Shown here: piece by piece, positions 1 to 43,340 of the stretch
Position numbering within the stretch: position 1 is the stretch's first letter
Layout: the number at the start of each line of letters is the position of its first letter
Virus record (IMG/VR): IMGVR_UViG_3300020119_000042
Location: 1-43,340 of that record
Source of the DNA: a virus
Reading direction: 5' to 3' (one strand)
DNA length: 43,340 bases
Made by a program: the position numbers and the translations under genes
Notes under the pieces: generated by a model
The model's input: the letters and a program-made list of their open reading frames with translations, nothing else
What the model was told of the DNA's origin: nothing
Databases searched by the model: none

Positions 1-127
1 CTCGAACAGGTGAGCGAGGCAAGCCTCGTCGTCCGGGAACTGTTTGAAGAACTCGCGGATGGTCTGGGGCTTGCTCATACCCTAGCTTATGCCAGTTTGT
101 TCTACGTATGTAAATGGGATAATCCCC
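1..127. repeat. Direct terminal repeat, left copy
   Basis: Bases 1-127 are identical to 43214-43340. They hold, on the minus strand, the first 26 codons of the transposase (start codon at 76-78, complete copy at 42398-43291), its upstream region and the near-palindrome GGGATAATCCCC (116-127). I read this as an assembly overlap that closes a circle, not as a biological terminal redundancy, because 127 is a standard assembler k-mer length. Genes read across position 1 should be interpreted on the circle. Confidence 0.95.
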
Positions 128-237
128 GACGCACATTCGCAATGAGGCAGAGCGCGAGAACGGCAGTTGGACCCATCTCAAGCGGTGCATCGCTGTGCAG
201 TCGCGTGACGCCCTCGCCAAGATGGAGGCTCAAAGCC

Positions 238-480
238 ATGCCTAGCCTAGCCAATGAACTGGAGAAACTGGCGGGGGAGGCGGCTACGTTCGGAACCCTA
301 GCATCTGAATTGAAGGCGTCCAGCAACCTCGTAAACTTCATCCTCGATAACCAATCAACCATCCTCTCCGCACTAAGGGAGAGAGAGGCGGTCACGGACT
401 GGCTGCGGGGTCATAGTATCGCGGGCGATCACCTTGCCAGTCGGATCGAGGCAGGCGAACACATGAAGGGGGAAGGGTGA
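238..480 (+). CDS. Small hypothetical protein (80 aa)
   Basis: Not recognised. An 80-residue, mostly helical soluble protein starting MPSLANELEKLAGEA, with a central hydrophobic patch (SSNLVNFILDNQ) and an acidic C-terminus ending EHMKGEG. I chose the ATG at 238 because GGAGG lies about 9 bases upstream. The frame stays open further upstream, but only into the transposase control region. Its stop overlaps the ATG of the next gene (TGATG at 478-482), so the two are translationally coupled. On the circle it follows the rightward early operon, separated from it by the DUF4747-like/transposase block. Confidence 0.6.
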   Translation: MPSLANELEKLAGEAATFGTLASELKASSNLVNFILDNQSTILSALREREAVTDWLRGHSIAGDHLASRIEAGEHMKGEG

Positions 481-767
481 TGGAGTGGCAGACCGCGCCT
501 GCAACCGGGCTTGAGGCCGCCATTGCCGAGTTCAAGGCTGCGCTGCCGGGATGGTGGTTCAGCGTGTGCGAGCGCCAGGTATCTTGCGATGCGTCCTGCG
601 CGCCCACTGGCGAGGTCGAAGGCTGGCGGGAACTGTGCGAAGGTAATCCGCAGTTCGATGGCGGCTTTCACGCCGATCTGCCGCAACCGTCCACACTGGC
701 CGAGGCTCTGCGCGACGTGATGCAGCAGGCTCTTGCGGCGCTTCCCAGCCCACCTCTTGAACGGTAA
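480..767 (+). CDS. Conserved phage hypothetical protein (95 aa)
   Basis: A 95-residue protein starting MEWQTAPATGLEAAIAEF. It has an aromatic/cysteine patch (LPGWWFSVCERQVSCDASC) and then a short motif GFHADLPQP. I recall similar small proteins in alphaproteobacterial prophages, but none with a known function. The start is the ATG at 480, overlapping the upstream stop, with a purine-rich GGGGAAGGG just before it. It is the last rightward gene before a long region with no convincing gene and a plus-strand terminator at 1155-1177. Confidence 0.65.
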   Translation: MEWQTAPATGLEAAIAEFKAALPGWWFSVCERQVSCDASCAPTGEVEGWRELCEGNPQFDGGFHADLPQPSTLAEALRDVMQQALAALPSPPLER

Positions 768-780
768 GGATTGAGTATGG

Positions 781-909
781 CTAGAACGCGGAGCCGCCGT
801 CGATCCCGCCGTGCCCTTCGCGCATTCCGCCCCAGCCCTCGATAAACAGAGTGCCGCTGTCGATGTCATCCTTGATTGGCATAATGTGTCCGCCCCATCC
901 TTCGCGCAT
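781..909 (-). CDS. Possible 42-aa Gly-rich peptide
   Basis: Starts MREGWGGHIMPIKDDIDSG and ends GGIDGGSAF. It carries two similar REGWGG/EGWGG-like stretches. AAAGGG lies about 8 bases upstream of the ATG at 907-909, inside a copy of the 12-base direct repeat. It is short, has no recognisable family, and sits at the end of a convergent region, so it may not be a gene. Confidence 0.25.
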   Translation of the reverse strand: MREGWGGHIMPIKDDIDSGTLFIEGWGGMREGHGGIDGGSAF

Positions 910-940
910 AGGTGATTCCCTTTCGTGCCCAATATAGCCG

Positions 941-966
941 AAAACCCGCAGAAACACTAGGGTTTT
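941..966. terminator. Hairpin, possible bidirectional terminator
   Basis: AAAACCC (941-947) and GGGTTTT (960-966) form a perfect 7-bp stem with a 12-base loop. Both strands end in a run of four T, so it could terminate transcription from either side. The run is short, so termination would be weak. Confidence 0.4.
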
Positions 967-1154
967 AGGTGATTCCCATAGCGGGAGAACCAGCCATTGA
1001 CACTCCCCGCGCAATGGGGGATTCTATAGAGGCTGCGGCGGTTTAATTCCGGTCGTTCGCATTCGCCGTTTAGTAGGGGGCTGATCACCCCGCGCAGAAC
1101 ACTCGGCAGTCCGAGGAAGCGGCCCGCAGCTACTCGCCCACACTCAGCAGCCAA

Positions 1155-1177
1155 GGGGTCGGCGTCGGCCCCTTTTT
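1155..1177 (+). terminator. Intrinsic terminator ending rightward transcription
   Basis: GGGGTCG (1155-1161) pairs with CGGCCCC (1166-1172) across a 4-base loop, with one G-T wobble, and is followed by TTTTT (1173-1177). On the minus strand there is no T run, so it serves plus-strand transcription. It lies just before the 3' end of the leftward lysis operon and would stop early transcripts from running antisense through it. Confidence 0.6.
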
Positions 1178-1330
1178 CCGTGGCGGCGCGTTTCAGCCCC
1201 ATGATCGCCATCGAAATCAACGGCCACCGCATCTCTACCGACCAGCCTATGTCCCCCGCAGAGGCAAGGCAATGGTTATTTGACCAGGCGGTGAGACTGA
1301 CCAGGCGGGAGCCGATCAGGTCATCCCGCC

Positions 1331-1582
1331 TCAGTGACACACCGCCCGGATCGCCGCATTGTTAGCAATGACTGCCGCGATGGTCTCGGTCGTGTCCTGC
1401 CGCGATAACTTCACCACCCGCACCGATGCGCAGAGCGGGTCTCTAATCTCTGAAGTCCTCGGGAAATTTCCGTTTGAGGGCGTCAGCGACAGCGCCGGGG
1501 TTGGCTGAACCTTCGGTGACGGTGCGCAAGACCCCAGCGCTGGCATCAGCGCGAGCAACAGCAGCAGTGGTAACAATCGCAT
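1331..1582 (-). CDS. Small lipoprotein, outer spanin (Rz1)-like
   Basis: An 83-residue protein with a textbook lipoprotein signal: Met-Arg, a run of leucines, then LGS-C at position 19. The mature part is proline-rich near its start (APSPKVQPTP). The ATG at 1580-1582 has AGGAAAGGG just upstream. The first 140 bases overlap the 3' half of the gene at 1443-1721 in another frame, the nested layout typical of Rz/Rz1 spanin pairs. That, the lipobox and the lysis setting suggest an outer-membrane spanin subunit that joins its partner across the periplasm to disrupt the outer membrane. It is longer than many Rz1 proteins and the role is inferred. Confidence 0.6.
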   Translation of the reverse strand: MRLLPLLLLLALMPALGSCAPSPKVQPTPALSLTPSNGNFPRTSEIRDPLCASVRVVKLSRQDTTETIAAVIANNAAIRAVCH

Positions 1583-1721
1583 GGGCGGCCCTTTCCTGGA
1601 CAAGTTCGGCCTCGGCGGTGGCGTTGCTGGCGGCGATGTCCTCGATCTTGGGTGACGCCCGGCGCAGGCCAAGCATCCCCAGGAGTGCGTCGAACAAGGC
1701 CGAGAACAGGCCCTTGAACAT
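1443..1721 (-). CDS. Possible inner spanin-like protein
   Basis: A 92-residue protein. The N-terminus (FKGLFSALFDALLGMLGL) is a strongly hydrophobic or amphipathic helix. After it comes a charged, alanine-rich helical part (IEDIAASNATAEAELVQERAAH) and a basic C-terminal end. This is the size and order of an Rz-type inner spanin, and the lipoprotein gene is nested in its 3' half in another frame. No residue signature proves the family. The start is the ATG at 1719-1721, overlapping the upstream TGA; a GTG one codon earlier is possible. Confidence 0.5.
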   Translation of the reverse strand: MFKGLFSALFDALLGMLGLRRASPKIEDIAASNATAEAELVQERAAHAIVTTAAVARADASAGVLRTVTEGSANPGAVADALKRKFPEDFRD

Positions 1722-2089
1722 CACGCCGCCTTGGCGATGAAGCGTTCAACCAGGCCTTGCACCACGTAAACGAGGGCACCCGTGAACTGCGCCCACACCC
1801 CCGACACCCCACCGGCTGAGACGAAGGCGTACCAGGCATCCTTGGCCGCCGAAATGACCGCAGCGAACTTGTCATAGCCCGACGCATTGGAGGCCGAGGC
1901 CGCCGAGATCAGGTTGAGGATCGCGGTCCCCAGCGTCGTCTCCTTGATGTAGGCAACGAACATGTCGAGCGCGGTCCCGGCCATCTGGTGGGCATAGGCG
2001 AGGGCCGAGGTGGCAAGGCTCTTGGCTTCGGCGACGATCTTGGCGATGACGTCGGCGCCAATGGCTTCCACGTCCTTGATGACAGACAT
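1721..2089 (-). CDS. Lysis-cassette hypothetical protein (122 aa)
   Basis: Not recognised. A 122-residue alanine-rich helical protein, MSVIKDVEAIGADVIAKI at the start. It contains several amphipathic or weakly hydrophobic segments (around 45-65 and 85-115) but no clear strong transmembrane span. It sits between the holin-like gene and the spanin-like pair, with one-base TGATG overlaps at both ends, so it is translated as part of the lysis operon. It could be a membrane-active lysis protein or a regulator of hole formation. Confidence 0.6.
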   Translation of the reverse strand: MSVIKDVEAIGADVIAKIVAEAKSLATSALAYAHQMAGTALDMFVAYIKETTLGTAILNLISAASASNASGYDKFAAVISAAKDAWYAFVSAGGVSGVWAQFTGALVYVVQGLVERFIAKAA

Positions 2090-2253
2090 CAGATCTTTCC
2101 TTCTTTCTTGAGCGCGCCAACCAGCGCGAACACGCCCGCGACAATGCTGGCGATGGCGGTGAATTCCTGCTGTGAGAGGCCGAGCGCGAGCGCGAAGCCG
2201 GCAAGGCCGTTGTAGGTGCTGGGCTCGTCCAGCCGGTCAATGATCCAGTCCAT
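2089..2253 (-). CDS. Small holin-like membrane protein (54 aa)
   Basis: Starts MDWIIDRLDEPSTYNGLAGF and ends LVGALKKEGKI. A short polar N-terminus with a Pro-Ser-Thr-Tyr motif is followed by two hydrophobic stretches (about 16-26 and 33-47) and a lysine-rich tail. This matches small phage holin-like proteins that lie beside endolysins. The ATG at 2251-2253 has a strong AGGAGGG 5-6 bases upstream. The stop overlaps the next start by one base. It lies directly downstream of the endolysin. Function is inferred from size, topology and position. Confidence 0.6.
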   Translation of the reverse strand: MDWIIDRLDEPSTYNGLAGFALALGLSQQEFTAIASIVAGVFALVGALKKEGKI

Positions 2254-2266
2254 GGGTTCCCTCCTG

Positions 2267-2779
2267 TTAGGTGCAGACTTTCAGGGCTTCCGTCTCGACG
2301 GCATCGCACCGCCTGAGCCAGCCCTTGCCAAAGGTGTCGAAGGTCCCGAGCGCGCGGTAATAGTCGCGCCGGGCGTTGGTGAACTGCCGGACAAACTCAG
2401 CCGTCCCATTCTTGGCAAGGAAGGCTTTCAGGGCAGCGGCGGTCTTCGGGCCGTATTCGCCATCGCGCAGCCCACCGACGATCGTCTGCAACAGGCGGAC
2501 CGCGCGCACTGGTCCTGCGTTGACGCCCATGTCGAACAGGCACAGCGCCACCGGAGCGGACAGGTCGTCGCAGTGCAGCGGGAGCCAATACATCATCCGG
2601 TAGATTGGAGCGACCTGAGCCGGGGTGAGGGCGCGCATGTCCACCGCAGGCTTGCCGGTGAAGGCTTCCCAGGTGCGGCGGGTGATGCCCAGCATCGTTT
2701 CCCCGCCGGGATCTTTGGGGTTGTTGCAGTAGCCCCCCTCCTGCTTGAGAACGACTGCAAGCGCGTCGGCGAAGGTCAT
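2267..2779 (-). CDS. Endolysin, glycoside hydrolase family 108
   Basis: A 170-residue N-acetylmuramidase that cleaves peptidoglycan glycan strands at lysis. The N-terminal GH108 domain has the catalytic glutamate in the EGGY motif (Glu14), followed by the family pattern NNPKDPGGETMLGIT at about 19-33. The C-terminal part (about 85-165: FDMGVNAGPVRAVRLLQ and DGEYGPKTAAAL) matches the peptidoglycan-binding domain usually fused to GH108. The length is normal for the family. There is no signal peptide, so it needs a holin for release. The ATG overlaps the stop of the upstream small gene (ATGA). Confidence 0.93.
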   Translation of the reverse strand: MTFADALAVVLKQEGGYCNNPKDPGGETMLGITRRTWEAFTGKPAVDMRALTPAQVAPIYRMMYWLPLHCDDLSAPVALCLFDMGVNAGPVRAVRLLQTIVGGLRDGEYGPKTAAALKAFLAKNGTAEFVRQFTNARRDYYRALGTFDTFGKGWLRRCDAVETEALKVCT

Positions 2780-2949
2780 CCCTGCCCCCCGATCCTGAGT
2801 GCTGTCGCCAGCATGTCGTCAGGAACAGGCTGGGGCGGATAGACCATGCGCAACCGCTCCCGGATCATGCACCGCTGCGAGCAGGCTTCCATCAGCCGGT
2901 GGACGGCTTCGCGCCGTTGTTCCATCGCCGCCTTGCCGTCAGCGCACAT
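2776..2949 (-). CDS. Small hypothetical protein (57 aa)
   Basis: Not recognised. MCADGKAAMEQRREAVHRLM at the start; charged, helical, with three cysteines (Cys2, Cys23, Cys27) and a C-terminal GGQG. It has no membrane span. Its stop overlaps the endolysin start by four bases (ATGA) and its start lies within the 3' end of the upstream gene, so it is coupled inside the lysis operon. Confidence 0.55.
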   Translation of the reverse strand: MCADGKAAMEQRREAVHRLMEACSQRCMIRERLRMVYPPQPVPDDMLATALRIGGQG

Positions 2950-3118
2950 GGTTCAGCCTTTCGGAGAGCTGGGTCAGCGCCTTCGCCATCTCCACGTCGG
3001 CGGCCGTGCGCGCGGCATCGAGCTTATCGCGCGAAGTCTGGTTCCAGATCAAATAGGCCACGAACGGCCCGGCCATGCCGAATTGCTTGGCGAATTCCAC
3101 TACGTCAGCCCAACTCAT
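2939..3118 (-). CDS. Small membrane-anchored coiled-coil protein (59 aa)
   Basis: Starts MSWADVVEFAKQFGMAGPFV. One short hydrophobic segment (about 12-24, GMAGPFVAYLIW) is followed by a charged helix with coiled-coil character up to the C-terminus. The layout resembles small holin/antiholin or inner-spanin-type proteins, but there is no decisive motif. The ATG at 3116-3118 has GGGGGC about 9 bases upstream. The frame extends 14 codons further upstream but lacks a good start there. It overlaps both neighbours. Confidence 0.55.
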   Translation of the reverse strand: MSWADVVEFAKQFGMAGPFVAYLIWNQTSRDKLDAARTAADVEMAKALTQLSERLNHVR

Positions 3119-3263
3119 TTCGCTGCCCCCGCAACTCTCGCAGCTTGCGCCGCACTTCAAAAAACCGGCGCAGACCCACGCAGGCGTCGATGATCATGCA
3201 GGCGCAGGTGATCGCGCCGACCACCGCGAGAAAGCAGACGATAAGGAGAACGACCCCGGTCAC
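3105..3263 (-). CDS. Small single-span membrane protein
   Basis: A strong hydrophobic span (GVVLLIVCFLAVVGAITCAC) is followed by a basic tail (RRFFEVRRKLRELRGQR). Start choice: the GTG at 3261-3263 overlaps the TGA of a 24-codon ORF upstream (GTGA), and that ORF has a good ribosome site, so translational coupling is likely. The alternative ATG at 3315-3317 would add 18 residues but has no ribosome site. In the lysis cassette this could be a holin or pinholin subunit. Confidence 0.5.
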   Translation of the reverse strand: MTGVVLLIVCFLAVVGAITCACMIIDACVGLRRFFEVRRKLRELRGQRNELG

Positions 3264-3334
3264 GGGCGCACCGGGAACAGCAGGTTCTTCCACACACCCA
3301 GCCACAGGACGAAGCATAGTTGCGGCATGAACAT
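3260..3334 (-). CDS. 24-aa hydrophobic leader peptide
   Basis: MFMPQLCFVLWLGVWKNLLF followed by PVRP. The ATG at 3332-3334 has GGAGACA at the proper distance. The stop overlaps a GTG of the next membrane gene by four bases. It is very short and may act mainly as a coupling leader, although its single hydrophobic stretch is long enough to sit in a membrane. Confidence 0.4.
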   Translation of the reverse strand: MFMPQLCFVLWLGVWKNLLFPVRP

Positions 3335-3407
3335 TTCTCTGTCTCCGCAAATAATTGCATAAAATTAGAGAGTTGCGCGTCCAGAAGGATCGGCGTTTAC
3401 TGCCGAG

Positions 3408-4352
3408 ATGCTGCTAGCCCCTCCGGCACCGCCAGCCGCCCTAGGCGCGGCTAAGATCATTCCATATGCTGTGCTGGTGGGGGCAGCGGCCTTCGCGGGG
3501 TGCATTGTAGGGCTGACCTCGTTCCACTTTGGATCTGGAGAGGTTGTCCCGGTCTGCCTTCTGCTGGCGTGGATTCTGTTCAGCGGGCTGGTGGCCCAAC
3601 GACACGGGATGACGAGGGTCGGTCGCCTGCTTGAAGCGGCGTCACTTCCCAGCCTGGTCTCAATGCTTTTCACCGTTTGCCTGTTCGAGGTGACGGCGAC
3701 ATCGTTACCGCTCGCCGATGGCTGGCTGGCCCGAGTTGATCAGTGGCTTGGCTTCGATTTCCGCTGGTGGTTGTCGTTCTACCAGCACCACCCTGCGATC
3801 CTTGCTCCGAGCGGCACGGTTTACAACGCGCTGACCTATCAGATCTTTCTGCTGCCGATGGTCCTGTCGATCTCCGGTCAGCACCGCGCACAATGGGTTC
3901 TGGTCAATGCATGGGCGGTATCACTCACCCTGCTTGCGCTTCTCTACCCGCTGGCCCCGGCGGCCGGCCCCTTCGTCCATTACGGCATCGTCCCGCAGGA
4001 TTTGCCCGGCGCGCCGAACCTCTTCGTATGGGATCAGGGGCGGGTGATCACCGACATTCAGGCTGGCCTTCGGCGCAATGTCGGCGCGGCGGCGGTGGGC
4101 CTGGTCTCAATTCCAAGCTTTCACGCTTGCGGCGGGGTACTGCTGATGTGGGCCAGTCGCGGACTTGTTCGCTTGCGTTTGGTGCTGCTACCCTTGAACT
4201 CAGCCATGATCGGGACGGCCATTGTGATCGGGGGGCACTACCTTGTTGATATTCTCGCGGGGTTGGTGCTGGCGATCGTCGCCATCTTGGTTGTGGAGCG
4301 GGTCGTGCCACAGGAAGCCGCGCCCCACTTCATTCAACCGAGCTCCGCGTAG
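3408..4352 (+). CDS. PAP2-superfamily membrane phosphatase/transferase
   Basis: A 314-residue polytopic membrane protein of the PAP2_3 type. Conserved PAP2 motifs are visible: SIPSFHA at about 234-240 (the serine/histidine motif) and GGHYLVD at 275-281 (the catalytic histidine and aspartate). Several hydrophobic spans lie at about 20-40, 48-64, 80-100, 145-155, 163-185 and 262-298. Relatives act on lipid phosphates or transfer head groups, and the PAP2_3 group includes inositol phosphorylceramide synthases. It is the only plus-strand gene between the lysis and tail operons. It is preceded by an AT-rich stretch with TAAAAT at 3360-3365 and overlaps the fibre gene tail to tail by 19 bases. It looks like a moron gene. 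Substrate unknown. Confidence 0.8.
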   Translation: MLLAPPAPPAALGAAKIIPYAVLVGAAAFAGCIVGLTSFHFGSGEVVPVCLLLAWILFSGLVAQRHGMTRVGRLLEAASLPSLVSMLFTVCLFEVTATSLPLADGWLARVDQWLGFDFRWWLSFYQHHPAILAPSGTVYNALTYQIFLLPMVLSISGQHRAQWVLVNAWAVSLTLLALLYPLAPAAGPFVHYGIVPQDLPGAPNLFVWDQGRVITDIQAGLRRNVGAAAVGLVSIPSFHACGGVLLMWASRGLVRLRLVLLPLNSAMIGTAIVIGGHYLVDILAGLVLAIVAILVVERVVPQEAAPHFIQPSSA

Positions 4353-5734
4353 AAGCTCATCATCGCAATAGTAGCCGCAGAAGCTATGGCCCCGTTGCGA
4401 ATGGAAAATTGTTCGCCCAGCAAAGTGGTCGCCGTGGGTAGATCGGAGGAGGCCGACCCCTCGGTAAACTGCGCGCTGTCGAACCGTTCCAGCGAGTAAT
4501 AAACGGTTGAACCTCCCGGTGCGCAAAACAGGCGCATTTCGTAAACGCAGCCCGTGGTTTTGCCCGGAAAATTGGCGCCGAGATCAGTCTTGGTCGCCGT
4601 CCCGCTCGCATCGTTGACCATGAACTGGATATTGCTGTCGGCAGCATCAACACCAAAACCAATTATATTCGTCTTGGCCGAGGGGTCGCCAGTCAGGCTG
4701 AGCGCGTCGGTCAAGCCCATGAACCACTGGAAGCCCGCGTTGAACGTGGCCGGCATGCCGAAGCGCAGCGAGTAGAAGAAACCGCCTGTCGTCCAGAAAA
4801 ACTTAACAGAGAAGCCGTTTACTTTGTTAGTTCCGGCCGAACCGGAGGTGGCGAGTTCAACGCGACGTTCCTGGGTGGCGGCGTTGGTAGTCGACATTGT
4901 GCCATTGTTGCCGCTGTAACCGCCATTCATGCCGAATGTTGATGGGGTTGAGCTTTGCGGCTGAAGCAGCATGATCTGGCGATTGGCGAGGGTTCGCTGA
5001 ACTTCCCATGCAGACAAGGGCGAAATGGCGCTGAGGGAATGCCTTCCCGCGCGCTTGCGGTCGAAGATTGTGAGCCCGGTGCCCGGCGTACTCGGACTGG
5101 TGGATGTGTATTCGGTCGAAAGATCGGTCGTACCACCACCGCCTCCGGTCGCGTCAATGGTGATGGTGTCCCCCGCGTCGTTCACTGTGATCGTGACGTT
5201 TGAGCCCGCGACAAGGGCGGTGCCCATGACATCGCGGACCTGCTCGTCGGTATAGCCCGAGCCCGCCGCCGCATCCACTGTCAGCGTGTTGGCCGCGTCA
5301 TTGTAGGTCAGGGTGATGCCGGAACCGGCCACCAGCAGCGAAGCCACGCGATCATCGATCGTCTCATTCGAGACCGACGCGCTGTAGGCGACCCAGGCGG
5401 AGCCGTCCCACTTGTATTCGGCGTCCTCATCCTGGACGTAGGCCAGCACGCCCTCGTCGATCGCCCCGAGCTCCCGGTAATACCAGCCGCTTGCCGCGTT
5501 GGTGCCGACTGCCGTGGCGATCTGGCCTTCCTTGCCGTTAAACGCTCCCGTGGCCGTGGCAATGATGATGTAGTTCGCCCCGTCCGCGCAGGTGCCTGGA
5601 GGAGCGGTCACCCGATCGGCCACGGGGTAGCGCCCGGCGCCAGCCTCGGTGCGGCGGATCTGCTCGTTGACCGTGGTTTCGGGCACGGCCTGGCTGAGCC
5701 CGAGTTCGGGCGCGCCGCGCGGCGTAGAGGTCAT
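4334..5734 (-). CDS. DUF2793 tail fibre / receptor-binding protein
   Basis: A 466-residue tail protein. The N-terminal ~115 residues are a DUF2793 domain (LGLSQAVPETTVNEQIRRT; GWYYRELGAIDEGVLAYVQD), commonly attached to the tail tip of alphaproteobacterial phages. Next come two short beta repeats (AGSGITLTYNDAANTLTVDA and AGSNVTITVNDAGDTITIDA) and a glycine hinge (GGGGG at about 200). The C-terminal ~210 residues form a beta-rich domain that resembles the C-terminus of the fibre at 18305-19300 (RFG, GLT/GMT, DSNIQFMVND). It probably binds the host surface. It lies immediately downstream of the tip protein. Confidence 0.8.
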   Translation of the reverse strand: MTSTPRGAPELGLSQAVPETTVNEQIRRTEAGAGRYPVADRVTAPPGTCADGANYIIIATATGAFNGKEGQIATAVGTNAASGWYYRELGAIDEGVLAYVQDEDAEYKWDGSAWVAYSASVSNETIDDRVASLLVAGSGITLTYNDAANTLTVDAAAGSGYTDEQVRDVMGTALVAGSNVTITVNDAGDTITIDATGGGGGTTDLSTEYTSTSPSTPGTGLTIFDRKRAGRHSLSAISPLSAWEVQRTLANRQIMLLQPQSSTPSTFGMNGGYSGNNGTMSTTNAATQERRVELATSGSAGTNKVNGFSVKFFWTTGGFFYSLRFGMPATFNAGFQWFMGLTDALSLTGDPSAKTNIIGFGVDAADSNIQFMVNDASGTATKTDLGANFPGKTTGCVYEMRLFCAPGGSTVYYSLERFDSAQFTEGSASSDLPTATTLLGEQFSIRNGAIASAATIAMMSFYAELG

Positions 5735-5753
5735 GCTGCTCTATCCTTGCTGG

Positions 5754-8700
5754 TTAGACGGTGGCGCTGGCGCGGAAGCCACGCCCCACGGAATCGCTGA
5801 TCTGGTAGACCCGGAAGTTCACGCTGCTCTGGCCGGAACCGAAATCGCTGGTCTGGTTGGCCGCGCTGTAGGTGTAGGCGGGCGAAGTCAGCCCGGTGAC
5901 GGTGCGCACCACGCTGCCGCCGTTCATGATCTCCAGCTCGTATTCCTCCGAGGCCTCGCCGAGGGGGACCGAAGTGCCCGAAGTCCATGCGCCGCCGATG
6001 CGCGAGCGGCGAACCCACGACAGCGCCCAATCACCCGTGCCGGAATCCTTCACCCCCGCGAGATGGCAGGGCGCATAGGGCTTGAGGCTCGCCCCGGTGA
6101 ACGGCGCCAGCGGGATCGGGAAGGCCGAGGTCGCCGTCCGCCCCGAGGTCACCGCCTTGAAGCTCATGTCGGTGCCCACGTCGGACAGGCCCTTGGTGGC
6201 CGTAGCGACGTGACTGAGCAGCAGGAACACGTCGCGGCTCGCATGGGTGCCCGTCGCCCATTCGGTGCCCCGGCGGCCCCGCTTGAAGCCCGAGAGGGTA
6301 TAGGTCCCGTCGCTTTCGAGCGTGGCCGTGGTGAAGTTGACCAGCTCGTCGCCGATCAGGGTGAGGTTGCGGGTCGGAAGCGCGTCGATATCCGCTTCGG
6401 TGCAGCCGGTCAGGGTGCCGGTCTGGATCGTCACATTGAGGCTGCTCGCCCGGTCCCACAGGTTCGGGTTGGCGTCAGGCAGGGCGGCGTTGGCATAGCC
6501 CCACGTCGCCGAGGAGGTGGAGGCAATCGAGCCGATCTCGTCGGAATATTCCCCGCCCGAGAGTTGCTCGTAGACCGTCGCCCCCGGCCATGTGCCGGTC
6601 GCGTAGGGCCCGGCCGCGAGGTAGATGATCGGGTTCGCCGAATTGTGCGCGTCGGTCAGCAGCGGCACGTCGAGCACGAAGCCCTTGGAGATCAGGGGAA
6701 CCACGATCACGCTGGGATCACGCCCGTCGAACGCCGCGCCGGACCCGCCGTTGAGCAGGGCCAGACTGGAATGATCATAGACCCATTCGGTGGCGAGGCT
6801 GTCGTCGGCCTTTATGGTCAGTTTGGTGAGGCGAGCGGTTAACTGCTCGCCGTCGAGATCGAGCGTGCGCACGTCGCCCGGTTCCAGCGCCAGTTGCTGG
6901 GCGGTCAGACCCAGCGAGACTTCCCAGCGCTCGTTCCAGAAGCGGCGGAAATAGCGGTCGGCCAGATCGCGCGCCGGATCAGGGGCAATCGCCAGTGTCG
7001 AGAGGTCGATGGATTTCTCCCCCCGCGCCCCGGTGGCGTCCAGGGGCCGGTCGGCACGGACGTTATTGGGCTGCTGGTCGGCCTCAAGGTCGGCGAAGTT
7101 GATGGTCACCGCGCGGGGCAGTTCGGCGGACTGGCGGACTTTGACCGAGTACCGAGGCGACCCCACGAACCGCTCGGTCAGCAGGGTGCCGCCGCTGGTG
7201 CCGGTGCGTTTCAGCCCTTGCAGGGTGAACTCGTGCGAGCGGATATCGCTGTCATAGGTATCAAGCAATGGTTCAAGGATGGCGCTCGCCTGCCCTTGGG
7301 TCGCGCTCCACCCCTGGATGACCTGATCGAGCGCGGTGAAGTCGGTGTCCTGCGCGTCCACCATATCGGCCAGCGCCGTGGCAATCGTGCCGAGGGTTAC
7401 GCCGTTGTTGGCCTGCCGGTCGAGATAGTGCCAGATTTCGTAAGTGGTCCCGGAGATGCCGAGGTTTTCGATGATCGCGTGGTTGATCGGATCATAGAGA
7501 GCGCGATTGCCGAAGGTGGACGAGTAGGCTGTCCGCAGGACGGCCCCCGTGATCAGGCTGATCTCGTTGCCGCGCACCCAATAGCTGGCGGCCCCGGGCG
7601 GGATGTTGTCCCAGATGGGCTGGTCAAAGCCGAACCCGTTGGTGCCGTTGGTGCCCACATCGACGCCAGTGACGGTGCCCGGCGCGGCCGGATCGAACAC
7701 CCAGTTGTAATAGGTTCCGCTCTGCGGGCGGGGGCCAAAGATGAACCGGTCGCCAATGTCGGCCTTGGTGTGGTGGCCAAAGATCGCCGTCGAAGTCGAC
7801 GTGGGCAGCGTAATTGTGATGGTCGAGTCCCACCCGGCCCCCGACCCGCCGTCGATGATCCGAACAAAGGTGACAGTATATCCGTTCGGAATCAGCGCCC
7901 AGATATCGCCGTAGGCGTCGGCGAACACGTCCGAGACGCCGCCGAGCGCGGTTTCAGCCCCGTCGATGATGATATAGGTGCTGCTGCCGTAGGCAATCCA
8001 GTGTTCGGCCCCCGTCGCATCGGCGATCACCCGCACACTGAACTGGCGGTGATCCCCCGCGAACGGCCCCATGATGACCGAGGCGATCAGCCCATCGGGC
8101 GAGACCTGGTACACGTTCTGGTACTGGTCGCCCATCATGACGATGGTGCCGTCGTTATAGACCCCGATCGCGGACCCGCCCGCCGGATATTCGAACGGCA
8201 GCGTCCCCCAGATCATCGGTGCGCGGGCGGCGACATCCCAGATCTCGTATTCGGGATAGGAGGCAGACCACTGCACCAGCAGCAGCCGGCTGAAATCCGG
8301 CGAGTAGCTGGCAAGGTTCCACCCGGTGGTGATGACCGGATCGGCAACCTGCTGCGTCGGCACCGAGGTCGACGCGGCGTTGGCGATGAACTCGACCGCG
8401 ACCTGCGGAATGCGGTTGCCGAGCTTCTCGAGCGGCACATCCTTGAACACGATGTAGGCAGTGCCGCGATAGGCCGGGCAGGAGCCTTCCTCATGCCGCG
8501 CTTCAGTCCATGCCTGAATGCGCGGATCAGGGTCCTGCGTTTCGGTCCCGGTGTAGATGGCGAAGTAGGATGACGCCCCGCTCTTGCCGCCGGTGGATAC
8601 CTCGCGGGCACTCTTGCCGCTGCTGGTCTGCCCGAAGTCGAACGGCGTGACCGGACCCGCGCCGGACAGGTCGAACACCAGATGGGTATCAAACCACACC

Positions 8701-9005
8701 CGGCGGACGGTCTGGATTTCGTGACCGGCCAGGGCCACGGCCCACGTCCCGTAATACTTGTAGGAGTTGTATTTCCCGCCCTTGGTCTTGTTCTCTTCCT
8801 TGACCTCTTTCAGGTCTTCTGCCCAGAAAATGGGGGTCTGGACGCGGCGCATTCCCCAGACCATCGCCAGCGGGTTACCGTAATCGCCGGAGGTGAACTT
8901 GAGATCGTCAAGGCGCGGGCCGTCGATCTTCTTCGTCATGGTCAGCGCCATATTGGCGGCGGTCATGCCGATCTGGATGGCCAGCTTGGCGACGAAGTTC
9001 AGCAC
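5754..9005 (-). CDS. Tail tip / host-specificity protein (GTA- and J-like)
   Basis: A 1083-residue baseplate hub protein. The N-terminus (MLNFVAKLAIQIGMTAANMA, then GNPLAMVWGMRRVQTPIFWA) is the start seen in GTA-like tip proteins. Residues ~220-560 hold a beta-rich insertion with repeated blade-like strands (SRLLLVQWSASYPEYEIWD; DAYGDIWALIPNGYTV) that may fold as a propeller. The middle (about 620-800) matches the conserved tail-protein core (DLADRYFRRFWNERWEVSLG). The C-terminal part has fibronectin-like and decoration strands (GFKRGRRGTEWATGTH). It is preceded by the NlpC/P60 and DUF2163 genes in the standard GTA-like order, so it forms the distal tip that contacts the receptor and guides DNA entry. 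Confidence 0.85.
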   Translation of the reverse strand: MLNFVAKLAIQIGMTAANMALTMTKKIDGPRLDDLKFTSGDYGNPLAMVWGMRRVQTPIFWAEDLKEVKEENKTKGGKYNSYKYYGTWAVALAGHEIQTVRRVWFDTHLVFDLSGAGPVTPFDFGQTSSGKSAREVSTGGKSGASSYFAIYTGTETQDPDPRIQAWTEARHEEGSCPAYRGTAYIVFKDVPLEKLGNRIPQVAVEFIANAASTSVPTQQVADPVITTGWNLASYSPDFSRLLLVQWSASYPEYEIWDVAARAPMIWGTLPFEYPAGGSAIGVYNDGTIVMMGDQYQNVYQVSPDGLIASVIMGPFAGDHRQFSVRVIADATGAEHWIAYGSSTYIIIDGAETALGGVSDVFADAYGDIWALIPNGYTVTFVRIIDGGSGAGWDSTITITLPTSTSTAIFGHHTKADIGDRFIFGPRPQSGTYYNWVFDPAAPGTVTGVDVGTNGTNGFGFDQPIWDNIPPGAASYWVRGNEISLITGAVLRTAYSSTFGNRALYDPINHAIIENLGISGTTYEIWHYLDRQANNGVTLGTIATALADMVDAQDTDFTALDQVIQGWSATQGQASAILEPLLDTYDSDIRSHEFTLQGLKRTGTSGGTLLTERFVGSPRYSVKVRQSAELPRAVTINFADLEADQQPNNVRADRPLDATGARGEKSIDLSTLAIAPDPARDLADRYFRRFWNERWEVSLGLTAQQLALEPGDVRTLDLDGEQLTARLTKLTIKADDSLATEWVYDHSSLALLNGGSGAAFDGRDPSVIVVPLISKGFVLDVPLLTDAHNSANPIIYLAAGPYATGTWPGATVYEQLSGGEYSDEIGSIASTSSATWGYANAALPDANPNLWDRASSLNVTIQTGTLTGCTEADIDALPTRNLTLIGDELVNFTTATLESDGTYTLSGFKRGRRGTEWATGTHASRDVFLLLSHVATATKGLSDVGTDMSFKAVTSGRTATSAFPIPLAPFTGASLKPYAPCHLAGVKDSGTGDWALSWVRRSRIGGAWTSGTSVPLGEASEEYELEIMNGGSVVRTVTGLTSPAYTYSAANQTSDFGSGQSSVNFRVYQISDSVGRGFRASATV

Positions 9006-9467
9006 TCAGTCTCTCCAGCGCCAGATGGAATCGATGTAGTGCAGCGGCCAGACCGCCGGGCGGACCTTGGCTGGGCCATGCGGCATGGCTTCGATCACGC
9101 GGTTCGGACGGGCTTCGGTCGGGCAGTAGATCGCCAGATGCTGAGCAACGCCGCCCATCTTGAGCAGCAACACGTCGCCGGGCTGGCGCTCGTCTGCCTT
9201 GTCGAACAGCCTGGCGAGGCCCGCCTTGAGGTCACGCACCGGAACCTTGCCGCCATAGTCTCCGCGCAGGGCCTCAAGGCTTTCGGCCTCCGGTCGGCCA
9301 AGTTCGCGGGCAATTCCGACGATCAGGCCCTTGCAGTCACAGCCGGCGCGCACGGTGCCTTGCCAGTGGAACGGCACGTCGATCCAGCTTTCAGCGCAGA
9401 CAGCGACAGCGTTGCCGAGCGACGGATGAAAGAGGCCATCGTGAGGTGATTGGAAACAGATTGCCAT
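9006..9467 (-). CDS. NlpC/P60 tail peptidase
   Basis: A 153-residue NlpC/P60-fold cysteine peptidase of the GTA/phage tail type. The catalytic cysteine lies in DCKGL (Cys45) and the catalytic histidine in AQHLAIY (His110). It probably trims peptidoglycan peptide crosslinks during DNA entry, or assists tail-tip assembly. The ATG at 9465-9467 overlaps the TGA of the DUF2163 gene (TGATG); a GTG one codon upstream is possible. The order DUF2460-DUF2163-NlpC-tip is the same as in gene transfer agents. Confidence 0.88.
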   Translation of the reverse strand: MAICFQSPHDGLFHPSLGNAVAVCAESWIDVPFHWQGTVRAGCDCKGLIVGIARELGRPEAESLEALRGDYGGKVPVRDLKAGLARLFDKADERQPGDVLLLKMGGVAQHLAIYCPTEARPNRVIEAMPHGPAKVRPAVWPLHYIDSIWRWRD

Positions 9468-10312
9468 CACCCACCCGGATTCGGATAGCGCAGCACCTGG
9501 TCCGACCCCGGAACGTCAGGAAAGCCGCGAAAATTGACAATATTGGCAAAGCCCATGCAGTCGGCGCGGGTCTTGCCGCAGCCCTGCGTCAGGGTGAGGG
9601 TGTCGCCCACGGCCGGCAGTTCGGGGAGGGAAGTCCACAGCGCCACCCCGCCCGCAGATGACCAGTCGTTGATCTCGACCGGACGGATGCCCATCAAGGC
9701 TCCCGAGGTGAACGATACCGTGCCCCGGTTCCAATAGTCGTCCGCATAGGCGCCCGAGAAAGTCACCGTGAACAGCCGGTCGTCGGTCACACTGGCCACG
9801 GTCGCCGAGAGTGTCCCCGGGGTGAACCCGCAGCGCGCATCACCGAAATCGGCATCGCAATAGGCGGTAATCACCCGGCCCACGGTCTGGGCAAACTTGG
9901 ATGCTTCCCCTTGGATGGTGAGCTTGAACTTGCCGCCCTGGACTTCGGCCAGCACCACCCGGCCCCGAAGCAGCTTGAGCGCCCCTTGGGTAAGGTCCGT
10001 CCAGTTGACCTGGAACAGCCTCGCCGCCGCGTCGTCATAGCGCCCGCCAAGAATGGCAGCGCGGGTCACCACCTCGGCAATCGGGCCATCCACCTCGATG
10101 TCGCTGCCGTCGAAACCCACTGCGAGAGCAAGGTCGGAGGGCATGATCCCGGTGCCGGCGGAATAGGTCACCGCCCCATCGCCGAGATCAAAGGTCAGGT
10201 CGCGGTCGTGGTCGGTGATCGCCAGCGTGGTGCCGTCCACCAGATCCAAGCGAAGCATGGTGCAGCGGGTGTGCGCGGTCCCGGCGAGGTGGGCGGTAAG
10301 GGCGGACCTCAC
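9467..10312 (-). CDS. DUF2163 distal tail protein
   Basis: A 281-residue protein of the DUF2163 family found in GTA-like tails, where it forms a distal ring between tail tube and tip. Family features include TDHDRDLTFD near the N-terminus and paired cysteine motifs in the C-terminal part (YCDADFGDARCGF and GCGKTRADC, then FANIVNFRGFPDVPG). The start is the GTG at 10310-10312, overlapping the upstream TGA (GTGA), which gives the usual MRSALTAHL beginning. The frame is open for another 36 codons upstream, but that part is the DUF2460 gene in another frame. Confidence 0.88.
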   Translation of the reverse strand: MRSALTAHLAGTAHTRCTMLRLDLVDGTTLAITDHDRDLTFDLGDGAVTYSAGTGIMPSDLALAVGFDGSDIEVDGPIAEVVTRAAILGGRYDDAAARLFQVNWTDLTQGALKLLRGRVVLAEVQGGKFKLTIQGEASKFAQTVGRVITAYCDADFGDARCGFTPGTLSATVASVTDDRLFTVTFSGAYADDYWNRGTVSFTSGALMGIRPVEINDWSSAGGVALWTSLPELPAVGDTLTLTQGCGKTRADCMGFANIVNFRGFPDVPGSDQVLRYPNPGG

Positions 10313-10665
10313 CGGACTTCCACCAGCTTCAAGCTCTCGATGTGGTCGTGGTTGATGTCCACGCCCGCAATCGAGAGCTTGCTGTCGAACCGGACAGTCA
10401 CGATGGTTCCGTCCGTCCAATCCTTGAAGGAAAAGGTATGCAGCCGGCCCTTGGCAAGGTCGTAGAGCGCCTTGACCGCGAGGTAGTCGGACCCATCGCG
10501 CTTGGAGGTGGGGAAACTGATCTCGTAGGAGCGCAGCGGGTTTTCCCAGCGTGCGTTTCTGACCTCATGCCCGCCATCGGTGGTGACGATCTCGGTCGAA
10601 TAGTCATAGTCGCGGATCGCCCCGAGTTCGACACGGGGCGGGAGGGTCTGTTCAAGGTGGGCCAT
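10309..10665 (-). CDS. DUF2460-like distal tail protein (short)
   Basis: A 118-residue protein with the DUF2460 pattern: VELGAIRDYDYSTEIVTTDG, then HEVRNARWENPLRSYEI and LYDLAKGRLHTFSFKDWTD. It is shorter than the ~200-residue members typical of GTAs and lacks their C-terminal extension. DUF2460 proteins form the first distal tail ring after the tube. It sits between the tape measure and DUF2163, the canonical place, and its stop overlaps the GTG of DUF2163. Confidence 0.82.
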   Translation of the reverse strand: MAHLEQTLPPRVELGAIRDYDYSTEIVTTDGGHEVRNARWENPLRSYEISFPTSKRDGSDYLAVKALYDLAKGRLHTFSFKDWTDGTIVTVRFDSKLSIAGVDINHDHIESLKLVEVR

Positions 10666-10666
10666 G

Positions 10667-13084
10667 TTACCTCACCGGGCCGTTGATCTGGCGGCGGATG
10701 GCGCGGCCGATCTGCTCGCCGGTCTCGCGCGATTGCCGGTCGTTCATCCCGCCCGAAACGTGGACGGTGATGTTGTTGGTCGGGTTATCGTTGCGGGCCG
10801 AGAACTGCATTTGCTTGAGCATCGCAGCCGAGCGGGGCGAGGGGGTGATCTGCGCACCAGAAGGCACCCGCATCACTTCCGGGCCATTCTCGCCCACCAG
10901 GGCCCAGCCGCCGGGCGCACCCGTCGTCCCGTTAGCGAACGCGGGCATGGTGTTCATCACCGCATCGAGCCCTTGACCGCCCGCGCCAAGGCTGTCGAAC
11001 CCACCACCACCTCCGCCAAAAATGGCCTTGCCGATCCCGCCGAACACCGTCCCGAGGAGACCGCCACCCCCTCCGCCCGCACTGGCCTTTTGCAAGGCCA
11101 TCGCGATAGGCTGGATCAGGTTGGTCTGGATGAACAGGTCAAGCAGGCTCTTGAGGAACGGGTCGCGGATGCCGAGCGCATTGGAGAGGGCGTCGGTGAT
11201 GCCCTGATGAACCGCTTCGAGTTCATCGACGGTGTATTGCTGAACCTTCTCCCGCACATCCTCGGTCGAGAGCGTGATACTCTTGGTGTAGGCTTCCAGC
11301 GGCCCCATCGTCTGGTTGCGGACAACCTGACCACGTGCGCCGTAGATCTGATCGAGTTGCGCCAGTTTGGCCCGCGCGATCTTCTTGTCCGCCTCGGTCG
11401 CATCTCGGGAGGCTATCACTGCCTCCAGCTTGGCGCGCTCCTCTTGCTTGTCGAGTTCGAGCAGGCGAAGTTGGATGTCGCGCCGGTCATGCGCATTGGT
11501 AGCGAGGCTTTCGCTAGCCTGGAGCAAGTCGCGCTGGTTATCATTCGCGGCGATCTGGACCTGCAAAGCGTCATCGGCGAGGCGCTGTTTTTCGCGCGCG
11601 GTGATTACGTCCTTCTCAGCGGTGCTGAGTTCCTGCAACTTGGCCTTGAGCAGTTCGCCTTGCGCGGCGGTGATGTGCTTGTCCTTCACATCCTTGTCGA
11701 TTGAGACTTCCTGCCGGTGGATCTCCGCATCGACCTGCTGGCGCTCGATCTCGGCGATCTTGTCGGCATCGACCAGCAGGTCCTTCCTTGCGGACAGGAT
11801 GCGATCGTTGATCTCGTCCATCTGGATCGAGAAGCGTTCGGCCGAATCCGCCAGCGGGTCTTTAGCGGCCTTGGGGGTTCGGACCTTCCTACCCCCTCCA
11901 CCGCCTCCCTTTCCGAGAAAGCCGGGAAGGTCCACGCCAGCGGGTTGGGGCAGCGGGTTTGTGATTTGGGTGGCTGCTGTCGCTGCGCGAGTGCGAGCGG
12001 TCTCGGCGCGCAGGTCGGCTGTTCGCGCCTGCAACTTACGCAGGTTCAGGGGAGACGGGTCGGCCTGATAGTTTTTGAGCGCATTCGCCTGAATTTTGCG
12101 GATCTGCTCAAGTTGCCCCCGGCGGAACTGCAAATCAGGGTTGTTGCGAGCGCCTTGAATTCCAAGGGCAGTTCCCCCGATAAATCCCGCGCCGGCTCCG
12201 ATTGCGGCACCGCCTAGTCCACCGAACCTGGCACCAAGCGCGGCGCCAGCCAATGCCGCCGACAGTCGCGGGTAATTGGAAATGAAATTGATGCCCGCAA
12301 TGGTCGCCTTTTCCAGCGCCGTGGCGAGCGCCAGGATCGACCCAGCATTCTCCGCCACTTCGCGGGAGAAGTTGACCTTCAGTTGCATGGTGAGCGCGGC
12401 GATCTTGTCGCTGGCGTTATCTGCGGCCTTCGCCACATCGTCGCCAATGATCATTCCCGCGTCCTGCGCCTGCTTGGCGTAGTCCGCCAAACCCTGCTTG
12501 CCTTCGGTCAGAACCGTGTCGAGCTTCTGCCCGGCCTTGCCGAACAGAGCAATTTCGATAGCGGCACGCTGGGCCGGGTCGGTAACCTTGGCTAGCCTGT
12601 CAGCGATTTCCGGGATGACCTGCCCGGCCGTTTTAACATGGCCGTTGGCATCGCGAACACTGATCCCGAGCGCGGCGAAGGCATTGCCCTGCTTGGCTGC
12701 CCCCAAGGCAGCGGACCCCAGCGAAACCGTGAGCTTCGCAAGGCCCTTCTCCATGTCCTCCTGCGCCACACCGACTTGCGAGCCGACATAGCGATAGACC
12801 TGGAGGTCGCGGGTGGTGACGCCAAGCTGCTGCGACGTTTCGCCGAGCGAGGCGGCGTATTCGAGTCCCTGCTTTGCAGCCTCGATAAACGCGGTCCCAG
12901 CCAGCGCAAAACCGGCAATGCGCGCCGCGTTAGCAACCGAATCGAACCCCTTGTTGATCGACGCCAGCGAGCGGTTCATTCGCGCGGTCTGGCTGTTGAG
13001 GTTCGCCGCCGCCTTTTCGATGTTGGCGTTGAAGCTCGCGGTCTGCGCGATCAGGTCAACGGTCAGCGTGCCGACTTGGGCCAT
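10667..13084 (-). CDS. Tail tape measure protein
   Basis: An 805-residue tape measure that sets tail length and is ejected with the DNA. The start MAQVGTLTVDLIAQTASFNA and the helical repeats that follow (NIEKAAANLNSQTARMNRSL) are typical of the lambda-like TP901/gpH superfamily. Hydrophobic segments lie at about 50-70 and 245-300 (YPRLSAALAGAALGARFGG). A long charged coiled coil runs from about 320 to 600. Glycine-rich hinges follow (GGGGGGLLG; GGGGGFDSLG). The C-terminal GTTGAPGGWALVGENGPEVM is a frequent tape-measure ending. It follows the tail chaperone, with one opposing gene between them. Confidence 0.92.
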   Translation of the reverse strand: MAQVGTLTVDLIAQTASFNANIEKAAANLNSQTARMNRSLASINKGFDSVANAARIAGFALAGTAFIEAAKQGLEYAASLGETSQQLGVTTRDLQVYRYVGSQVGVAQEDMEKGLAKLTVSLGSAALGAAKQGNAFAALGISVRDANGHVKTAGQVIPEIADRLAKVTDPAQRAAIEIALFGKAGQKLDTVLTEGKQGLADYAKQAQDAGMIIGDDVAKAADNASDKIAALTMQLKVNFSREVAENAGSILALATALEKATIAGINFISNYPRLSAALAGAALGARFGGLGGAAIGAGAGFIGGTALGIQGARNNPDLQFRRGQLEQIRKIQANALKNYQADPSPLNLRKLQARTADLRAETARTRAATAATQITNPLPQPAGVDLPGFLGKGGGGGGRKVRTPKAAKDPLADSAERFSIQMDEINDRILSARKDLLVDADKIAEIERQQVDAEIHRQEVSIDKDVKDKHITAAQGELLKAKLQELSTAEKDVITAREKQRLADDALQVQIAANDNQRDLLQASESLATNAHDRRDIQLRLLELDKQEERAKLEAVIASRDATEADKKIARAKLAQLDQIYGARGQVVRNQTMGPLEAYTKSITLSTEDVREKVQQYTVDELEAVHQGITDALSNALGIRDPFLKSLLDLFIQTNLIQPIAMALQKASAGGGGGGLLGTVFGGIGKAIFGGGGGGFDSLGAGGQGLDAVMNTMPAFANGTTGAPGGWALVGENGPEVMRVPSGAQITPSPRSAAMLKQMQFSARNDNPTNNITVHVSGGMNDRQSRETGEQIGRAIRRQINGPVR

Positions 13085-13145
13085 TGTGCTAATCCTTGAC
13101 TCTGCGCCACAAGTCCCGGCACTCCCGCGCTAACAGGAGGACCGC

Positions 13146-13409
13146 ATGGCTGATTTCTTGAAGGGTATAGGGATAGTCGGGTGGCTGATCGGCGCGTGGC
13201 TACTTTACACCGGGTTCAACATGGACGTGACCGTGAACCCTGGCGGCATGGGCGAGGTCGCCAACTTCCAGGCCATGCACAACCAACAGTTGACCATCCT
13301 GCTCGGCGCGTTCGCTGTTCTCGATGGCACCGTGGCATTCGCGGCCGGGGCCATCATTGATGCCATAGCCGGCGGCCCGCGCGGGCTCAGGCCGTCCGAC
13401 TTAGCTTGA
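13146..13409 (+). CDS. Small membrane protein on the opposite strand
   Basis: An 87-residue protein with a strong ribosome site (AGGAGG, 6 bases before the ATG). Two hydrophobic segments: GIGIVGWLIGAWLLYTGF (about 7-24) and LTILLGAFAVLDGTVAFAAGAII (about 49-71), separated by a polar loop (NPGGMGEVANFQAMHNQQ). It reads against the tail operon and overlaps the end of the chaperone extension by 23 bases. Opposing membrane-protein genes inside late operons are often morons expressed from the prophage, for example exclusion functions. Function unknown. Confidence 0.7.
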   Translation: MADFLKGIGIVGWLIGAWLLYTGFNMDVTVNPGGMGEVANFQAMHNQQLTILLGAFAVLDGTVAFAAGAIIDAIAGGPRGLRPSDLA

Positions 13410-14027
13410 GCATCCACGCCCGTTCCTGCGCGTCCACGTCCTCGGGGAGGTCTAGCGCGTCCTCGGGGAACAGCATGTGATCGGCGGGATCGATCGGGGC
13501 TTTCGAGTGTGGAGCGAGGGCGGCCCAGACAAGGCGGGTCATCCGCATATCGGCCCGCTGCTCGCCCCACGGGTCTAGTGAATAGAACGCGGCCCATTCG
13601 GTCAGCTCTGCCGCCGAACAAGTGCGCTCCAGTTCGCTTACGGTTCGTCCGAGGGCGAGGGCGAGGCGGAAGCGGAAACGTCGATTTCCGTCTCGCTTGA
13701 GGCGTTTTTTGCCTCGTCCGCCGCTTCGCCGCTGGCGCCGTTCAGACGAAGTACGGCATTGCCGATCGTGGTCATTGCTGCCGCAGGTAGCTTGCGCAGG
13801 GCAGGAATGTCGTCCTCGGAGAACAGCCGCGCGCCCTTCTCGTCACAGGCGCCCATCACCGCCAGCCGCACGTTCGCCGGAACTCCATCGGTCCCGAGCG
13901 TGCGGAACTGGTCGGCTTCGTCCACGGTGAGTTCGGCAATCCAGACCTCGCCGCCGAACTCGGCCACGTCCACCTTGCCCTTGGGCTTGGCAACGTAGCC
14001 GAGGATCTTGTCGCGGTTCAGGCTCAC
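13387..14027 (-). CDS. Tail assembly chaperone GT, -1 frameshift product
   Basis: Fusion of the upstream chaperone (frame starting at 14027) with a downstream frame that has no ribosome site of its own. The ribosome would slip -1 on A AAA AAC (13710-13704) and continue from 13704 to the stop at 13387-13389, giving about 213 residues. The extension contains the classic T-type pattern ALGRTVSELERT, AELTEWAAFYSLDPWGEQRA and then RLVWAAL. In lambda the equivalent GT protein bridges tape measure and tail tube during assembly. It lies between tail tube and tape measure as expected. The frame is open on both sides of the slip site, as seen by translation. Confidence 0.82.
13638..14027 (-). CDS. Tail assembly chaperone G
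   Basis: The unshifted product, 129 residues, starting MSLNRDKILGYVAKPKGKVD and ending with a Ser/Pro/acidic tail (SASPSPSDEP). The central part (VWIAELTVDEADQFRTL) matches small tail chaperones of alphaproteobacterial siphophages. I chose the GTG at 14025-14027 because it overlaps the upstream stop (GTGA) and gives the family start MSLxRD. The GTG at 14037-14039 would add four residues. Confidence 0.8.
   Translation of the reverse strand: MSLNRDKILGYVAKPKGKVDVAEFGGEVWIAELTVDEADQFRTLGTDGVPANVRLAVMGACDEKGARLFSEDDIPALRKLPAAAMTTIGNAVLRLNGASGEAADEAKNASSETEIDVSASASPSPSDEP
13704..13710 (-). promoter_or_regulatory. -1 ribosomal slippery heptamer A AAA AAC
   Basis: On the minus strand the zero frame reads GCA AAA AAC, so the heptamer has the canonical X XXY YYZ phase. 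The -1 frame is open from here to the T-type motifs. The downstream sequence is GC-rich and could form a stimulatory stem, but I did not find one clear structure. Confidence 0.82.
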
Positions 14028-14446
14028 GCGCGGGTCCACGCGCCCGAGGTACGGAACGAAGCAGCGGCTTCGATCTTGCTGTCAACGCCAGCCGACCAGG
14101 TGTACTTCTTGACCAGCACCTTGATCGACCAGACGTTGCCGTTCGACCAGGTGATCTTGAGCCAGCGACGGTTCTGCGCGTCCTTGGCAGTGATCAGTTC
14201 GGAGTGGCCGGCATCACTGGCGATGGCGTTCATGCTGATCTCGATGTTGCCTTCATCGGGGAGACCGATCAGGTATTCCTTGGCGAGGCTTTCCAGATGG
14301 GTGGTGTCGATGTCAGCCGCTTCACCGGAGGGCGCGCCGATATTGGTCACTTCGCCGATCTTGTCGAAGGTGGCCGAGCCATAAGCAGTGGTGTCGGCGT
14401 CTTCATTCGAGATGTGAACCGTCGAAGTCTGGGACTTGAGGGCCAT
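14024..14446 (-). CDS. Major tail tube protein
   Basis: A 140-residue tail tube subunit. The start MALKSQTSTVHISNEDADTT, then FDKIGEVTNIGAPSGEAADIDTTHLES and the ending KIEAAASFRTSGAW match TP901-1/lambda-V-like tube proteins of alphaproteobacterial phages. It forms stacked hexameric rings. AAGGAAAGGACC lies before the ATG. An intrinsic terminator precedes the gene (14470-14493), so it may have its own transcript start or depend on read-through. Confidence 0.85.
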   Translation of the reverse strand: MALKSQTSTVHISNEDADTTAYGSATFDKIGEVTNIGAPSGEAADIDTTHLESLAKEYLIGLPDEGNIEISMNAIASDAGHSELITAKDAQNRRWLKITWSNGNVWSIKVLVKKYTWSAGVDSKIEAAASFRTSGAWTRA

Positions 14447-14469
14447 GAGTTAGGTCCTTTCCTTGCATG

Positions 14470-14493
14470 AAAAAACCCGCCAGAATGGCGGGT
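14470..14493 (-). terminator. Intrinsic terminator upstream of the tail tube gene
   Basis: On the minus strand ACCCGCC pairs with GGCGGGT across ATTCT and is followed by six T. The stem is a perfect 7 bp. It separates the head-completion genes from the tail tube gene. Confidence 0.75.
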
Positions 14494-14522
14494 GCGGATC
14501 AGGCTTGTGGCCCTGATTTCGG

Positions 14523-14897
14523 TTAGCGGGTGGTCCAGACCATGTAGTCTTGCCGAACCCTGAAATTACGCGTTTCCGGGTCGGGCGCTGGGCCCTCCCA
14601 ATCCTGAAACGTGGCGTAGAAGGCGAGCGTTACGTGGTCGATCGCAGTGCGGACAGCTTCCGCGAGGGCAGCGGCTTGTTTAGCCTCCGGTGACCAGCAA
14701 TCGATCTGGAACCGGGGCCATTCGAGGTTTGCAGGGCCGTCAAGATGATCCGCCCCGGTGGTCGAGACCCGCTGGATAGTGACGTAGGGATAATCCGATC
14801 CCTGCCGCGCGCCCGCCAAGAACACGCGCGTTCCCGCGAGCGCCGCCACGGGAGATGCGGCCTGTAAGGCAGCGATTAGGTCGGCTTCGGTGCTCAT
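14523..14897 (-). CDS. Tail terminator / completion protein (DUF3168)
   Basis: A 124-residue DUF3168 protein, related to lambda U/SPP1 gp17-type tail terminators that cap the tube and join it to the head. Typical features: MSTEADLIAALQAASPVAAL, then GARQGSDYPYVTIQRVST, FQIDCWSPEAKQAAALAEAV and the C-terminal RNFRVRQDYMVW. It overlaps the gp10-like gene by four bases (ATGA). Confidence 0.87.
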   Translation of the reverse strand: MSTEADLIAALQAASPVAALAGTRVFLAGARQGSDYPYVTIQRVSTTGADHLDGPANLEWPRFQIDCWSPEAKQAAALAEAVRTAIDHVTLAFYATFQDWEGPAPDPETRNFRVRQDYMVWTTR

Positions 14898-15295
14898 TTA
14901 CCCACCAACTTGCGAGCTTCACGCTCGACGCCCTTGCCCATGTTCTCGCCGATTGCCTTGATCGCGGCGGCACCATCTTCATCCAGCGTTGGGCGGATGA
15001 ATGGAAAGGCTCGGGAATGTTCGGTTCCGAACTCCGTCAGGTGGACGCGGCGGGAAACCGGCTTCTTGAATCCAACAACGGCATGAGCCTGTCCCTTGGT
15101 CGATTTCTTGGAACTGGAAACAACCGGGGAGTCCGCCAGTTGGCCGGTACGCCGCCGGGCGCGGTGCTTCATGCCCTTGACCAGCACCCGTCCCCCTGCC
15201 TTGAGGCCGTTAACAGCAACCTTCTTGGCCACAGCTTCGGGCAACTGGTTGAGGACCCGCTCCAGATCTTTGGCGCCGAGAACGAAATTCGCCAT
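14894..15295 (-). CDS. HK97 gp10-like head-tail protein
   Basis: A 133-residue HK97-gp10 family protein, a minor head-tail joining component. Family features: LERVLNQLPEAVAKKVAVNG near the start, then KAGGRVLVKGMKHRARRRTG, VHLTEFGTEHSRAFPFIRP and a C-terminal helix. The start is the ATG at 15293-15295, overlapping the TAA of the upstream gene (TAATG); the frame runs further upstream without a better start. Confidence 0.87.
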   Translation of the reverse strand: MANFVLGAKDLERVLNQLPEAVAKKVAVNGLKAGGRVLVKGMKHRARRRTGQLADSPVVSSSKKSTKGQAHAVVGFKKPVSRRVHLTEFGTEHSRAFPFIRPTLDEDGAAAIKAIGENMGKGVEREARKLVGK

Positions 15296-15624
15296 TAGTT
15301 CGCCCCATCCGTTGCCAGCGTGTGCAGGTAGCAGAACATGTCGCGGCGAGTGCCGGTGACGCTCACGATATCCCACGTGCGTCCACCCCACTGCACCCGC
15401 ATGGTGCTGTCGAATGCGCCCCAGCGAACCACGAACACGGTCTTTTCTTCGGCGTGGTAATCGCCCTTGAGAAATTCCCGCCCCGGCGTCTCGATGACCT
15501 TGGCCCAGCGTCCCCCTATAGCCCCATCGTAGGCCGACCAGGTGAGGGCATCTTGCCCAAGTTCGTCCGTCGTGGACGAAGGGCTCTCGATGACAATGCG
15601 CTGGTCGAGAGCCCCGGCGTCCAT
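15295..15624 (-). CDS. Head-closure / head-tail adaptor protein
   Basis: A 109-residue protein of the SPP1 gp16-like head-tail joining family: MDAGALDQRIVIESPSSTTD, then LTWSAYDGAIGGRWAKVIET, GREFLKGDYHAEEKTVFVVRW and GRTWDIVSVTGTRRDMF. It closes the portal-connector channel. It is followed directly by the gp10-like gene, with a one-base overlap. Confidence 0.87.
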   Translation of the reverse strand: MDAGALDQRIVIESPSSTTDELGQDALTWSAYDGAIGGRWAKVIETPGREFLKGDYHAEEKTVFVVRWGAFDSTMRVQWGGRTWDIVSVTGTRRDMFCYLHTLATDGAN

Positions 15625-15625
15625 G

Positions 15626-16042
15626 TTACGGCTTCACCACACCCGAGGCGTTGATCACGACGTTGATCTGCGTGGTCGAGACCGCCCAGCCGATCGCAGT
15701 GGGATAGGCTCCGGTGGTCAGGTCGGCGACCGGGCAGATGCCGCCAGCGGTCGCGGAACCGGTGTACATGGTGCCCACGGCGACGGTCGCACCCACGGTC
15801 AGCAGGCCGCCGGTCAGAACCGCGACAGGCTGGCCCGAGGAAGCAGCGTTGAGAGCCACACCAGTGACGGTGCGAGCCGCAGCGGTGGCGCTGTCGGCGT
15901 CCGAGAGCTTGTAGGTGTTGCTCGACGTATCGAGGTACACCGCCTGGCCGGCCGTGAGCGACGCACCCGCGTTGCGCGAGCGATCAACAGAAGCGCCAGT
16001 ACCGGCAGCGACACTCGCTGCGGTGATCGTGAGGTCCGCCAA
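15626..16042 (-). CDS. Capsid cement / decoration-type protein
   Basis: A 138-residue beta-rich protein, MADLTITAASVAAGTGASVD at the start, with AGQAVYLDTSSNTYKLSDAD, TGVALNAASSGQPVAVLTGG and TVGATVAVGTMYTGS. I recall this pattern from capsid-associated (DUF2190-like) proteins of alphaproteobacterial phages. It lies between the gp6-like connector and the head-closure protein. Exact location in the virion is inferred. Confidence 0.7.
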   Translation of the reverse strand: MADLTITAASVAAGTGASVDRSRNAGASLTAGQAVYLDTSSNTYKLSDADSATAAARTVTGVALNAASSGQPVAVLTGGLLTVGATVAVGTMYTGSATAGGICPVADLTTGAYPTAIGWAVSTTQINVVINASGVVKP

Positions 16043-16054
16043 TGTAGGTCTCCT

Positions 16055-16636
16055 TTAGAATGAAAATGAGCGGTGGTTACAGAGAAGGGCCGTCACCGCG
16101 TGCGGCAGTTCGGGAATGTCGCCGCCAGCAGCGGCAGGGCGGGTCATCGCCGAGAGCGAGGACCGCTCATCAAACCACTGGCTGACCAGCAGCAGGATCG
16201 CGTGCTTGATCGAGGGCGGGACGGTCGCGTAACCGGCGGTAAACTGGATCTTGACGACGTTGATCCCGGTCGCGGTGGTTGGCCAGGTGTAGGCGGTATC
16301 GCGCACCAGCCACTGCGGATCGCTGACCAGATCTGGAGTGTAGTCGGTATCGGGAATGGTCTGGAGGAAGTTGCCAGGATCGTAATACTTGACCGAGACG
16401 ATTTCGCTGACCGGCCCCTTGGGGATCATGATCGCGTCAGAGAAGGCATCCAGCACCAGTTCCCACGTCTGCGGCATGATCGCCCGCCCGGTGTACTGCT
16501 CGACGTAATCGGTCGCGGCGGCAATCAGCGCGGTGAGGGTCACATCGTCGGCGGTGCCATCGACGCGGGTCTGTGCTTTCGCTTCATCCAGCGTCACCGG
16601 GTAATCGGTGGCGGCGGTGATCAACTTAAGGCCCAT
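16055..16636 (-). CDS. gp6-like head-tail connector protein
   Basis: A 193-residue connector adaptor that docks on the portal. The N-terminal part has the gp6-like pattern DYPVTLDEAKAQTRVDGTAD, then ALIAAATDYVEQYTGRAIMP, followed by beta strands (WELVLDAFSDAIMIPKGPVS) and a C-terminal helix pair (PPSIKHAILLLVSQWFDER). It is full length for the family. Confidence 0.87.
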   Translation of the reverse strand: MGLKLITAATDYPVTLDEAKAQTRVDGTADDVTLTALIAAATDYVEQYTGRAIMPQTWELVLDAFSDAIMIPKGPVSEIVSVKYYDPGNFLQTIPDTDYTPDLVSDPQWLVRDTAYTWPTTATGINVVKIQFTAGYATVPPSIKHAILLLVSQWFDERSSLSAMTRPAAAGGDIPELPHAVTALLCNHRSFSF

Positions 16637-18304
16637 CTAGCGCCGCCCTCCTGAAACTACTCGGGGCCGCATCCCCCTGGTGGAGTGGGGGCGGGCGGTG
16701 GTGGTCTGGCCCGGCCGCTGAAGGCTGGCCGGAGTTGGTCGGAACGACGGGGTGGAGGTGGGGCGCAGCGCGGTGTTGCGCGGGCGCTGATCCCCGGCGG
16801 CCAGCGTGTCATCATCCTCGACTACGGTCACCTGCCCGAACAGCGGGAGGATCGCCGCGCTGGTCAGGGTGTCGCTGTTTTCTATCAGGTCCAGACTGGC
16901 CAGCAGCGGGAGCGTTCCCGTTGCCGTCAGGGTGTCGTCGTTGTCGTTCGCCGCCAGCGTTCCAACCAGCGGCAGGATTGCCGTGGAAACCAGTGTATCG
17001 TCGGCCTCGGTCACCGTGAGGGTGGCTTGCCCCGCCTTGCCGCCGGTGGCCGCGAGAGTGTCGTCGCCTTCTGTGGCGCTCAGAGCCCCGGAGAGGGCCA
17101 GCGTACCGCTTGCGGTCAGTTGGTCGTCGGCTTCGCTGATCGTCGCTGTGGCGGCAAGCTGGAGCCGCCCAGCGGCATTCAGTGTGTCGTCGGCTTCGGT
17201 GCTGGCCTCGGTCGCGGTGATGGCGAGGGTGGCCGTGGCCGCAAGCGTGTCATTCGCCTCGGCTAACGCGGCGGTTCCCGCGATCGGCAGCGCCGCCGTG
17301 GCGGTAACAGTATCGTCGGCGTCGGCCCGGGTGAGCGTTGCGCCAATCGCCATCGCGCCGGTGGCACTAAGGCTGTCGTCCGCTTCGGTGGCGATCAGCG
17401 TGCCGAGGACTGGCGGGGCCCCACCCGTGGCGGAAAGGGTATCGGGAGCCTCGGTCGCCCCCAGCGTGGCGTTCAGCGCCAGAGTTGCGGTTGCGGCGAG
17501 GCTGTCATCAGCCTCGGTAGTAGTTTCGGCTCCTACCAGCGCCAGAGTGGCGGTCGCGGCCAAGGTATCGTTTGCTTCGGTGGCCGCGAGAGTTGCAGTC
17601 AGAATGAGTGCGGCGGCGGCGGAGAGACTGTCCGCCGCCTCGGATGCGGCCAAGGCACATGCGATCGGCAGTTTGCCAGCCGCAGCGAGAGTATCGTCAG
17701 CCTCGGTGACCGCCGCCGTCGCCTTGAGGGCGAGAGCGCCGGTTGCTGCGACCGCATCCGACGCTTCACTGACCGCCAGCGCACCGGTGAGGGTGACTGT
17801 GCTGGTAGCCGCCAGCGTGTCACTGGCCTCGGTCTGGGCCAGCGTTCCAGTGATCGCAACCGTTGCCGGGCTGCTCAGGCTGTCAGCGGCTTCCGTAACC
17901 GCCACTGTTCCAGCCAGGGCCAGCACCCCGGTCGCGGTGAGTGTATCGCTGCCTTCCGTAACCGCTGTCGCTGCGGCAAGGGCAAGCTTACCCACGCCTG
18001 CGAGGGTATCATCACTTTCCGTGACCGCTAGCGTTCCGGCGATCGGGTTCGCGCCAATCCCAGCCGCAGAGAGCGTGTCATCGGCTTCGGTAACGGCCAG
18101 CGCACCGACAAGGGTCAGTGTAGCCGGTGCGACTAGGGTGTCGTTGTCTTCGGTTGCCGCCAGCGCCCCAGCGATAGCCAACGTCGTGGTTGCGGAAAGC
18201 GTGTCCGCCGCTTCGGTGATCGCAGCGGTACCGGTGATGCCGGTATTGGCCGAAGCTCCGTCATCGGCAAACGGGTTGTAGCCAAACGGGAGGTAGCCGA
18301 ACAT
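16637..18304 (-). CDS. Tandem-repeat structural protein, about 23 x 21 aa
   Basis: A 555-residue protein with three parts. The N-terminus is MFGYLPFGYNPFADDGASAN. Then come about 23 imperfect copies of a 21-residue unit (consensus close to GTLAVTEADDTLSATGTLAL) covering roughly residues 23-505. The C-terminal ~50 residues are rich in Pro, Arg and Thr (RPTSTPSFRPTP) and end VVSGGRR. The acidic E-x-D-D-T-L core is nearly invariant. The regular beta-forming repeat suggests a long fibrous rod, such as a head fibre, whisker or side fibre. It starts two bases after the stop of the fibre gene upstream and precedes the connector gene. No catalytic motif. Function inferred from composition and place. 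Confidence 0.75.
   Translation of the reverse strand: MFGYLPFGYNPFADDGASANTGITGTAAITEAADTLSATTTLAIAGALAATEDNDTLVAPATLTLVGALAVTEADDTLSAAGIGANPIAGTLAVTESDDTLAGVGKLALAAATAVTEGSDTLTATGVLALAGTVAVTEAADSLSSPATVAITGTLAQTEASDTLAATSTVTLTGALAVSEASDAVAATGALALKATAAVTEADDTLAAAGKLPIACALAASEAADSLSAAAALILTATLAATEANDTLAATATLALVGAETTTEADDSLAATATLALNATLGATEAPDTLSATGGAPPVLGTLIATEADDSLSATGAMAIGATLTRADADDTVTATAALPIAGTAALAEANDTLAATATLAITATEASTEADDTLNAAGRLQLAATATISEADDQLTASGTLALSGALSATEGDDTLAATGGKAGQATLTVTEADDTLVSTAILPLVGTLAANDNDDTLTATGTLPLLASLDLIENSDTLTSAAILPLFGQVTVVEDDDTLAAGDQRPRNTALRPTSTPSFRPTPASLQRPGQTTTARPHSTRGMRPRVVSGGRR
16790..18241 (-). repeat. About 23 tandem copies of a ~63-bp coding repeat
   Basis: Each unit encodes 20-23 residues. 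The first clear copies are TGTAAITEAADTLSATTTL and GALAATEDNDTL; the last are ASLDLIENSDTLTSAAILPL and GQVTVVEDDDTL. Copies are diverged in DNA but keep the E-D-T-L core, so this is an old protein-level repeat, not a recent duplication. Confidence 0.85.
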
Positions 18305-19300
18305 TTAGCCGCCGCCCGTCCGAACGCGATAGCCGCCGAATTGCAACACAAAAGCTGTGCCGGTGTTTGTGCCGTTCAGCCCGCCGACGCATTGTGGAAA
18401 CATCATCGCGCCATTCGCCGGGGTATCGGTGCTGGTGCTGGTGTAAAAGATCGCGCCAGTGTCGCGGCGGATCAGCAGCGCGTAGATCGTCAGTGAGCCC
18501 GGTTCAGCCCAGATGGTTGCCTCATACCAGCCATTAGCCACCAACGGGATGCCAGTGTCAGTCTTGGTCCCGCCACTGGCATTGCTGTTGACCAACAACT
18601 GAATGTTGGTGTCGGTGCTGTCGAGCGCAAAAACTGCATAGTTGGCGGTGAAGGAGCTGGGCTCGACGGTTTGGCCTATGAACGTGGTGTTAGTCATGCC
18701 AACAAACAATCGCGGGCCGGTAGGCAGCCCACTAGCACCAAACCGGCAATTAAACTTCCACCCACCCCGGCCGGAAGAACTAGACGCCACCGAGTAGTTG
18801 GTACCGTTTGAATAACCAGCTTGCGCGCTAGCAGTTGTGGCACTGGTGGTTTGGACCCGCGGCTGTTCGGTCAAATAGTTGGTTGTAGCCAAACCAGCGG
18901 TGGCCGCTGTGCCGGTCGCCGTAGGGGCAGCAAGGCCGCTGGCTGTGGTTGTTGTGCTTCCTGGACTGACAGTCAGATCACGCCAAATCCCTGCCGCATC
19001 ATTTCGCACTCGATCGGCGTCAACAACCATCGCCGCAGTGGCGGAAGAGGTCAGGCTGATTGCGGAACCGCTGGAACTGGAGACAAGCTGCGATGACCCC
19101 CGCGAAAGGGTCGTGCCATTCCAGTAGCAGTAGGACAGTTCCCAATTGGAGCCATCCTCAAAGCGAACCAGCCCAATCCAACCCGTTGCTACAGTTGACC
19201 ACGCCAGGAAGGCCGAGGACGCCGCATTCGGGGTGAACGCGCCCGTCCCCGGCGTCCCGGAGGTCGTTCCCTTGATTGCGCTATAGAACGGGCCAGCCAT
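18305..19300 (-). CDS. Second fibre-like structural protein
   Basis: A 331-residue protein starting MAGPFYSAIKGTTSGTPGTG. The N-terminal ~110 residues form a beta-rich attachment-type domain (GWIGLVRFEDGSNWELSYCY; GTTLSRGSSQLVSSS). The C-terminal ~180 residues (WKFNCRFGASG; DSTDTNIQLLVNSNASGGTK; NGWYEATIWAEPGS) align by eye with the C-terminus of the DUF2793 fibre at 4334-5734. It abuts the repeat protein, so the two may form one fibre. Probable surface-binding appendage, attached to the head or neck judging by gene order. Confidence 0.7.
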   Translation of the reverse strand: MAGPFYSAIKGTTSGTPGTGAFTPNAASSAFLAWSTVATGWIGLVRFEDGSNWELSYCYWNGTTLSRGSSQLVSSSSGSAISLTSSATAAMVVDADRVRNDAAGIWRDLTVSPGSTTTTASGLAAPTATGTAATAGLATTNYLTEQPRVQTTSATTASAQAGYSNGTNYSVASSSSGRGGWKFNCRFGASGLPTGPRLFVGMTNTTFIGQTVEPSSFTANYAVFALDSTDTNIQLLVNSNASGGTKTDTGIPLVANGWYEATIWAEPGSLTIYALLIRRDTGAIFYTSTSTDTPANGAMMFPQCVGGLNGTNTGTAFVLQFGGYRVRTGGG

Positions 19301-19305
19301 TTGGC

Positions 19306-19536
19306 TTAGGCCGTGCGCGCGGCGGCCGGCTGCGGCCCACCGTTGGCATTGAAGACGGTTTTCTTCGTGGTCTTGGCGATATCGTCTTCAAAGCACTGCT
19401 GGCAATAGGCCCGGTTCAACAGGTCGTCGTTGAACACGATAACCATCGTGACGTTGCCGTGCGTCGGGCAGGACAGCCGCCAATCGGAGGAGATTTCGCG
19501 CAGGTCCATGAAGCGGGCGGGGACGGTATCAGCCAT
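19306..19536 (-). CDS. Small protein with possible zinc-binding cysteines (76 aa)
   Basis: Starts MADTVPARFMDLREISSDWR. Residues CPTH and CQQC, about 25 residues apart, could bind zinc. The C-terminus is Ala/Pro/Arg-rich. The start is the ATG at 19534-19536, overlapping the upstream TGA. It lies in the head-gene cluster. Function unknown. Confidence 0.6.
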   Translation of the reverse strand: MADTVPARFMDLREISSDWRLSCPTHGNVTMVIVFNDDLLNRAYCQQCFEDDIAKTTKKTVFNANGGPQPAAARTA

Positions 19537-19943
19537 CAGGCGTTTCCTGCGGTCAACGTGAACGAAGTCACCGAGAACGACTGCCCTGCGGCGAACGACG
19601 TGTTGTCCACCGTCATGTCCCCGCCACCACCAGTCGCGGTCACCGTGCCCTGAATATGGCAAGTGGTCCCGGCGCTATCGTGGATGCGGAAATGGGCCGC
19701 CGTGCCGGCGTTGTCGGCGCTGGTATCCTGCCAGGTGCCGCTCATCGCTTTGGTTCCGCTGGAGGCCGCCGCCATCCAGTCGGACGGCAGGGTAACCGTG
19801 GCCAGGACCGTGCCGGAGTTGGCCGCCGCGCAGTTGGCCGGAGCCGCCCCGGTGCGAATGGTCAGGATGGCGCTGGTGCCGGTGGTCGATTCCACCGTGT
19901 CGAGGCGGGCGTTCCTTACGGAAACTGAGTACTGCAAAGACAT
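19536..19943 (-). CDS. Conserved phage structural protein (135 aa)
   Basis: Starts MSLQYSVSVRNARLDTVEST, then LPSDWMAAASSGTKAMSGTW, TAAHFRIHDSAGTTCHIQGT and a C-terminal VTSFTLTAGNA. I recall this family from head or minor-structural clusters of alphaproteobacterial phages. It is beta-rich with no enzyme motif. The ribosome site AAGGAGG lies about 8 bases upstream. Confidence 0.7.
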   Translation of the reverse strand: MSLQYSVSVRNARLDTVESTTGTSAILTIRTGAAPANCAAANSGTVLATVTLPSDWMAAASSGTKAMSGTWQDTSADNAGTAAHFRIHDSAGTTCHIQGTVTATGGGGDMTVDNTSFAAGQSFSVTSFTLTAGNA

Positions 19944-19946
19944 GGA

Positions 19947-20099
19947 TCAGCCCTCCTTGGGCTTGCGCTTGCGGGTTTCACGCGGCGCGGGGGCAACTGC
20001 CCGTTCGATCGGGGATTTGACGGGAACGGCCTTGCGGGCCTCGATCAGCCGCGCAGCAAGTCGCTCTTCACCCAACGGGTGATTGAGACAGATCCACAT
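19947..20099 (-). CDS. Small basic hypothetical protein (50 aa)
   Basis: MWICLNHPLGEERLAARLIE at the start and a basic tail (RETRKRKPKEG). The ribosome site GGGGG is weak and lies about 9 bases before the ATG at 20097-20099. It ends just before the start of the 135-aa structural gene, and its last codons contain that gene's ribosome site. A terminator separates it from the decoration gene upstream. Confidence 0.5.
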   Translation of the reverse strand: MWICLNHPLGEERLAARLIEARKAVPVKSPIERAVAPAPRETRKRKPKEG

Positions 20100-20111
20100 A
20101 GCGAAGCCCCC

Positions 20112-20145
20112 AAAAAGGAAAGGGCGGCACCGAAGCGCCGCCCTT
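20112..20145 (-). terminator. Intrinsic terminator after the decoration protein gene
   Basis: On the minus strand AAGGGCGGCGC pairs with GTGCCGCCCTT (one G-T wobble) across a TTCG tetraloop, an 11-bp stem, followed by TTTCC TTTTT. A stable UUCG loop with a T-rich tail is a strong terminator design. Confidence 0.8.
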
Positions 20146-20151
20146 CATTCA

Positions 20152-20571
20152 TCAAGCCGGCGGGTTGGCGGTCGGCTGACGCGACGGCGCCCCAAGCACC
20201 CACGTCCCGGCGATGAACACGTTGCCCGTGTTGTTGGCCGGGGTGATGGTGCAGCGGACGTACCGCTTAGTGCCGATGTAGCCGATCTTGCGGCACTCGC
20301 CGTCATCATCGAACTGGAAGCCGGCAAGGACCTCCGTACCGTTGAGGTAGGCGTCGTCCACGGCCGCGAAGGTCGAGTTGTCGGCGCTGTCTTCCACCAG
20401 AACGGTGTAGGTCACGTCAGCATCAGCATTGGTGCCGGTGATGATCGCCAGCATGCAGGAGCCGAAGCCGAGCAGGTCGCAGGTCGAGGAAACCTGTGCC
20501 GTGTTGTCGGTAACTGCGGCCTTGGGAGCGAAAGCGGGCTGGAGATGCAGCCGGTCGGTGATGTCGCGCAT
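20152..20571 (-). CDS. Capsid decoration / stabilising protein
   Basis: A 139-residue protein, MRDITDRLHLQPAFAPKAAV at the start, then DLLGFGSCMLAIITGTNADA, VTYTVLVEDSADNSTFAAVD and KRYVRCTITPANNTGNVFIA. The pattern is common directly downstream of HK97-type capsid genes in alphaproteobacterial phages and is taken to be a capsid-stabilising protein. Terminators lie on both sides, so its mRNA may be produced or stabilised as a separate unit. Confidence 0.72.
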   Translation of the reverse strand: MRDITDRLHLQPAFAPKAAVTDNTAQVSSTCDLLGFGSCMLAIITGTNADADVTYTVLVEDSADNSTFAAVDDAYLNGTEVLAGFQFDDDGECRKIGYIGTKRYVRCTITPANNTGNVFIAGTWVLGAPSRQPTANPPA

Positions 20572-20584
20572 CGCGCTATCCTTT

Positions 20585-20614
20585 CAAAAAAGTGGCGGGC
20601 ACTAAGGCCCGCCA
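20585..20614 (-). terminator. Intrinsic terminator after the major capsid gene
   Basis: On the minus strand TGGCGGGC pairs perfectly with GCCCGCCA (8 bp, 6-base loop), followed by C and six T. It lies 17 bases past the capsid stop codon. Confidence 0.8.
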
Positions 20615-20630
20615 AGGTTGGGGAGCCCGA

Positions 20631-21968
20631 TTAGGCCGCGAACTTCATCAGCTTGATCGCCTCGAAGTTGACAACGCCGCCGCCCACACGCTTGGTCGTG
20701 TAGAACTTGACGTAGGGCTTCGAGGTGTAGGGATCGCGCAGCACGCGAATGCCCTGGCGGTCCACGATCTGGTAGGCCTGAGCGAAGTCACCGAAGGCCA
20801 GGCTGAGCGAGTTCGTCGCCAGCGCAGGCATGTCTTCGGCGCGGGTCACCGCGTAGCCCAGCAGCGTCTCGGGCGTACCGGCCACGAGGCTCGGCTGCCA
20901 CAGATACTGGTTCTGGCCATCCTTGAACTTGCGGATGAGCTGGATCACCGAACGACGGGTGACGAAGCGGGCGTTCGTCAGATAGTCGTTCTTCAGCAGG
21001 CCGACGATGTCATAGAGCTTGTCCGCCGGCGTGGTGCCGGTGAAGTCGCCATTGGCACCCGACTTGAGGAAGCCGATCTGGCCCCAGGTGACGCCCGAGC
21101 CCGAGTCCGCTGCGGCAGTGTAACCACCCGCGAAGCCCATGATCTTGTTGGCGGCACCCGTGCAGAACTCGACGTTTTCAAACCGGCCGAACTTGTCGCC
21201 GACCTTGCCCGAAAGCCAGCCCTCAACGTCCGTAGCAGCGTCGTCAAGAAGCTGCTGGGTGGCCTTGGGCTCGGTGTCGATGATGTGCACCGGAATGCGC
21301 CACTTGCCGATCTGCGGGGTGGTGGTGTCGCCCGAGGTGGTGTGCTCGCCGGCATAACCAGCGCCCGCCTCGCCCAGGTCCTCGATGCCTTCGAGCGCAT
21401 CGGTCGAGATGCCCTGAATGCTCGCGATCTGGCGGATCGGCGAGGTCTCGTAGACCTTCTTGACCATGCGGCCGGTCATGTCGGGGGTGACGAGGTAGCC
21501 GCCATCCGGGTCCGAGCCGACCGAGAGGGTCTTGACTTCCTCGGGGGAGAGCATCCGTTCGTTCTTGGTCAGGAACGAGTTGAACGCCGCCTTGTACTGG
21601 TCGTAGCCGGCAGCATCGAGCGGGGTGAACTGGAGCTTGCGCTCGGCGGCCTCGGCAGCGAGGACGAGGTTGAAGGTCTTGATCTCCAGCTCGTGCTTGG
21701 CGCCGTCGCCGTCGCCCTTGATGTTGAGGCGGTTCATCCGCTTCTCAAGGTCTTCGCGCTCCTTGCGCTCGGCCGCCAGAGCAGCGTCAACCGCAGCCTT
21801 GGCTTCGACCGCCGCATCCAGCGAGGTCTCGATCTTGGTCAGGCGCTCACCGAGAACGGGGTCGTTGATCCCCTTCTTCAGTTCGGTGATCTGCTCTTCG
21901 TGGCTCTTCTTGAAGGCGTCGAAAGCCGCGCCCTGCTGTTCGAGCAGGTTCTTGATTTCATCCGACAT
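20631..21968 (-). CDS. Major capsid protein, HK97 fold
   Basis: A 445-residue major capsid precursor. The N-terminal ~130 residues are a charged coiled-coil delta/scaffold domain (MSDEIKNLLEQQGAAFDAFK ... AERKEREDLEKRMNRL), removed by the prohead protease. The rest is the phage capsid domain: LSVGSDPDGGYLVTPDMTGR, RQIASIQGISTDALE, GKWRIPVHIIDTEPKATQQL and the C-terminal GDFAQAYQIVDRQGIRVLRD. It is directly downstream of the protease gene and followed by a strong terminator. Confidence 0.95.
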   Translation of the reverse strand: MSDEIKNLLEQQGAAFDAFKKSHEEQITELKKGINDPVLGERLTKIETSLDAAVEAKAAVDAALAAERKEREDLEKRMNRLNIKGDGDGAKHELEIKTFNLVLAAEAAERKLQFTPLDAAGYDQYKAAFNSFLTKNERMLSPEEVKTLSVGSDPDGGYLVTPDMTGRMVKKVYETSPIRQIASIQGISTDALEGIEDLGEAGAGYAGEHTTSGDTTTPQIGKWRIPVHIIDTEPKATQQLLDDAATDVEGWLSGKVGDKFGRFENVEFCTGAANKIMGFAGGYTAAADSGSGVTWGQIGFLKSGANGDFTGTTPADKLYDIVGLLKNDYLTNARFVTRRSVIQLIRKFKDGQNQYLWQPSLVAGTPETLLGYAVTRAEDMPALATNSLSLAFGDFAQAYQIVDRQGIRVLRDPYTSKPYVKFYTTKRVGGGVVNFEAIKLMKFAA

Positions 21969-21979
21969 GATGATGGTCC

Positions 21980-22684
21980 TTATGTGATTTTGAGGAGGTT
22001 CCGGCGCAACAGCGCCGCGACTTCGGCGTCATCCTCATCGCGAGGTGACAGACCGCACTCCCCAGCCTCACGCTGGAGCCATTCCTTGAGGCCCGAGATC
22101 GCCTTCACGGCGTCCGCCCGCGACAGATCCTTCGTGCGAAGGGTGGCCTCAATGTCGCGCCAGTCTTCGTTGCTGAGAGACTGGAACTGGGATTTGATGC
22201 TGGTAACCAAGGCTTCCGGGTTCGATCCCATCGGCACCAGCGAAACTTCGGCAAGGTGCAGTTTGTCGAGGTGGCGCTTGACCATCGGGCTGGTGCCCTT
22301 GCGCGGGTTGATCGCCTTGTAGCCGATCGACAGCCCGTTCAGCGCCCCATCCTGCATCAGGGCATAGTTGAACCGCCCTTGGTCGGTATCGAGGCCCGAC
22401 AGTTTGCCTTCGACATAGAGGCCCTTGCTGTCCTCGCGCATGGTCTTCCACACGCCGACCGGCTTGTCCGACCCGGTGAACGGGTTGGCCGCCGAGCCAT
22501 GCATCATCTTCATCTGCGGCAGCGCGCCCTTGCGGTTCCAATCTGCCAGCGTGTCGGCAAACGCGCCGGGCATGATCACATCGCCGTGGCTGTCAATGTT
22601 GCCGAACACGGCGCCATAGCCGGCGAACTCGCCCGTCTTCGCGTCGAGCCCCTCGGCCGCGAACTTGAACTCCAGATGTTCCAT
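21980..22684 (-). CDS. Prohead protease, HK97-type (peptidase U35/S78)
   Basis: A 234-residue serine protease that removes capsid delta domains during maturation. Catalytic candidates fit the family: His62 in MMHG, Ser119 in NGLSIGY and Glu146 in LAEVSLVP. The C-terminal ~80 residues (LSNEDWRDIEATLRTKDLSR) are a helical extension. Standard place between portal and capsid genes. Confidence 0.93.
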   Translation of the reverse strand: MEHLEFKFAAEGLDAKTGEFAGYGAVFGNIDSHGDVIMPGAFADTLADWNRKGALPQMKMMHGSAANPFTGSDKPVGVWKTMREDSKGLYVEGKLSGLDTDQGRFNYALMQDGALNGLSIGYKAINPRKGTSPMVKRHLDKLHLAEVSLVPMGSNPEALVTSIKSQFQSLSNEDWRDIEATLRTKDLSRADAVKAISGLKEWLQREAGECGLSPRDEDDAEVAALLRRNLLKIT

Positions 22685-22687
22685 AAT

Positions 22688-23908
22688 CTACCCCGCCGGC
22701 AGCGCGGGCGTTTCCGGCCCGTACAGGTTGGCGGCACCGATCAGCTTGTCAGCTTCAGGGTCGGTGCTGCGGTTGAGGTCTTCCACGTCGCGCCATTCGT
22801 TGGCCGAAATGATCTTGTTCTGGCGCATGATCTGGAGGTATTCGGCGCGTTCCTTGGCGGTGCCGCGCATCAGCCCCTCGGCCATGAATCGGATATAATA
22901 GCCATCCGCCCGCTCTTCCGGGGTCAGCAGGTTGACCGCCATCGACTGTTCAAGACGGCGATACCACGGCATCAGTGTGTGAGTGACGTGCGCCAGGAAC
23001 ATCTGCTCGACGCTGCTGTAGCTGGTGGTGTCGTCGGACTGCATGACCATGATCGGCAGCACGCGCATGAACCGGCAAACCTCGTGGACCACGAGCTTGC
23101 GCGTTTCCATGAACTGCGCTTCTTCGGCGGTCTGCGAGAGGGGTTGATATTTGAGGTCGCCTGACAACACGGCGGTCTTCATGGCGTTGCCAGAGCCACC
23201 CTGTGCCTCGGCCCACGAGGCCTTTAGCTGCGTGACGGTTGCATCATTGAGCGCCGTGCTTGACGTGATAATCCCGCCCGGTCGCGCCCCGTTCTTGAAC
23301 AGGCTCGACCCGAATTCTTCGGTCGCCAGGCCCAACCCGATGGCGTTGCGGGCCTGATGGACCATGTCGAGCCCGAGGTAGCCGCACCAGCTCGGCCCGC
23401 GAATATGCCAGATGTCCTCGGCCGGGACCAACACCTTGTCGCCGTTTGCCTGCGCGACATGATAGGTAAGCGAATAATCCGGGTTACGGGTAACCGAGAC
23501 CGAGCCGGGCTCGAACGGCAGCAGTTCAGCGACCCGGCGATCCGAGCCAACCCGGTTCATGAACACGTAGGCGTTGCCACACAGCGCGAGATGTAGGCCG
23601 ATCTGCTCAATAAACTCGAAGGCGGTCTGGTATTCGTTGGGCTGCAATTGCAGCATCTCATAGAGTGGGTGGTCGCGAGCTTCCAACCGGCTCCCATCCG
23701 ATTCACGCTTGTAGAGTTTGCACGGGACTTGCGCCAAGCCTTCGGAGATCACCCGCGCCGCCGCTATGACCACCGACGTTTCCAGCGCGGTGCGAACGTT
23801 GACGACTTGCCCCGCCTTGGTTTCGCGGCCGCCGAACATCTCCCGGAACAGGTCCAGCGAACTCGACTTGATCCCAATCGCGCCCAGGACGCGGCTCCAC
23901 CAGCCCAT
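22688..23908 (-). CDS. Portal protein, HK97 family
   Basis: A 406-residue phage portal protein that forms the dodecameric DNA channel at the capsid vertex. Features: KAGQVVNVRTALETSVVIAA, LPFEPGSVSVTRNPDYSLTY, EDIWHIRGPSWCGYLGLDMV, ALNDATVTQLKASWAEAQGG and VCRFMRVLPIMVMQSDD. Full length for the HK97/lambda-like family. Located between large terminase and protease. Confidence 0.95.
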   Translation of the reverse strand: MGWWSRVLGAIGIKSSSLDLFREMFGGRETKAGQVVNVRTALETSVVIAAARVISEGLAQVPCKLYKRESDGSRLEARDHPLYEMLQLQPNEYQTAFEFIEQIGLHLALCGNAYVFMNRVGSDRRVAELLPFEPGSVSVTRNPDYSLTYHVAQANGDKVLVPAEDIWHIRGPSWCGYLGLDMVHQARNAIGLGLATEEFGSSLFKNGARPGGIITSSTALNDATVTQLKASWAEAQGGSGNAMKTAVLSGDLKYQPLSQTAEEAQFMETRKLVVHEVCRFMRVLPIMVMQSDDTTSYSSVEQMFLAHVTHTLMPWYRRLEQSMAVNLLTPEERADGYYIRFMAEGLMRGTAKERAEYLQIMRQNKIISANEWRDVEDLNRSTDPEADKLIGAANLYGPETPALPAG

Positions 23909-23909
23909 G

Positions 23910-25460
23910 CTAGAGCGCCACGATCATGGGGACAACAACCGCTTCTGGTTCCATCGGCGCAACACCGAATGCCTGGGCAAGAGCGATCATTCCGTCGATC
24001 CTTCCTGCCGCCTTGGCCTTGTTCAGTTTCCTGCCGCCGGCCGGGTCCATCGTGACCACGGCATTGGCAGCGCACATCCCGAGCACTGGGTGGTTCCCGT
24101 GCCGGACCTTGTTCGAGAGCAGGGCCGATTCCAGATCGCGGAGCGCGGGGCTCATCGACTGAAATCCCTGCCCGAACCCGGCAAACAATCCTTCCGGCGA
24201 CTTGTCGTCCGCGCCGACATCGGCCTCGGTGAACCCAGCTTTCAACAGCCACGGCCGCAGATACCGGAAGCCCCAGCGGTCAAAGGCTATCTTGGCCACG
24301 TTGTGTTCGCTGACGAACTCGCGCAGCCAGTGAGCCACAAACTCGTATTCAATCGCTTTGCCGGGCGTGGTGTTCAACAGGCCTTGATCGGCCCACACGT
24401 CATAGGGCACCCGGTCGGCCCGCGCCTTCTCGGCAAGGCCGTGGCCTGGCAGCCAAAAGGTCGGCTTGACCTCCCAAGCGTCATCCATCCATGCCATCGC
24501 GACAAAGGCGGTGAGGTCGGACGTGCTCGATAGGTCAAGCCCGGCATAGACCGGAGCATCGCCCCAGTCCGACACCGGCCCCCCGTTGGCCTGCCAGATC
24601 GCTCTGGCGACGAACGGATTGTTGCGGTCAACCCTCTGATTGAGGATCAAATTCCTGTATTCAGCCTCTCGGCTCGGCATTGCCTTAGCGTCGGCCGCCT
24701 GGGCTAAAACCTCGTCGGCCTGCTGAAAGTCCCCATAGGCGGGGTTGGCCGCCCGGATGGTTGTCTCAGCGAATGGGTCATCATCTGGGTCGCTGGTCCA
24801 TAGCGCCAGTTTCACGCGAGGGTCGCGAGCCTTCTTGGCATCATCGATCAGCACAGAGAGCAAGTCCGCGTCGGTCGGTGCTTGCGTCGAAATCACAATC
24901 GAGAGCGGCGATTCCTGCGCCGCGCAGGCCGTCTCCAGCGCCTCGTACAATTCCGAGCGCGGCCCCTTCACCTGTCCGAGCTCGTCGTGAACGATGAACA
25001 CCGGACTGAGACCATAGGCAGTCGAGGCTTCCGCCGACAGCGCCCGGTAGAGCGATCCCAATTCGGCGCAGAACAGTTGCTTGGCGGTGTCCCGAACCAC
25101 CACATACGAGTTCAAGTCGGGCGACATCCGCACGGTCTTGGCCGCTAGGGAGAACAACACCGCCGCCTGATCGCGGGACTGGGCCGCGCTGAACAATTGC
25201 GAGTTCGGTATGGCCTCAGGACCACACAAGTGGAGCAAGAGCAGGAAGGCGGAAATCGCCGTTTTCCCATTTTTACGTCCGAAGCTGATAATCGCGCGCC
25301 GGGTCGGCGTGCTGTAAATCTCCCGCAAGATGTCCTTTTGCCAATCGCGCAGCTTGACCGGCTGCCCAACCAGGCGCCCCTCTGGCACCCGGCAATACGA
25401 TTCAATCCACTTGATGTTGCGTTCGGCCCGTGAGGCCGGTTTCATCCGGCCATTTGCCAC
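23910..25460 (-). CDS. Terminase large subunit
   Basis: A 516-residue packaging motor. The N-terminal ATPase has Walker A GRKNGKT (61-67) and Walker B VFIVHDE (154-160). The C-terminal RNase H-like nuclease has AGLDLSSTSD (Asp309), then AFDRWGFRYLRPWLL and GRIDGMIALAQA with the last acidic residue. It is of the HK97-like Terminase_1 type, often associated with cos cleavage. The ATG lies inside the end of the small terminase gene (19-base overlap). Confidence 0.95.
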   Translation of the reverse strand: MANGRMKPASRAERNIKWIESYCRVPEGRLVGQPVKLRDWQKDILREIYSTPTRRAIISFGRKNGKTAISAFLLLLHLCGPEAIPNSQLFSAAQSRDQAAVLFSLAAKTVRMSPDLNSYVVVRDTAKQLFCAELGSLYRALSAEASTAYGLSPVFIVHDELGQVKGPRSELYEALETACAAQESPLSIVISTQAPTDADLLSVLIDDAKKARDPRVKLALWTSDPDDDPFAETTIRAANPAYGDFQQADEVLAQAADAKAMPSREAEYRNLILNQRVDRNNPFVARAIWQANGGPVSDWGDAPVYAGLDLSSTSDLTAFVAMAWMDDAWEVKPTFWLPGHGLAEKARADRVPYDVWADQGLLNTTPGKAIEYEFVAHWLREFVSEHNVAKIAFDRWGFRYLRPWLLKAGFTEADVGADDKSPEGLFAGFGQGFQSMSPALRDLESALLSNKVRHGNHPVLGMCAANAVVTMDPAGGRKLNKAKAAGRIDGMIALAQAFGVAPMEPEAVVVPMIVAL

Positions 25461-25876
25461 GGTTTCAGATCCGTTTGCGCCTTCTTGGACGCCGTTGCCG
25501 CCGCTTGAGGTGTGTAGCGGGCTTGATTGGTGAGGCGCAGTTTTGTAGCCTTGTCCGCAAGCGCCTTGGTTTCCCGATCACGGAGCTTCAGCAGCTTGTC
25601 ATAATCGCCCAGGTCCTCCGGCGACATCTGCGGCAGGGCTTCCATTGCCTCAATCATCGCTGCCAGCTTCGCGGCAGAGGCGACGTGCCGGCAGTATTCC
25701 TTGAGCAACTGCTGAAGCGCGGCGGTTCTGAAAACGTCCGCCGCCTCATTGGCAACCGTGCGTTCCCACACGTCTCGCTGAAATGCTGTTAGATCGTCCG
25801 GGGCACTCGGCCGCCCATCGATCGAACCCACGACCACAGACAGCGAGGCCGCAGACTTGCGCCCGCGTGTCGCCAT
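25442..25876 (-). CDS. Terminase small subunit, P27 family
   Basis: A 144-residue P27-type small terminase that recognises the packaging site. Features: MATRGRKSAASLSVV, then RPSAPDDLTAFQRDVWERTV, AALQQLLKEYCRHVASAAKL and KLRDRETKALADKATKLRLT. The C-terminal part overlaps the large terminase gene. An HNH nuclease gene lies upstream, common for HK97-type cos phages. Confidence 0.88.
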   Translation of the reverse strand: MATRGRKSAASLSVVVGSIDGRPSAPDDLTAFQRDVWERTVANEAADVFRTAALQQLLKEYCRHVASAAKLAAMIEAMEALPQMSPEDLGDYDKLLKLRDRETKALADKATKLRLTNQARYTPQAAATASKKAQTDLKPWQMAG

Positions 25877-25972
25877 GTCATTCTCCAGATGCGCTGATGT
25901 TACGGTTTATGGTTCGGATGCTGGGGCGTCGGTCCTGCCGAGGTGGCGGCTGGACTTTTCGATGCCCCGGGG

Positions 25973-26773
25973 TCATCCGATCAATCGCAGTTGGCCTCGG
26001 GGCTCTGCGCCCTTGGTTTGGTTGCACTTCCTGCATGCGCACGCTGTGTTGCGCCTGCTGTGTTCTCCCCCTGCTGCTAGGGGGACGATGTGGTCTAACT
26101 CAGGCGCCCTGTCATCCATGCTGCCTCGAAGGCGCTGTGGCGTCTTGCATCGGCATAGGTGGCAACGCCAGCCATCCCGCTCAAACACCTCGAATGGATC
26201 AAACCGCTCGGCGTTAAGTCCGCGCTCCAATGCCCTGCGCCGAGACTTGTATGCTCTACGTGTTGGCACGTGCTTCTTGAGCCGACGCTTCTCCACAGAG
26301 GCACACTCATCGCACCGCTGTGCGGGGCGGATACGTGTCCGTGCAACTCCAACTGGCCTGCCGCAGTCACAGCAGGGAGAACGCGCCCGAGCGCCCCATC
26401 GCTGATACTTGGTCGACTGAACCCCTCGTCCGTGTCCCATACCCCAAGAGCGAAGCACTGCGATCTCTTGGCCTAGCTCTTGCCGTGCAGCACTGGCCCG
26501 CCGAGATTCCGCATATCGACATTCAACACTGCAATAGACCTGCGGCCCTTTGTTGTGCGTGTCGTGTCGAGTAGGTGTGAACTCTTGCTTGCACTCAGGA
26601 CAGGTGCGCGTCACCTTCACAGCCGCGACATACTCTGCCCACGGTCTAAGACCCTGGCGCCTATTGCCTGCGGTGGAGCGGCATCTCGCGCCGCAATACT
26701 TCCGCTTCCGTCCAGTAAATTCCGCGCCACATTGCGCGCATAAATGCAGCGGGCTATCTGCCTCGGCAGCCAT
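25973..26773 (-). CDS. HNH endonuclease with extra zinc-finger pairs
   Basis: A 266-residue protein with at least three CxxC/CxxxC-type zinc clusters in the N-terminal 160 residues (CAQC, CPECKQEF, CCDCGRP), which could clamp DNA. A C-terminal HNH domain follows: WRCHLCRCKTP, then ELDHIVPLAAGGEHSRRN and CRKCNQTKG. The start MAAEADSPLHLCAQCG has GAGG seven bases upstream. It is close to the terminase genes, where HNH nucleases can assist packaging. Its large zinc-rich N-terminus is also compatible with a homing-type nuclease. Confidence 0.85.
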   Translation of the reverse strand: MAAEADSPLHLCAQCGAEFTGRKRKYCGARCRSTAGNRRQGLRPWAEYVAAVKVTRTCPECKQEFTPTRHDTHNKGPQVYCSVECRYAESRRASAARQELGQEIAVLRSWGMGHGRGVQSTKYQRWGARARSPCCDCGRPVGVARTRIRPAQRCDECASVEKRRLKKHVPTRRAYKSRRRALERGLNAERFDPFEVFERDGWRCHLCRCKTPQRLRGSMDDRAPELDHIVPLAAGGEHSRRNTACACRKCNQTKGAEPRGQLRLIG

Positions 26774-26800
26774 ATCGATCCTCGCATGATCGGTTGGTTA

Positions 26801-26834
26801 GGCCCGGCTCGGTGTTCCACCACCTTGTCGGGCC
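26801..26834 (-). promoter_or_regulatory. Two-tier hairpin between the HNH genes
   Basis: GGCCCG (26801-26806) pairs with CGGGCC (26829-26834), and inside it GGTG can pair with CACC. There is no T run, so it is not a good terminator. It lies between the two HNH genes and may be an RNA-processing or translation-control element. Confidence 0.35.
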
Positions 26835-26841
26835 GTCTGTT

Positions 26842-27150
26842 CTATCCCTGTTCTGGCCAACCATCAAGGCCGATCCGCACTTTGGGTCGGTATGTCCTGC
26901 CCTGTGCCTCTGCTGCCTCGCGTCGGGTCTTCTCGTCCGAGCAGTCCTGGCACAGCAGTTGGTAGTTCGATCGGTCGTCCGTGCCACCCTTGGCCTTGGG
27001 TAGGATGTGGTCGGCCACATGGCCTGCGGTCACCCGTCCTTGCCTGGTGCATTCCTCACAGAGGACAACCGTGGCTAGCAGGTGGGCGCGCATTCGTTCG
27101 TGGTTGCGTCCGTAGCCTCGGCTATGCCGCGAGGTCTTGGCCCATGCCAC
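26842..27150 (-). CDS. Small HNH endonuclease (packaging-associated type)
   Basis: A 102-residue HNH nuclease: HSRGYGRNHERMRAHLLATV, LCEECTRQGRVTAGHVADHI, then the core DHILPKAKGGTDDRSNYQLL and CQDCSDEKTRRE. The two CxxC pairs bind zinc and the DH/N/H set is present. Such short HNH proteins next to terminase genes are needed for cos cleavage in several HK97-type phages. That role is likely but inferred here. Confidence 0.88.
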   Translation of the reverse strand: MAWAKTSRHSRGYGRNHERMRAHLLATVVLCEECTRQGRVTAGHVADHILPKAKGGTDDRSNYQLLCQDCSDEKTRREAAEAQGRTYRPKVRIGLDGWPEQG

Positions 27151-27396
27151 CTAGCCATCACTCCTGAACAGGTCGGCGGTCGTGCTCGTCTGCTCATCAA
27201 TCAGCCTAAGCACTTCAGCCTCGACGCGCTTGGTCTGGCACACTGCCCACTGTTGGGCGTGCTTGGCCTTGCTGAGGCGAATGTCAGCCGCAGAACAATA
27301 GTCCTCTGCTTCCCTTACGTCCTGATCAGCAGCGGCGATAGTGCGTCGCCATTCAGCCAGTTGCTCCATCAGGTCGGGGAGAGGAGTGAGGTCCAT
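27151..27396 (-). CDS. Small hypothetical protein (81 aa)
   Basis: Not recognised. MDLTPLPDLMEQLAEWRRTI, a charged helical protein with a central two-cysteine region (YCSAADIRLSKAK; WAVCQTK). The ribosome site GAGGT lies 6 bases before the ATG. Its stop is directly followed by the start of the small HNH gene (27150/27151), so the pair is probably co-translated. Confidence 0.6.
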   Translation of the reverse strand: MDLTPLPDLMEQLAEWRRTIAAADQDVREAEDYCSAADIRLSKAKHAQQWAVCQTKRVEAEVLRLIDEQTSTTADLFRSDG

Positions 27397-27539
27397 AGTG
27401 TACCTCGCACGACAACGCCCGCAAGCGGTGAGGCTGCGGGCGTGTGACGAAACCGGGAACCATGTGGGATGCTGGTGAGTTGCGGGTGTGGCGCAACTTT
27501 AACTGTCAATTTCGACACAACCACATTTGGGGCAATTCG

Positions 27540-28100
27540 TCAAGACCGCACCACGCGGATGATCCCTTCGCGCTTCTTGGGAGTGATGGCGTCGATTGCC
27601 TGCAAGGCCGCATCGAGGATCATCTTGTCCGCCGGGTGATTGCCGTTCAGCAGTCGGTCCAGCCATGCCGGGCCATGGTCGACGTGGGCCACGGCCAGCA
27701 ACTGGTCCATGTAGGGGCGGCACCCGGTACGGTCGAGCGTGTCCATCGCCTTGAACAGCCAGTCCTGTTCCTCCAGCTCGAATGCGGTGGCTTCGGGCGA
27801 CAGGTCATAGGCGAGGTTGCCACGCGGGGCCCGGTCGAGCGCGCAGCGATAGCGGTCCTGCGAGATGATCCGCTGATAGGCGCGGGCGAACTTCTTGGCG
27901 GCGGCAAAGCGGTCCTTGGCAATGGCTTCCTCCCCGAGCAGGCCGGCGGCATAGGCGCGGCCAATCGCAGATCCCGAATGCTCGCCATAGCGGGCCTTCA
28001 TTGCCTGGGTCCATTCGCTGCCACGGTCAAAACTGTGATCCACCGCGGGCCTGCCGTTGCGGCGCTTGCCCGGCTTCTGCGGTCGTCCCTTCCTGCCCAT
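27540..28100 (-). CDS. Conserved phage hypothetical protein (186 aa)
   Basis: Not recognised. A basic N-terminus (MGRKGRPQKPGKRRNGRP) is followed by a helical core (HSGSAIGRAYAAGLLGEEAI; DRFAAAKKFARAYQRIISQD; WLFKAMDTLDRTGCRPYMDQ). It could bind nucleic acid. Its place between the replication/regulatory genes and the packaging genes is where late regulators of the Q/RinA/ArpU kind are often encoded, which is only a positional hint. The start has GGGGGAAG just upstream. Confidence 0.6.
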   Translation of the reverse strand: MGRKGRPQKPGKRRNGRPAVDHSFDRGSEWTQAMKARYGEHSGSAIGRAYAAGLLGEEAIAKDRFAAAKKFARAYQRIISQDRYRCALDRAPRGNLAYDLSPEATAFELEEQDWLFKAMDTLDRTGCRPYMDQLLAVAHVDHGPAWLDRLLNGNHPADKMILDAALQAIDAITPKKREGIIRVVRS

Positions 28101-28122
28101 GCTTACTTCCCCCTTTGATAGG

Positions 28123-28302
28123 TCACTTTACACCCGCCAGTTCGATCCATTCCCCGCATCCCTTCCAGAGATGGGGGAACTCTCCAGCCTTTACCCGATC
28201 ACGGAGCTTGGCCTTGGTTTGACCAGGCTCATGGAGGGCAGCGAGGAACATCGCGTTGCCATGGCCGACCTTGGGCGGGATGAAGCCGAACAGGTCAGGC
28301 AT
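28123..28302 (-). CDS. Small hypothetical protein (59 aa)
   Basis: MPDLFGFIPPKVGHGNAMFL at the start and WKGCGEWIELAGVK at the end; helical middle with several Lys and His. The ATG overlaps the stop of the upstream gene (ATGCCTGA). No recognised family. Confidence 0.55.
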   Translation of the reverse strand: MPDLFGFIPPKVGHGNAMFLAALHEPGQTKAKLRDRVKAGEFPHLWKGCGEWIELAGVK

Positions 28303-28705
28303 CGACCGTCACGCGCCGGCGCATCAGTTCATCCACTTCACGGGCAATCACCCCGCGCCGGTTCAGGTCACGGAATTCGTCGGCGCTGATCTTGCTGCGG
28401 GCATAGCGTCCGCAGACCTCGTGCGTGGCGGCGATCTCATCCTCGGTGGGCTTCCAGACAGGGCCGGTGTAGCCATCATCGGCCATCACCAGTTTGACTT
28501 CGCCCTTGCCGGTCACAACCCACAGATGGGCGCCGCTGGTGCGGATCTCGTTCAGCCCATCCGCGATATCGTACTCGTATGGCCGGTTGGTGCGGCGGAT
28601 GATCAGCGTGGTGCCGGGGAACTTGGAGAGCGGGATGACCAATTGCTCGCCCGGCTTCATATCCCGGCCCGGAAGCGATCCCGATGTGTCGTTAAGCCTG
28701 CCCAT
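28295..28705 (-). CDS. Hypothetical protein (136 aa)
   Basis: Not recognised. An N-terminal beta-rich half (PGEQLVIPLSKFPGTTLIIR; EVKLVMADDGYTGPVW) is followed by a helical C-terminal half (TEDEIAATHEVCGRYARSKI; VIAREVDELMRRRV). The start is the ATG at 28703-28705, with GAGGG five bases upstream, inside the end of the preceding gene. The upstream part of the frame belongs to that gene. Confidence 0.55.
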   Translation of the reverse strand: MGRLNDTSGSLPGRDMKPGEQLVIPLSKFPGTTLIIRRTNRPYEYDIADGLNEIRTSGAHLWVVTGKGEVKLVMADDGYTGPVWKPTEDEIAATHEVCGRYARSKISADEFRDLNRRGVIAREVDELMRRRVTVDA

Positions 28706-29456
28706 AAGTTCCCTCGACCAATCGCGTGAATGACTTGTCCTGGAGGATGAAATCGAAGTCGGCCCGCCATCCCCGCTCGTTCTGGCCGTGCATCCATGGT
28801 GATCCGCGAATGCAGGCAAATGCCCGCTGCCACGCCTCCAGTTCGGGATATTGGCGAAGGCGGGCTTGGGCTCGGCGGCGACGGCTATCGGTCAGCTTGG
28901 CGACGGTCGGGAGCCCACACTGGCGGGCAAGGTCGTTCCATTCGCCCACCAGTTCGGTGACCGTGAGCGGAGTGTCGTCGTCATTTTCAGCCGAAACCGG
29001 CGTGGGGGACATTTCACCGCTAGGTGAAATGATAGGGGGAGAAGGGTTCAAGGGAGGTTCGGGTAAAGCTGCTTGACTGGTGGCGTCATCCTGTTTGACC
29101 GGTGAAGCTACTTGACCGGTGAAGCTGCTTGACTCCTTCCGGGCCTTGGCGCGGGCAGCCGAACCGACCAATGGAAGCGCCTCCAAGCAGGCGACCATGA
29201 TGGCGTATTCGACGGTGTAGCCGTTCGCGCTCCTACGCTGTCCAACCTCGATCAGGAGCCCATCTGAGATCAGCGATTTGATCGTGGCGAGGATCGTCTG
29301 CTTGCTGGTGCACAGCTCGTCCGCCATCGTCTGCTTGGACGCATAGATCCCGGTTCCGTCATCGCTCGCCTTATCGGCAAGCAGGACCATCACGGCCTTG
29401 CGCGACATGCTGCCGACGTTGCGGGAATAGGTGGTCGAGATCAGGTGATTGCTCAC
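28692..29456 (-). CDS. Winged-helix replication-initiator-like protein
   Basis: A 254-residue protein. The N-terminal ~90 residues form a winged-helix domain (SMSRKAVMVLLADKASDDGT; YASKQTMADELCTSKQTILA; LISDGLLIEV), as in phage replication proteins of the O/DnaD-related kind. A proline-rich linker (about 125-155) leads to a C-terminal domain (EWNDLARQCGLPTVAKLTDS; RLRQYPELEAWQRAFACI; WRADFDFILQD) typical of helicase-loading or initiation proteins. It is the best replication initiator candidate because no polymerase, primase or helicase is visible. RusA follows directly with a 4-base overlap. Confidence 0.72.
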   Translation of the reverse strand: MSNHLISTTYSRNVGSMSRKAVMVLLADKASDDGTGIYASKQTMADELCTSKQTILATIKSLISDGLLIEVGQRRSANGYTVEYAIMVACLEALPLVGSAARAKARKESSSFTGQVASPVKQDDATSQAALPEPPLNPSPPIISPSGEMSPTPVSAENDDDTPLTVTELVGEWNDLARQCGLPTVAKLTDSRRRRAQARLRQYPELEAWQRAFACIRGSPWMHGQNERGWRADFDFILQDKSFTRLVEGTYGQA

Positions 29457-29827
29457 CGCTCACCCCCAATCGTGATGGTGAACCCGCCGGTCTTGCTGCG
29501 GCCGATGAACTCGACCGTAGGAGCCATGAACCGGCGGTCGTTGACGCCAATGCGCTTGGAAATCGCATCGATGTAAGCCTTGGCCGAGGCCACCACGTTG
29601 TCGCGATCGGGCAGTGGGCCGCCCTGCTTGCCTGTAACGGCGATATGCACCGGCAACGGCTCGTCCCCGGCGAATACCTGGGGGTGGCAGACTGGCAGGA
29701 CAGCGAGCGTCGCCACGTCCGCCCATACCTTGTGCTTGGCCTTAGCCTTGGACACGGCGAACAGGTTGCCGCGCGGGCCGTTGGGCCAGAGCAGCTTATC
29801 AGGATAGGGCAGGTCGACGGTGATCAC
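29453..29827 (-). CDS. RusA-like Holliday junction resolvase
   Basis: A 124-residue RusA-family nuclease that resolves four-way DNA junctions made during recombination or replication. The fold markers are ITVDLPYPDKLLWPNGPRGN, the acidic cluster LPDRDNVVASAKAYIDAI and GVNDRRFM. The start is the GTG at 29825-29827, overlapping the upstream TGA (GTGA). Normal length for the family. Confidence 0.82.
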   Translation of the reverse strand: MITVDLPYPDKLLWPNGPRGNLFAVSKAKAKHKVWADVATLAVLPVCHPQVFAGDEPLPVHIAVTGKQGGPLPDRDNVVASAKAYIDAISKRIGVNDRRFMAPTVEFIGRSKTGGFTITIGGER

Positions 29828-30165
29828 GGATAGACCACCACCGGGGCAACACGGCTCTTGCCGTCGGCCCGGTTCATGGCGCGCAGGGCCTCGCCGTATT
29901 CGTGCAGTTCCTTCATCTTGGCCGGATGCTCGCGGTGGATGGCTTTCCACAGGGCATCGCTGGACATGCCGTAGCGTTGGGCCTGCATGGCGTCGGCGGC
30001 GAGCAGCGCGGGAGAGGCAGGCACCTCGACCGGAACCGGGCGCGGCAGGATCTTGACCAGCCTCGGGATGAAATGCGGGTATTCCGCCCGCACCATGCGC
30101 AGGGCCTTGGGCGGGGAGCCGGTGGCCAGGAGGAGGTTGTCGTAAATGCGTTGGGGGTTGCTCAT
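29824..30165 (-). CDS. Hypothetical protein (113 aa)
   Basis: Not recognised. MSNPQRIYDNLLLATGSPPK at the start; a proline-rich stretch (ILPRPVPVEVPASPA) and a basic helical C-terminal half (DALWKAIHREHPAKMKELHE). Coupled to its neighbours by 4-base overlaps. Between the HTH protein and RusA. Confidence 0.55.
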   Translation of the reverse strand: MSNPQRIYDNLLLATGSPPKALRMVRAEYPHFIPRLVKILPRPVPVEVPASPALLAADAMQAQRYGMSSDALWKAIHREHPAKMKELHEYGEALRAMNRADGKSRVAPVVVYP

Positions 30166-30299
30166 GTGCGGTCTCCCATCGAGCGCAGGGTGTTCATGTG
30201 CTGGCGCGATTCCGGTTTGATCTCGCAGCCGGTCAGCGCGAGGAGCGATTCCAACAGGCGCAGCGCCCATACGGCGGCTTGGCGTTCGTCGGCGCTCAT
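30162..30299 (-). CDS. Very small hypothetical protein (45 aa)
   Basis: MSADERQAAVWALRLLESLL at the start, a single amphipathic helix, then a basic end (RQHMNTLRSMGDRT). ATGA overlaps at both ends place it firmly in the operon. Confidence 0.5.
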   Translation of the reverse strand: MSADERQAAVWALRLLESLLALTGCEIKPESRQHMNTLRSMGDRT

Positions 30300-30613
30300 A
30301 TGGCCTGTGCCCCGAGACCGACGCAGATCTCCTTCCACAGGCGCCGTGCCCAATCCTTGCCGATGCCCATCGCTTCGGCGGCAGACATGAGAGAGGCGCC
30401 GTCAGCCATCAGGTCAGCAAGCCGGTCACATTGTTCAGCGGCAGTCCCCGCCTTGCCGTGGCGCATCTTGACGCCGACAGAATTGAGGGTGCGGGTGATT
30501 GCGGGAGGTCTCACACCGAACCGGCCAGCGATCTCCCGAGTGGAGTACCCAGCCTCGTACATCGCCTTGGCGGTGGCGGGGCAAACCTTGCGATTGTGCG
30601 GAATGTTGCTCAT
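30296..30613 (-). CDS. Small HTH DNA-binding protein (105 aa)
   Basis: Has a clear helix-turn-helix: YSTREIAGRFGVRPPAITRT at about 22-41, then LNSVGVKMR, and a second possible HTH near the C-terminus (SLMSAAEAMGIGKDWARRLW). Resembles resolvase-type or homeodomain-like HTH proteins. The start is the ATG at 30611-30613, coupled to the upstream gene. Probably a phage regulator or accessory DNA-binding protein. Confidence 0.65.
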   Translation of the reverse strand: MSNIPHNRKVCPATAKAMYEAGYSTREIAGRFGVRPPAITRTLNSVGVKMRHGKAGTAAEQCDRLADLMADGASLMSAAEAMGIGKDWARRLWKEICVGLGAQAI

Positions 30614-30756
30614 GCTCGGCCTTCCATGCGGCGCTGTGCGTTGCGGTGTTCCTTGCGGTCGTGGCAGGCCGACAACAGTTCGCGCTCCTCCGGCTTGAGC
30701 CAGCGGTTGCGGTGGGTGTGCGGGATCGCCGCGAGGATGAGGTCGCGGTTGATCAT
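30610..30756 (-). CDS. Small basic hypothetical protein (48 aa)
   Basis: MINRDLILAAIPHTHRNRWL at the start and a basic tail (DRKEHRNAQRRMEGRA). ATGA overlaps link it to the methyltransferase gene upstream and the HTH gene downstream. No recognised family. Confidence 0.5.
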   Translation of the reverse strand: MINRDLILAAIPHTHRNRWLKPEERELLSACHDRKEHRNAQRRMEGRA

Positions 30757-31274
30757 GCTGCCCTCCCAATGAATTGAGCGGGCGCGTTGCTATGGGCATC
30801 GAACAGATACCAGCAGCAGTTGTCCTTGCCGGTGAAGGGCGAATCCTTGATCCACTTGACCCGGCCAACGCTGACCACCTTGCGCAGTAGCGGCATGAAC
30901 GGCGCAGCCTGCCGAGTGTGCATCCAGTCAGCATCGAACAGCAGCCATGTCGGAGCCTGCACTGACAGGTGCGCAATCAGCGGATGCAGTACATCGCGCG
31001 ACCACGGCGGATTGGTAATGAAGCAATCGATGTTGCCCGTCAGCGTGGTTAGCGCGTCCTTCCGGTCAATGTCGGCGCGGCGGGGCTCGATATCCCCCGC
31101 CCGTGCGCAGACGTGGCCGTGGCGGGTAAGGTGATCGACCAGCGCCCCATCCCCTGCGCAAGGCTCGCAGAACCGCGTTGCCGCCGAGAGATATGGCAGC
31201 AGTGGAATCACTGCTTCATAGGGTGTCGGATAGAAGTCGCGCGGGATGCGTTCGAAGTTGCTGCGTTTGCCCAT
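30753..31274 (-). CDS. Small DNA adenine/cytosine N-methyltransferase-like protein
   Basis: A 173-residue class I SAM-dependent methyltransferase domain. The N-terminal FYPTPYEAVIPLL leads into motif I (FCEPCAGDGALVDHL) and the catalytic motif IV NPPW (CFITNPPWSRDVL). No target-recognition domain is seen, as in other short phage DNA N6-methyltransferases. It probably modifies phage DNA to evade restriction, or regulates gene expression. The start MGKRSNFERIPRDFYP directly abuts the upstream gene. Confidence 0.78.
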   Translation of the reverse strand: MGKRSNFERIPRDFYPTPYEAVIPLLPYLSAATRFCEPCAGDGALVDHLTRHGHVCARAGDIEPRRADIDRKDALTTLTGNIDCFITNPPWSRDVLHPLIAHLSVQAPTWLLFDADWMHTRQAAPFMPLLRKVVSVGRVKWIKDSPFTGKDNCCWYLFDAHSNAPAQFIGRAA

Positions 31275-31750
31275 TAGGCGGCCCTCCGGCGCTTAGCCGA
31301 GACAATCGCCGCGCGCCGTTCGAGGCAGGCCGCCAGCAGCGCATCGTTCTCCGGCTCACTGGAAATCAGTTCGTTATCGGTTTCCTTGACCCCGCCCTCC
31401 GAATGCTCGGCGCGGCTTTGGCCGATGCGATGGATCGCAGCCCCGGCGGCGGGGATGATGTCGCCAGCCTGGGGCACCAGCGGGACCGCCATGTAGCCTA
31501 GCGCGGCCAGCAGTTCGTCCAGCGCATGGGGATCGACCGTCAGCAGGTTGAACGCGCAGGCAAGCCCAAGGGTGCTTTCCTCGTCGCGGGCGCGACGGAT
31601 GGTCTTTTCATCGCAGCCCGTCTCCAGCGCAACGCGTGATGGGCCGTGGACGTGGCAGGTACGGATCATGCCAGCGGCAAGGAGGTGGCGGGCGTCGGCG
31701 TCCGTCAGCCGGCGATGGTTCGGGCGGACTTGGTTGCGGCGGTCAGGCAT
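31274..31750 (-). CDS. Probable HTH regulatory protein (158 aa)
   Basis: The N-terminal half has an HTH-like segment (TGCDEKTIRRARDEESTLGL), and LTVDPHALDELLAALGYMAV follows. The middle is alanine/glycine-rich and the C-terminus is basic (ACLERRAAIVSAKRRRAA). The order resembles early phage regulators of the CII kind, but I cannot fix the family. The start is the ATG at 31748-31750, overlapping the upstream stop (ATGCCTGA). Confidence 0.55.
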   Translation of the reverse strand: MPDRRNQVRPNHRRLTDADARHLLAAGMIRTCHVHGPSRVALETGCDEKTIRRARDEESTLGLACAFNLLTVDPHALDELLAALGYMAVPLVPQAGDIIPAAGAAIHRIGQSRAEHSEGGVKETDNELISSEPENDALLAACLERRAAIVSAKRRRAA

Positions 31751-32117
31751 TGATGGCCTCATGGGCAATTACGGAAACAGGGTTGCACCAGCGGTAGCCG
31801 CCGACCACGCCTTCGCGCTTGCCGAGGAACGGCACCGGCAGGCCCAGCTTGGGCAGCACCTTGTGGCGGAGCTGGCTGACGTGGGCGGCGATGTTGTCGT
31901 TGCGATCGCTGAACGGCATGAGGTTGGCCAGCGCCTCGGGAGTGACGACCTCGCCTTTCGCCTGCGCCAGCGCATGGAGTATCCGCGCCTTGACCGGGGA
32001 AATGGGATGGGCTTCGCTCTTGAAGGCGACCGCGCCGCGAGGGTCGATCATCCAGCCATCAGCGTAGTAGCGAACGCCGAAGTCTGCGCCGTAGCCACAG
32101 GCAGGACACATCTCCAT
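31743..32117 (-). CDS. Zinc-ribbon plus OmpR-type winged-helix protein
   Basis: A 124-residue protein. An N-terminal half zinc ribbon (MEMCPACGYG, Cys4 and Cys7) is followed by a domain resembling the DNA-binding part of OmpR/PhoB regulators: PISPVKARILHALAQAKGEV, VTPEALANLMPFSDRND, IAAHVSQLRHKVLPKLG and GGYRWC. There is no receiver domain. In the early leftward operon, it is probably a transcription regulator. The start is the ATG at 32115-32117, overlapping the upstream stop, with AGGGGG before it. Confidence 0.68.
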   Translation of the reverse strand: MEMCPACGYGADFGVRYYADGWMIDPRGAVAFKSEAHPISPVKARILHALAQAKGEVVTPEALANLMPFSDRNDNIAAHVSQLRHKVLPKLGLPVPFLGKREGVVGGYRWCNPVSVIAHEAINA

Positions 32118-32323
32118 CACAGCCACCCCCTGAGCGCGGTCCAGCAGCGCGAGAGAACGCCCGGGCGCGATTCAGCCGTAGGCACCGGCTTGATCGGGAT
32201 CGAAATCCAGCCCCCGTCTTTGGAGTATCGGGTAGCTGTGGCCATATGCCACGTGAGCAAGGCCGAACATGCCCCGACGATCCCGACGAATACCCAGCCT
32301 TGCCAAGTCACAACTGCCCCCAT
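32117..32323 (-). CDS. Small single-span membrane protein (68 aa)
   Basis: MGAVVTWQGWVFVGIVGACS; hydrophobic span at about 9-24, then a polar, proline-containing tail (WISIPIKPVPTAESRPG) and a tryptophan-rich end. Between Cro and the winged-helix gene. The ribosome region contains a GCCCC/GGGGGC hairpin that could affect translation. Function unknown. Confidence 0.5.
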   Translation of the reverse strand: MGAVVTWQGWVFVGIVGACSALLTWHMATATRYSKDGGWISIPIKPVPTAESRPGVLSRCWTALRGWL

Positions 32324-32400
32324 CTCAGGCCCCCAGCGGGGCGGCTATTTTGTGCAGCGGCTAGGTGCCGATGCTCCCCGTTTGGTGTGTTCCTGGGTCA

Positions 32401-32631
32401 TCATGCGGCGGCGCCTTGCTGGGGCGCGGGATAGATGTCCGGCCGCCACTTGTGCCGGTCGATGCCGGTGGCCGCTTCAGCCTTCAGGACATACTCAGCG
32501 GGAAGGGGCGCACCCTTCCGCAACCAGTTGCTGATGTTCTGTTGGCTCGTGCCGATTGCCTCGGCGAACCGGCTCTGGTTGCCCTCGAACGGCTTGGCCG
32601 CGATGGCGCGCTGAAGGGTGGTGCGTTTCAT
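32401..32631 (-). CDS. Cro-like HTH repressor (YdaS type)
   Basis: A 76-residue protein: MKRTTLQRAIAAKPFEGNQS, then the HTH RFAEAIGTSQQNISNWLRKG and EYVLKAEAATGIDRHKWRPD, a typical YdaS/Cro ending. It is divergent from the LexA-type repressor, the arrangement of a lambdoid immunity switch. The start is the ATG at 32629-32631. The predicted promoter -10 (32640-32645) leaves almost no leader, so the mRNA may be leaderless; an in-frame ATG at 32643 would lie inside the -10. It would bind the ACAA-N5-TTGT operators in the gap. Confidence 0.85.
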   Translation of the reverse strand: MKRTTLQRAIAAKPFEGNQSRFAEAIGTSQQNISNWLRKGAPLPAEYVLKAEAATGIDRHKWRPDIYPAPQQGAAA

Positions 32632-32639
32632 GAGACCGG

Positions 32640-32668
32640 ACATTACAACCGAGTTGTTTGGAATACAA
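32640..32668 (-). promoter_or_regulatory. Leftward early promoter (cro promoter)
   Basis: On the minus strand TTGTAT (32668-32663), a 17-base spacer and TAATGT (32645-32640). Both operators at 32645-32677 overlap it, so repressor binding would block it. Confidence 0.6.
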
Positions 32669-32677
32669 CCCATTTGT
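32645..32677. promoter_or_regulatory. Operator pair, ACAA-N5-TTGT x2
   Basis: Two 13-bp dyads: ACAACCGAGTTGT at 32645-32657 and ACAACCCATTTGT at 32665-32677, centres 20 bp apart (about two helical turns). They overlap the predicted promoters of both cro and cI. The same dyad occurs twice at 34437-34472. A looser match (ACAG-N5-GTGT) lies at 32679-32691. Confidence 0.7.
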
Positions 32678-32682
32678 AACAG
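32654..32682 (+). promoter_or_regulatory. Rightward repressor promoter
   Basis: TTGTTT (32654-32659), a 17-base spacer and TAACAG (32677-32682), pointing to the cI gene. It overlaps both operators, so it would be autoregulated. Confidence 0.5.
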
Positions 32683-32716
32683 CTTTGGTGTCAAAAGTTT
32701 TGTAGCACTCGCGGAG

Positions 32717-33400
32717 ATGCTACCCGACGATCCTGGTGAGGCTGGCCTGTGGGCCAAACGTGAGCGTGAGAGGCGAGGCTTCTCCGCGCAGGAAGTCGCC
32801 AACCGCATCAACGCGCTGGCAACTGAGGACGGCGATCCGACGCGCGTTAGCCAGCAAGTGGTGTCTAAATTCGAGAAGGGCGACAACAAGCGGTGGCCCG
32901 CATGGACCCGCTACATTCCCCGCGTGCTTGGCAATAGCGATGCCGAGACGAAGGAGGACAAGCACCTCCACCTCGCGCTCGAAGACGCCAGCGTTCAAAT
33001 AAAGCAGTTACCAACGTGGGCTGGTCTGGGCACTGGTGGGACTGGTGAAGATGACCCCGGGCAGGTCAGCTTCTCGCGCGACTTAATCGAACGCGAGTTA
33101 CGGGCTGATCCGTCGCAATTGCTGGCGATGATCGCCGAGGGCAATTCAATGGAGCCCGACTTCAGGGGTGGCGACCAGATCCTCGTGGATACTCGCCGGA
33201 AGTCACTCGCTCAGCCCGGGGCATTCTGCCTGTGGGATGGCGACGGACACGTCATCAAGTTTCTGGAGAAAGTGCCCGACAGTGAACCGCCGCGCGTTCG
33301 ACTGATCAGCGCGAACGGACTTTACGAGCCTCATGAGCGGCTGTTGGACGAGATTAATCTGATCGGCCGCGTGGTCTGGTTTGGGCGCCGCGTTCAGTGA
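32717..33400 (+). CDS. CI/LexA-type phage repressor with S24 peptidase
   Basis: A 227-residue repressor. The N-terminal HTH lies at about 10-70 (LWAKRERERRGFSAQEVANR; RVSQQVVSKFEKGDNKRW). A linker holds Ala102-Gly103 (TWAGLG), a possible self-cleavage site. The C-terminal S24/LexA domain has Ser144 in EGNSMEP and Lys181 in HVIKFLE. It should dimerise, hold the lysogenic state and be inactivated by RecA in the SOS response. The ATG at 32717 has only a poor ribosome site (GCGGAG touches it). The frame is open further upstream through the operators but without a better start. Confidence 0.9.
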   Translation: MLPDDPGEAGLWAKRERERRGFSAQEVANRINALATEDGDPTRVSQQVVSKFEKGDNKRWPAWTRYIPRVLGNSDAETKEDKHLHLALEDASVQIKQLPTWAGLGTGGTGEDDPGQVSFSRDLIERELRADPSQLLAMIAEGNSMEPDFRGGDQILVDTRRKSLAQPGAFCLWDGDGHVIKFLEKVPDSEPPRVRLISANGLYEPHERLLDEINLIGRVVWFGRRVQ

Positions 33401-33419
33401 TCTGGATAGGGAGGCGGAT

Positions 33420-33674
33420 GTGAGGATGGCTGAGTGGCGCTGGAATATGATCGCGCTGACCGCAGGGATGCTGATTTACCCGGCTTACCTTGGCGCTCGG
33501 GCCCGAGGCTTCTGGGAAGTGTCGTTGTTCGCGTTCATCCTCGGCCTCTGCTTCGCTTACATTACCCGTGGAGATACTTCGCACATTCCGCGGTCAGCGC
33601 GTGTTCTGTTCTCCCTGGTTTGGTGCAGCTTTCTTGTGGCGGTCGCTTACGGCGCCGGCCGCCTCATTGCGTAG
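33420..33674 (+). CDS. Small multi-span membrane protein beside the repressor
   Basis: An 84-residue protein with three hydrophobic segments (ALTAGMLIYPAYLG; VSLFAFILGLCFAYI; RVLFSLVWCSFLVAVAYGAG). I chose the GTG at 33420 because GGGAGG lies 5-6 bases upstream; an ATG two codons later is possible. It directly follows cI and would be expressed in lysogens, as are superinfection-exclusion proteins. The exclusion role is inferred. Confidence 0.6.
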   Translation: MRMAEWRWNMIALTAGMLIYPAYLGARARGFWEVSLFAFILGLCFAYITRGDTSHIPRSARVLFSLVWCSFLVAVAYGAGRLIA

Positions 33675-33750
33675 CCCCACCCCCTGACCAGATGGAATTC
33701 GCGCAGGTCGGCAGCGGTGAAATTGCTTTCCCGGAAGGCGGCGAGCGAGG

Positions 33751-33832
33751 GGCTGGGACCCAGCCGAGGTTAATGACGTTTAACCCAAGAAGCTTGCCTC
33801 GCTGGTAGGCAGTGTGCATATGCGATTCGCAT
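33751..33832. promoter_or_regulatory. Cluster of three palindromes and a promoter
   Basis: In the gap before the HicB-like gene: GGCTGGG-A-CCCAGCC (33751-33765), GGTTAA-TGACGT-TTAACC (33768-33785) and ATGCGA-T-TCGCAT (33820-33832). A promoter TTGCCT (33794-33799), 17-base spacer, CATATG (33817-33822) runs into the third palindrome, a good place for autoregulation by the downstream pair. No T run follows the first hairpin. Confidence 0.5.
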
Positions 33833-33856
33833 GAACGCTAATTGGAGGATGGTTTT

Positions 33857-34126
33857 ATGAATGCCGTTTGCCACCCTCTCACGCTCGAGAGGTACGGAAA
33901 CAAGGGGTGGTTCCACCTGTCTTGTGACGATATTCCGGGGATCAATCTCTGTGGCCCTGATCTAGATGATCTGTTTGCAGGCGCAGAAATCGCCATCGCT
34001 GAGCTGCTGCGCCGCCGTGGCGTTAGTGTCCAGCGCGTGGTGATAGAGACTGTACCTGATGCCCAGACGGAAGCGCCGGTTTGGGCTGCGTCAAACCATC
34101 CGATGGCGATGGCTATCGCCGCCTGA
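33857..34126 (+). CDS. HicB/DUF1902-like antitoxin-type protein
   Basis: An 89-residue protein with the partial RNase H-like fold typical of HicB: LTLERYGNKGWFHLSCDDIP, GINLCGPDLDDLFAGAEIAI, AELLRRRGVSVQRVV. The C-terminal tail (TEAPVWAASNHPMAMAIAA) has no clear DNA-binding motif. GGAGG lies 8 bases before the ATG. The next gene resembles HicA. In HicAB systems HicB neutralises the HicA mRNA nuclease and represses the operon. Confidence 0.6.
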   Translation: MNAVCHPLTLERYGNKGWFHLSCDDIPGINLCGPDLDDLFAGAEIAIAELLRRRGVSVQRVVIETVPDAQTEAPVWAASNHPMAMAIAA

Positions 34127-34128
34127 GC

Positions 34129-34365
34129 ATGATCGACCCTGCCGAGCCGGTCATATACTCGGCAGATCAGTTCTGGGCCATCTTGGGTGAATACGGCGTC
34201 GAACTAGACGACTACACGGCTGACGGTCGCTCCCGCTTCGTTCGGCCGCCCGGAGGTGATTGGCAAGTTGTCTCCGTTCATGAGCAGTATCCAGATTATG
34301 CCGTCGACCGCATGCTGATCCTGATGGGCATCATGCCTCCGCCGACCTACGACAATCTAAACTAA
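34129..34365 (+). CDS. HicA-like small protein, degenerate
   Basis: A 78-residue protein: YSADQFWAILGEYGVELDDY, then ADGRSRFVRPPGGDWQVVSV, HEQYPDYAVDRMLILMGIM. The order helix, strand with RP-G, V-x-H and a final helix with ILxxxGI matches the dsRBD-like HicA fold. The catalytic histidine normally in G-S-H-H is absent (GRSRF), so it may be a non-toxic or diverged relative. It begins three bases after the HicB-like stop and is followed by a strong terminator. The gene order is reversed compared with the usual hicA-hicB. Confidence 0.5.
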   Translation: MIDPAEPVIYSADQFWAILGEYGVELDDYTADGRSRFVRPPGGDWQVVSVHEQYPDYAVDRMLILMGIMPPPTYDNLN

Positions 34366-34392
34366 CCGACCCACCCTCTCAGGGTCGCAGAG

Positions 34393-34425
34393 AACCGCCT
34401 CGGGAAACCGGGGCGGTTTTCGTTT
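34393..34425 (+). terminator. Intrinsic terminator ending the immunity operon
   Basis: AACCGCCTCGG (34393-34403) pairs with CCGGGGCGGTT (34408-34418) across a GAAA tetraloop, with one T-G wobble, and is followed by TTCGTTT. It separates lysogenic transcripts from the rightward early promoter. Confidence 0.8.
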
Positions 34426-34436
34426 GTGGTTTAATT

Positions 34437-34477
34437 ACAAATTAGTTGTTGACCCATATACAAACGGGTTGTAACAA
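34437..34477 (+). promoter_or_regulatory. Rightward early promoter with two operators
   Basis: ACAAATTAGTTGT (34437-34449) and ACAAACGGGTTGT (34460-34472) repeat the ACAA-N5-TTGT dyad of the cro/cI gap. The promoter TTGACC (34449-34454), 17-base spacer, TAACAA (34472-34477) overlaps both sites. Repressor binding would shut off the whole rightward early operon. Confidence 0.7.
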
Positions 34478-34502
34478 GGCTCCAGCAACACGGAGCCGAA
34501 CA

Positions 34503-34901
34503 ATGGCAACTCAGCTTTCCCCCGCACTGGCCGACTGGTTCGATACCGCCAAGGCCCGCAAGGTCATCGCGCAGATCGAGCGCGCCGACTTCACCTTCGA
34601 CTTCCACCGCAACTTCATCCGCTCGGGCGGTGAGCGCGACTGGCTCCCGGAAACCTCGCGCGGGTTCGAGATCGAGGAAGAACTGGAGGAGCTGCGCCGG
34701 GACTTCATCGCCGACCTGACCGGCTTTCATCCTGACGAGCACACCACCGAAGCGCAGATGGATGACTGGATCGCAGCGGATCGCTTGCAGGCCACCGTAT
34801 CCGAAGTGATCGCCGCCGCCATTCGCCAGCGTGGCCATCTTGGGTGGGTCCAGTGGGAAGCCTCCAAGGAACTTGCCGCACGTAACCGGGAGGGCGCGTG
34901 A
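34503..34901 (+). CDS. First gene of the rightward early operon, hypothetical (132 aa)
   Basis: Not recognised. MATQLSPALADWFDTAKARK, an acidic helical protein with FEIEEELEELRRDFIADLTG in the middle and WVQWEASKELAARNREGA at the end. The start has CGGAG about 7 bases upstream and follows the operator-controlled promoter. As the first product after induction it could be a host-takeover or regulatory protein. Confidence 0.65.
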   Translation: MATQLSPALADWFDTAKARKVIAQIERADFTFDFHRNFIRSGGERDWLPETSRGFEIEEELEELRRDFIADLTGFHPDEHTTEAQMDDWIAADRLQATVSEVIAAAIRQRGHLGWVQWEASKELAARNREGA

Positions 34902-35176
34902 TGTTCACCCCGAAGATCGTTCTCGATGTGATCGATCGTCTCGACAGCCATCCTGACGAATGGCGGCTAGTGCTGTCGCGCATTGTCCACCGGGATGGCT
35001 GCTCCGTTTGGATCGGTAACCGCACCTACGGGATGGACATCAGCATCGGCGATCATGTCGAGTGGGGCAACGTCACGTTTCTCTCGACGTTCGGCCTTAG
35101 CGTCCCCCATCATCGACTGCGCCGCGCCGCTGATCGCTGGTTGGCCCGCCACCGCTTCGGGGAGCGCGCCGCATGA
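34901..35176 (+). CDS. Small hypothetical protein (91 aa)
   Basis: MFTPKIVLDVIDRLDSHPDE, a helix, then beta strands (CSVWIGNRTYGMDISIGDHV; VTFLSTFGLSVPHHRLRRAA) and a basic end. The start is the ATG at 34901, overlapping the upstream TGA. No recognised family. Confidence 0.6.
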   Translation: MFTPKIVLDVIDRLDSHPDEWRLVLSRIVHRDGCSVWIGNRTYGMDISIGDHVEWGNVTFLSTFGLSVPHHRLRRAADRWLARHRFGERAA

Positions 35177-35343
35177 TCGCCCTGCGCAACTGGTGGGCAA
35201 CCAGCAACCCCTTCGCCCTGAACGAACGCGCCCACGGCCCCATGCGCCGCTCTGACAAGGTGGTGTTCATCCTCACTGCAACCGTGGCGATCTGGCTGGT
35301 GCTGTTCCTGTTGGCTGCTTTCTACGTGATGGGGGGTCTGTGA
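35173..35343 (+). CDS. Small membrane protein (56 aa)
   Basis: MIALRNWWATSNPFALNERA, then a basic turn (MRRSDK) and one strong hydrophobic span (VVFILTATVAIWLVLFLLAA). ATGA/TGATG overlaps on both sides tie it into the operon. Function unknown. Confidence 0.6.
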   Translation: MIALRNWWATSNPFALNERAHGPMRRSDKVVFILTATVAIWLVLFLLAAFYVMGGL

Positions 35344-35522
35344 TGGCTGACATTCTTCCATGCCCCTTCTGTGGAAGCGATAGGGCCCGCACCATTCATA
35401 TTCGTGACGGACGCAAAGTTGCCTGCCCCTGTGGTGCTTGCGGAAAACCAGAGTTTCACGGCCCGTTGAACAGGCCTGATGCCGAAACAAGGGCGGTCAC
35501 TGCATGGAATCAACGCGCATGA
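35343..35522 (+). CDS. Lar-like zinc-ribbon protein (59 aa)
   Basis: MADILPCPFCGSDRARTIHI, then ACPCGACGKPEFHGP and AVTAWNQRA. The CPFCGS and C-x-C-G-x-C motifs with the final AWNxR are the pattern of the Lar restriction-alleviation family and related phage zinc ribbons. Lar proteins modulate host type I restriction; many phage copies are untested. Start at 35343, overlapping the upstream stop. Confidence 0.72.
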   Translation: MADILPCPFCGSDRARTIHIRDGRKVACPCGACGKPEFHGPLNRPDAETRAVTAWNQRA

Positions 35523-35677
35523 CCGCCGCTCTTCGTATCTACCACACCCACCGCCCCTCTCTTGTGAGCGCTCCTGTTGCTCCGATGGATGGAGAGACGG
35601 AGCGTTTCTGGACCCTCCGCAAGCAGGGCGTCCCCACCACCAGCGAATACCTCGCAGCACGAAAGCTAAACCGATGA
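35519..35677 (+). CDS. Small hypothetical protein (52 aa)
   Basis: MTAALRIYHTHRPSLVSAPV, then ETERFWTLRKQGVPTTSEYL. ATGA overlaps with the Lar-like gene before it and the recT gene after it. No recognised family. Confidence 0.55.
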   Translation: MTAALRIYHTHRPSLVSAPVAPMDGETERFWTLRKQGVPTTSEYLAARKLNR

Positions 35678-36582
35678 ACGCTATCGTCCCCCACGTCGCC
35701 CCCCCGTCTATGACCATTTCCGAGGTCGAGCGCGTGGCCATAGCCATCGCCAAGGGCGGCCTGTTCGGCTCGAAAGACCCCAACGCGGTCTTGACGCTGT
35801 GTCTGCTTGCCCAGGCCGAGGGACAGCACCCCGCCGTGGTGTTCCGCGATTATCACATCATCAGCGGCAAGCCTGCCAAGAAGGCCGAAGCGATGCTGCG
35901 CGACTTCATTTCATCGGGCGGAAAGGTCGAGTGGCACACTCTGTCCGATGACACCGCCGACGCCACGTTCAGCCACCCCTACGGTGGTACTGTCCGCATC
36001 GACTGGACCATGGACCGCGCCCGGCAGGCAGGCATCGCCAACCCTATGTGGAAGAAATACCCACGCCAAATGCTCCGCAGCCGGGTCATCAGCGAGGGTG
36101 TCCGGTCGGTCTGCCCGAGCGCCACCAGCGGGCTATACGAAGTGGGCGAGGCGCAGGACATTGTTGGCGAGACTGCCCCGATCAACGGGCAGTTTACGGA
36201 GGTGCCTGAGGGACAGAGCCACGGCGATGACCACGGCGAGGTTAGCCCTCAGGCACCAGTCAAGCGCGAGAACTGGGGCGGGCGCTACCCGACCAAGACG
36301 GCGCTGCGCAAGGCTCGCAACGAACACCACGCCGAGCTTGAGCGGCTTGCCATCGAGGGCACGTTCGATGACCTCGATGCCTACCTGACCTCACCGGAAT
36401 ACACCGATTTCGTGACGACTGCTGGCGAGCATTTTCCGCTGTGGCTGGAAGGTGAAATCCCGCCCGAAATGGCCGAGGCCATCCCCCCTGAATACGTCCA
36501 GACCTTCCGCCTAGAGCAGAAGGCCCGCGACCTGATCGCCCTGCGCGGCAACGTCCCCGGTTACCAAGAGGAAGTGAACTAA
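35674..36582 (+). CDS. RecT-family single-strand annealing protein
   Basis: A 302-residue RecT-type recombinase that anneals complementary single strands in phage recombination. The N-terminal ~150 residues match the family ([80 protein letters not shown]). The C-terminal third is acidic and variable ([20 protein letters not shown]). The start is the ATG at 35674, overlapping the upstream TGA. SSB follows directly. The usual partner exonuclease is not seen. Confidence 0.83.
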
Positions 36583-37028
36583 TGGCTGGCAGTGTCAACA
36601 AGGTAATTCTCATAGGCAACCTCGGCGCTGATCCTGAGGTGAAGTCCTTCGCCAACGGTGGGCGCATCGCCAACCTCAGGATCGCCACGTCGGAAAGCTG
36701 GAAGGACCGCAACACCGGGGAACGCAAAGAGCGGACCGAATGGCACAGCGTCGTCATCCAAGGCGATGGCCTGGTGGGCGTGGCTGAGCGGTATCTGCGC
36801 AAGGGCTCGAAAGTTTACATCGAAGGCCAGCTTCGCACGAGGAAGTGGCAAACCTCCAGCGGCGAGGATCGCTACACCACGGAGATCGGCGTCGGCCATA
36901 ACGGCACCTTGACCATGCTCGACGGATCGGGCGGCAATCAGACCGAACAGCGGCCGCAGGAGCGCCAGCCGGAACCCCAAGGTGCAGGCGGATTCGCCGC
37001 TGACCTCGACGACGATTTGCCATTTTAG
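36582..37028 (+). CDS. ssb: Single-stranded DNA-binding protein
   Basis: A 148-residue SSB. The OB fold is complete: [20 protein letters not shown], then [58 protein letters not shown] disordered Gln/Pro/Gly linker leads to the C-terminal acidic tip DDDLPF, which recruits repair and replication partners. The ATG overlaps the recT stop by one base. Confidence 0.96.
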
Positions 37029-37106
37029 CTGACGCAAGGGCCAGCAATCCCGCTGCCCTATCCCCGTGCCCGGCGGGATATCCGGGCCCAGTTTCCAGAG
37101 GACCGC

Positions 37107-37463
37107 ATGAAGATCGATACGCGCCCGAGACACCGCAATGCACCGCGCCAGCCTTGGCGGGTGGCCGAGGGGTTCAAGCAATGGCTCCGTGGTCGCGGCT
37201 GTGCTGCCGATGGCTACGGCCTGTGCGATGGCCGGATGGAAGCCGCGCACGTCGACCATGCGGGCGGGAAGGGCGTCGGCCTCAAGGTTGCCGATCGGCA
37301 CTGCATCCCGCTCTGTTCCGGTCATCATGCCCGCCAGCACAAGCGGGGATGGGCCACGTTCGAGGCGGAATGCCTTGGCGGGAAGTCTGCGGTTGCCCTC
37401 GCTGATGCCTATTGGCGCGCATGGCCAGGCCGGGCCGCATGGGAGGCCAATAATGGCGAATGA
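37107..37463 (+). CDS. HNH-like / DUF968-type protein
   Basis: A 118-residue basic protein with paired cysteines and histidines: GCAADGYGLCDG, EAAHVDHAGGKGVGLKVADR, CIPLCSGHHARQHKRG. The AHVDH / CxxLC-x-x-HH pattern is that of HNH-like DUF968 proteins in phage nin-type regions. It probably binds zinc and nicks or binds DNA. AGAGG lies just before the ATG. Confidence 0.75.
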   Translation: MKIDTRPRHRNAPRQPWRVAEGFKQWLRGRGCAADGYGLCDGRMEAAHVDHAGGKGVGLKVADRHCIPLCSGHHARQHKRGWATFEAECLGGKSAVALADAYWRAWPGRAAWEANNGE

Positions 37464-37800
37464 CCTGATGACACCGGACAACCTCAACCGCGCGATAGAC
37501 GAAGCCGAGCGCCTGTTTATCGACGCCGGGCAACACCGGGTACGGGCCGAGGCAATGGACATGCGCCGCAAGCGGGTCCGCGCCGCGCTGATCATCAAGC
37601 ACCGGGAAGCCGCCAAGAGCGCCGCAATGGCCGAAGCGATGGCAGAAGCCGATCCGGTTTACGAGCTGGCCTGCACCGATTGGGAGAACGCGGCTTTGCA
37701 GTCGGAAACCCTGCGCGCCCAGGCCGAAGCCAAGCGGATGCGCTTTGAGGCATGGCGCACCGCAAACGCAACGGCCCGTGCACAGATGAACTTGAGGTGA
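37453..37800 (+). CDS. Coiled-coil hypothetical protein (115 aa)
   Basis: MANDLMTPDNLNRAIDEAER, then a long charged helix rich in Ala, Arg, Lys and Glu (KHREAAKSAAMAEAMAEADP; SETLRAQAEAKRMRFEAW). GGGAGG lies at the proper distance before the ATG at 37453, which is inside the end of the HNH-like gene. No recognised family. Confidence 0.65.
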   Translation: MANDLMTPDNLNRAIDEAERLFIDAGQHRVRAEAMDMRRKRVRAALIIKHREAAKSAAMAEAMAEADPVYELACTDWENAALQSETLRAQAEAKRMRFEAWRTANATARAQMNLR

Positions 37801-37844
37801 TGCATGACTAGTCAAGGCGCAAGGCCGGTTAAGGGGAGGGTGGG

Positions 37845-37965
37845 GTGAGCGTTCAAATCCTCATCGGTGATGCCCGCGAACGTCTGCGCGAATTGCCCGA
37901 TGCCAGCGTGAACTGTTGCGTCACGTCCCCGCCGTACTTCGGCCTGCGCGATTACGGCCACGCCG
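37845..37965 (+). pseudogene. Truncated DNA methyltransferase, N-terminal remnant
   Basis: GTG start with a strong ribosome site (GGGGAGGG). The first ~40 codons read MSVQILIGDARERLRELPDA, then VNCCVTSPPYFGLRDYGHAG: the beginning of a DNA N4/N6 methyltransferase with catalytic motif IV TSPPYF. After GHAG the similarity ends. The frame runs on to 38162 through antisense-like arginine-rich sequence that overlaps the next gene in another frame. A deletion appears to have joined the methyltransferase start to the following gene. Its translation may now only feed ribosomes to that gene. Confidence 0.7.
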
Positions 37966-38373
37966 GTGAGCGATCAGAACGACGCGACTCCGGCAAAGCG
38001 CAAGAAGTTCATCTATGTCGGAGCGCCGGCCTGCTTTGTGCTGGAATTGGCCTGCCAGGACTTAAACCGGGCCTTCGACGGGCAATGCTACCTTGTCGGA
38101 TCAGCCTTGGAACGCGAGGATTGGCGCGACATCGACGTTCGCCTGATGATGGGGGACGCTGAATTTGATGCGCTGTTCCCGAGCGGTTGCCGTGAGCAAG
38201 GAACATGGGAATTCGACGCCCGCTGGCTTGTGTTGACGACCGCAATTTCGGCGCAACTTTCTCAGCGCACGGGACTGCCGGTGGACTTCCAGTTCCAACC
38301 CACGACCCACGCCAACCAGAGCCACAAAGGGCAGCGTAACGCGCTCGGCCTTCGGTTCAATCCGTCGAGATGA
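37966..38373 (+). CDS. Nucleotidyltransferase-like protein (135 aa)
   Basis: MSDQNDATPAKRKKFIYVGA, then ACQDLNRAFDGQCYLVGSAL, EREDWRDIDVRLMMGDAEF, WEFDARWLVLTTAISAQLS and LPVDFQFQPTTHANQSHKGQ. The G-S ... D-x-D-V pattern is the core of nucleotidyltransferase-fold proteins. I recall this family from rhizobial and sphingomonad phages. Substrate unknown. The GTG at 37966 has no ribosome site and may depend on reading through the methyltransferase remnant. A start a few codons later (at KKFIYVG) is not excluded. Confidence 0.68.
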   Translation: MSDQNDATPAKRKKFIYVGAPACFVLELACQDLNRAFDGQCYLVGSALEREDWRDIDVRLMMGDAEFDALFPSGCREQGTWEFDARWLVLTTAISAQLSQRTGLPVDFQFQPTTHANQSHKGQRNALGLRFNPSR

Positions 38374-38416
38374 GTCCACTGATCCCCACCCGCACCACAT
38401 AGGAAGGAAGCACGGA

Positions 38417-38758
38417 ATGATAGAGGATAATGATGGTGTGGGGGCGATGCCGCAAGCGGCCCGGGCTGCCACTCCTTCGGAGCCGAGCCCTGCGGTCTCG
38501 GGCATAGCTGGCATCCCTATCGCGCGTACGATGATGATGGATTGGAACACGGACCACGGCCAGTTTCAGGTTCGGTTCCCATCCAATCTGAGTGTGCAGG
38601 ACATTGCCGACATTGAGGCCCTGTTGGCAATCGCGATCCGGGGCATGAAGCGGCGCGCGCAAGGGATGGAAACGGCGGAAGCCGCTGAGACCGCAGGGCT
38701 CAGCCCGAAGGGTGACAGCCCGGTGGCGAAGCCATGCGCCCAAGGAGACCTGTCATGA
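38417..38758 (+). CDS. Hypothetical protein (113 aa)
   Basis: Not recognised. A disordered Ala/Pro/Ser-rich N-terminus (PQAARAATPSEPSPAVSGIA), a small folded core (HGQFQVRFPSNLSVQDIADI; LLAIAIRGMKRRAQG) and a variable tail. GGAAG lies before the ATG. Stop overlaps the next ATG. Confidence 0.5.
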   Translation: MIEDNDGVGAMPQAARAATPSEPSPAVSGIAGIPIARTMMMDWNTDHGQFQVRFPSNLSVQDIADIEALLAIAIRGMKRRAQGMETAEAAETAGLSPKGDSPVAKPCAQGDLS

Positions 38759-38943
38759 ACAAAGAACTGATAGCCGAACTGGTGGCTGCTTTGGAGGAAT
38801 ACATTGCGTGTGTCCGGCTGACGACGCGGCCAGAGATGCAGAACGCCGATGTCCTGACGCTACATGAGGTAGCGCAAAGGTTCGATGCCGCTCGGGAAGG
38901 GGCATTCGCCGTCCTCGCCAAAGCCAAGCAGGGGGCACAATGA
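38755..38943 (+). CDS. Small helical hypothetical protein (62 aa)
   Basis: MNKELIAELVAALEEYIACV, then LTLHEVAQRFDAAREGAFAV. Ribosome site AAGGAGA, 8 bases before the ATG. Helical and acidic; no recognised family. ATGA overlap with the next gene. Confidence 0.55.
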   Translation: MNKELIAELVAALEEYIACVRLTTRPEMQNADVLTLHEVAQRFDAAREGAFAVLAKAKQGAQ

Positions 38944-39110
38944 CCCAGGAACGCTGCGAGACGTGCCGGTTCATGCGGATGCGTGATCTGGGCGGGAACT
39001 ATTACATCCAACTGACGGAGACTTGCTGCATCCGTGCACCCGTCAATGGCTGGCCTGTGGTCAAGCCGCATGACTGGTGCGGCGAATTTCAGGAGCAACC
39101 CCGTGCCTGA
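38940..39110 (+). CDS. Small cysteine-rich protein (56 aa)
   Basis: MTQERCETCRFMRMRDLGGN, then TETCCIRAPVNGWPVVKPHD and WCGEFQEQ. The spacing CETC ... CC ... WCGEF fits a small zinc-binding phage family. ATG at 38940 overlaps the upstream stop. Confidence 0.62.
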   Translation: MTQERCETCRFMRMRDLGGNYYIQLTETCCIRAPVNGWPVVKPHDWCGEFQEQPRA

Positions 39111-39777
39111 ACACTCCCCCGCCCTGATCGCCGCTGCGAAGGCGATTGAACTGCGCGTGTTCGGCTACGACCACCCTGACGATCGCATCTGCGCCGCCCT
39201 CTGCGAAGCCCTGTCCACCACACTACCGAACGAGGAAGCTATGAAGGTCGGTAATGACATTTGCCCGAAGTGCCTCAGTGCGCATCCGGTGACGTTCGAT
39301 TGTGCCCTGCCGCCGATTCTGCCGACCCCCAAGCCCGAACCCACCGATGATTACCTGCGGCGGGCGTGTGACCTCCTGAATGCAGAGCGCGCCTCTCGCG
39401 GGATGCGCCCGAATTACGACGCAGAACGGGCGGGGGACCGAGAGTTTTACGACGTGCAGGTTGTCGCCCGCCTACTGGCCGAGCGTGAGGCGATGCAGGC
39501 AAGGGTGGAGGTGCCTCGTTGGGTGTTGGCCGAACTTTACACGCGGGGCTGGCAGGATCACCAACGCGGGAAGGGCTCTAATCGGGACAGTGCTGTTGAG
39601 AGGTCCTTGGACCTGATTGCGTCCATGTCACCCGAACCCACCCCCGATCCCGACCTTGTGCTGGCGCGGGAGGCGACGGACGCGGCATTCCCCAGCTTAA
39701 TCGGCAGACAAGAGTGGCACCGCTTCTATGACTTTGCCCTTCGCGCCCTCAAGCTGAAAGGCCAAGCCCATGAGTAG
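39103..39777 (+). CDS. Hypothetical early protein (224 aa)
   Basis: Not recognised. The GTG at 39103 gives MPEHSPALIAAAKAIELRVF; GGAG lies about 8 bases upstream and the start overlaps the previous stop. Middle: NDICPKCLSAHPVTFDC with three cysteines (possible zinc knuckle) and a proline linker (PPILPTPKPEP). C-terminal two thirds are charged helices (YLRRACDLLNAERASRGMRP; VEVPRWVLAELYTRGWQDHQ). It may be a fusion of two small genes: an ATG at about 39241 begins the cysteine part. Confidence 0.55.
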   Translation: MPEHSPALIAAAKAIELRVFGYDHPDDRICAALCEALSTTLPNEEAMKVGNDICPKCLSAHPVTFDCALPPILPTPKPEPTDDYLRRACDLLNAERASRGMRPNYDAERAGDREFYDVQVVARLLAEREAMQARVEVPRWVLAELYTRGWQDHQRGKGSNRDSAVERSLDLIASMSPEPTPDPDLVLAREATDAAFPSLIGRQEWHRFYDFALRALKLKGQAHE

Positions 39778-39889
39778 CCCTGACGAAAAGATCGGCAACG
39801 CCGTCCTCAGCCTGTTTGGCTGCGGTGTTCTGGCTGTGCTGGGTGTTGTCTTTGTCGCCGCAACGATCTGGAAGGTGTGGGTGTCATGA
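39770..39889 (+). CDS. Very small membrane protein (39 aa)
   Basis: MSSPDEKIGNAVLSLFGCGV, then one hydrophobic span (VLAVLGVVFVAATIW) and KVWVS. Overlaps both neighbours (8 bases before, ATGA after). Function unknown. Confidence 0.5.
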   Translation: MSSPDEKIGNAVLSLFGCGVLAVLGVVFVAATIWKVWVS

Positions 39890-40119
39890 CCAGTAAAGCG
39901 CGGGATATTGCGGCGAGGCTGACGAAGGCGCAGCGGGATAGGCTTTTCTCGTTTGGAAAGGCACGATCTCCTTTGGAAACAAGGGTTGCCCGTGCTGAAC
40001 AGCGTGAACTTGCCGCGATGGGCCTGACTTATATCGTCAGTTGCTGGCCCTACGTTCGCTGCACTGCCCTTGGCGCAGCAGTCAGAGCCGAACTCGAACG
40101 CCAGGAGCAACCGAAATGA
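39886..40119 (+). CDS. Small hypothetical protein (77 aa)
   Basis: MTSKARDIAARLTKAQRDRL; a helical N-terminal half followed by a winged-helix-like ending (ELAAMGLTYIVSCWPYVRCT; LGAAVRAELERQ). Many phages carry short proteins of this pattern. ATGA overlaps on both sides. Confidence 0.58.
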   Translation: MTSKARDIAARLTKAQRDRLFSFGKARSPLETRVARAEQRELAAMGLTYIVSCWPYVRCTALGAAVRAELERQEQPK

Positions 40120-40529
40120 CCAGTGAACCCGATGACTATGAGGCGCTGGCCTATCAGGTCCATGAAGCCGGCAGACAAGACTGGCCAAAGCCATGGGACC
40201 AACGTCCAGCCGCAGCCATCCTGCGCGAGTGGGGCGAGGCGAAGCTGGCCGAGGTGCGGGCGGAGGCGGATCGCTACGCTGGCCTGCTCCTGTTAGCCCA
40301 AGAGAAGCATGAGCGGACAACCCGCACCATTGCCGAGCAAGCGGCGGTGATCGAGCGGCTGCGGGAGGCGTTGGACCCATTTGCGCGCGTAGCCGCGATC
40401 CAAGGGCCACTCTCTGCTAATTGGCCCGCATCGAAACCGAACATCGAGTTCATTTCAAGCGTGTGGCCTGATTGGGGGGACTTTGCCCGCGCCCGCACCG
40501 CCTTACAGGAGACAGCCGATGGGAAGTGA
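40116..40529 (+). CDS. Coiled-coil hypothetical protein (137 aa)
   Basis: MTSEPDDYEALAYQVHEAGR, a long coiled coil (WGEAKLAEVRAEADRYAGLL; HERTTRTIAEQAAVIERLRE) and a C-terminal domain of about 45 residues (LDPFARVAAIQG; WPDWGDFARARTALQE). No recognised family. Overlaps both neighbours. Confidence 0.55.
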   Translation: MTSEPDDYEALAYQVHEAGRQDWPKPWDQRPAAAILREWGEAKLAEVRAEADRYAGLLLLAQEKHERTTRTIAEQAAVIERLREALDPFARVAAIQGPLSANWPASKPNIEFISSVWPDWGDFARARTALQETADGK

Positions 40530-40914
40530 GCCGGTGGCGCTGCTGCCTTGTCCTCATTGCGGCGGTCCAGCGACGGGCGCTCATAAAAGCGGGTCGGCGT
40601 GGTTCATTGAAGTTGACCACACTGAAGCTTGTTTCCTTGCCGATTTCATGCGCAGCGAAGCTGAAGCCGTAGTAGCATGGAACCGCCGCACCCCACCAGC
40701 GAGCGAGCCTATTCCCGAGGTAGCGGAGAAGCTGCGGATGCGGATCGCCGGGCGACACCTCAAGGCGAAGCTAACGCGAACAGATCGCGCAGACAACGAC
40801 TTGGACGCCCAAGCCGCCGCCCTTCTCTCCGCTCAAGCGGTAATGCTGGAGGAGGCGAGGAAGGCCCTGACGCACATGGGGTTTATCCCCTTCGCATACG
40901 GAGTTGACTCATAG
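40519..40914 (+). CDS. Second Lar-like zinc-ribbon protein (131 aa)
   Basis: MGSEPVALLPCPHCGGPATG, then TEACFLADFMRSEAEAVVAW and NRR. CPHCGG ... C ... AVVAWNRR is the Lar-like pattern seen at 35343 as well. It is extended by ~80 residues ending MGFIPFAYGVDS. Start at 40519 with GGAG eight bases upstream, inside the end of the previous gene. Last gene of the continuous rightward run before the DUF4747-like block. Confidence 0.62.
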   Translation: MGSEPVALLPCPHCGGPATGAHKSGSAWFIEVDHTEACFLADFMRSEAEAVVAWNRRTPPASEPIPEVAEKLRMRIAGRHLKAKLTRTDRADNDLDAQAAALLSAQAVMLEEARKALTHMGFIPFAYGVDS

Positions 40915-40960
40915 CTCCTTCAATGCATAGCGTCGGCACCCGAAACAGGGGACTATCGCG

Positions 40961-41827
40961 ATGCCGGCTGAGACACTTGAGGTTGGATTTCTAAACATTG
41001 TGGCAACGCCCCATCCGAAGGGCGTTTATCTTCGACTATTGAATGCCGCGGCGGAACAGCCGGTAGGATTCTGGGGTCAGATGAAGGCGGCCATCACGAA
41101 GCCGATTGCACTTCATGATGACGAAACTTTTCAAACATTCCAGCTTCTGATCTGGACCGAGATTGACCCGAGCGAACCCACAATCAACAAAGCCGAGTTG
41201 AAGAAGGCACAATTCCCTCGCGAGGGTCGCGAGTTCTCCAACAAATACGGTGTTAACGGGCGAGTATTTTACTGCATATTTGATGAGCTGACGCACATGC
41301 TGACCGTCGAGTTGCGAAACGAGGATGGTCAAACGGTGTCGCCAAATCGCCTGCACCGAATTTTCACCGATCTCCTAAGCCCGGAGGTGCTCGGCGCAAA
41401 GTCTGAGCTGGTGGAGGTAACCGTCATCCCAACCGATGATGCAATCTCATACGTCCTTGGCTTGAAGCGCCTTGATAAGGTCGAAATTTTGGTCAAGCGC
41501 CCCAACCAGGACGACATTACCAGCGAAACGAACCGAGTGATGAAGGACCTGATTGAGCAGAACGCGAAGTCGGAGAAGCGCGTCGTGAGCCGCCAGCCGC
41601 AGACCGACGGCATTGAATTGAGCGATGAGAACGCCACATATGCCCGGGTCGCCGCACATAATGGGCATGTGGACTCATCGGGTTTGGACGACGATGGAGT
41701 CCATGATAAGAGATCAACGAAGGAGGTGCCCAAGATTGTCAAACGCACAATTGCAAAGGGCATCACCTATCTCGCCGCGCTTCGGAACGTTGCGCGCGAA
41801 GCTCGCGCCAGTCGTGAGCAGCTTTGA
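40961..41827 (+). CDS. DUF4747-like protein
   Basis: A 288-residue protein that I place, with moderate confidence, in DUF4747. Features: MPAETLEVGFLNIVATPHPK, then FQTFQLLIWTEIDPSEPTIN, VFYCIFDELTHMLTVELRNE, RIFTDLLSPEVLGAKSELVE and GLKRLDKVEILVKRPNQDDI. The C-terminal ~90 residues are charged and less conserved. No nuclease or NTPase motif is visible. The sequence is noticeably poorer in GC than the phage genes around it. The next gene, a four-helix membrane protein, overlaps its end by 14 bases. The pairing of a soluble protein with a membrane protein is the plan of many abortive-infection systems. Role unproven. Confidence 0.6.
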   Translation: MPAETLEVGFLNIVATPHPKGVYLRLLNAAAEQPVGFWGQMKAAITKPIALHDDETFQTFQLLIWTEIDPSEPTINKAELKKAQFPREGREFSNKYGVNGRVFYCIFDELTHMLTVELRNEDGQTVSPNRLHRIFTDLLSPEVLGAKSELVEVTVIPTDDAISYVLGLKRLDKVEILVKRPNQDDITSETNRVMKDLIEQNAKSEKRVVSRQPQTDGIELSDENATYARVAAHNGHVDSSGLDDDGVHDKRSTKEVPKIVKRTIAKGITYLAALRNVAREARASREQL

Positions 41828-42314
41828 GCCCTTCAGGATATATTGGACGACATATGGGGGCCTGAAAGCCCTTGCCAAGTCGATCTATCTTTGGGCGGCG
41901 GTGCTGGTCACCGCCGGGTGCTATCCCTATTGGATGGATCGAGGCTTCCTTGAAGGCGATCGGCCAGTCGCGGATGCCCTTTTAACAGTTGTTCCGGCGC
42001 TGATGGCGTTCACCCTCGCCGGGATGGCAATCGTGCTGGCACTATCGGGGAAGCGGTTTACGAACGCAATTCGTGAGGGGGGTAGGCCAGACTCCTTATT
42101 CATGAAGGTGGTGGTATTGTTTTTCCACTTCCTGCTCGTCCAAGCGATTGGCTTAATTCTTGCTTTCTTTCTAAAAAGTTATCCGACGCAGGATTGGCTC
42201 GCTGGGGCGGCGTTCTTCTTCACGACATACGGCGTAGCATCCGCCGTCGCGATTGCGGCTATGCTGCTAAACGTATCACGTATTTATAATTTGACTGGGG
42301 GTGGAGATGATTGA
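41814..42314 (+). CDS. Four-helix membrane protein paired with DUF4747
   Basis: A 166-residue membrane protein. Spans at about 23-41 (SIYLWAAVLVTAGCYPYW), 54-76 (ADALLTVVPALMAFTLAGMA), 97-120 (MKVVVLFFHFLLVQAIGLIL) and 131-153 (GAAFFFTTYGVASAVAIAAM). Short loops and no enzyme motif. I chose the GTG at 41814, inside the end of the DUF4747-like gene, which gives a short N-terminus before the first span; the frame is open further upstream but there it is antisense-like. Tight overlaps on both sides imply one transcript. A candidate effector that permeabilises the membrane, or a membrane anchor for its partner. Confidence 0.65.
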   Translation: MSSFEPFRIYWTTYGGLKALAKSIYLWAAVLVTAGCYPYWMDRGFLEGDRPVADALLTVVPALMAFTLAGMAIVLALSGKRFTNAIREGGRPDSLFMKVVVLFFHFLLVQAIGLILAFFLKSYPTQDWLAGAAFFFTTYGVASAVAIAAMLLNVSRIYNLTGGGDD

Positions 42315-42477
42315 TCTCCGCAAGGCCCGCGAGAGCGGCAATCTCGACCAGTTCGCCAAGGATCACGAAGGCGACGCCCCCGGCGACGCCGACGCCTTCA
42401 ATCGCGCTGTGGCTTCAATGGCCCGAAAGTCGAAAGAAGCTCCGGCAGCATCACGGAAGCGCAATCGCGACGGTTGA
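42307..42477 (+). CDS. Small charged protein facing the transposase (56 aa)
   Basis: MIDLRKARESGNLDQFAKDH, then DADAFNRAVASMARKSKEAP and a basic end (ASRKRNRDG). I recall near-identical small ORFs next to IS1595/ISXO2-type transposases in alphaproteobacteria. It overlaps the membrane-protein gene by 8 bases and runs antisense into the last 80 bases of the transposase gene. It may be an accessory of the mobile element. Confidence 0.6.
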   Translation: MIDLRKARESGNLDQFAKDHEGDAPGDADAFNRAVASMARKSKEAPAASRKRNRDG

Positions 42478-43291
42478 AGCGGTATTCCGCTTCCTTCGCA
42501 TACTTCCAGAGGTGCTTGCCGCTCACGTGAATGTGAGTGCCGGAGATCGACCGCTTAAGCTGCGCCCAAAACCCTTCGATGCCATTCACGCCGCCCCCGT
42601 TCGAGGTGGTGAACTGGCCCTTGTTGTGACGCACGGTCACGTGATTGAAGCCGAGCGTGTCGAGGCGGCGATATGAGCCGAACTCGTCGGTGGCGACGGT
42701 GGTGCCGGGGTGCACGTTGTCCAGCACAAGCCGTTCCATCGGTTCGCGGTGACGGGTGGTAACGACCGTGGTGACGACCTCGCCGCCACGTTCCAGCATA
42801 CCGACAACCACGTGCTTGTTGCCCTTGTAGCCGCTGCCCTTGCCTTCGACCGAACCGCCGATCAGCGTCTCGTCGATCTCCACAACCCCGCCAGCGCCGC
42901 CAAGCAGATTATCGCCGTCAACGTCGGCCATGTGTTCGCGGATCAGCGAGGCCATGCGCCACGCGGTCTTGTAGGTCACGCCGAGCTGGCGTTGCAGTTC
43001 CTTCGCCGCCACGCCGTTGCGCGTCGTGGTGAACAGGAAAATGGCATAGAACCACAGTTGCAGCGGCGTCCGGGTCTGCTCGAACGGGGTGCCGACAGTC
43101 GGGTGCAGGTGATGCCCGCACCACTGGCAGGAGTAGGCGCGCTCGGCCTTGATGCGGAACCACTTTGAAGGCCGATCACACGACGGGCAAGTGTAGCCCT
43201 GACCGAACCGGACCTCGAACAGGTGAGCGAGGCAAGCCTCGTCGTCCGGGAACTGTTTGAAGAACTCGCGGATGGTCTGGGGCTTGCTCAT
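42398..43291 (-). CDS. IS1595-family (ISXO2-like) transposase
   Basis: A 297-residue DDE transposase. An N-terminal zinc ribbon (CPSC at 35-38, CQWC at 55-58) precedes an HTH region (RNGVAAKELQRQLGVTYKTA). The ISXO2-like catalytic core follows: GGVVEIDE (Asp140), TTVATDEFGSY (Asp202) and GIEGFWAQLKRSISG (Glu239). The gene is full length and intact. On the circle its start is at position 78 of the window. The 3' end overlaps the small plus-strand ORF. In this phage it may simply be an inserted IS, or the only enzyme that could move the phage or its cargo between replicons. Confidence 0.92.
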   Translation of the reverse strand: MSKPQTIREFFKQFPDDEACLAHLFEVRFGQGYTCPSCDRPSKWFRIKAERAYSCQWCGHHLHPTVGTPFEQTRTPLQLWFYAIFLFTTTRNGVAAKELQRQLGVTYKTAWRMASLIREHMADVDGDNLLGGAGGVVEIDETLIGGSVEGKGSGYKGNKHVVVGMLERGGEVVTTVVTTRHREPMERLVLDNVHPGTTVATDEFGSYRRLDTLGFNHVTVRHNKGQFTTSNGGGVNGIEGFWAQLKRSISGTHIHVSGKHLWKYAKEAEYRFNRRDCASVMLPELLSTFGPLKPQRD

Positions 43292-43340
43292 ACCCTAGCT
43301 TATGCCAGTTTGTTCTACGTATGTAAATGGGATAATCCCC
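43214..43340. repeat. Direct terminal repeat, right copy
   Basis: Identical to 1-127. The repeat ends exactly at the proposed tip of the transposase element (GGGATAATCCCC). If other copies of this element exist in the sample, an assembly graph would branch there, which would explain why the circle was opened at this base. Confidence 0.95.

Follow-up and report, generated by a model that had tools for sequence, protein, structure and literature searches.

The window, by which we mean the whole stretch of DNA that was analyzed, comprises the 43,340 bases of a virus record and encodes, in addition to the features listed in Table 1, an HK97-type capsid protein, a portal, a terminase, RecT, and SSB. 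The gene under study lies between a tail fibre gene and the lysis cassette, and is encoded on the strand opposite to both its tail and its lysis neighbours. Upstream of it, on the minus strand, are small open reading frames (ORFs) that belong to no family, then a GH108 endolysin gene and, further on, an Rz-like spanin gene. The first-pass annotation had called the gene isolated, which holds for its strand but not for its 3′ end, where 19 nt are shared with the convergent ORF of the tail fibre. The AT-rich upstream region noted in the same annotation is present but short (36 nt): its AT content is 66.7%, versus 37.6% for the whole window, and among 43,303 segments of 36 nt, 71 are as AT-rich. 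A scan of this patch for promoters found 1 site where 0.6 are expected, i.e., the chance level.

The protein encoded by the large ORF on the far side of the tail fibre gene scores 374 bits against the GTA_megatron model NF048004, under the cut-off of 800 for that model, and we refer to it as megatron-like. Two fibre-like proteins of the window, one near the capsid genes at 18305-19300 (-) and the other at the tail end at 4334-5734 (-), both match phrog_13925 (43.0 and 97.9 bits, respectively), and an IS1595-family transposase (174.6 bits, cut-off 75) is encoded at the right end of the record, at 42398-43291 (-).

Table 1. Features of the window that bear on the PAP2_3 gene, with their positions and the basis of each assignment
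Feature	Position	Strand	Basis
PAP2_3-family polytopic membrane enzyme, 314 aa, ATG start	3408..4352	+	Pfam PF14378; AF2 model; VIA-align to AUR1
PAAGP stretch, aligned with FPAAPPW of AUR1	3957..3971	+	relatives' alignment; AUR1 alignment
PSFHA motif, residues 236-240, catalytic H239	4113..4127	+	translation; 102-relative alignment
GGHYLVD motif, residues 275-281, catalytic H277 and D281	4230..4250	+	translation; 102-relative alignment
Short AT-rich patch 5′ of the gene, candidate own promoter	3340..3375		66.7% AT
Tail fibre-like protein, DUF2793 N-terminus	4334..5734	-	Pfam DUF2793 41.8 bits; phrog_7049 tail fiber
GTA-megatron-like baseplate/tail protein, anchor of the slot comparison	5754..9005	-	Rcc01698_C and Phage-tail_3; NF048004
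GH108 endolysin, other side of the slot	2267..2779	-	Pfam Glyco_hydro_108 97.8 bits; phrog_315 endolysin
Rz-like spanin, lysis cassette	1331..1672	-	phrog_1275
CI-like repressor	32618..33400	+	phrog_4 77.9 bits

Our analysis confirms that the gene encodes a membrane protein of the PAP2_3 family, with a match to PF14378 of 98.8 bits (E 4.4e-28, cut-off 27 bits) over residues 106-294, and with 7 membrane stretches in a simple hydropathy count. Translation bears out the intact PSFHA and GGHYLVD motifs, which supply the two histidines and the one aspartate of the PSxH and HxxxD pattern by which PAP2_3 is recognized. The catalytic residues H239, H277, and D281, together with Y139, are invariant in all 102 aligned relatives, so that the loss of catalytic residues that would have spoken against the first-pass reading is not seen. 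The PAAGP stretch is also well conserved (P184 in 101/102 and A185 in 93/102 relatives). At position 218, the window protein has Q, versus R in 97/102 relatives, and at this site differs from the residue typical of the family. From the sequence and a structural model, we predict that the product of the gene is a PAP2_3 membrane enzyme, probably competent for catalysis, with a fold like that of AUR1 and sphingomyelin synthase. Two other assignments were rejected, although a lack of matches in the collections searched is no proof that none exist outside them. A known phage protein family was rejected, since the window protein matched 0 families in PHROGs and had no tblastn match (E<=0.01) in 50,697 phage records, and a known anti-phage defence gene was rejected, since neither the window protein nor four relatives matched any family among the PADLOC anti-phage defence profiles.

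Relatives of the protein and host of the phage

Scans of viral and genome contigs with the window protein as a single sequence gave nothing useful. An alignment query that is blind to genomic location and includes four plasmid homologues identified 19 viral contigs, 18 of them distinct once L009 and L010 are merged, and in 9 of these 18 (L009, L011, L013, L016, L018, L020, L022, L023, and L025) the PAP2_3 gene adjoins the tail module, at a distance from it of a few bases to ~5 kb. A second scan, seeded by tail-adjacent members and therefore not location-blind, added L179, L180/L181, and L184 and, less closely, L185. Among the best 80 of 273 bacterial homologues, a tail module lies inside the fetched flank in one, from Mesorhizobium (L098). 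In L023 (around 8999 and 9291, +) and in L098 (5631-5861, +; Pfam Flp_Fap 24.3 bits, below the 32.2 cut-off), Flp-type pilin-like ORFs separate the PAP2_3 gene from the tail genes, and may represent pilus-related cargo of the slot described below.

In related pairs of phages, PAP2_3 is less conserved than the backbone, and the direction in which its gene runs with respect to the tail varies. For example, the megatrons of L016 and L022 are ~71% identical and their PAP2 proteins ~45%, and in L013 and L020 the tail proteins are 73-93% identical and the PAP2 proteins 39%. We built a quick maximum-likelihood tree from 102 proteins, with duplicate rows (L001, L010, L028, L029, and L066) removed and with the reading frame of L017 located by tblastn. 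The window protein lies in surroundings rich in Sphingomonadales, and groups with the phage proteins L009 and L011 and with an enzyme from the chromosome of Sphingomonas mali (SH-aLRT 94); this group nests inside a set of 25 rows starred in the tree (95). The first-pass annotation had asked whether the enzyme would group with host or with phage proteins, and the answer is both: two phage enzymes and one Sphingomonas chromosomal enzyme. Mesorhizobium and Burkholderiales enzymes are the neighbours in the tree of other phage copies that adjoin a tail, and at least 7 changes of the tail-phage label are required on the tree. It is therefore likely, on the basis of these sequences, that PAP2_3 moved repeatedly between chromosomes and phages, with an exact placement that is not firm because branches are long and many forks are weak. 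The closest phage/chromosome pair, L009 and the S. mali locus (L030), encodes proteins that are ~70% identical, and has a dN of 0.244 and a dS of 1.562, giving a dN/dS of ~0.16 with dS near saturation. An ORF near the S. mali chromosomal PAP2_3 gene (L030, 5646-9858) is one that we take, by eye, to be CpaB-like.

A sphingomonad host, which the first-pass annotation had raised as a condition, is plausible and somewhat more likely than not, although the genes of the window do not all agree on this. The tail and the PAP2 gene point to Sphingomonadales, and the capsid gene to Hyphomicrobiales: the major capsid protein, encoded at 20631-21968 (-), has a best match of 43% identity among 396 Sphingomonadales genomes, and matches of 61-73% identity in 4 of 397 genomes of the order of Mesorhizobium. 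By these comparisons, the phage is a head/tail mosaic. No PAP2 was found by BLAST in the capsid-related Hyphomicrobiales prophages, which are uninformative on the slot because their tails are mostly unlike that of the window. PAP2_3 of the window type is present in 7 of 196 Sphingomonadales genomes (E<=1e-10), and this sporadic presence indicates that it is not a core lipid gene there. The scan of window ORFs identified no integrase, and the view of the phage as probably temperate therefore rests on the CI-like repressor.

The insertion slot and its contents

Using the megatron-like protein as an anchor, we searched 396 Sphingomonadales genomes, of which 122 matched, with many of the matches resembling chromosomal gene transfer agents rather than prophages by their matched length and neighbours. 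The closest prophage that this search found is in genome G323, of the same order as S. mali, with 59% identity over residues 525-838. This prophage (region L144) encodes a PAP2_3 protein of 402 aa (82.5 bits, Pfam) in the same slot and orientation as the window gene, i.e., on the opposite strand, after the fibre genes and ahead of the lysis genes. BLAST with 102 PAP2 queries found no PAP2 in the twenty downstream regions from the megatron search, the L144 copy included; because this copy was missed, we assign it to another branch of the family, and because Pfam found what BLAST had missed, the other BLAST misses are no proof of absence. The Pfam scan within those twenty regions covered one L144 ORF, and PF14378 was run on 11 genomes, 10 of them sources of the regions.

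Among viral sequences, the megatron alignment identified 40 loci, and PAP2_3 is present in 2 of these 40 records, both from the same phage (L009/L010). To read the slot, we listed the ORFs beyond the megatron gene in the 17 distinct phages, L009 among them, whose slot is readable, after dropping duplicates (L200, L205, L211, L213, L231, L233, and L010/L219) and records that match only in part or end too soon after the megatron (L198, L004, L212, L214, L218, L221, L223, L224, L226-L230, L232, L234, and L235). At least three membrane stretches are present in 7 of the 82 slot ORFs but in only 2 of the 264 ORFs that lie outside the slots of these loci (Fisher p 0.0008). We observe that all seven of these polytopic slot proteins are lipid or surface enzymes: five are Acyl_transf_3 proteins (L202, L203, L204, L208, and L215), one is a fatty-acid hydroxylase (FA_hydroxylase, L207), and one is the PAP2_3 protein of L009. 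The acyltransferases of L204 and L215 appear related to each other, and the acquisition events in the slot are therefore not all independent. A recognized lipid or surface enzyme is absent from 9 of the 17 slots; that of L225 has only a doubtful PhyH ORF, excluded from the counts since its surroundings look out of frame.

In a set of 50 viral records, which does not include L181 and L184 of the PAP2 set or L232, Acyl_transf_3 is encoded in 7 and FA_hydroxylase in 1, all downstream of the tail module, the L018 copy included. The midpoints of the enzyme genes lie 1.9-3.4 kb past the end of the megatron gene, in the direction of the tail, in 11 of 11 measured cases, which include the window and G323 but not L018, and in which two pairs represent the same phage. 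The gene is a putative moron, and is accessory by its distribution and position: it is present or absent among close phages, at an insertion slot. In L018, genes for a patatin-like phospholipase, an Acyl_transf_3 protein, and PAP2_3 follow one another at 5636-8621, downstream of the tail module, and in L207, a phage related by its megatron, the fatty-acid hydroxylase (PF04116, 85.2 bits) is encoded at 14279-15184 in the tail-side slot.

Fold and candidate reactions

AlphaFold was run with 14 sequences, the window protein and 13 viral relatives, and gave a model of the window protein with a pLDDT of 85.8 and a pTM of 0.85. In the PDB, Foldseek ranks two structures first, AUR1 with ceramide (9vj4) and Aur1-Kei1 (9ivc), each at E 0.018, and both align with the model in VIA-align at Z 16.1 over 252-256 residues (rmsd 4.3-4.8). 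Other structures align less well: LpxE at Z 13.0 (161 residues), human SMSr at Z 11.1 (210), and PgpB at Z 10.7 (180). A profile made from the same 14 sequences matched Bacillus subtilis PgpB/YodM with an E value of 0.005 and AUR1 with one of 0.009, and the AUR1 alignment spans the PAxxP stretch and both catalytic motifs. In a library of viral structures, the nearest proteins are sphingomyelin-synthase-like and PAP2 proteins of giant viruses, which are weak matches (E >= 0.045) from viruses of eukaryotes; as the best matches in that library, they indicate that virus-borne lipid enzymes of this fold exist. The modelled protein is thus AUR1-like over its whole length, with the PSxH and HYxxD catalytic motifs and the PA-x-P stretch in common with AUR1, but the two are 13% identical, the window protein is phage-encoded, and the fold, although it predicts a mode of action like that of this enzyme class, settles neither function nor the choice between transferase and phosphatase.

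One reading, which we regard as unlikely although it accounts for part of the data, is that the protein is a lipid phosphatase of the LpxE/PgpB type acting on lipid A, undecaprenyl pyrophosphate, or phosphatidic acid, which would alter surface charge or support envelope synthesis during infection. The catalytic core of the PAP2 superfamily is shared with LpxE and PgpB, and the YodM/PgpB profile match is consistent with such an activity. However, these phosphatases align over only ~160-180 residues, where AUR1 aligns over the full length; the window protein has PAAGP where AUR1 has PAAPP; and K-x6-RP, which we take to be the motif of ordinary PAP2 phosphatases, is not evident in it.

A sphingolipid headgroup transferase, similar to an inositol phosphorylceramide (IPC) synthase and acting on ceramide or glycosphingolipid of the sphingomonad outer membrane so that a sphingolipid receptor is altered, is improbable in our assessment. 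AUR1 is both the best structural match and within reach of the phage profile, Sphingomonas enzymes are among the nearest sequences, and the slot of a sister phage is filled by a fatty-acid hydroxylase gene. A bacterial homologue of AUR1, BT_1522, is required for phosphoinositol dihydroceramide (PI-DHC), and can thus produce an inositol sphingolipid, according to PMC9246714. The window protein, however, scores 19.4 bits against the PI-dihydroceramide synthase equivalog of NCBIfam (NF052609), far under its cut-off of 480, and the same profile that reaches AUR1 matches PgpB/YodM equally well. A specific identity as IPC synthase, an enzyme that the first-pass annotation had named as a member of the family, is therefore not supported, and it is further weakened by the clustering of phage relatives, including other tail-adjacent copies, with enzymes of Mesorhizobium, Burkholderiales, and other bacteria. 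Mesorhizobium and other bacteria in these clusters are not known to depend on sphingolipids. The sporadic presence of the window type in Sphingomonadales and the uncertainty of the host also argue against a sphingolipid transferase.

Probable lysogenic conversion and its meaning

The reading that we favour, and consider probable, is that the window gene is an interchangeable lysogenic-conversion gene whose product edits an envelope lipid or lipid-linked glycan. An enzyme with a sphingolipid-synthase fold sits where related viruses carry surface-modifying enzymes, and it therefore probably alters the surface lipids of the infected cell; likewise, because acyltransferases or a fatty-acid hydroxylase occupy this slot in sister phages, lysogenic conversion is its most likely job. 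Enzymes of the PAP2 superfamily act through a phospho-histidine intermediate. We take the phage to be an alphaproteobacterial siphophage, probably temperate, whose accessory PAP2_3 gene would be active in the prophage or at an early stage of infection. Via such an intermediate, the two histidines and the aspartate of the enzyme would transfer or take off the phosphate-linked headgroup of a membrane lipid or of a lipid-linked glycan. The altered outer surface would then be adsorbed more poorly by other phages or by the phage's own progeny, so that receptors are probably masked or other phages excluded. The data directly show the fold family, the intact catalytic residues, the slot, and the kinds of enzyme that replace PAP2_3 in it, and from these we infer the substrate, the separate expression, and the benefit or effect on phage adsorption. 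The surface remodelling and phage exclusion proposed in the first-pass annotation are independently supported by the Acyl_transf_3 and fatty-acid hydroxylase cargo of the slot. Points against lysogenic conversion are that PAP2_3 is uncommon in this group of phages, that more than half of the slots (9/17) have no recognized enzyme, that position 218 is Q, and that no promoter is recognizable.

Two readings of the gene that assign it no role at the cell surface fare worse. The gene could be selfish or neutral cargo at a recombination-prone site that collects host membrane-protein genes with no selected surface function, as might be expected from the occurrence of PAP2_3 in 1 distinct phage of the 40-record set, from its fast sequence turnover, and from its variable orientation. 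We consider this decidedly unlikely, since the contents of the slot are functionally narrow (7/7 polytopic proteins in 17 phages), the same slot in related phages holds two very different PAP2_3 sequences, and the L009/L030 pair shows purifying selection. A role in lysis or in the virion, proposed because the gene adjoins the lysis cassette with its endolysin and spanin genes, is highly improbable, as the gene is on the strand opposite to the lysis and tail genes, is missing from most relatives and therefore not essential, and belongs to a family for which we know of no lysis role.

Lysogenic conversion by phages is already known. For example, prophage OafA and acyltransferase-3 proteins modify O-antigen, as described in PMC7380047. 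The Acyl_transf_3 (OafA-type) O-acyltransferases of serotype-converting prophages have counterparts in the same slot of sister phages, although their enzyme family and chemistry are unrelated to those of the window protein. PAP2_3 in such a role was without precedent in the literature and phage collections searched; our literature search, at the level of records, found neither a phage-borne PAP2 nor phage sphingolipid enzymes. A PAP2_3 enzyme in the acyltransferase slot would add a third chemistry, the phosphotransfer or removal of a headgroup on a lipid. A bolder reading, which we consider less likely than not, is that alphaproteobacterial phages with GTA-like tails keep a dedicated lipid-editing slot next to the tail fibre gene, and that some of them fill it with AUR1-like headgroup transferases that rewrite an outer-membrane lipid used as phage receptor. 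If this is true, lysogenic conversion would proceed by exchange of a lipid headgroup rather than by addition of a sugar or acetyl group, and in sphingomonads the target could be the glycosphingolipids that replace LPS. The PAP2_3 enzyme also marks the slot beyond the megatron gene as a place to seek surface-modifying enzymes, and would open the poorly known phage receptors of alphaproteobacteria to direct experiment.

Follow-up and report, generated by a model that had tools for sequence, protein, structure and literature searches.

Four copies of a 13-bp dyad, ACAA-N5-TTGT, very probably serve as the operators of a lambda-type immunity switch in a temperate sphingomonad phage; as a further case of a familiar kind, it is well supported. 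Judged by its gene order, the switch is of a known type, here laid out in mirror image of the lambda order PL-cI-PR-cro-cII-O. The basis is seen directly: the positions of the sites, their conservation, their linkage to one DNA-binding domain, the order of the genes and the geometry of the promoters. This gives a group of sphingomonad phages a full set of operators open to experiment, and a search of the literature returned no operator study on them.

Operators and genes of the immunity region

The window, i.e., the whole 43,340-base virus record analysed here, contains four exact ACAA-N5-TTGT dyads, against 0.30 expected from dinucleotide shuffles, and none of 100 such shuffles gives four. 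All four lie inside two promoter gaps. Two occupy the gap between cro and cI (OR1, 32645–32657, ACAACCGAGTTGT; OR2, 32665–32677, ACAACCCATTTGT) and two lie downstream of cI (promoter-distal OL site, 34437–34449, ACAAATTAGTTGT; promoter-proximal OL site, 34460–34472, ACAAACGGGTTGT); all four sites are further backed by relatives. When the dyads are extended, OR2 and the inner OL site each form a perfect 15-bp TACAA-N5-TTGTA. In a second search of the whole record, the reversed pattern used as a control gave no site and the forward pattern again gave four; with one mismatch allowed, 13 sites are found (6.4 expected). The preliminary description had placed dyads at 32645, 32665, 34437 and 34460 with centres 20 and 23 bp apart, and the record search agrees with it on both the positions and the spacings. 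It had also called for a count of the sites and named many further copies in coding sequence as grounds for refutation; no such scatter exists, as only the four exact copies occur in the record. Among relatives the pair spacing ranges from 19 to 24 bp, with 33 bp, one turn more, in a single locus (L005). Such spacing would fit dimers bound on one face of the helix, yet it is partly set by the promoter itself.

A third, weaker operator, OR3 (32691–32703, TCAAAAGTTTTGT), lies in the cro/cI gap with one mismatch and its centre 26 bp from that of OR2, and was absent from the earlier list. When 15 loci are aligned on OR2, the offset +26 departs from the dyad at an average of 1.7 of the 8 positions, where chance would give about 6; besides it, only the OR1 offsets (−20, −23) and OR2 itself stand out. 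The site is exact in one relative (L022). Because its left half is degenerate among relatives and its right half well kept, OR3 is probably the weakest operator. On this alignment, OR3 is a conserved, predicted third operator of the gap.

The gene cro (P0001, 32401–32631, minus strand) encodes a YdaS-type Cro repressor, whose match to PF15943 (E = 2.6e-13) exceeds the curated cut-off and so places it in the YdaS/Cro family. It also matches phrog_35, a transcriptional repressor, at 3.2e-17 and, weakly in sequence, the solved Cro 3bd1. The protein is conserved in relatives and its recognition helix begins with SQQ, although the QQ pair is weak evidence in the case of Cro because it is common in YdaS proteins. 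The gene cI (P0002, 32717–33400, plus strand) encodes a helix-turn-helix repressor of the S24, putatively self-cleaving type (PF00717, 2.7e-10; phrog_4, 1.1e-21), in which S144 and K181 are invariant. In an AlphaFold model of CI (mean pLDDT 78.5), the recognition helix, residues 46–53, starts with Q46 and Q47, both invariant among aligned relatives. The fold of the model matches structures of the lambda-186 hybrid repressor, lambda repressor, LexA and UmuD, and that of the C-domain matches lambda repressor C-domain structures, the octamer included. No solved-structure sequence matches CI at E ≤ 0.01, and the search gave no sequence relation to 434 repressor.

The leftward PR operon includes a CII-like activator (31274–31768, minus strand; phrog_101, 1.2e-5) and an O-like replication initiator (28692–29456, minus strand; phrog_345, 3.8e-24). 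The rightward PL operon includes a RecT-like annealing protein (35479–36582, plus strand; phrog_561, 2.9e-14) and a single-strand binding protein (36582–37028, plus strand; PF00436, 2.3e-31). CII-type TTGC-N6-TTGC sites occur twice, against 1.7 expected, neither of them near cro, and no Rfam family was found within 31000–36000. An IS1595-type transposase (42398–43291; PF12762, 7.4e-33) also lies inside the phage record.

Operator and DNA-binding domain in relatives

Relatives were gathered by protein searches from virus contigs and Sphingomonadales genomes; the core set consists of 18 distinct loci whose CI shares this DNA-binding domain (SQQ-type). Out of 1,536 dyads tested (256 four-base half-sites in 6 spacings), ACAA-N5-TTGT ranks first in the cro/cI gap, where 16 of the 18 loci carry it, and again downstream of cI, with 13 loci, or 14 if L029 is counted, whose right pair is 2.0 kb away and just beyond the interval used. 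Both places carry it in 13 loci (14 with L029), the next-best dyad reaching 5. With the L029 pair included, 54 of the 55 ACAA-N5-TTGT sites of the 18 loci fall within the two regions. The dyad is missing from all 22 loci in which the S24 domain is shared and the DNA-binding domain is a different one, and the operator thus follows the DNA-binding domain; in three of these (L016, L017, L050) the Cro helix departs from SQQ along with that of CI. The earlier proposal of shared immunity-regulon operators at both early promoters, largely correct, gains strong support from this comparison, in which diverse relatives have the same sites in the same places and loci with another DNA-binding domain have none.

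A reverse scan, in which virus contigs were searched by DNA alone for the PL architecture, returned 36 stretches. In half of them (18, of which ten are new) a CI and/or Cro of this group is encoded; the other 18 have no recognised CI or Cro. Because the 18 with CI or Cro were chosen by their DNA pattern, they bear on the step from DNA to protein and not on the opposite one. The same operators accompany a CI with a different S24 domain in L082, L086, L090 and L092, and a CI without an S24 domain in L081 and L109. The collection serves as a natural experiment on the protein domain responsible for the operator sequence: the site is lost where the same peptidase domain is joined to another DNA-binding domain and kept where the same DNA-binding domain has another peptidase domain or none. 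The repressors of L081 (542–982) and L109 (11302–11784) are short, CI-like and without a recognised peptidase domain; phages of this type may not answer DNA damage in the usual way.

Outside the group, a DNA-level search of named phages gave no match, and the best named CI relatives share less than 35% identity. In the examined stretch of Microcystis phage Mae-JY29, the one named phage with relatives of both CI and Cro, ACAA dyads do not occur in pairs. One locus of the group, L008, has ACAA-N5-CTGT throughout and, like the hybrid loci described below, counts as an exception to the simple rule. In four further loci, from host genomes (L114, L115, L116, L117), one to three neighbouring small QQ-type helix-turn-helix proteins (about 87–168 aa) occur with no S24 domain, and no ACAA dyads were found near these tandem genes. 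The notion that a recognition helix with QQ is by itself enough to predict ACAA was rejected, given these four loci with QQ and no dyads and the hybrid loci L011, L013 and L020 described below. In the genome of Sphingobium chungbukense, away from the prophage found here, three ACAA-N5-TTGT sites stand within 70 bp (G002:C6:213840–213909), possibly the operator of another prophage.

Promoters, leaders and the proposed switch

Sigma-A promoters of Zymomonas mobilis follow the form TTGNNN-N17-TANNNN, usually with a discriminator of 6 nt (PMC7566282). This organism is a sphingomonad relative, and its rule was adopted here in place of an E. coli-type sigma-70 consensus scan, which found no promoter in the region. 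The statement in the preliminary description that each pair overlaps the −35 and −10 boxes holds under the Zymomonas rule. At PR (minus strand), the predicted −10 box TAATGT (32640–32645) begins at the last base of OR1, as assigned from the sequence, the TTG-N17-TA rule and the spacing in relatives; the −35 box TTGTAT (32663–32668) lies inside OR2, 17 nt away, with the same geometry in relatives. At PL (plus strand), the outer OL site is on the −35 box TTGACC (34449–34454), assigned by the same rule and relatives, and the inner OL site is on the spacer and the −10 box TAACAA (34472–34477), 17 nt from the −35; TTGAC-N17-TA recurs in relatives. The cI promoter, PRM, has no TTG at −35, and its putative −10 box TAGCAC (32703–32708, plus strand), placed by the spacing from TTGTA to the start codon in relatives, is at the edge of OR3.

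The ATG of cro is 14 nt beyond the first base of the PR −10 box, and the ATG of cI is likewise 14 nt beyond the first base of the putative PRM −10 box. These distances are largely fixed: from TTGTA to the cI start there are 12 nt in 12 of 15 loci and 10–11 in the others, and TTGT and the cro start are 13 nt apart in 10 loci out of the 12 in which that start was located. Shine-Dalgarno matches at both genes are weak, short, absent or abutting the start in relatives. With the discriminator taken as 6 nt, the cI and cro leaders would be about 2 nt long, and transcripts with leaders of at most 5 nt were counted as leaderless in the Zymomonas mobilis study (PMC7566282). The fixed distances suggest that the mRNAs of both repressors (32703–32717 for cI; 32631–32645 for cro), and hence both sides of the switch, are near-leaderless. 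The distance from the OR2 centre to the cI start is 46 bp in nearly all main-group loci, the window included. This is consistent with OR2 being centred at about −42 to −44 from the putative PRM start point, the position of an activating operator. Lambda CI bound at OR2 activates PRM from that position.

Two hairpins border PL. The one between the cI operon and PL (34390–34421, plus strand) is terminator-like and weak evidence alone, as 2 such sites were found against 2.3 expected. The other (34478–34497, plus strand; z −3.4) falls at the very 5′ end of the PL transcript or close to it, and the GGAG in its 3′ arm is the ribosome site of the gene at 34503. Over 15 relatives its mean z is −2.4, and the structure is kept while the sequence changes. 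It is also seen in L005, L007, L010, L015, L021, L022, L023, L029 and L054; the GGAG of the first gene falls inside the 3′ arm in about eight loci. In L054 the stem is so near the PL −10 box that the 5′ arm may not be transcribed.

In the proposed switch, CI made by the prophage would bind ACAA-N5-TTGT as a dimer, with one recognition helix per half-site. One operator pair would cover the −35 and −10 boxes of PR, which serves cro, the CII-like gene and replication, and the second pair those of PL, which serves the recombination genes; because the pairs cover both promoters, a single protein could silence them together. Bound to OR2, CI probably activates its own promoter, which has no −35 box. 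OR3, the weaker site overlying the cI −10 box, would limit cI and is the probable site through which the YdaS-type Cro silences cI during lytic growth. Release of the phage after DNA damage would come about by RecA-assisted cleavage of the S24 domain.

Other readings concern which protein uses the dyads and whether any does. Since the half-sites supply the TTG of the −35 and the TA of the −10 boxes, the sites might be core-promoter sequence (TTG...TTGTA), palindromic by chance and bound by no repressor. This is scarcely credible: promoter constraint leaves the ACAA half-sites unexplained, in L005 33 bp separate the outer OL site from the inner, with TTGAC unmoved, and the dyad is absent where the DNA-binding domain differs. 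It is very unlikely that the YdaS-type Cro alone uses the dyads as operators and that CI has other sites. Cro does have an SQQ recognition helix, and in L078 (6526–6630) PR and PL stand back to back with all four operators and cro, with no CI found on the 9.2-kb contig. The arrangement looks as if cI had been deleted, a hint, the contig being a fragment, that Cro alone may suffice to maintain these sites. Against a role for Cro only, no other recurrent dyad occurs in the two regions; the distance from OR2 to the cI promoter is kept even in the hybrid loci L011, L013 and L020; and L022 has exact operators though its Cro helix reads TQP instead of SQQ, whereas its CI keeps TQQ.

The hybrid loci, which have the SQQ helix, bear on a division of labor in which CI and Cro read only overlapping subsets of the sites (e.g., Cro preferring OR3 and CI preferring OR1 and OR2) or partly different sites. 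They carry one ACAA dyad in the gap, at the OR2 position and 44 bp from the cI start, and another palindrome, of the TTAACCAG-N4-CTGGTTAA type, at the PL −10 box, with related half-sites at PR. At both promoters the −35 sites are ACAA-type and the −10 palindromes of another type, as if there were two specificities, and those of CI and Cro may have parted in these loci. That OR3 is always the weakest site points the same way. Yet every site of the window is of a single type, and in CI and Cro alike the recognition helix starts with QQ; such a division is rather unlikely here. Slightly better placed, though still doubtful, is the looping that the preliminary description had suggested, in which CI bound to the two clusters would close 1.8 kb of DNA into a loop in the manner of lambda CI. 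The two clusters flank cI as in lambda, and the C-domain match includes the lambda octamer. Relatives, however, have their clusters anywhere from about 0.75 to 2.7 kb apart, so no fixed loop distance appears to be selected; this variation speaks neither for nor against a loop.

Within the lambda-type switch favored here, a further proposal has somewhat less than an even chance. An S24-type CI and a YdaS-type Cro, of unrelated folds, would have settled on the same 13-bp ACAA-N5-TTGT through paired glutamines, independently of 434. The operator would itself supply the core promoter, both regulators would be near-leaderless, and the PL transcript would start with a hairpin holding a ribosome site. 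Such surprises as the predicted switch holds are modest: the operator would lend its bases to the core promoter, the genes to either side would be near-leaderless, and two unrelated folds would share one site.

Comparison with known switches

Apart from the mirror image, lambda has the same gene order and orientation. Neither this mirrored order nor the putative activating position of the middle operator figures in the preliminary description. Here, too, repressor and cro diverge with operators in the gap, a second operator cluster is found at the second early promoter beyond cI, the cro operon holds CII-like and O-like genes, and the other operon holds recombination genes. The three operators at PR/PRM, as predicted here, and, by geometry, a middle operator in activating position appear common to both, as do an S24-type repressor and a near-leaderless cI. 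Lambda has three operators at PL; the window and relatives show two. The sites also differ (17–18 bp in lambda, 13-bp ACAA-N5-TTGT here), as do the YdaS family of Cro, the prediction that cro as well is near-leaderless, and the sphingomonad promoter rule. In phage 434, repressor and Cro read ACAA...TTGT operators through a pair of glutamines with which the recognition helix begins, and these operators have 6 central bases. The likeness in half-sites and glutamines is a lead, not a test: the spacing in the window is 5 instead of 6, and the searches made gave no close sequence relation of CI or Cro to those of 434.

The closest experimental precedent is CP-933P of E. coli O157:H7, where the sites bound in the gap by YdaS and by the CI-like PaaR2 overlap (PMC8630535). 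Its repeats differ, being 18-bp GTTTAGTAA inverted repeats with no ACAA dyads, and unlike the phage described here it is a cryptic prophage whose repressor gene is followed by a toxin-antitoxin operon (PMC8630535). It has a PL analogue with operators and analogues of PR and PRM, and its repressor gene was shown to be leaderless (PMC8630535). As in the window, a YdaS-type Cro in this Rac-type arrangement faces a CI-like repressor over a short gap with shared operators (PMC8630535).
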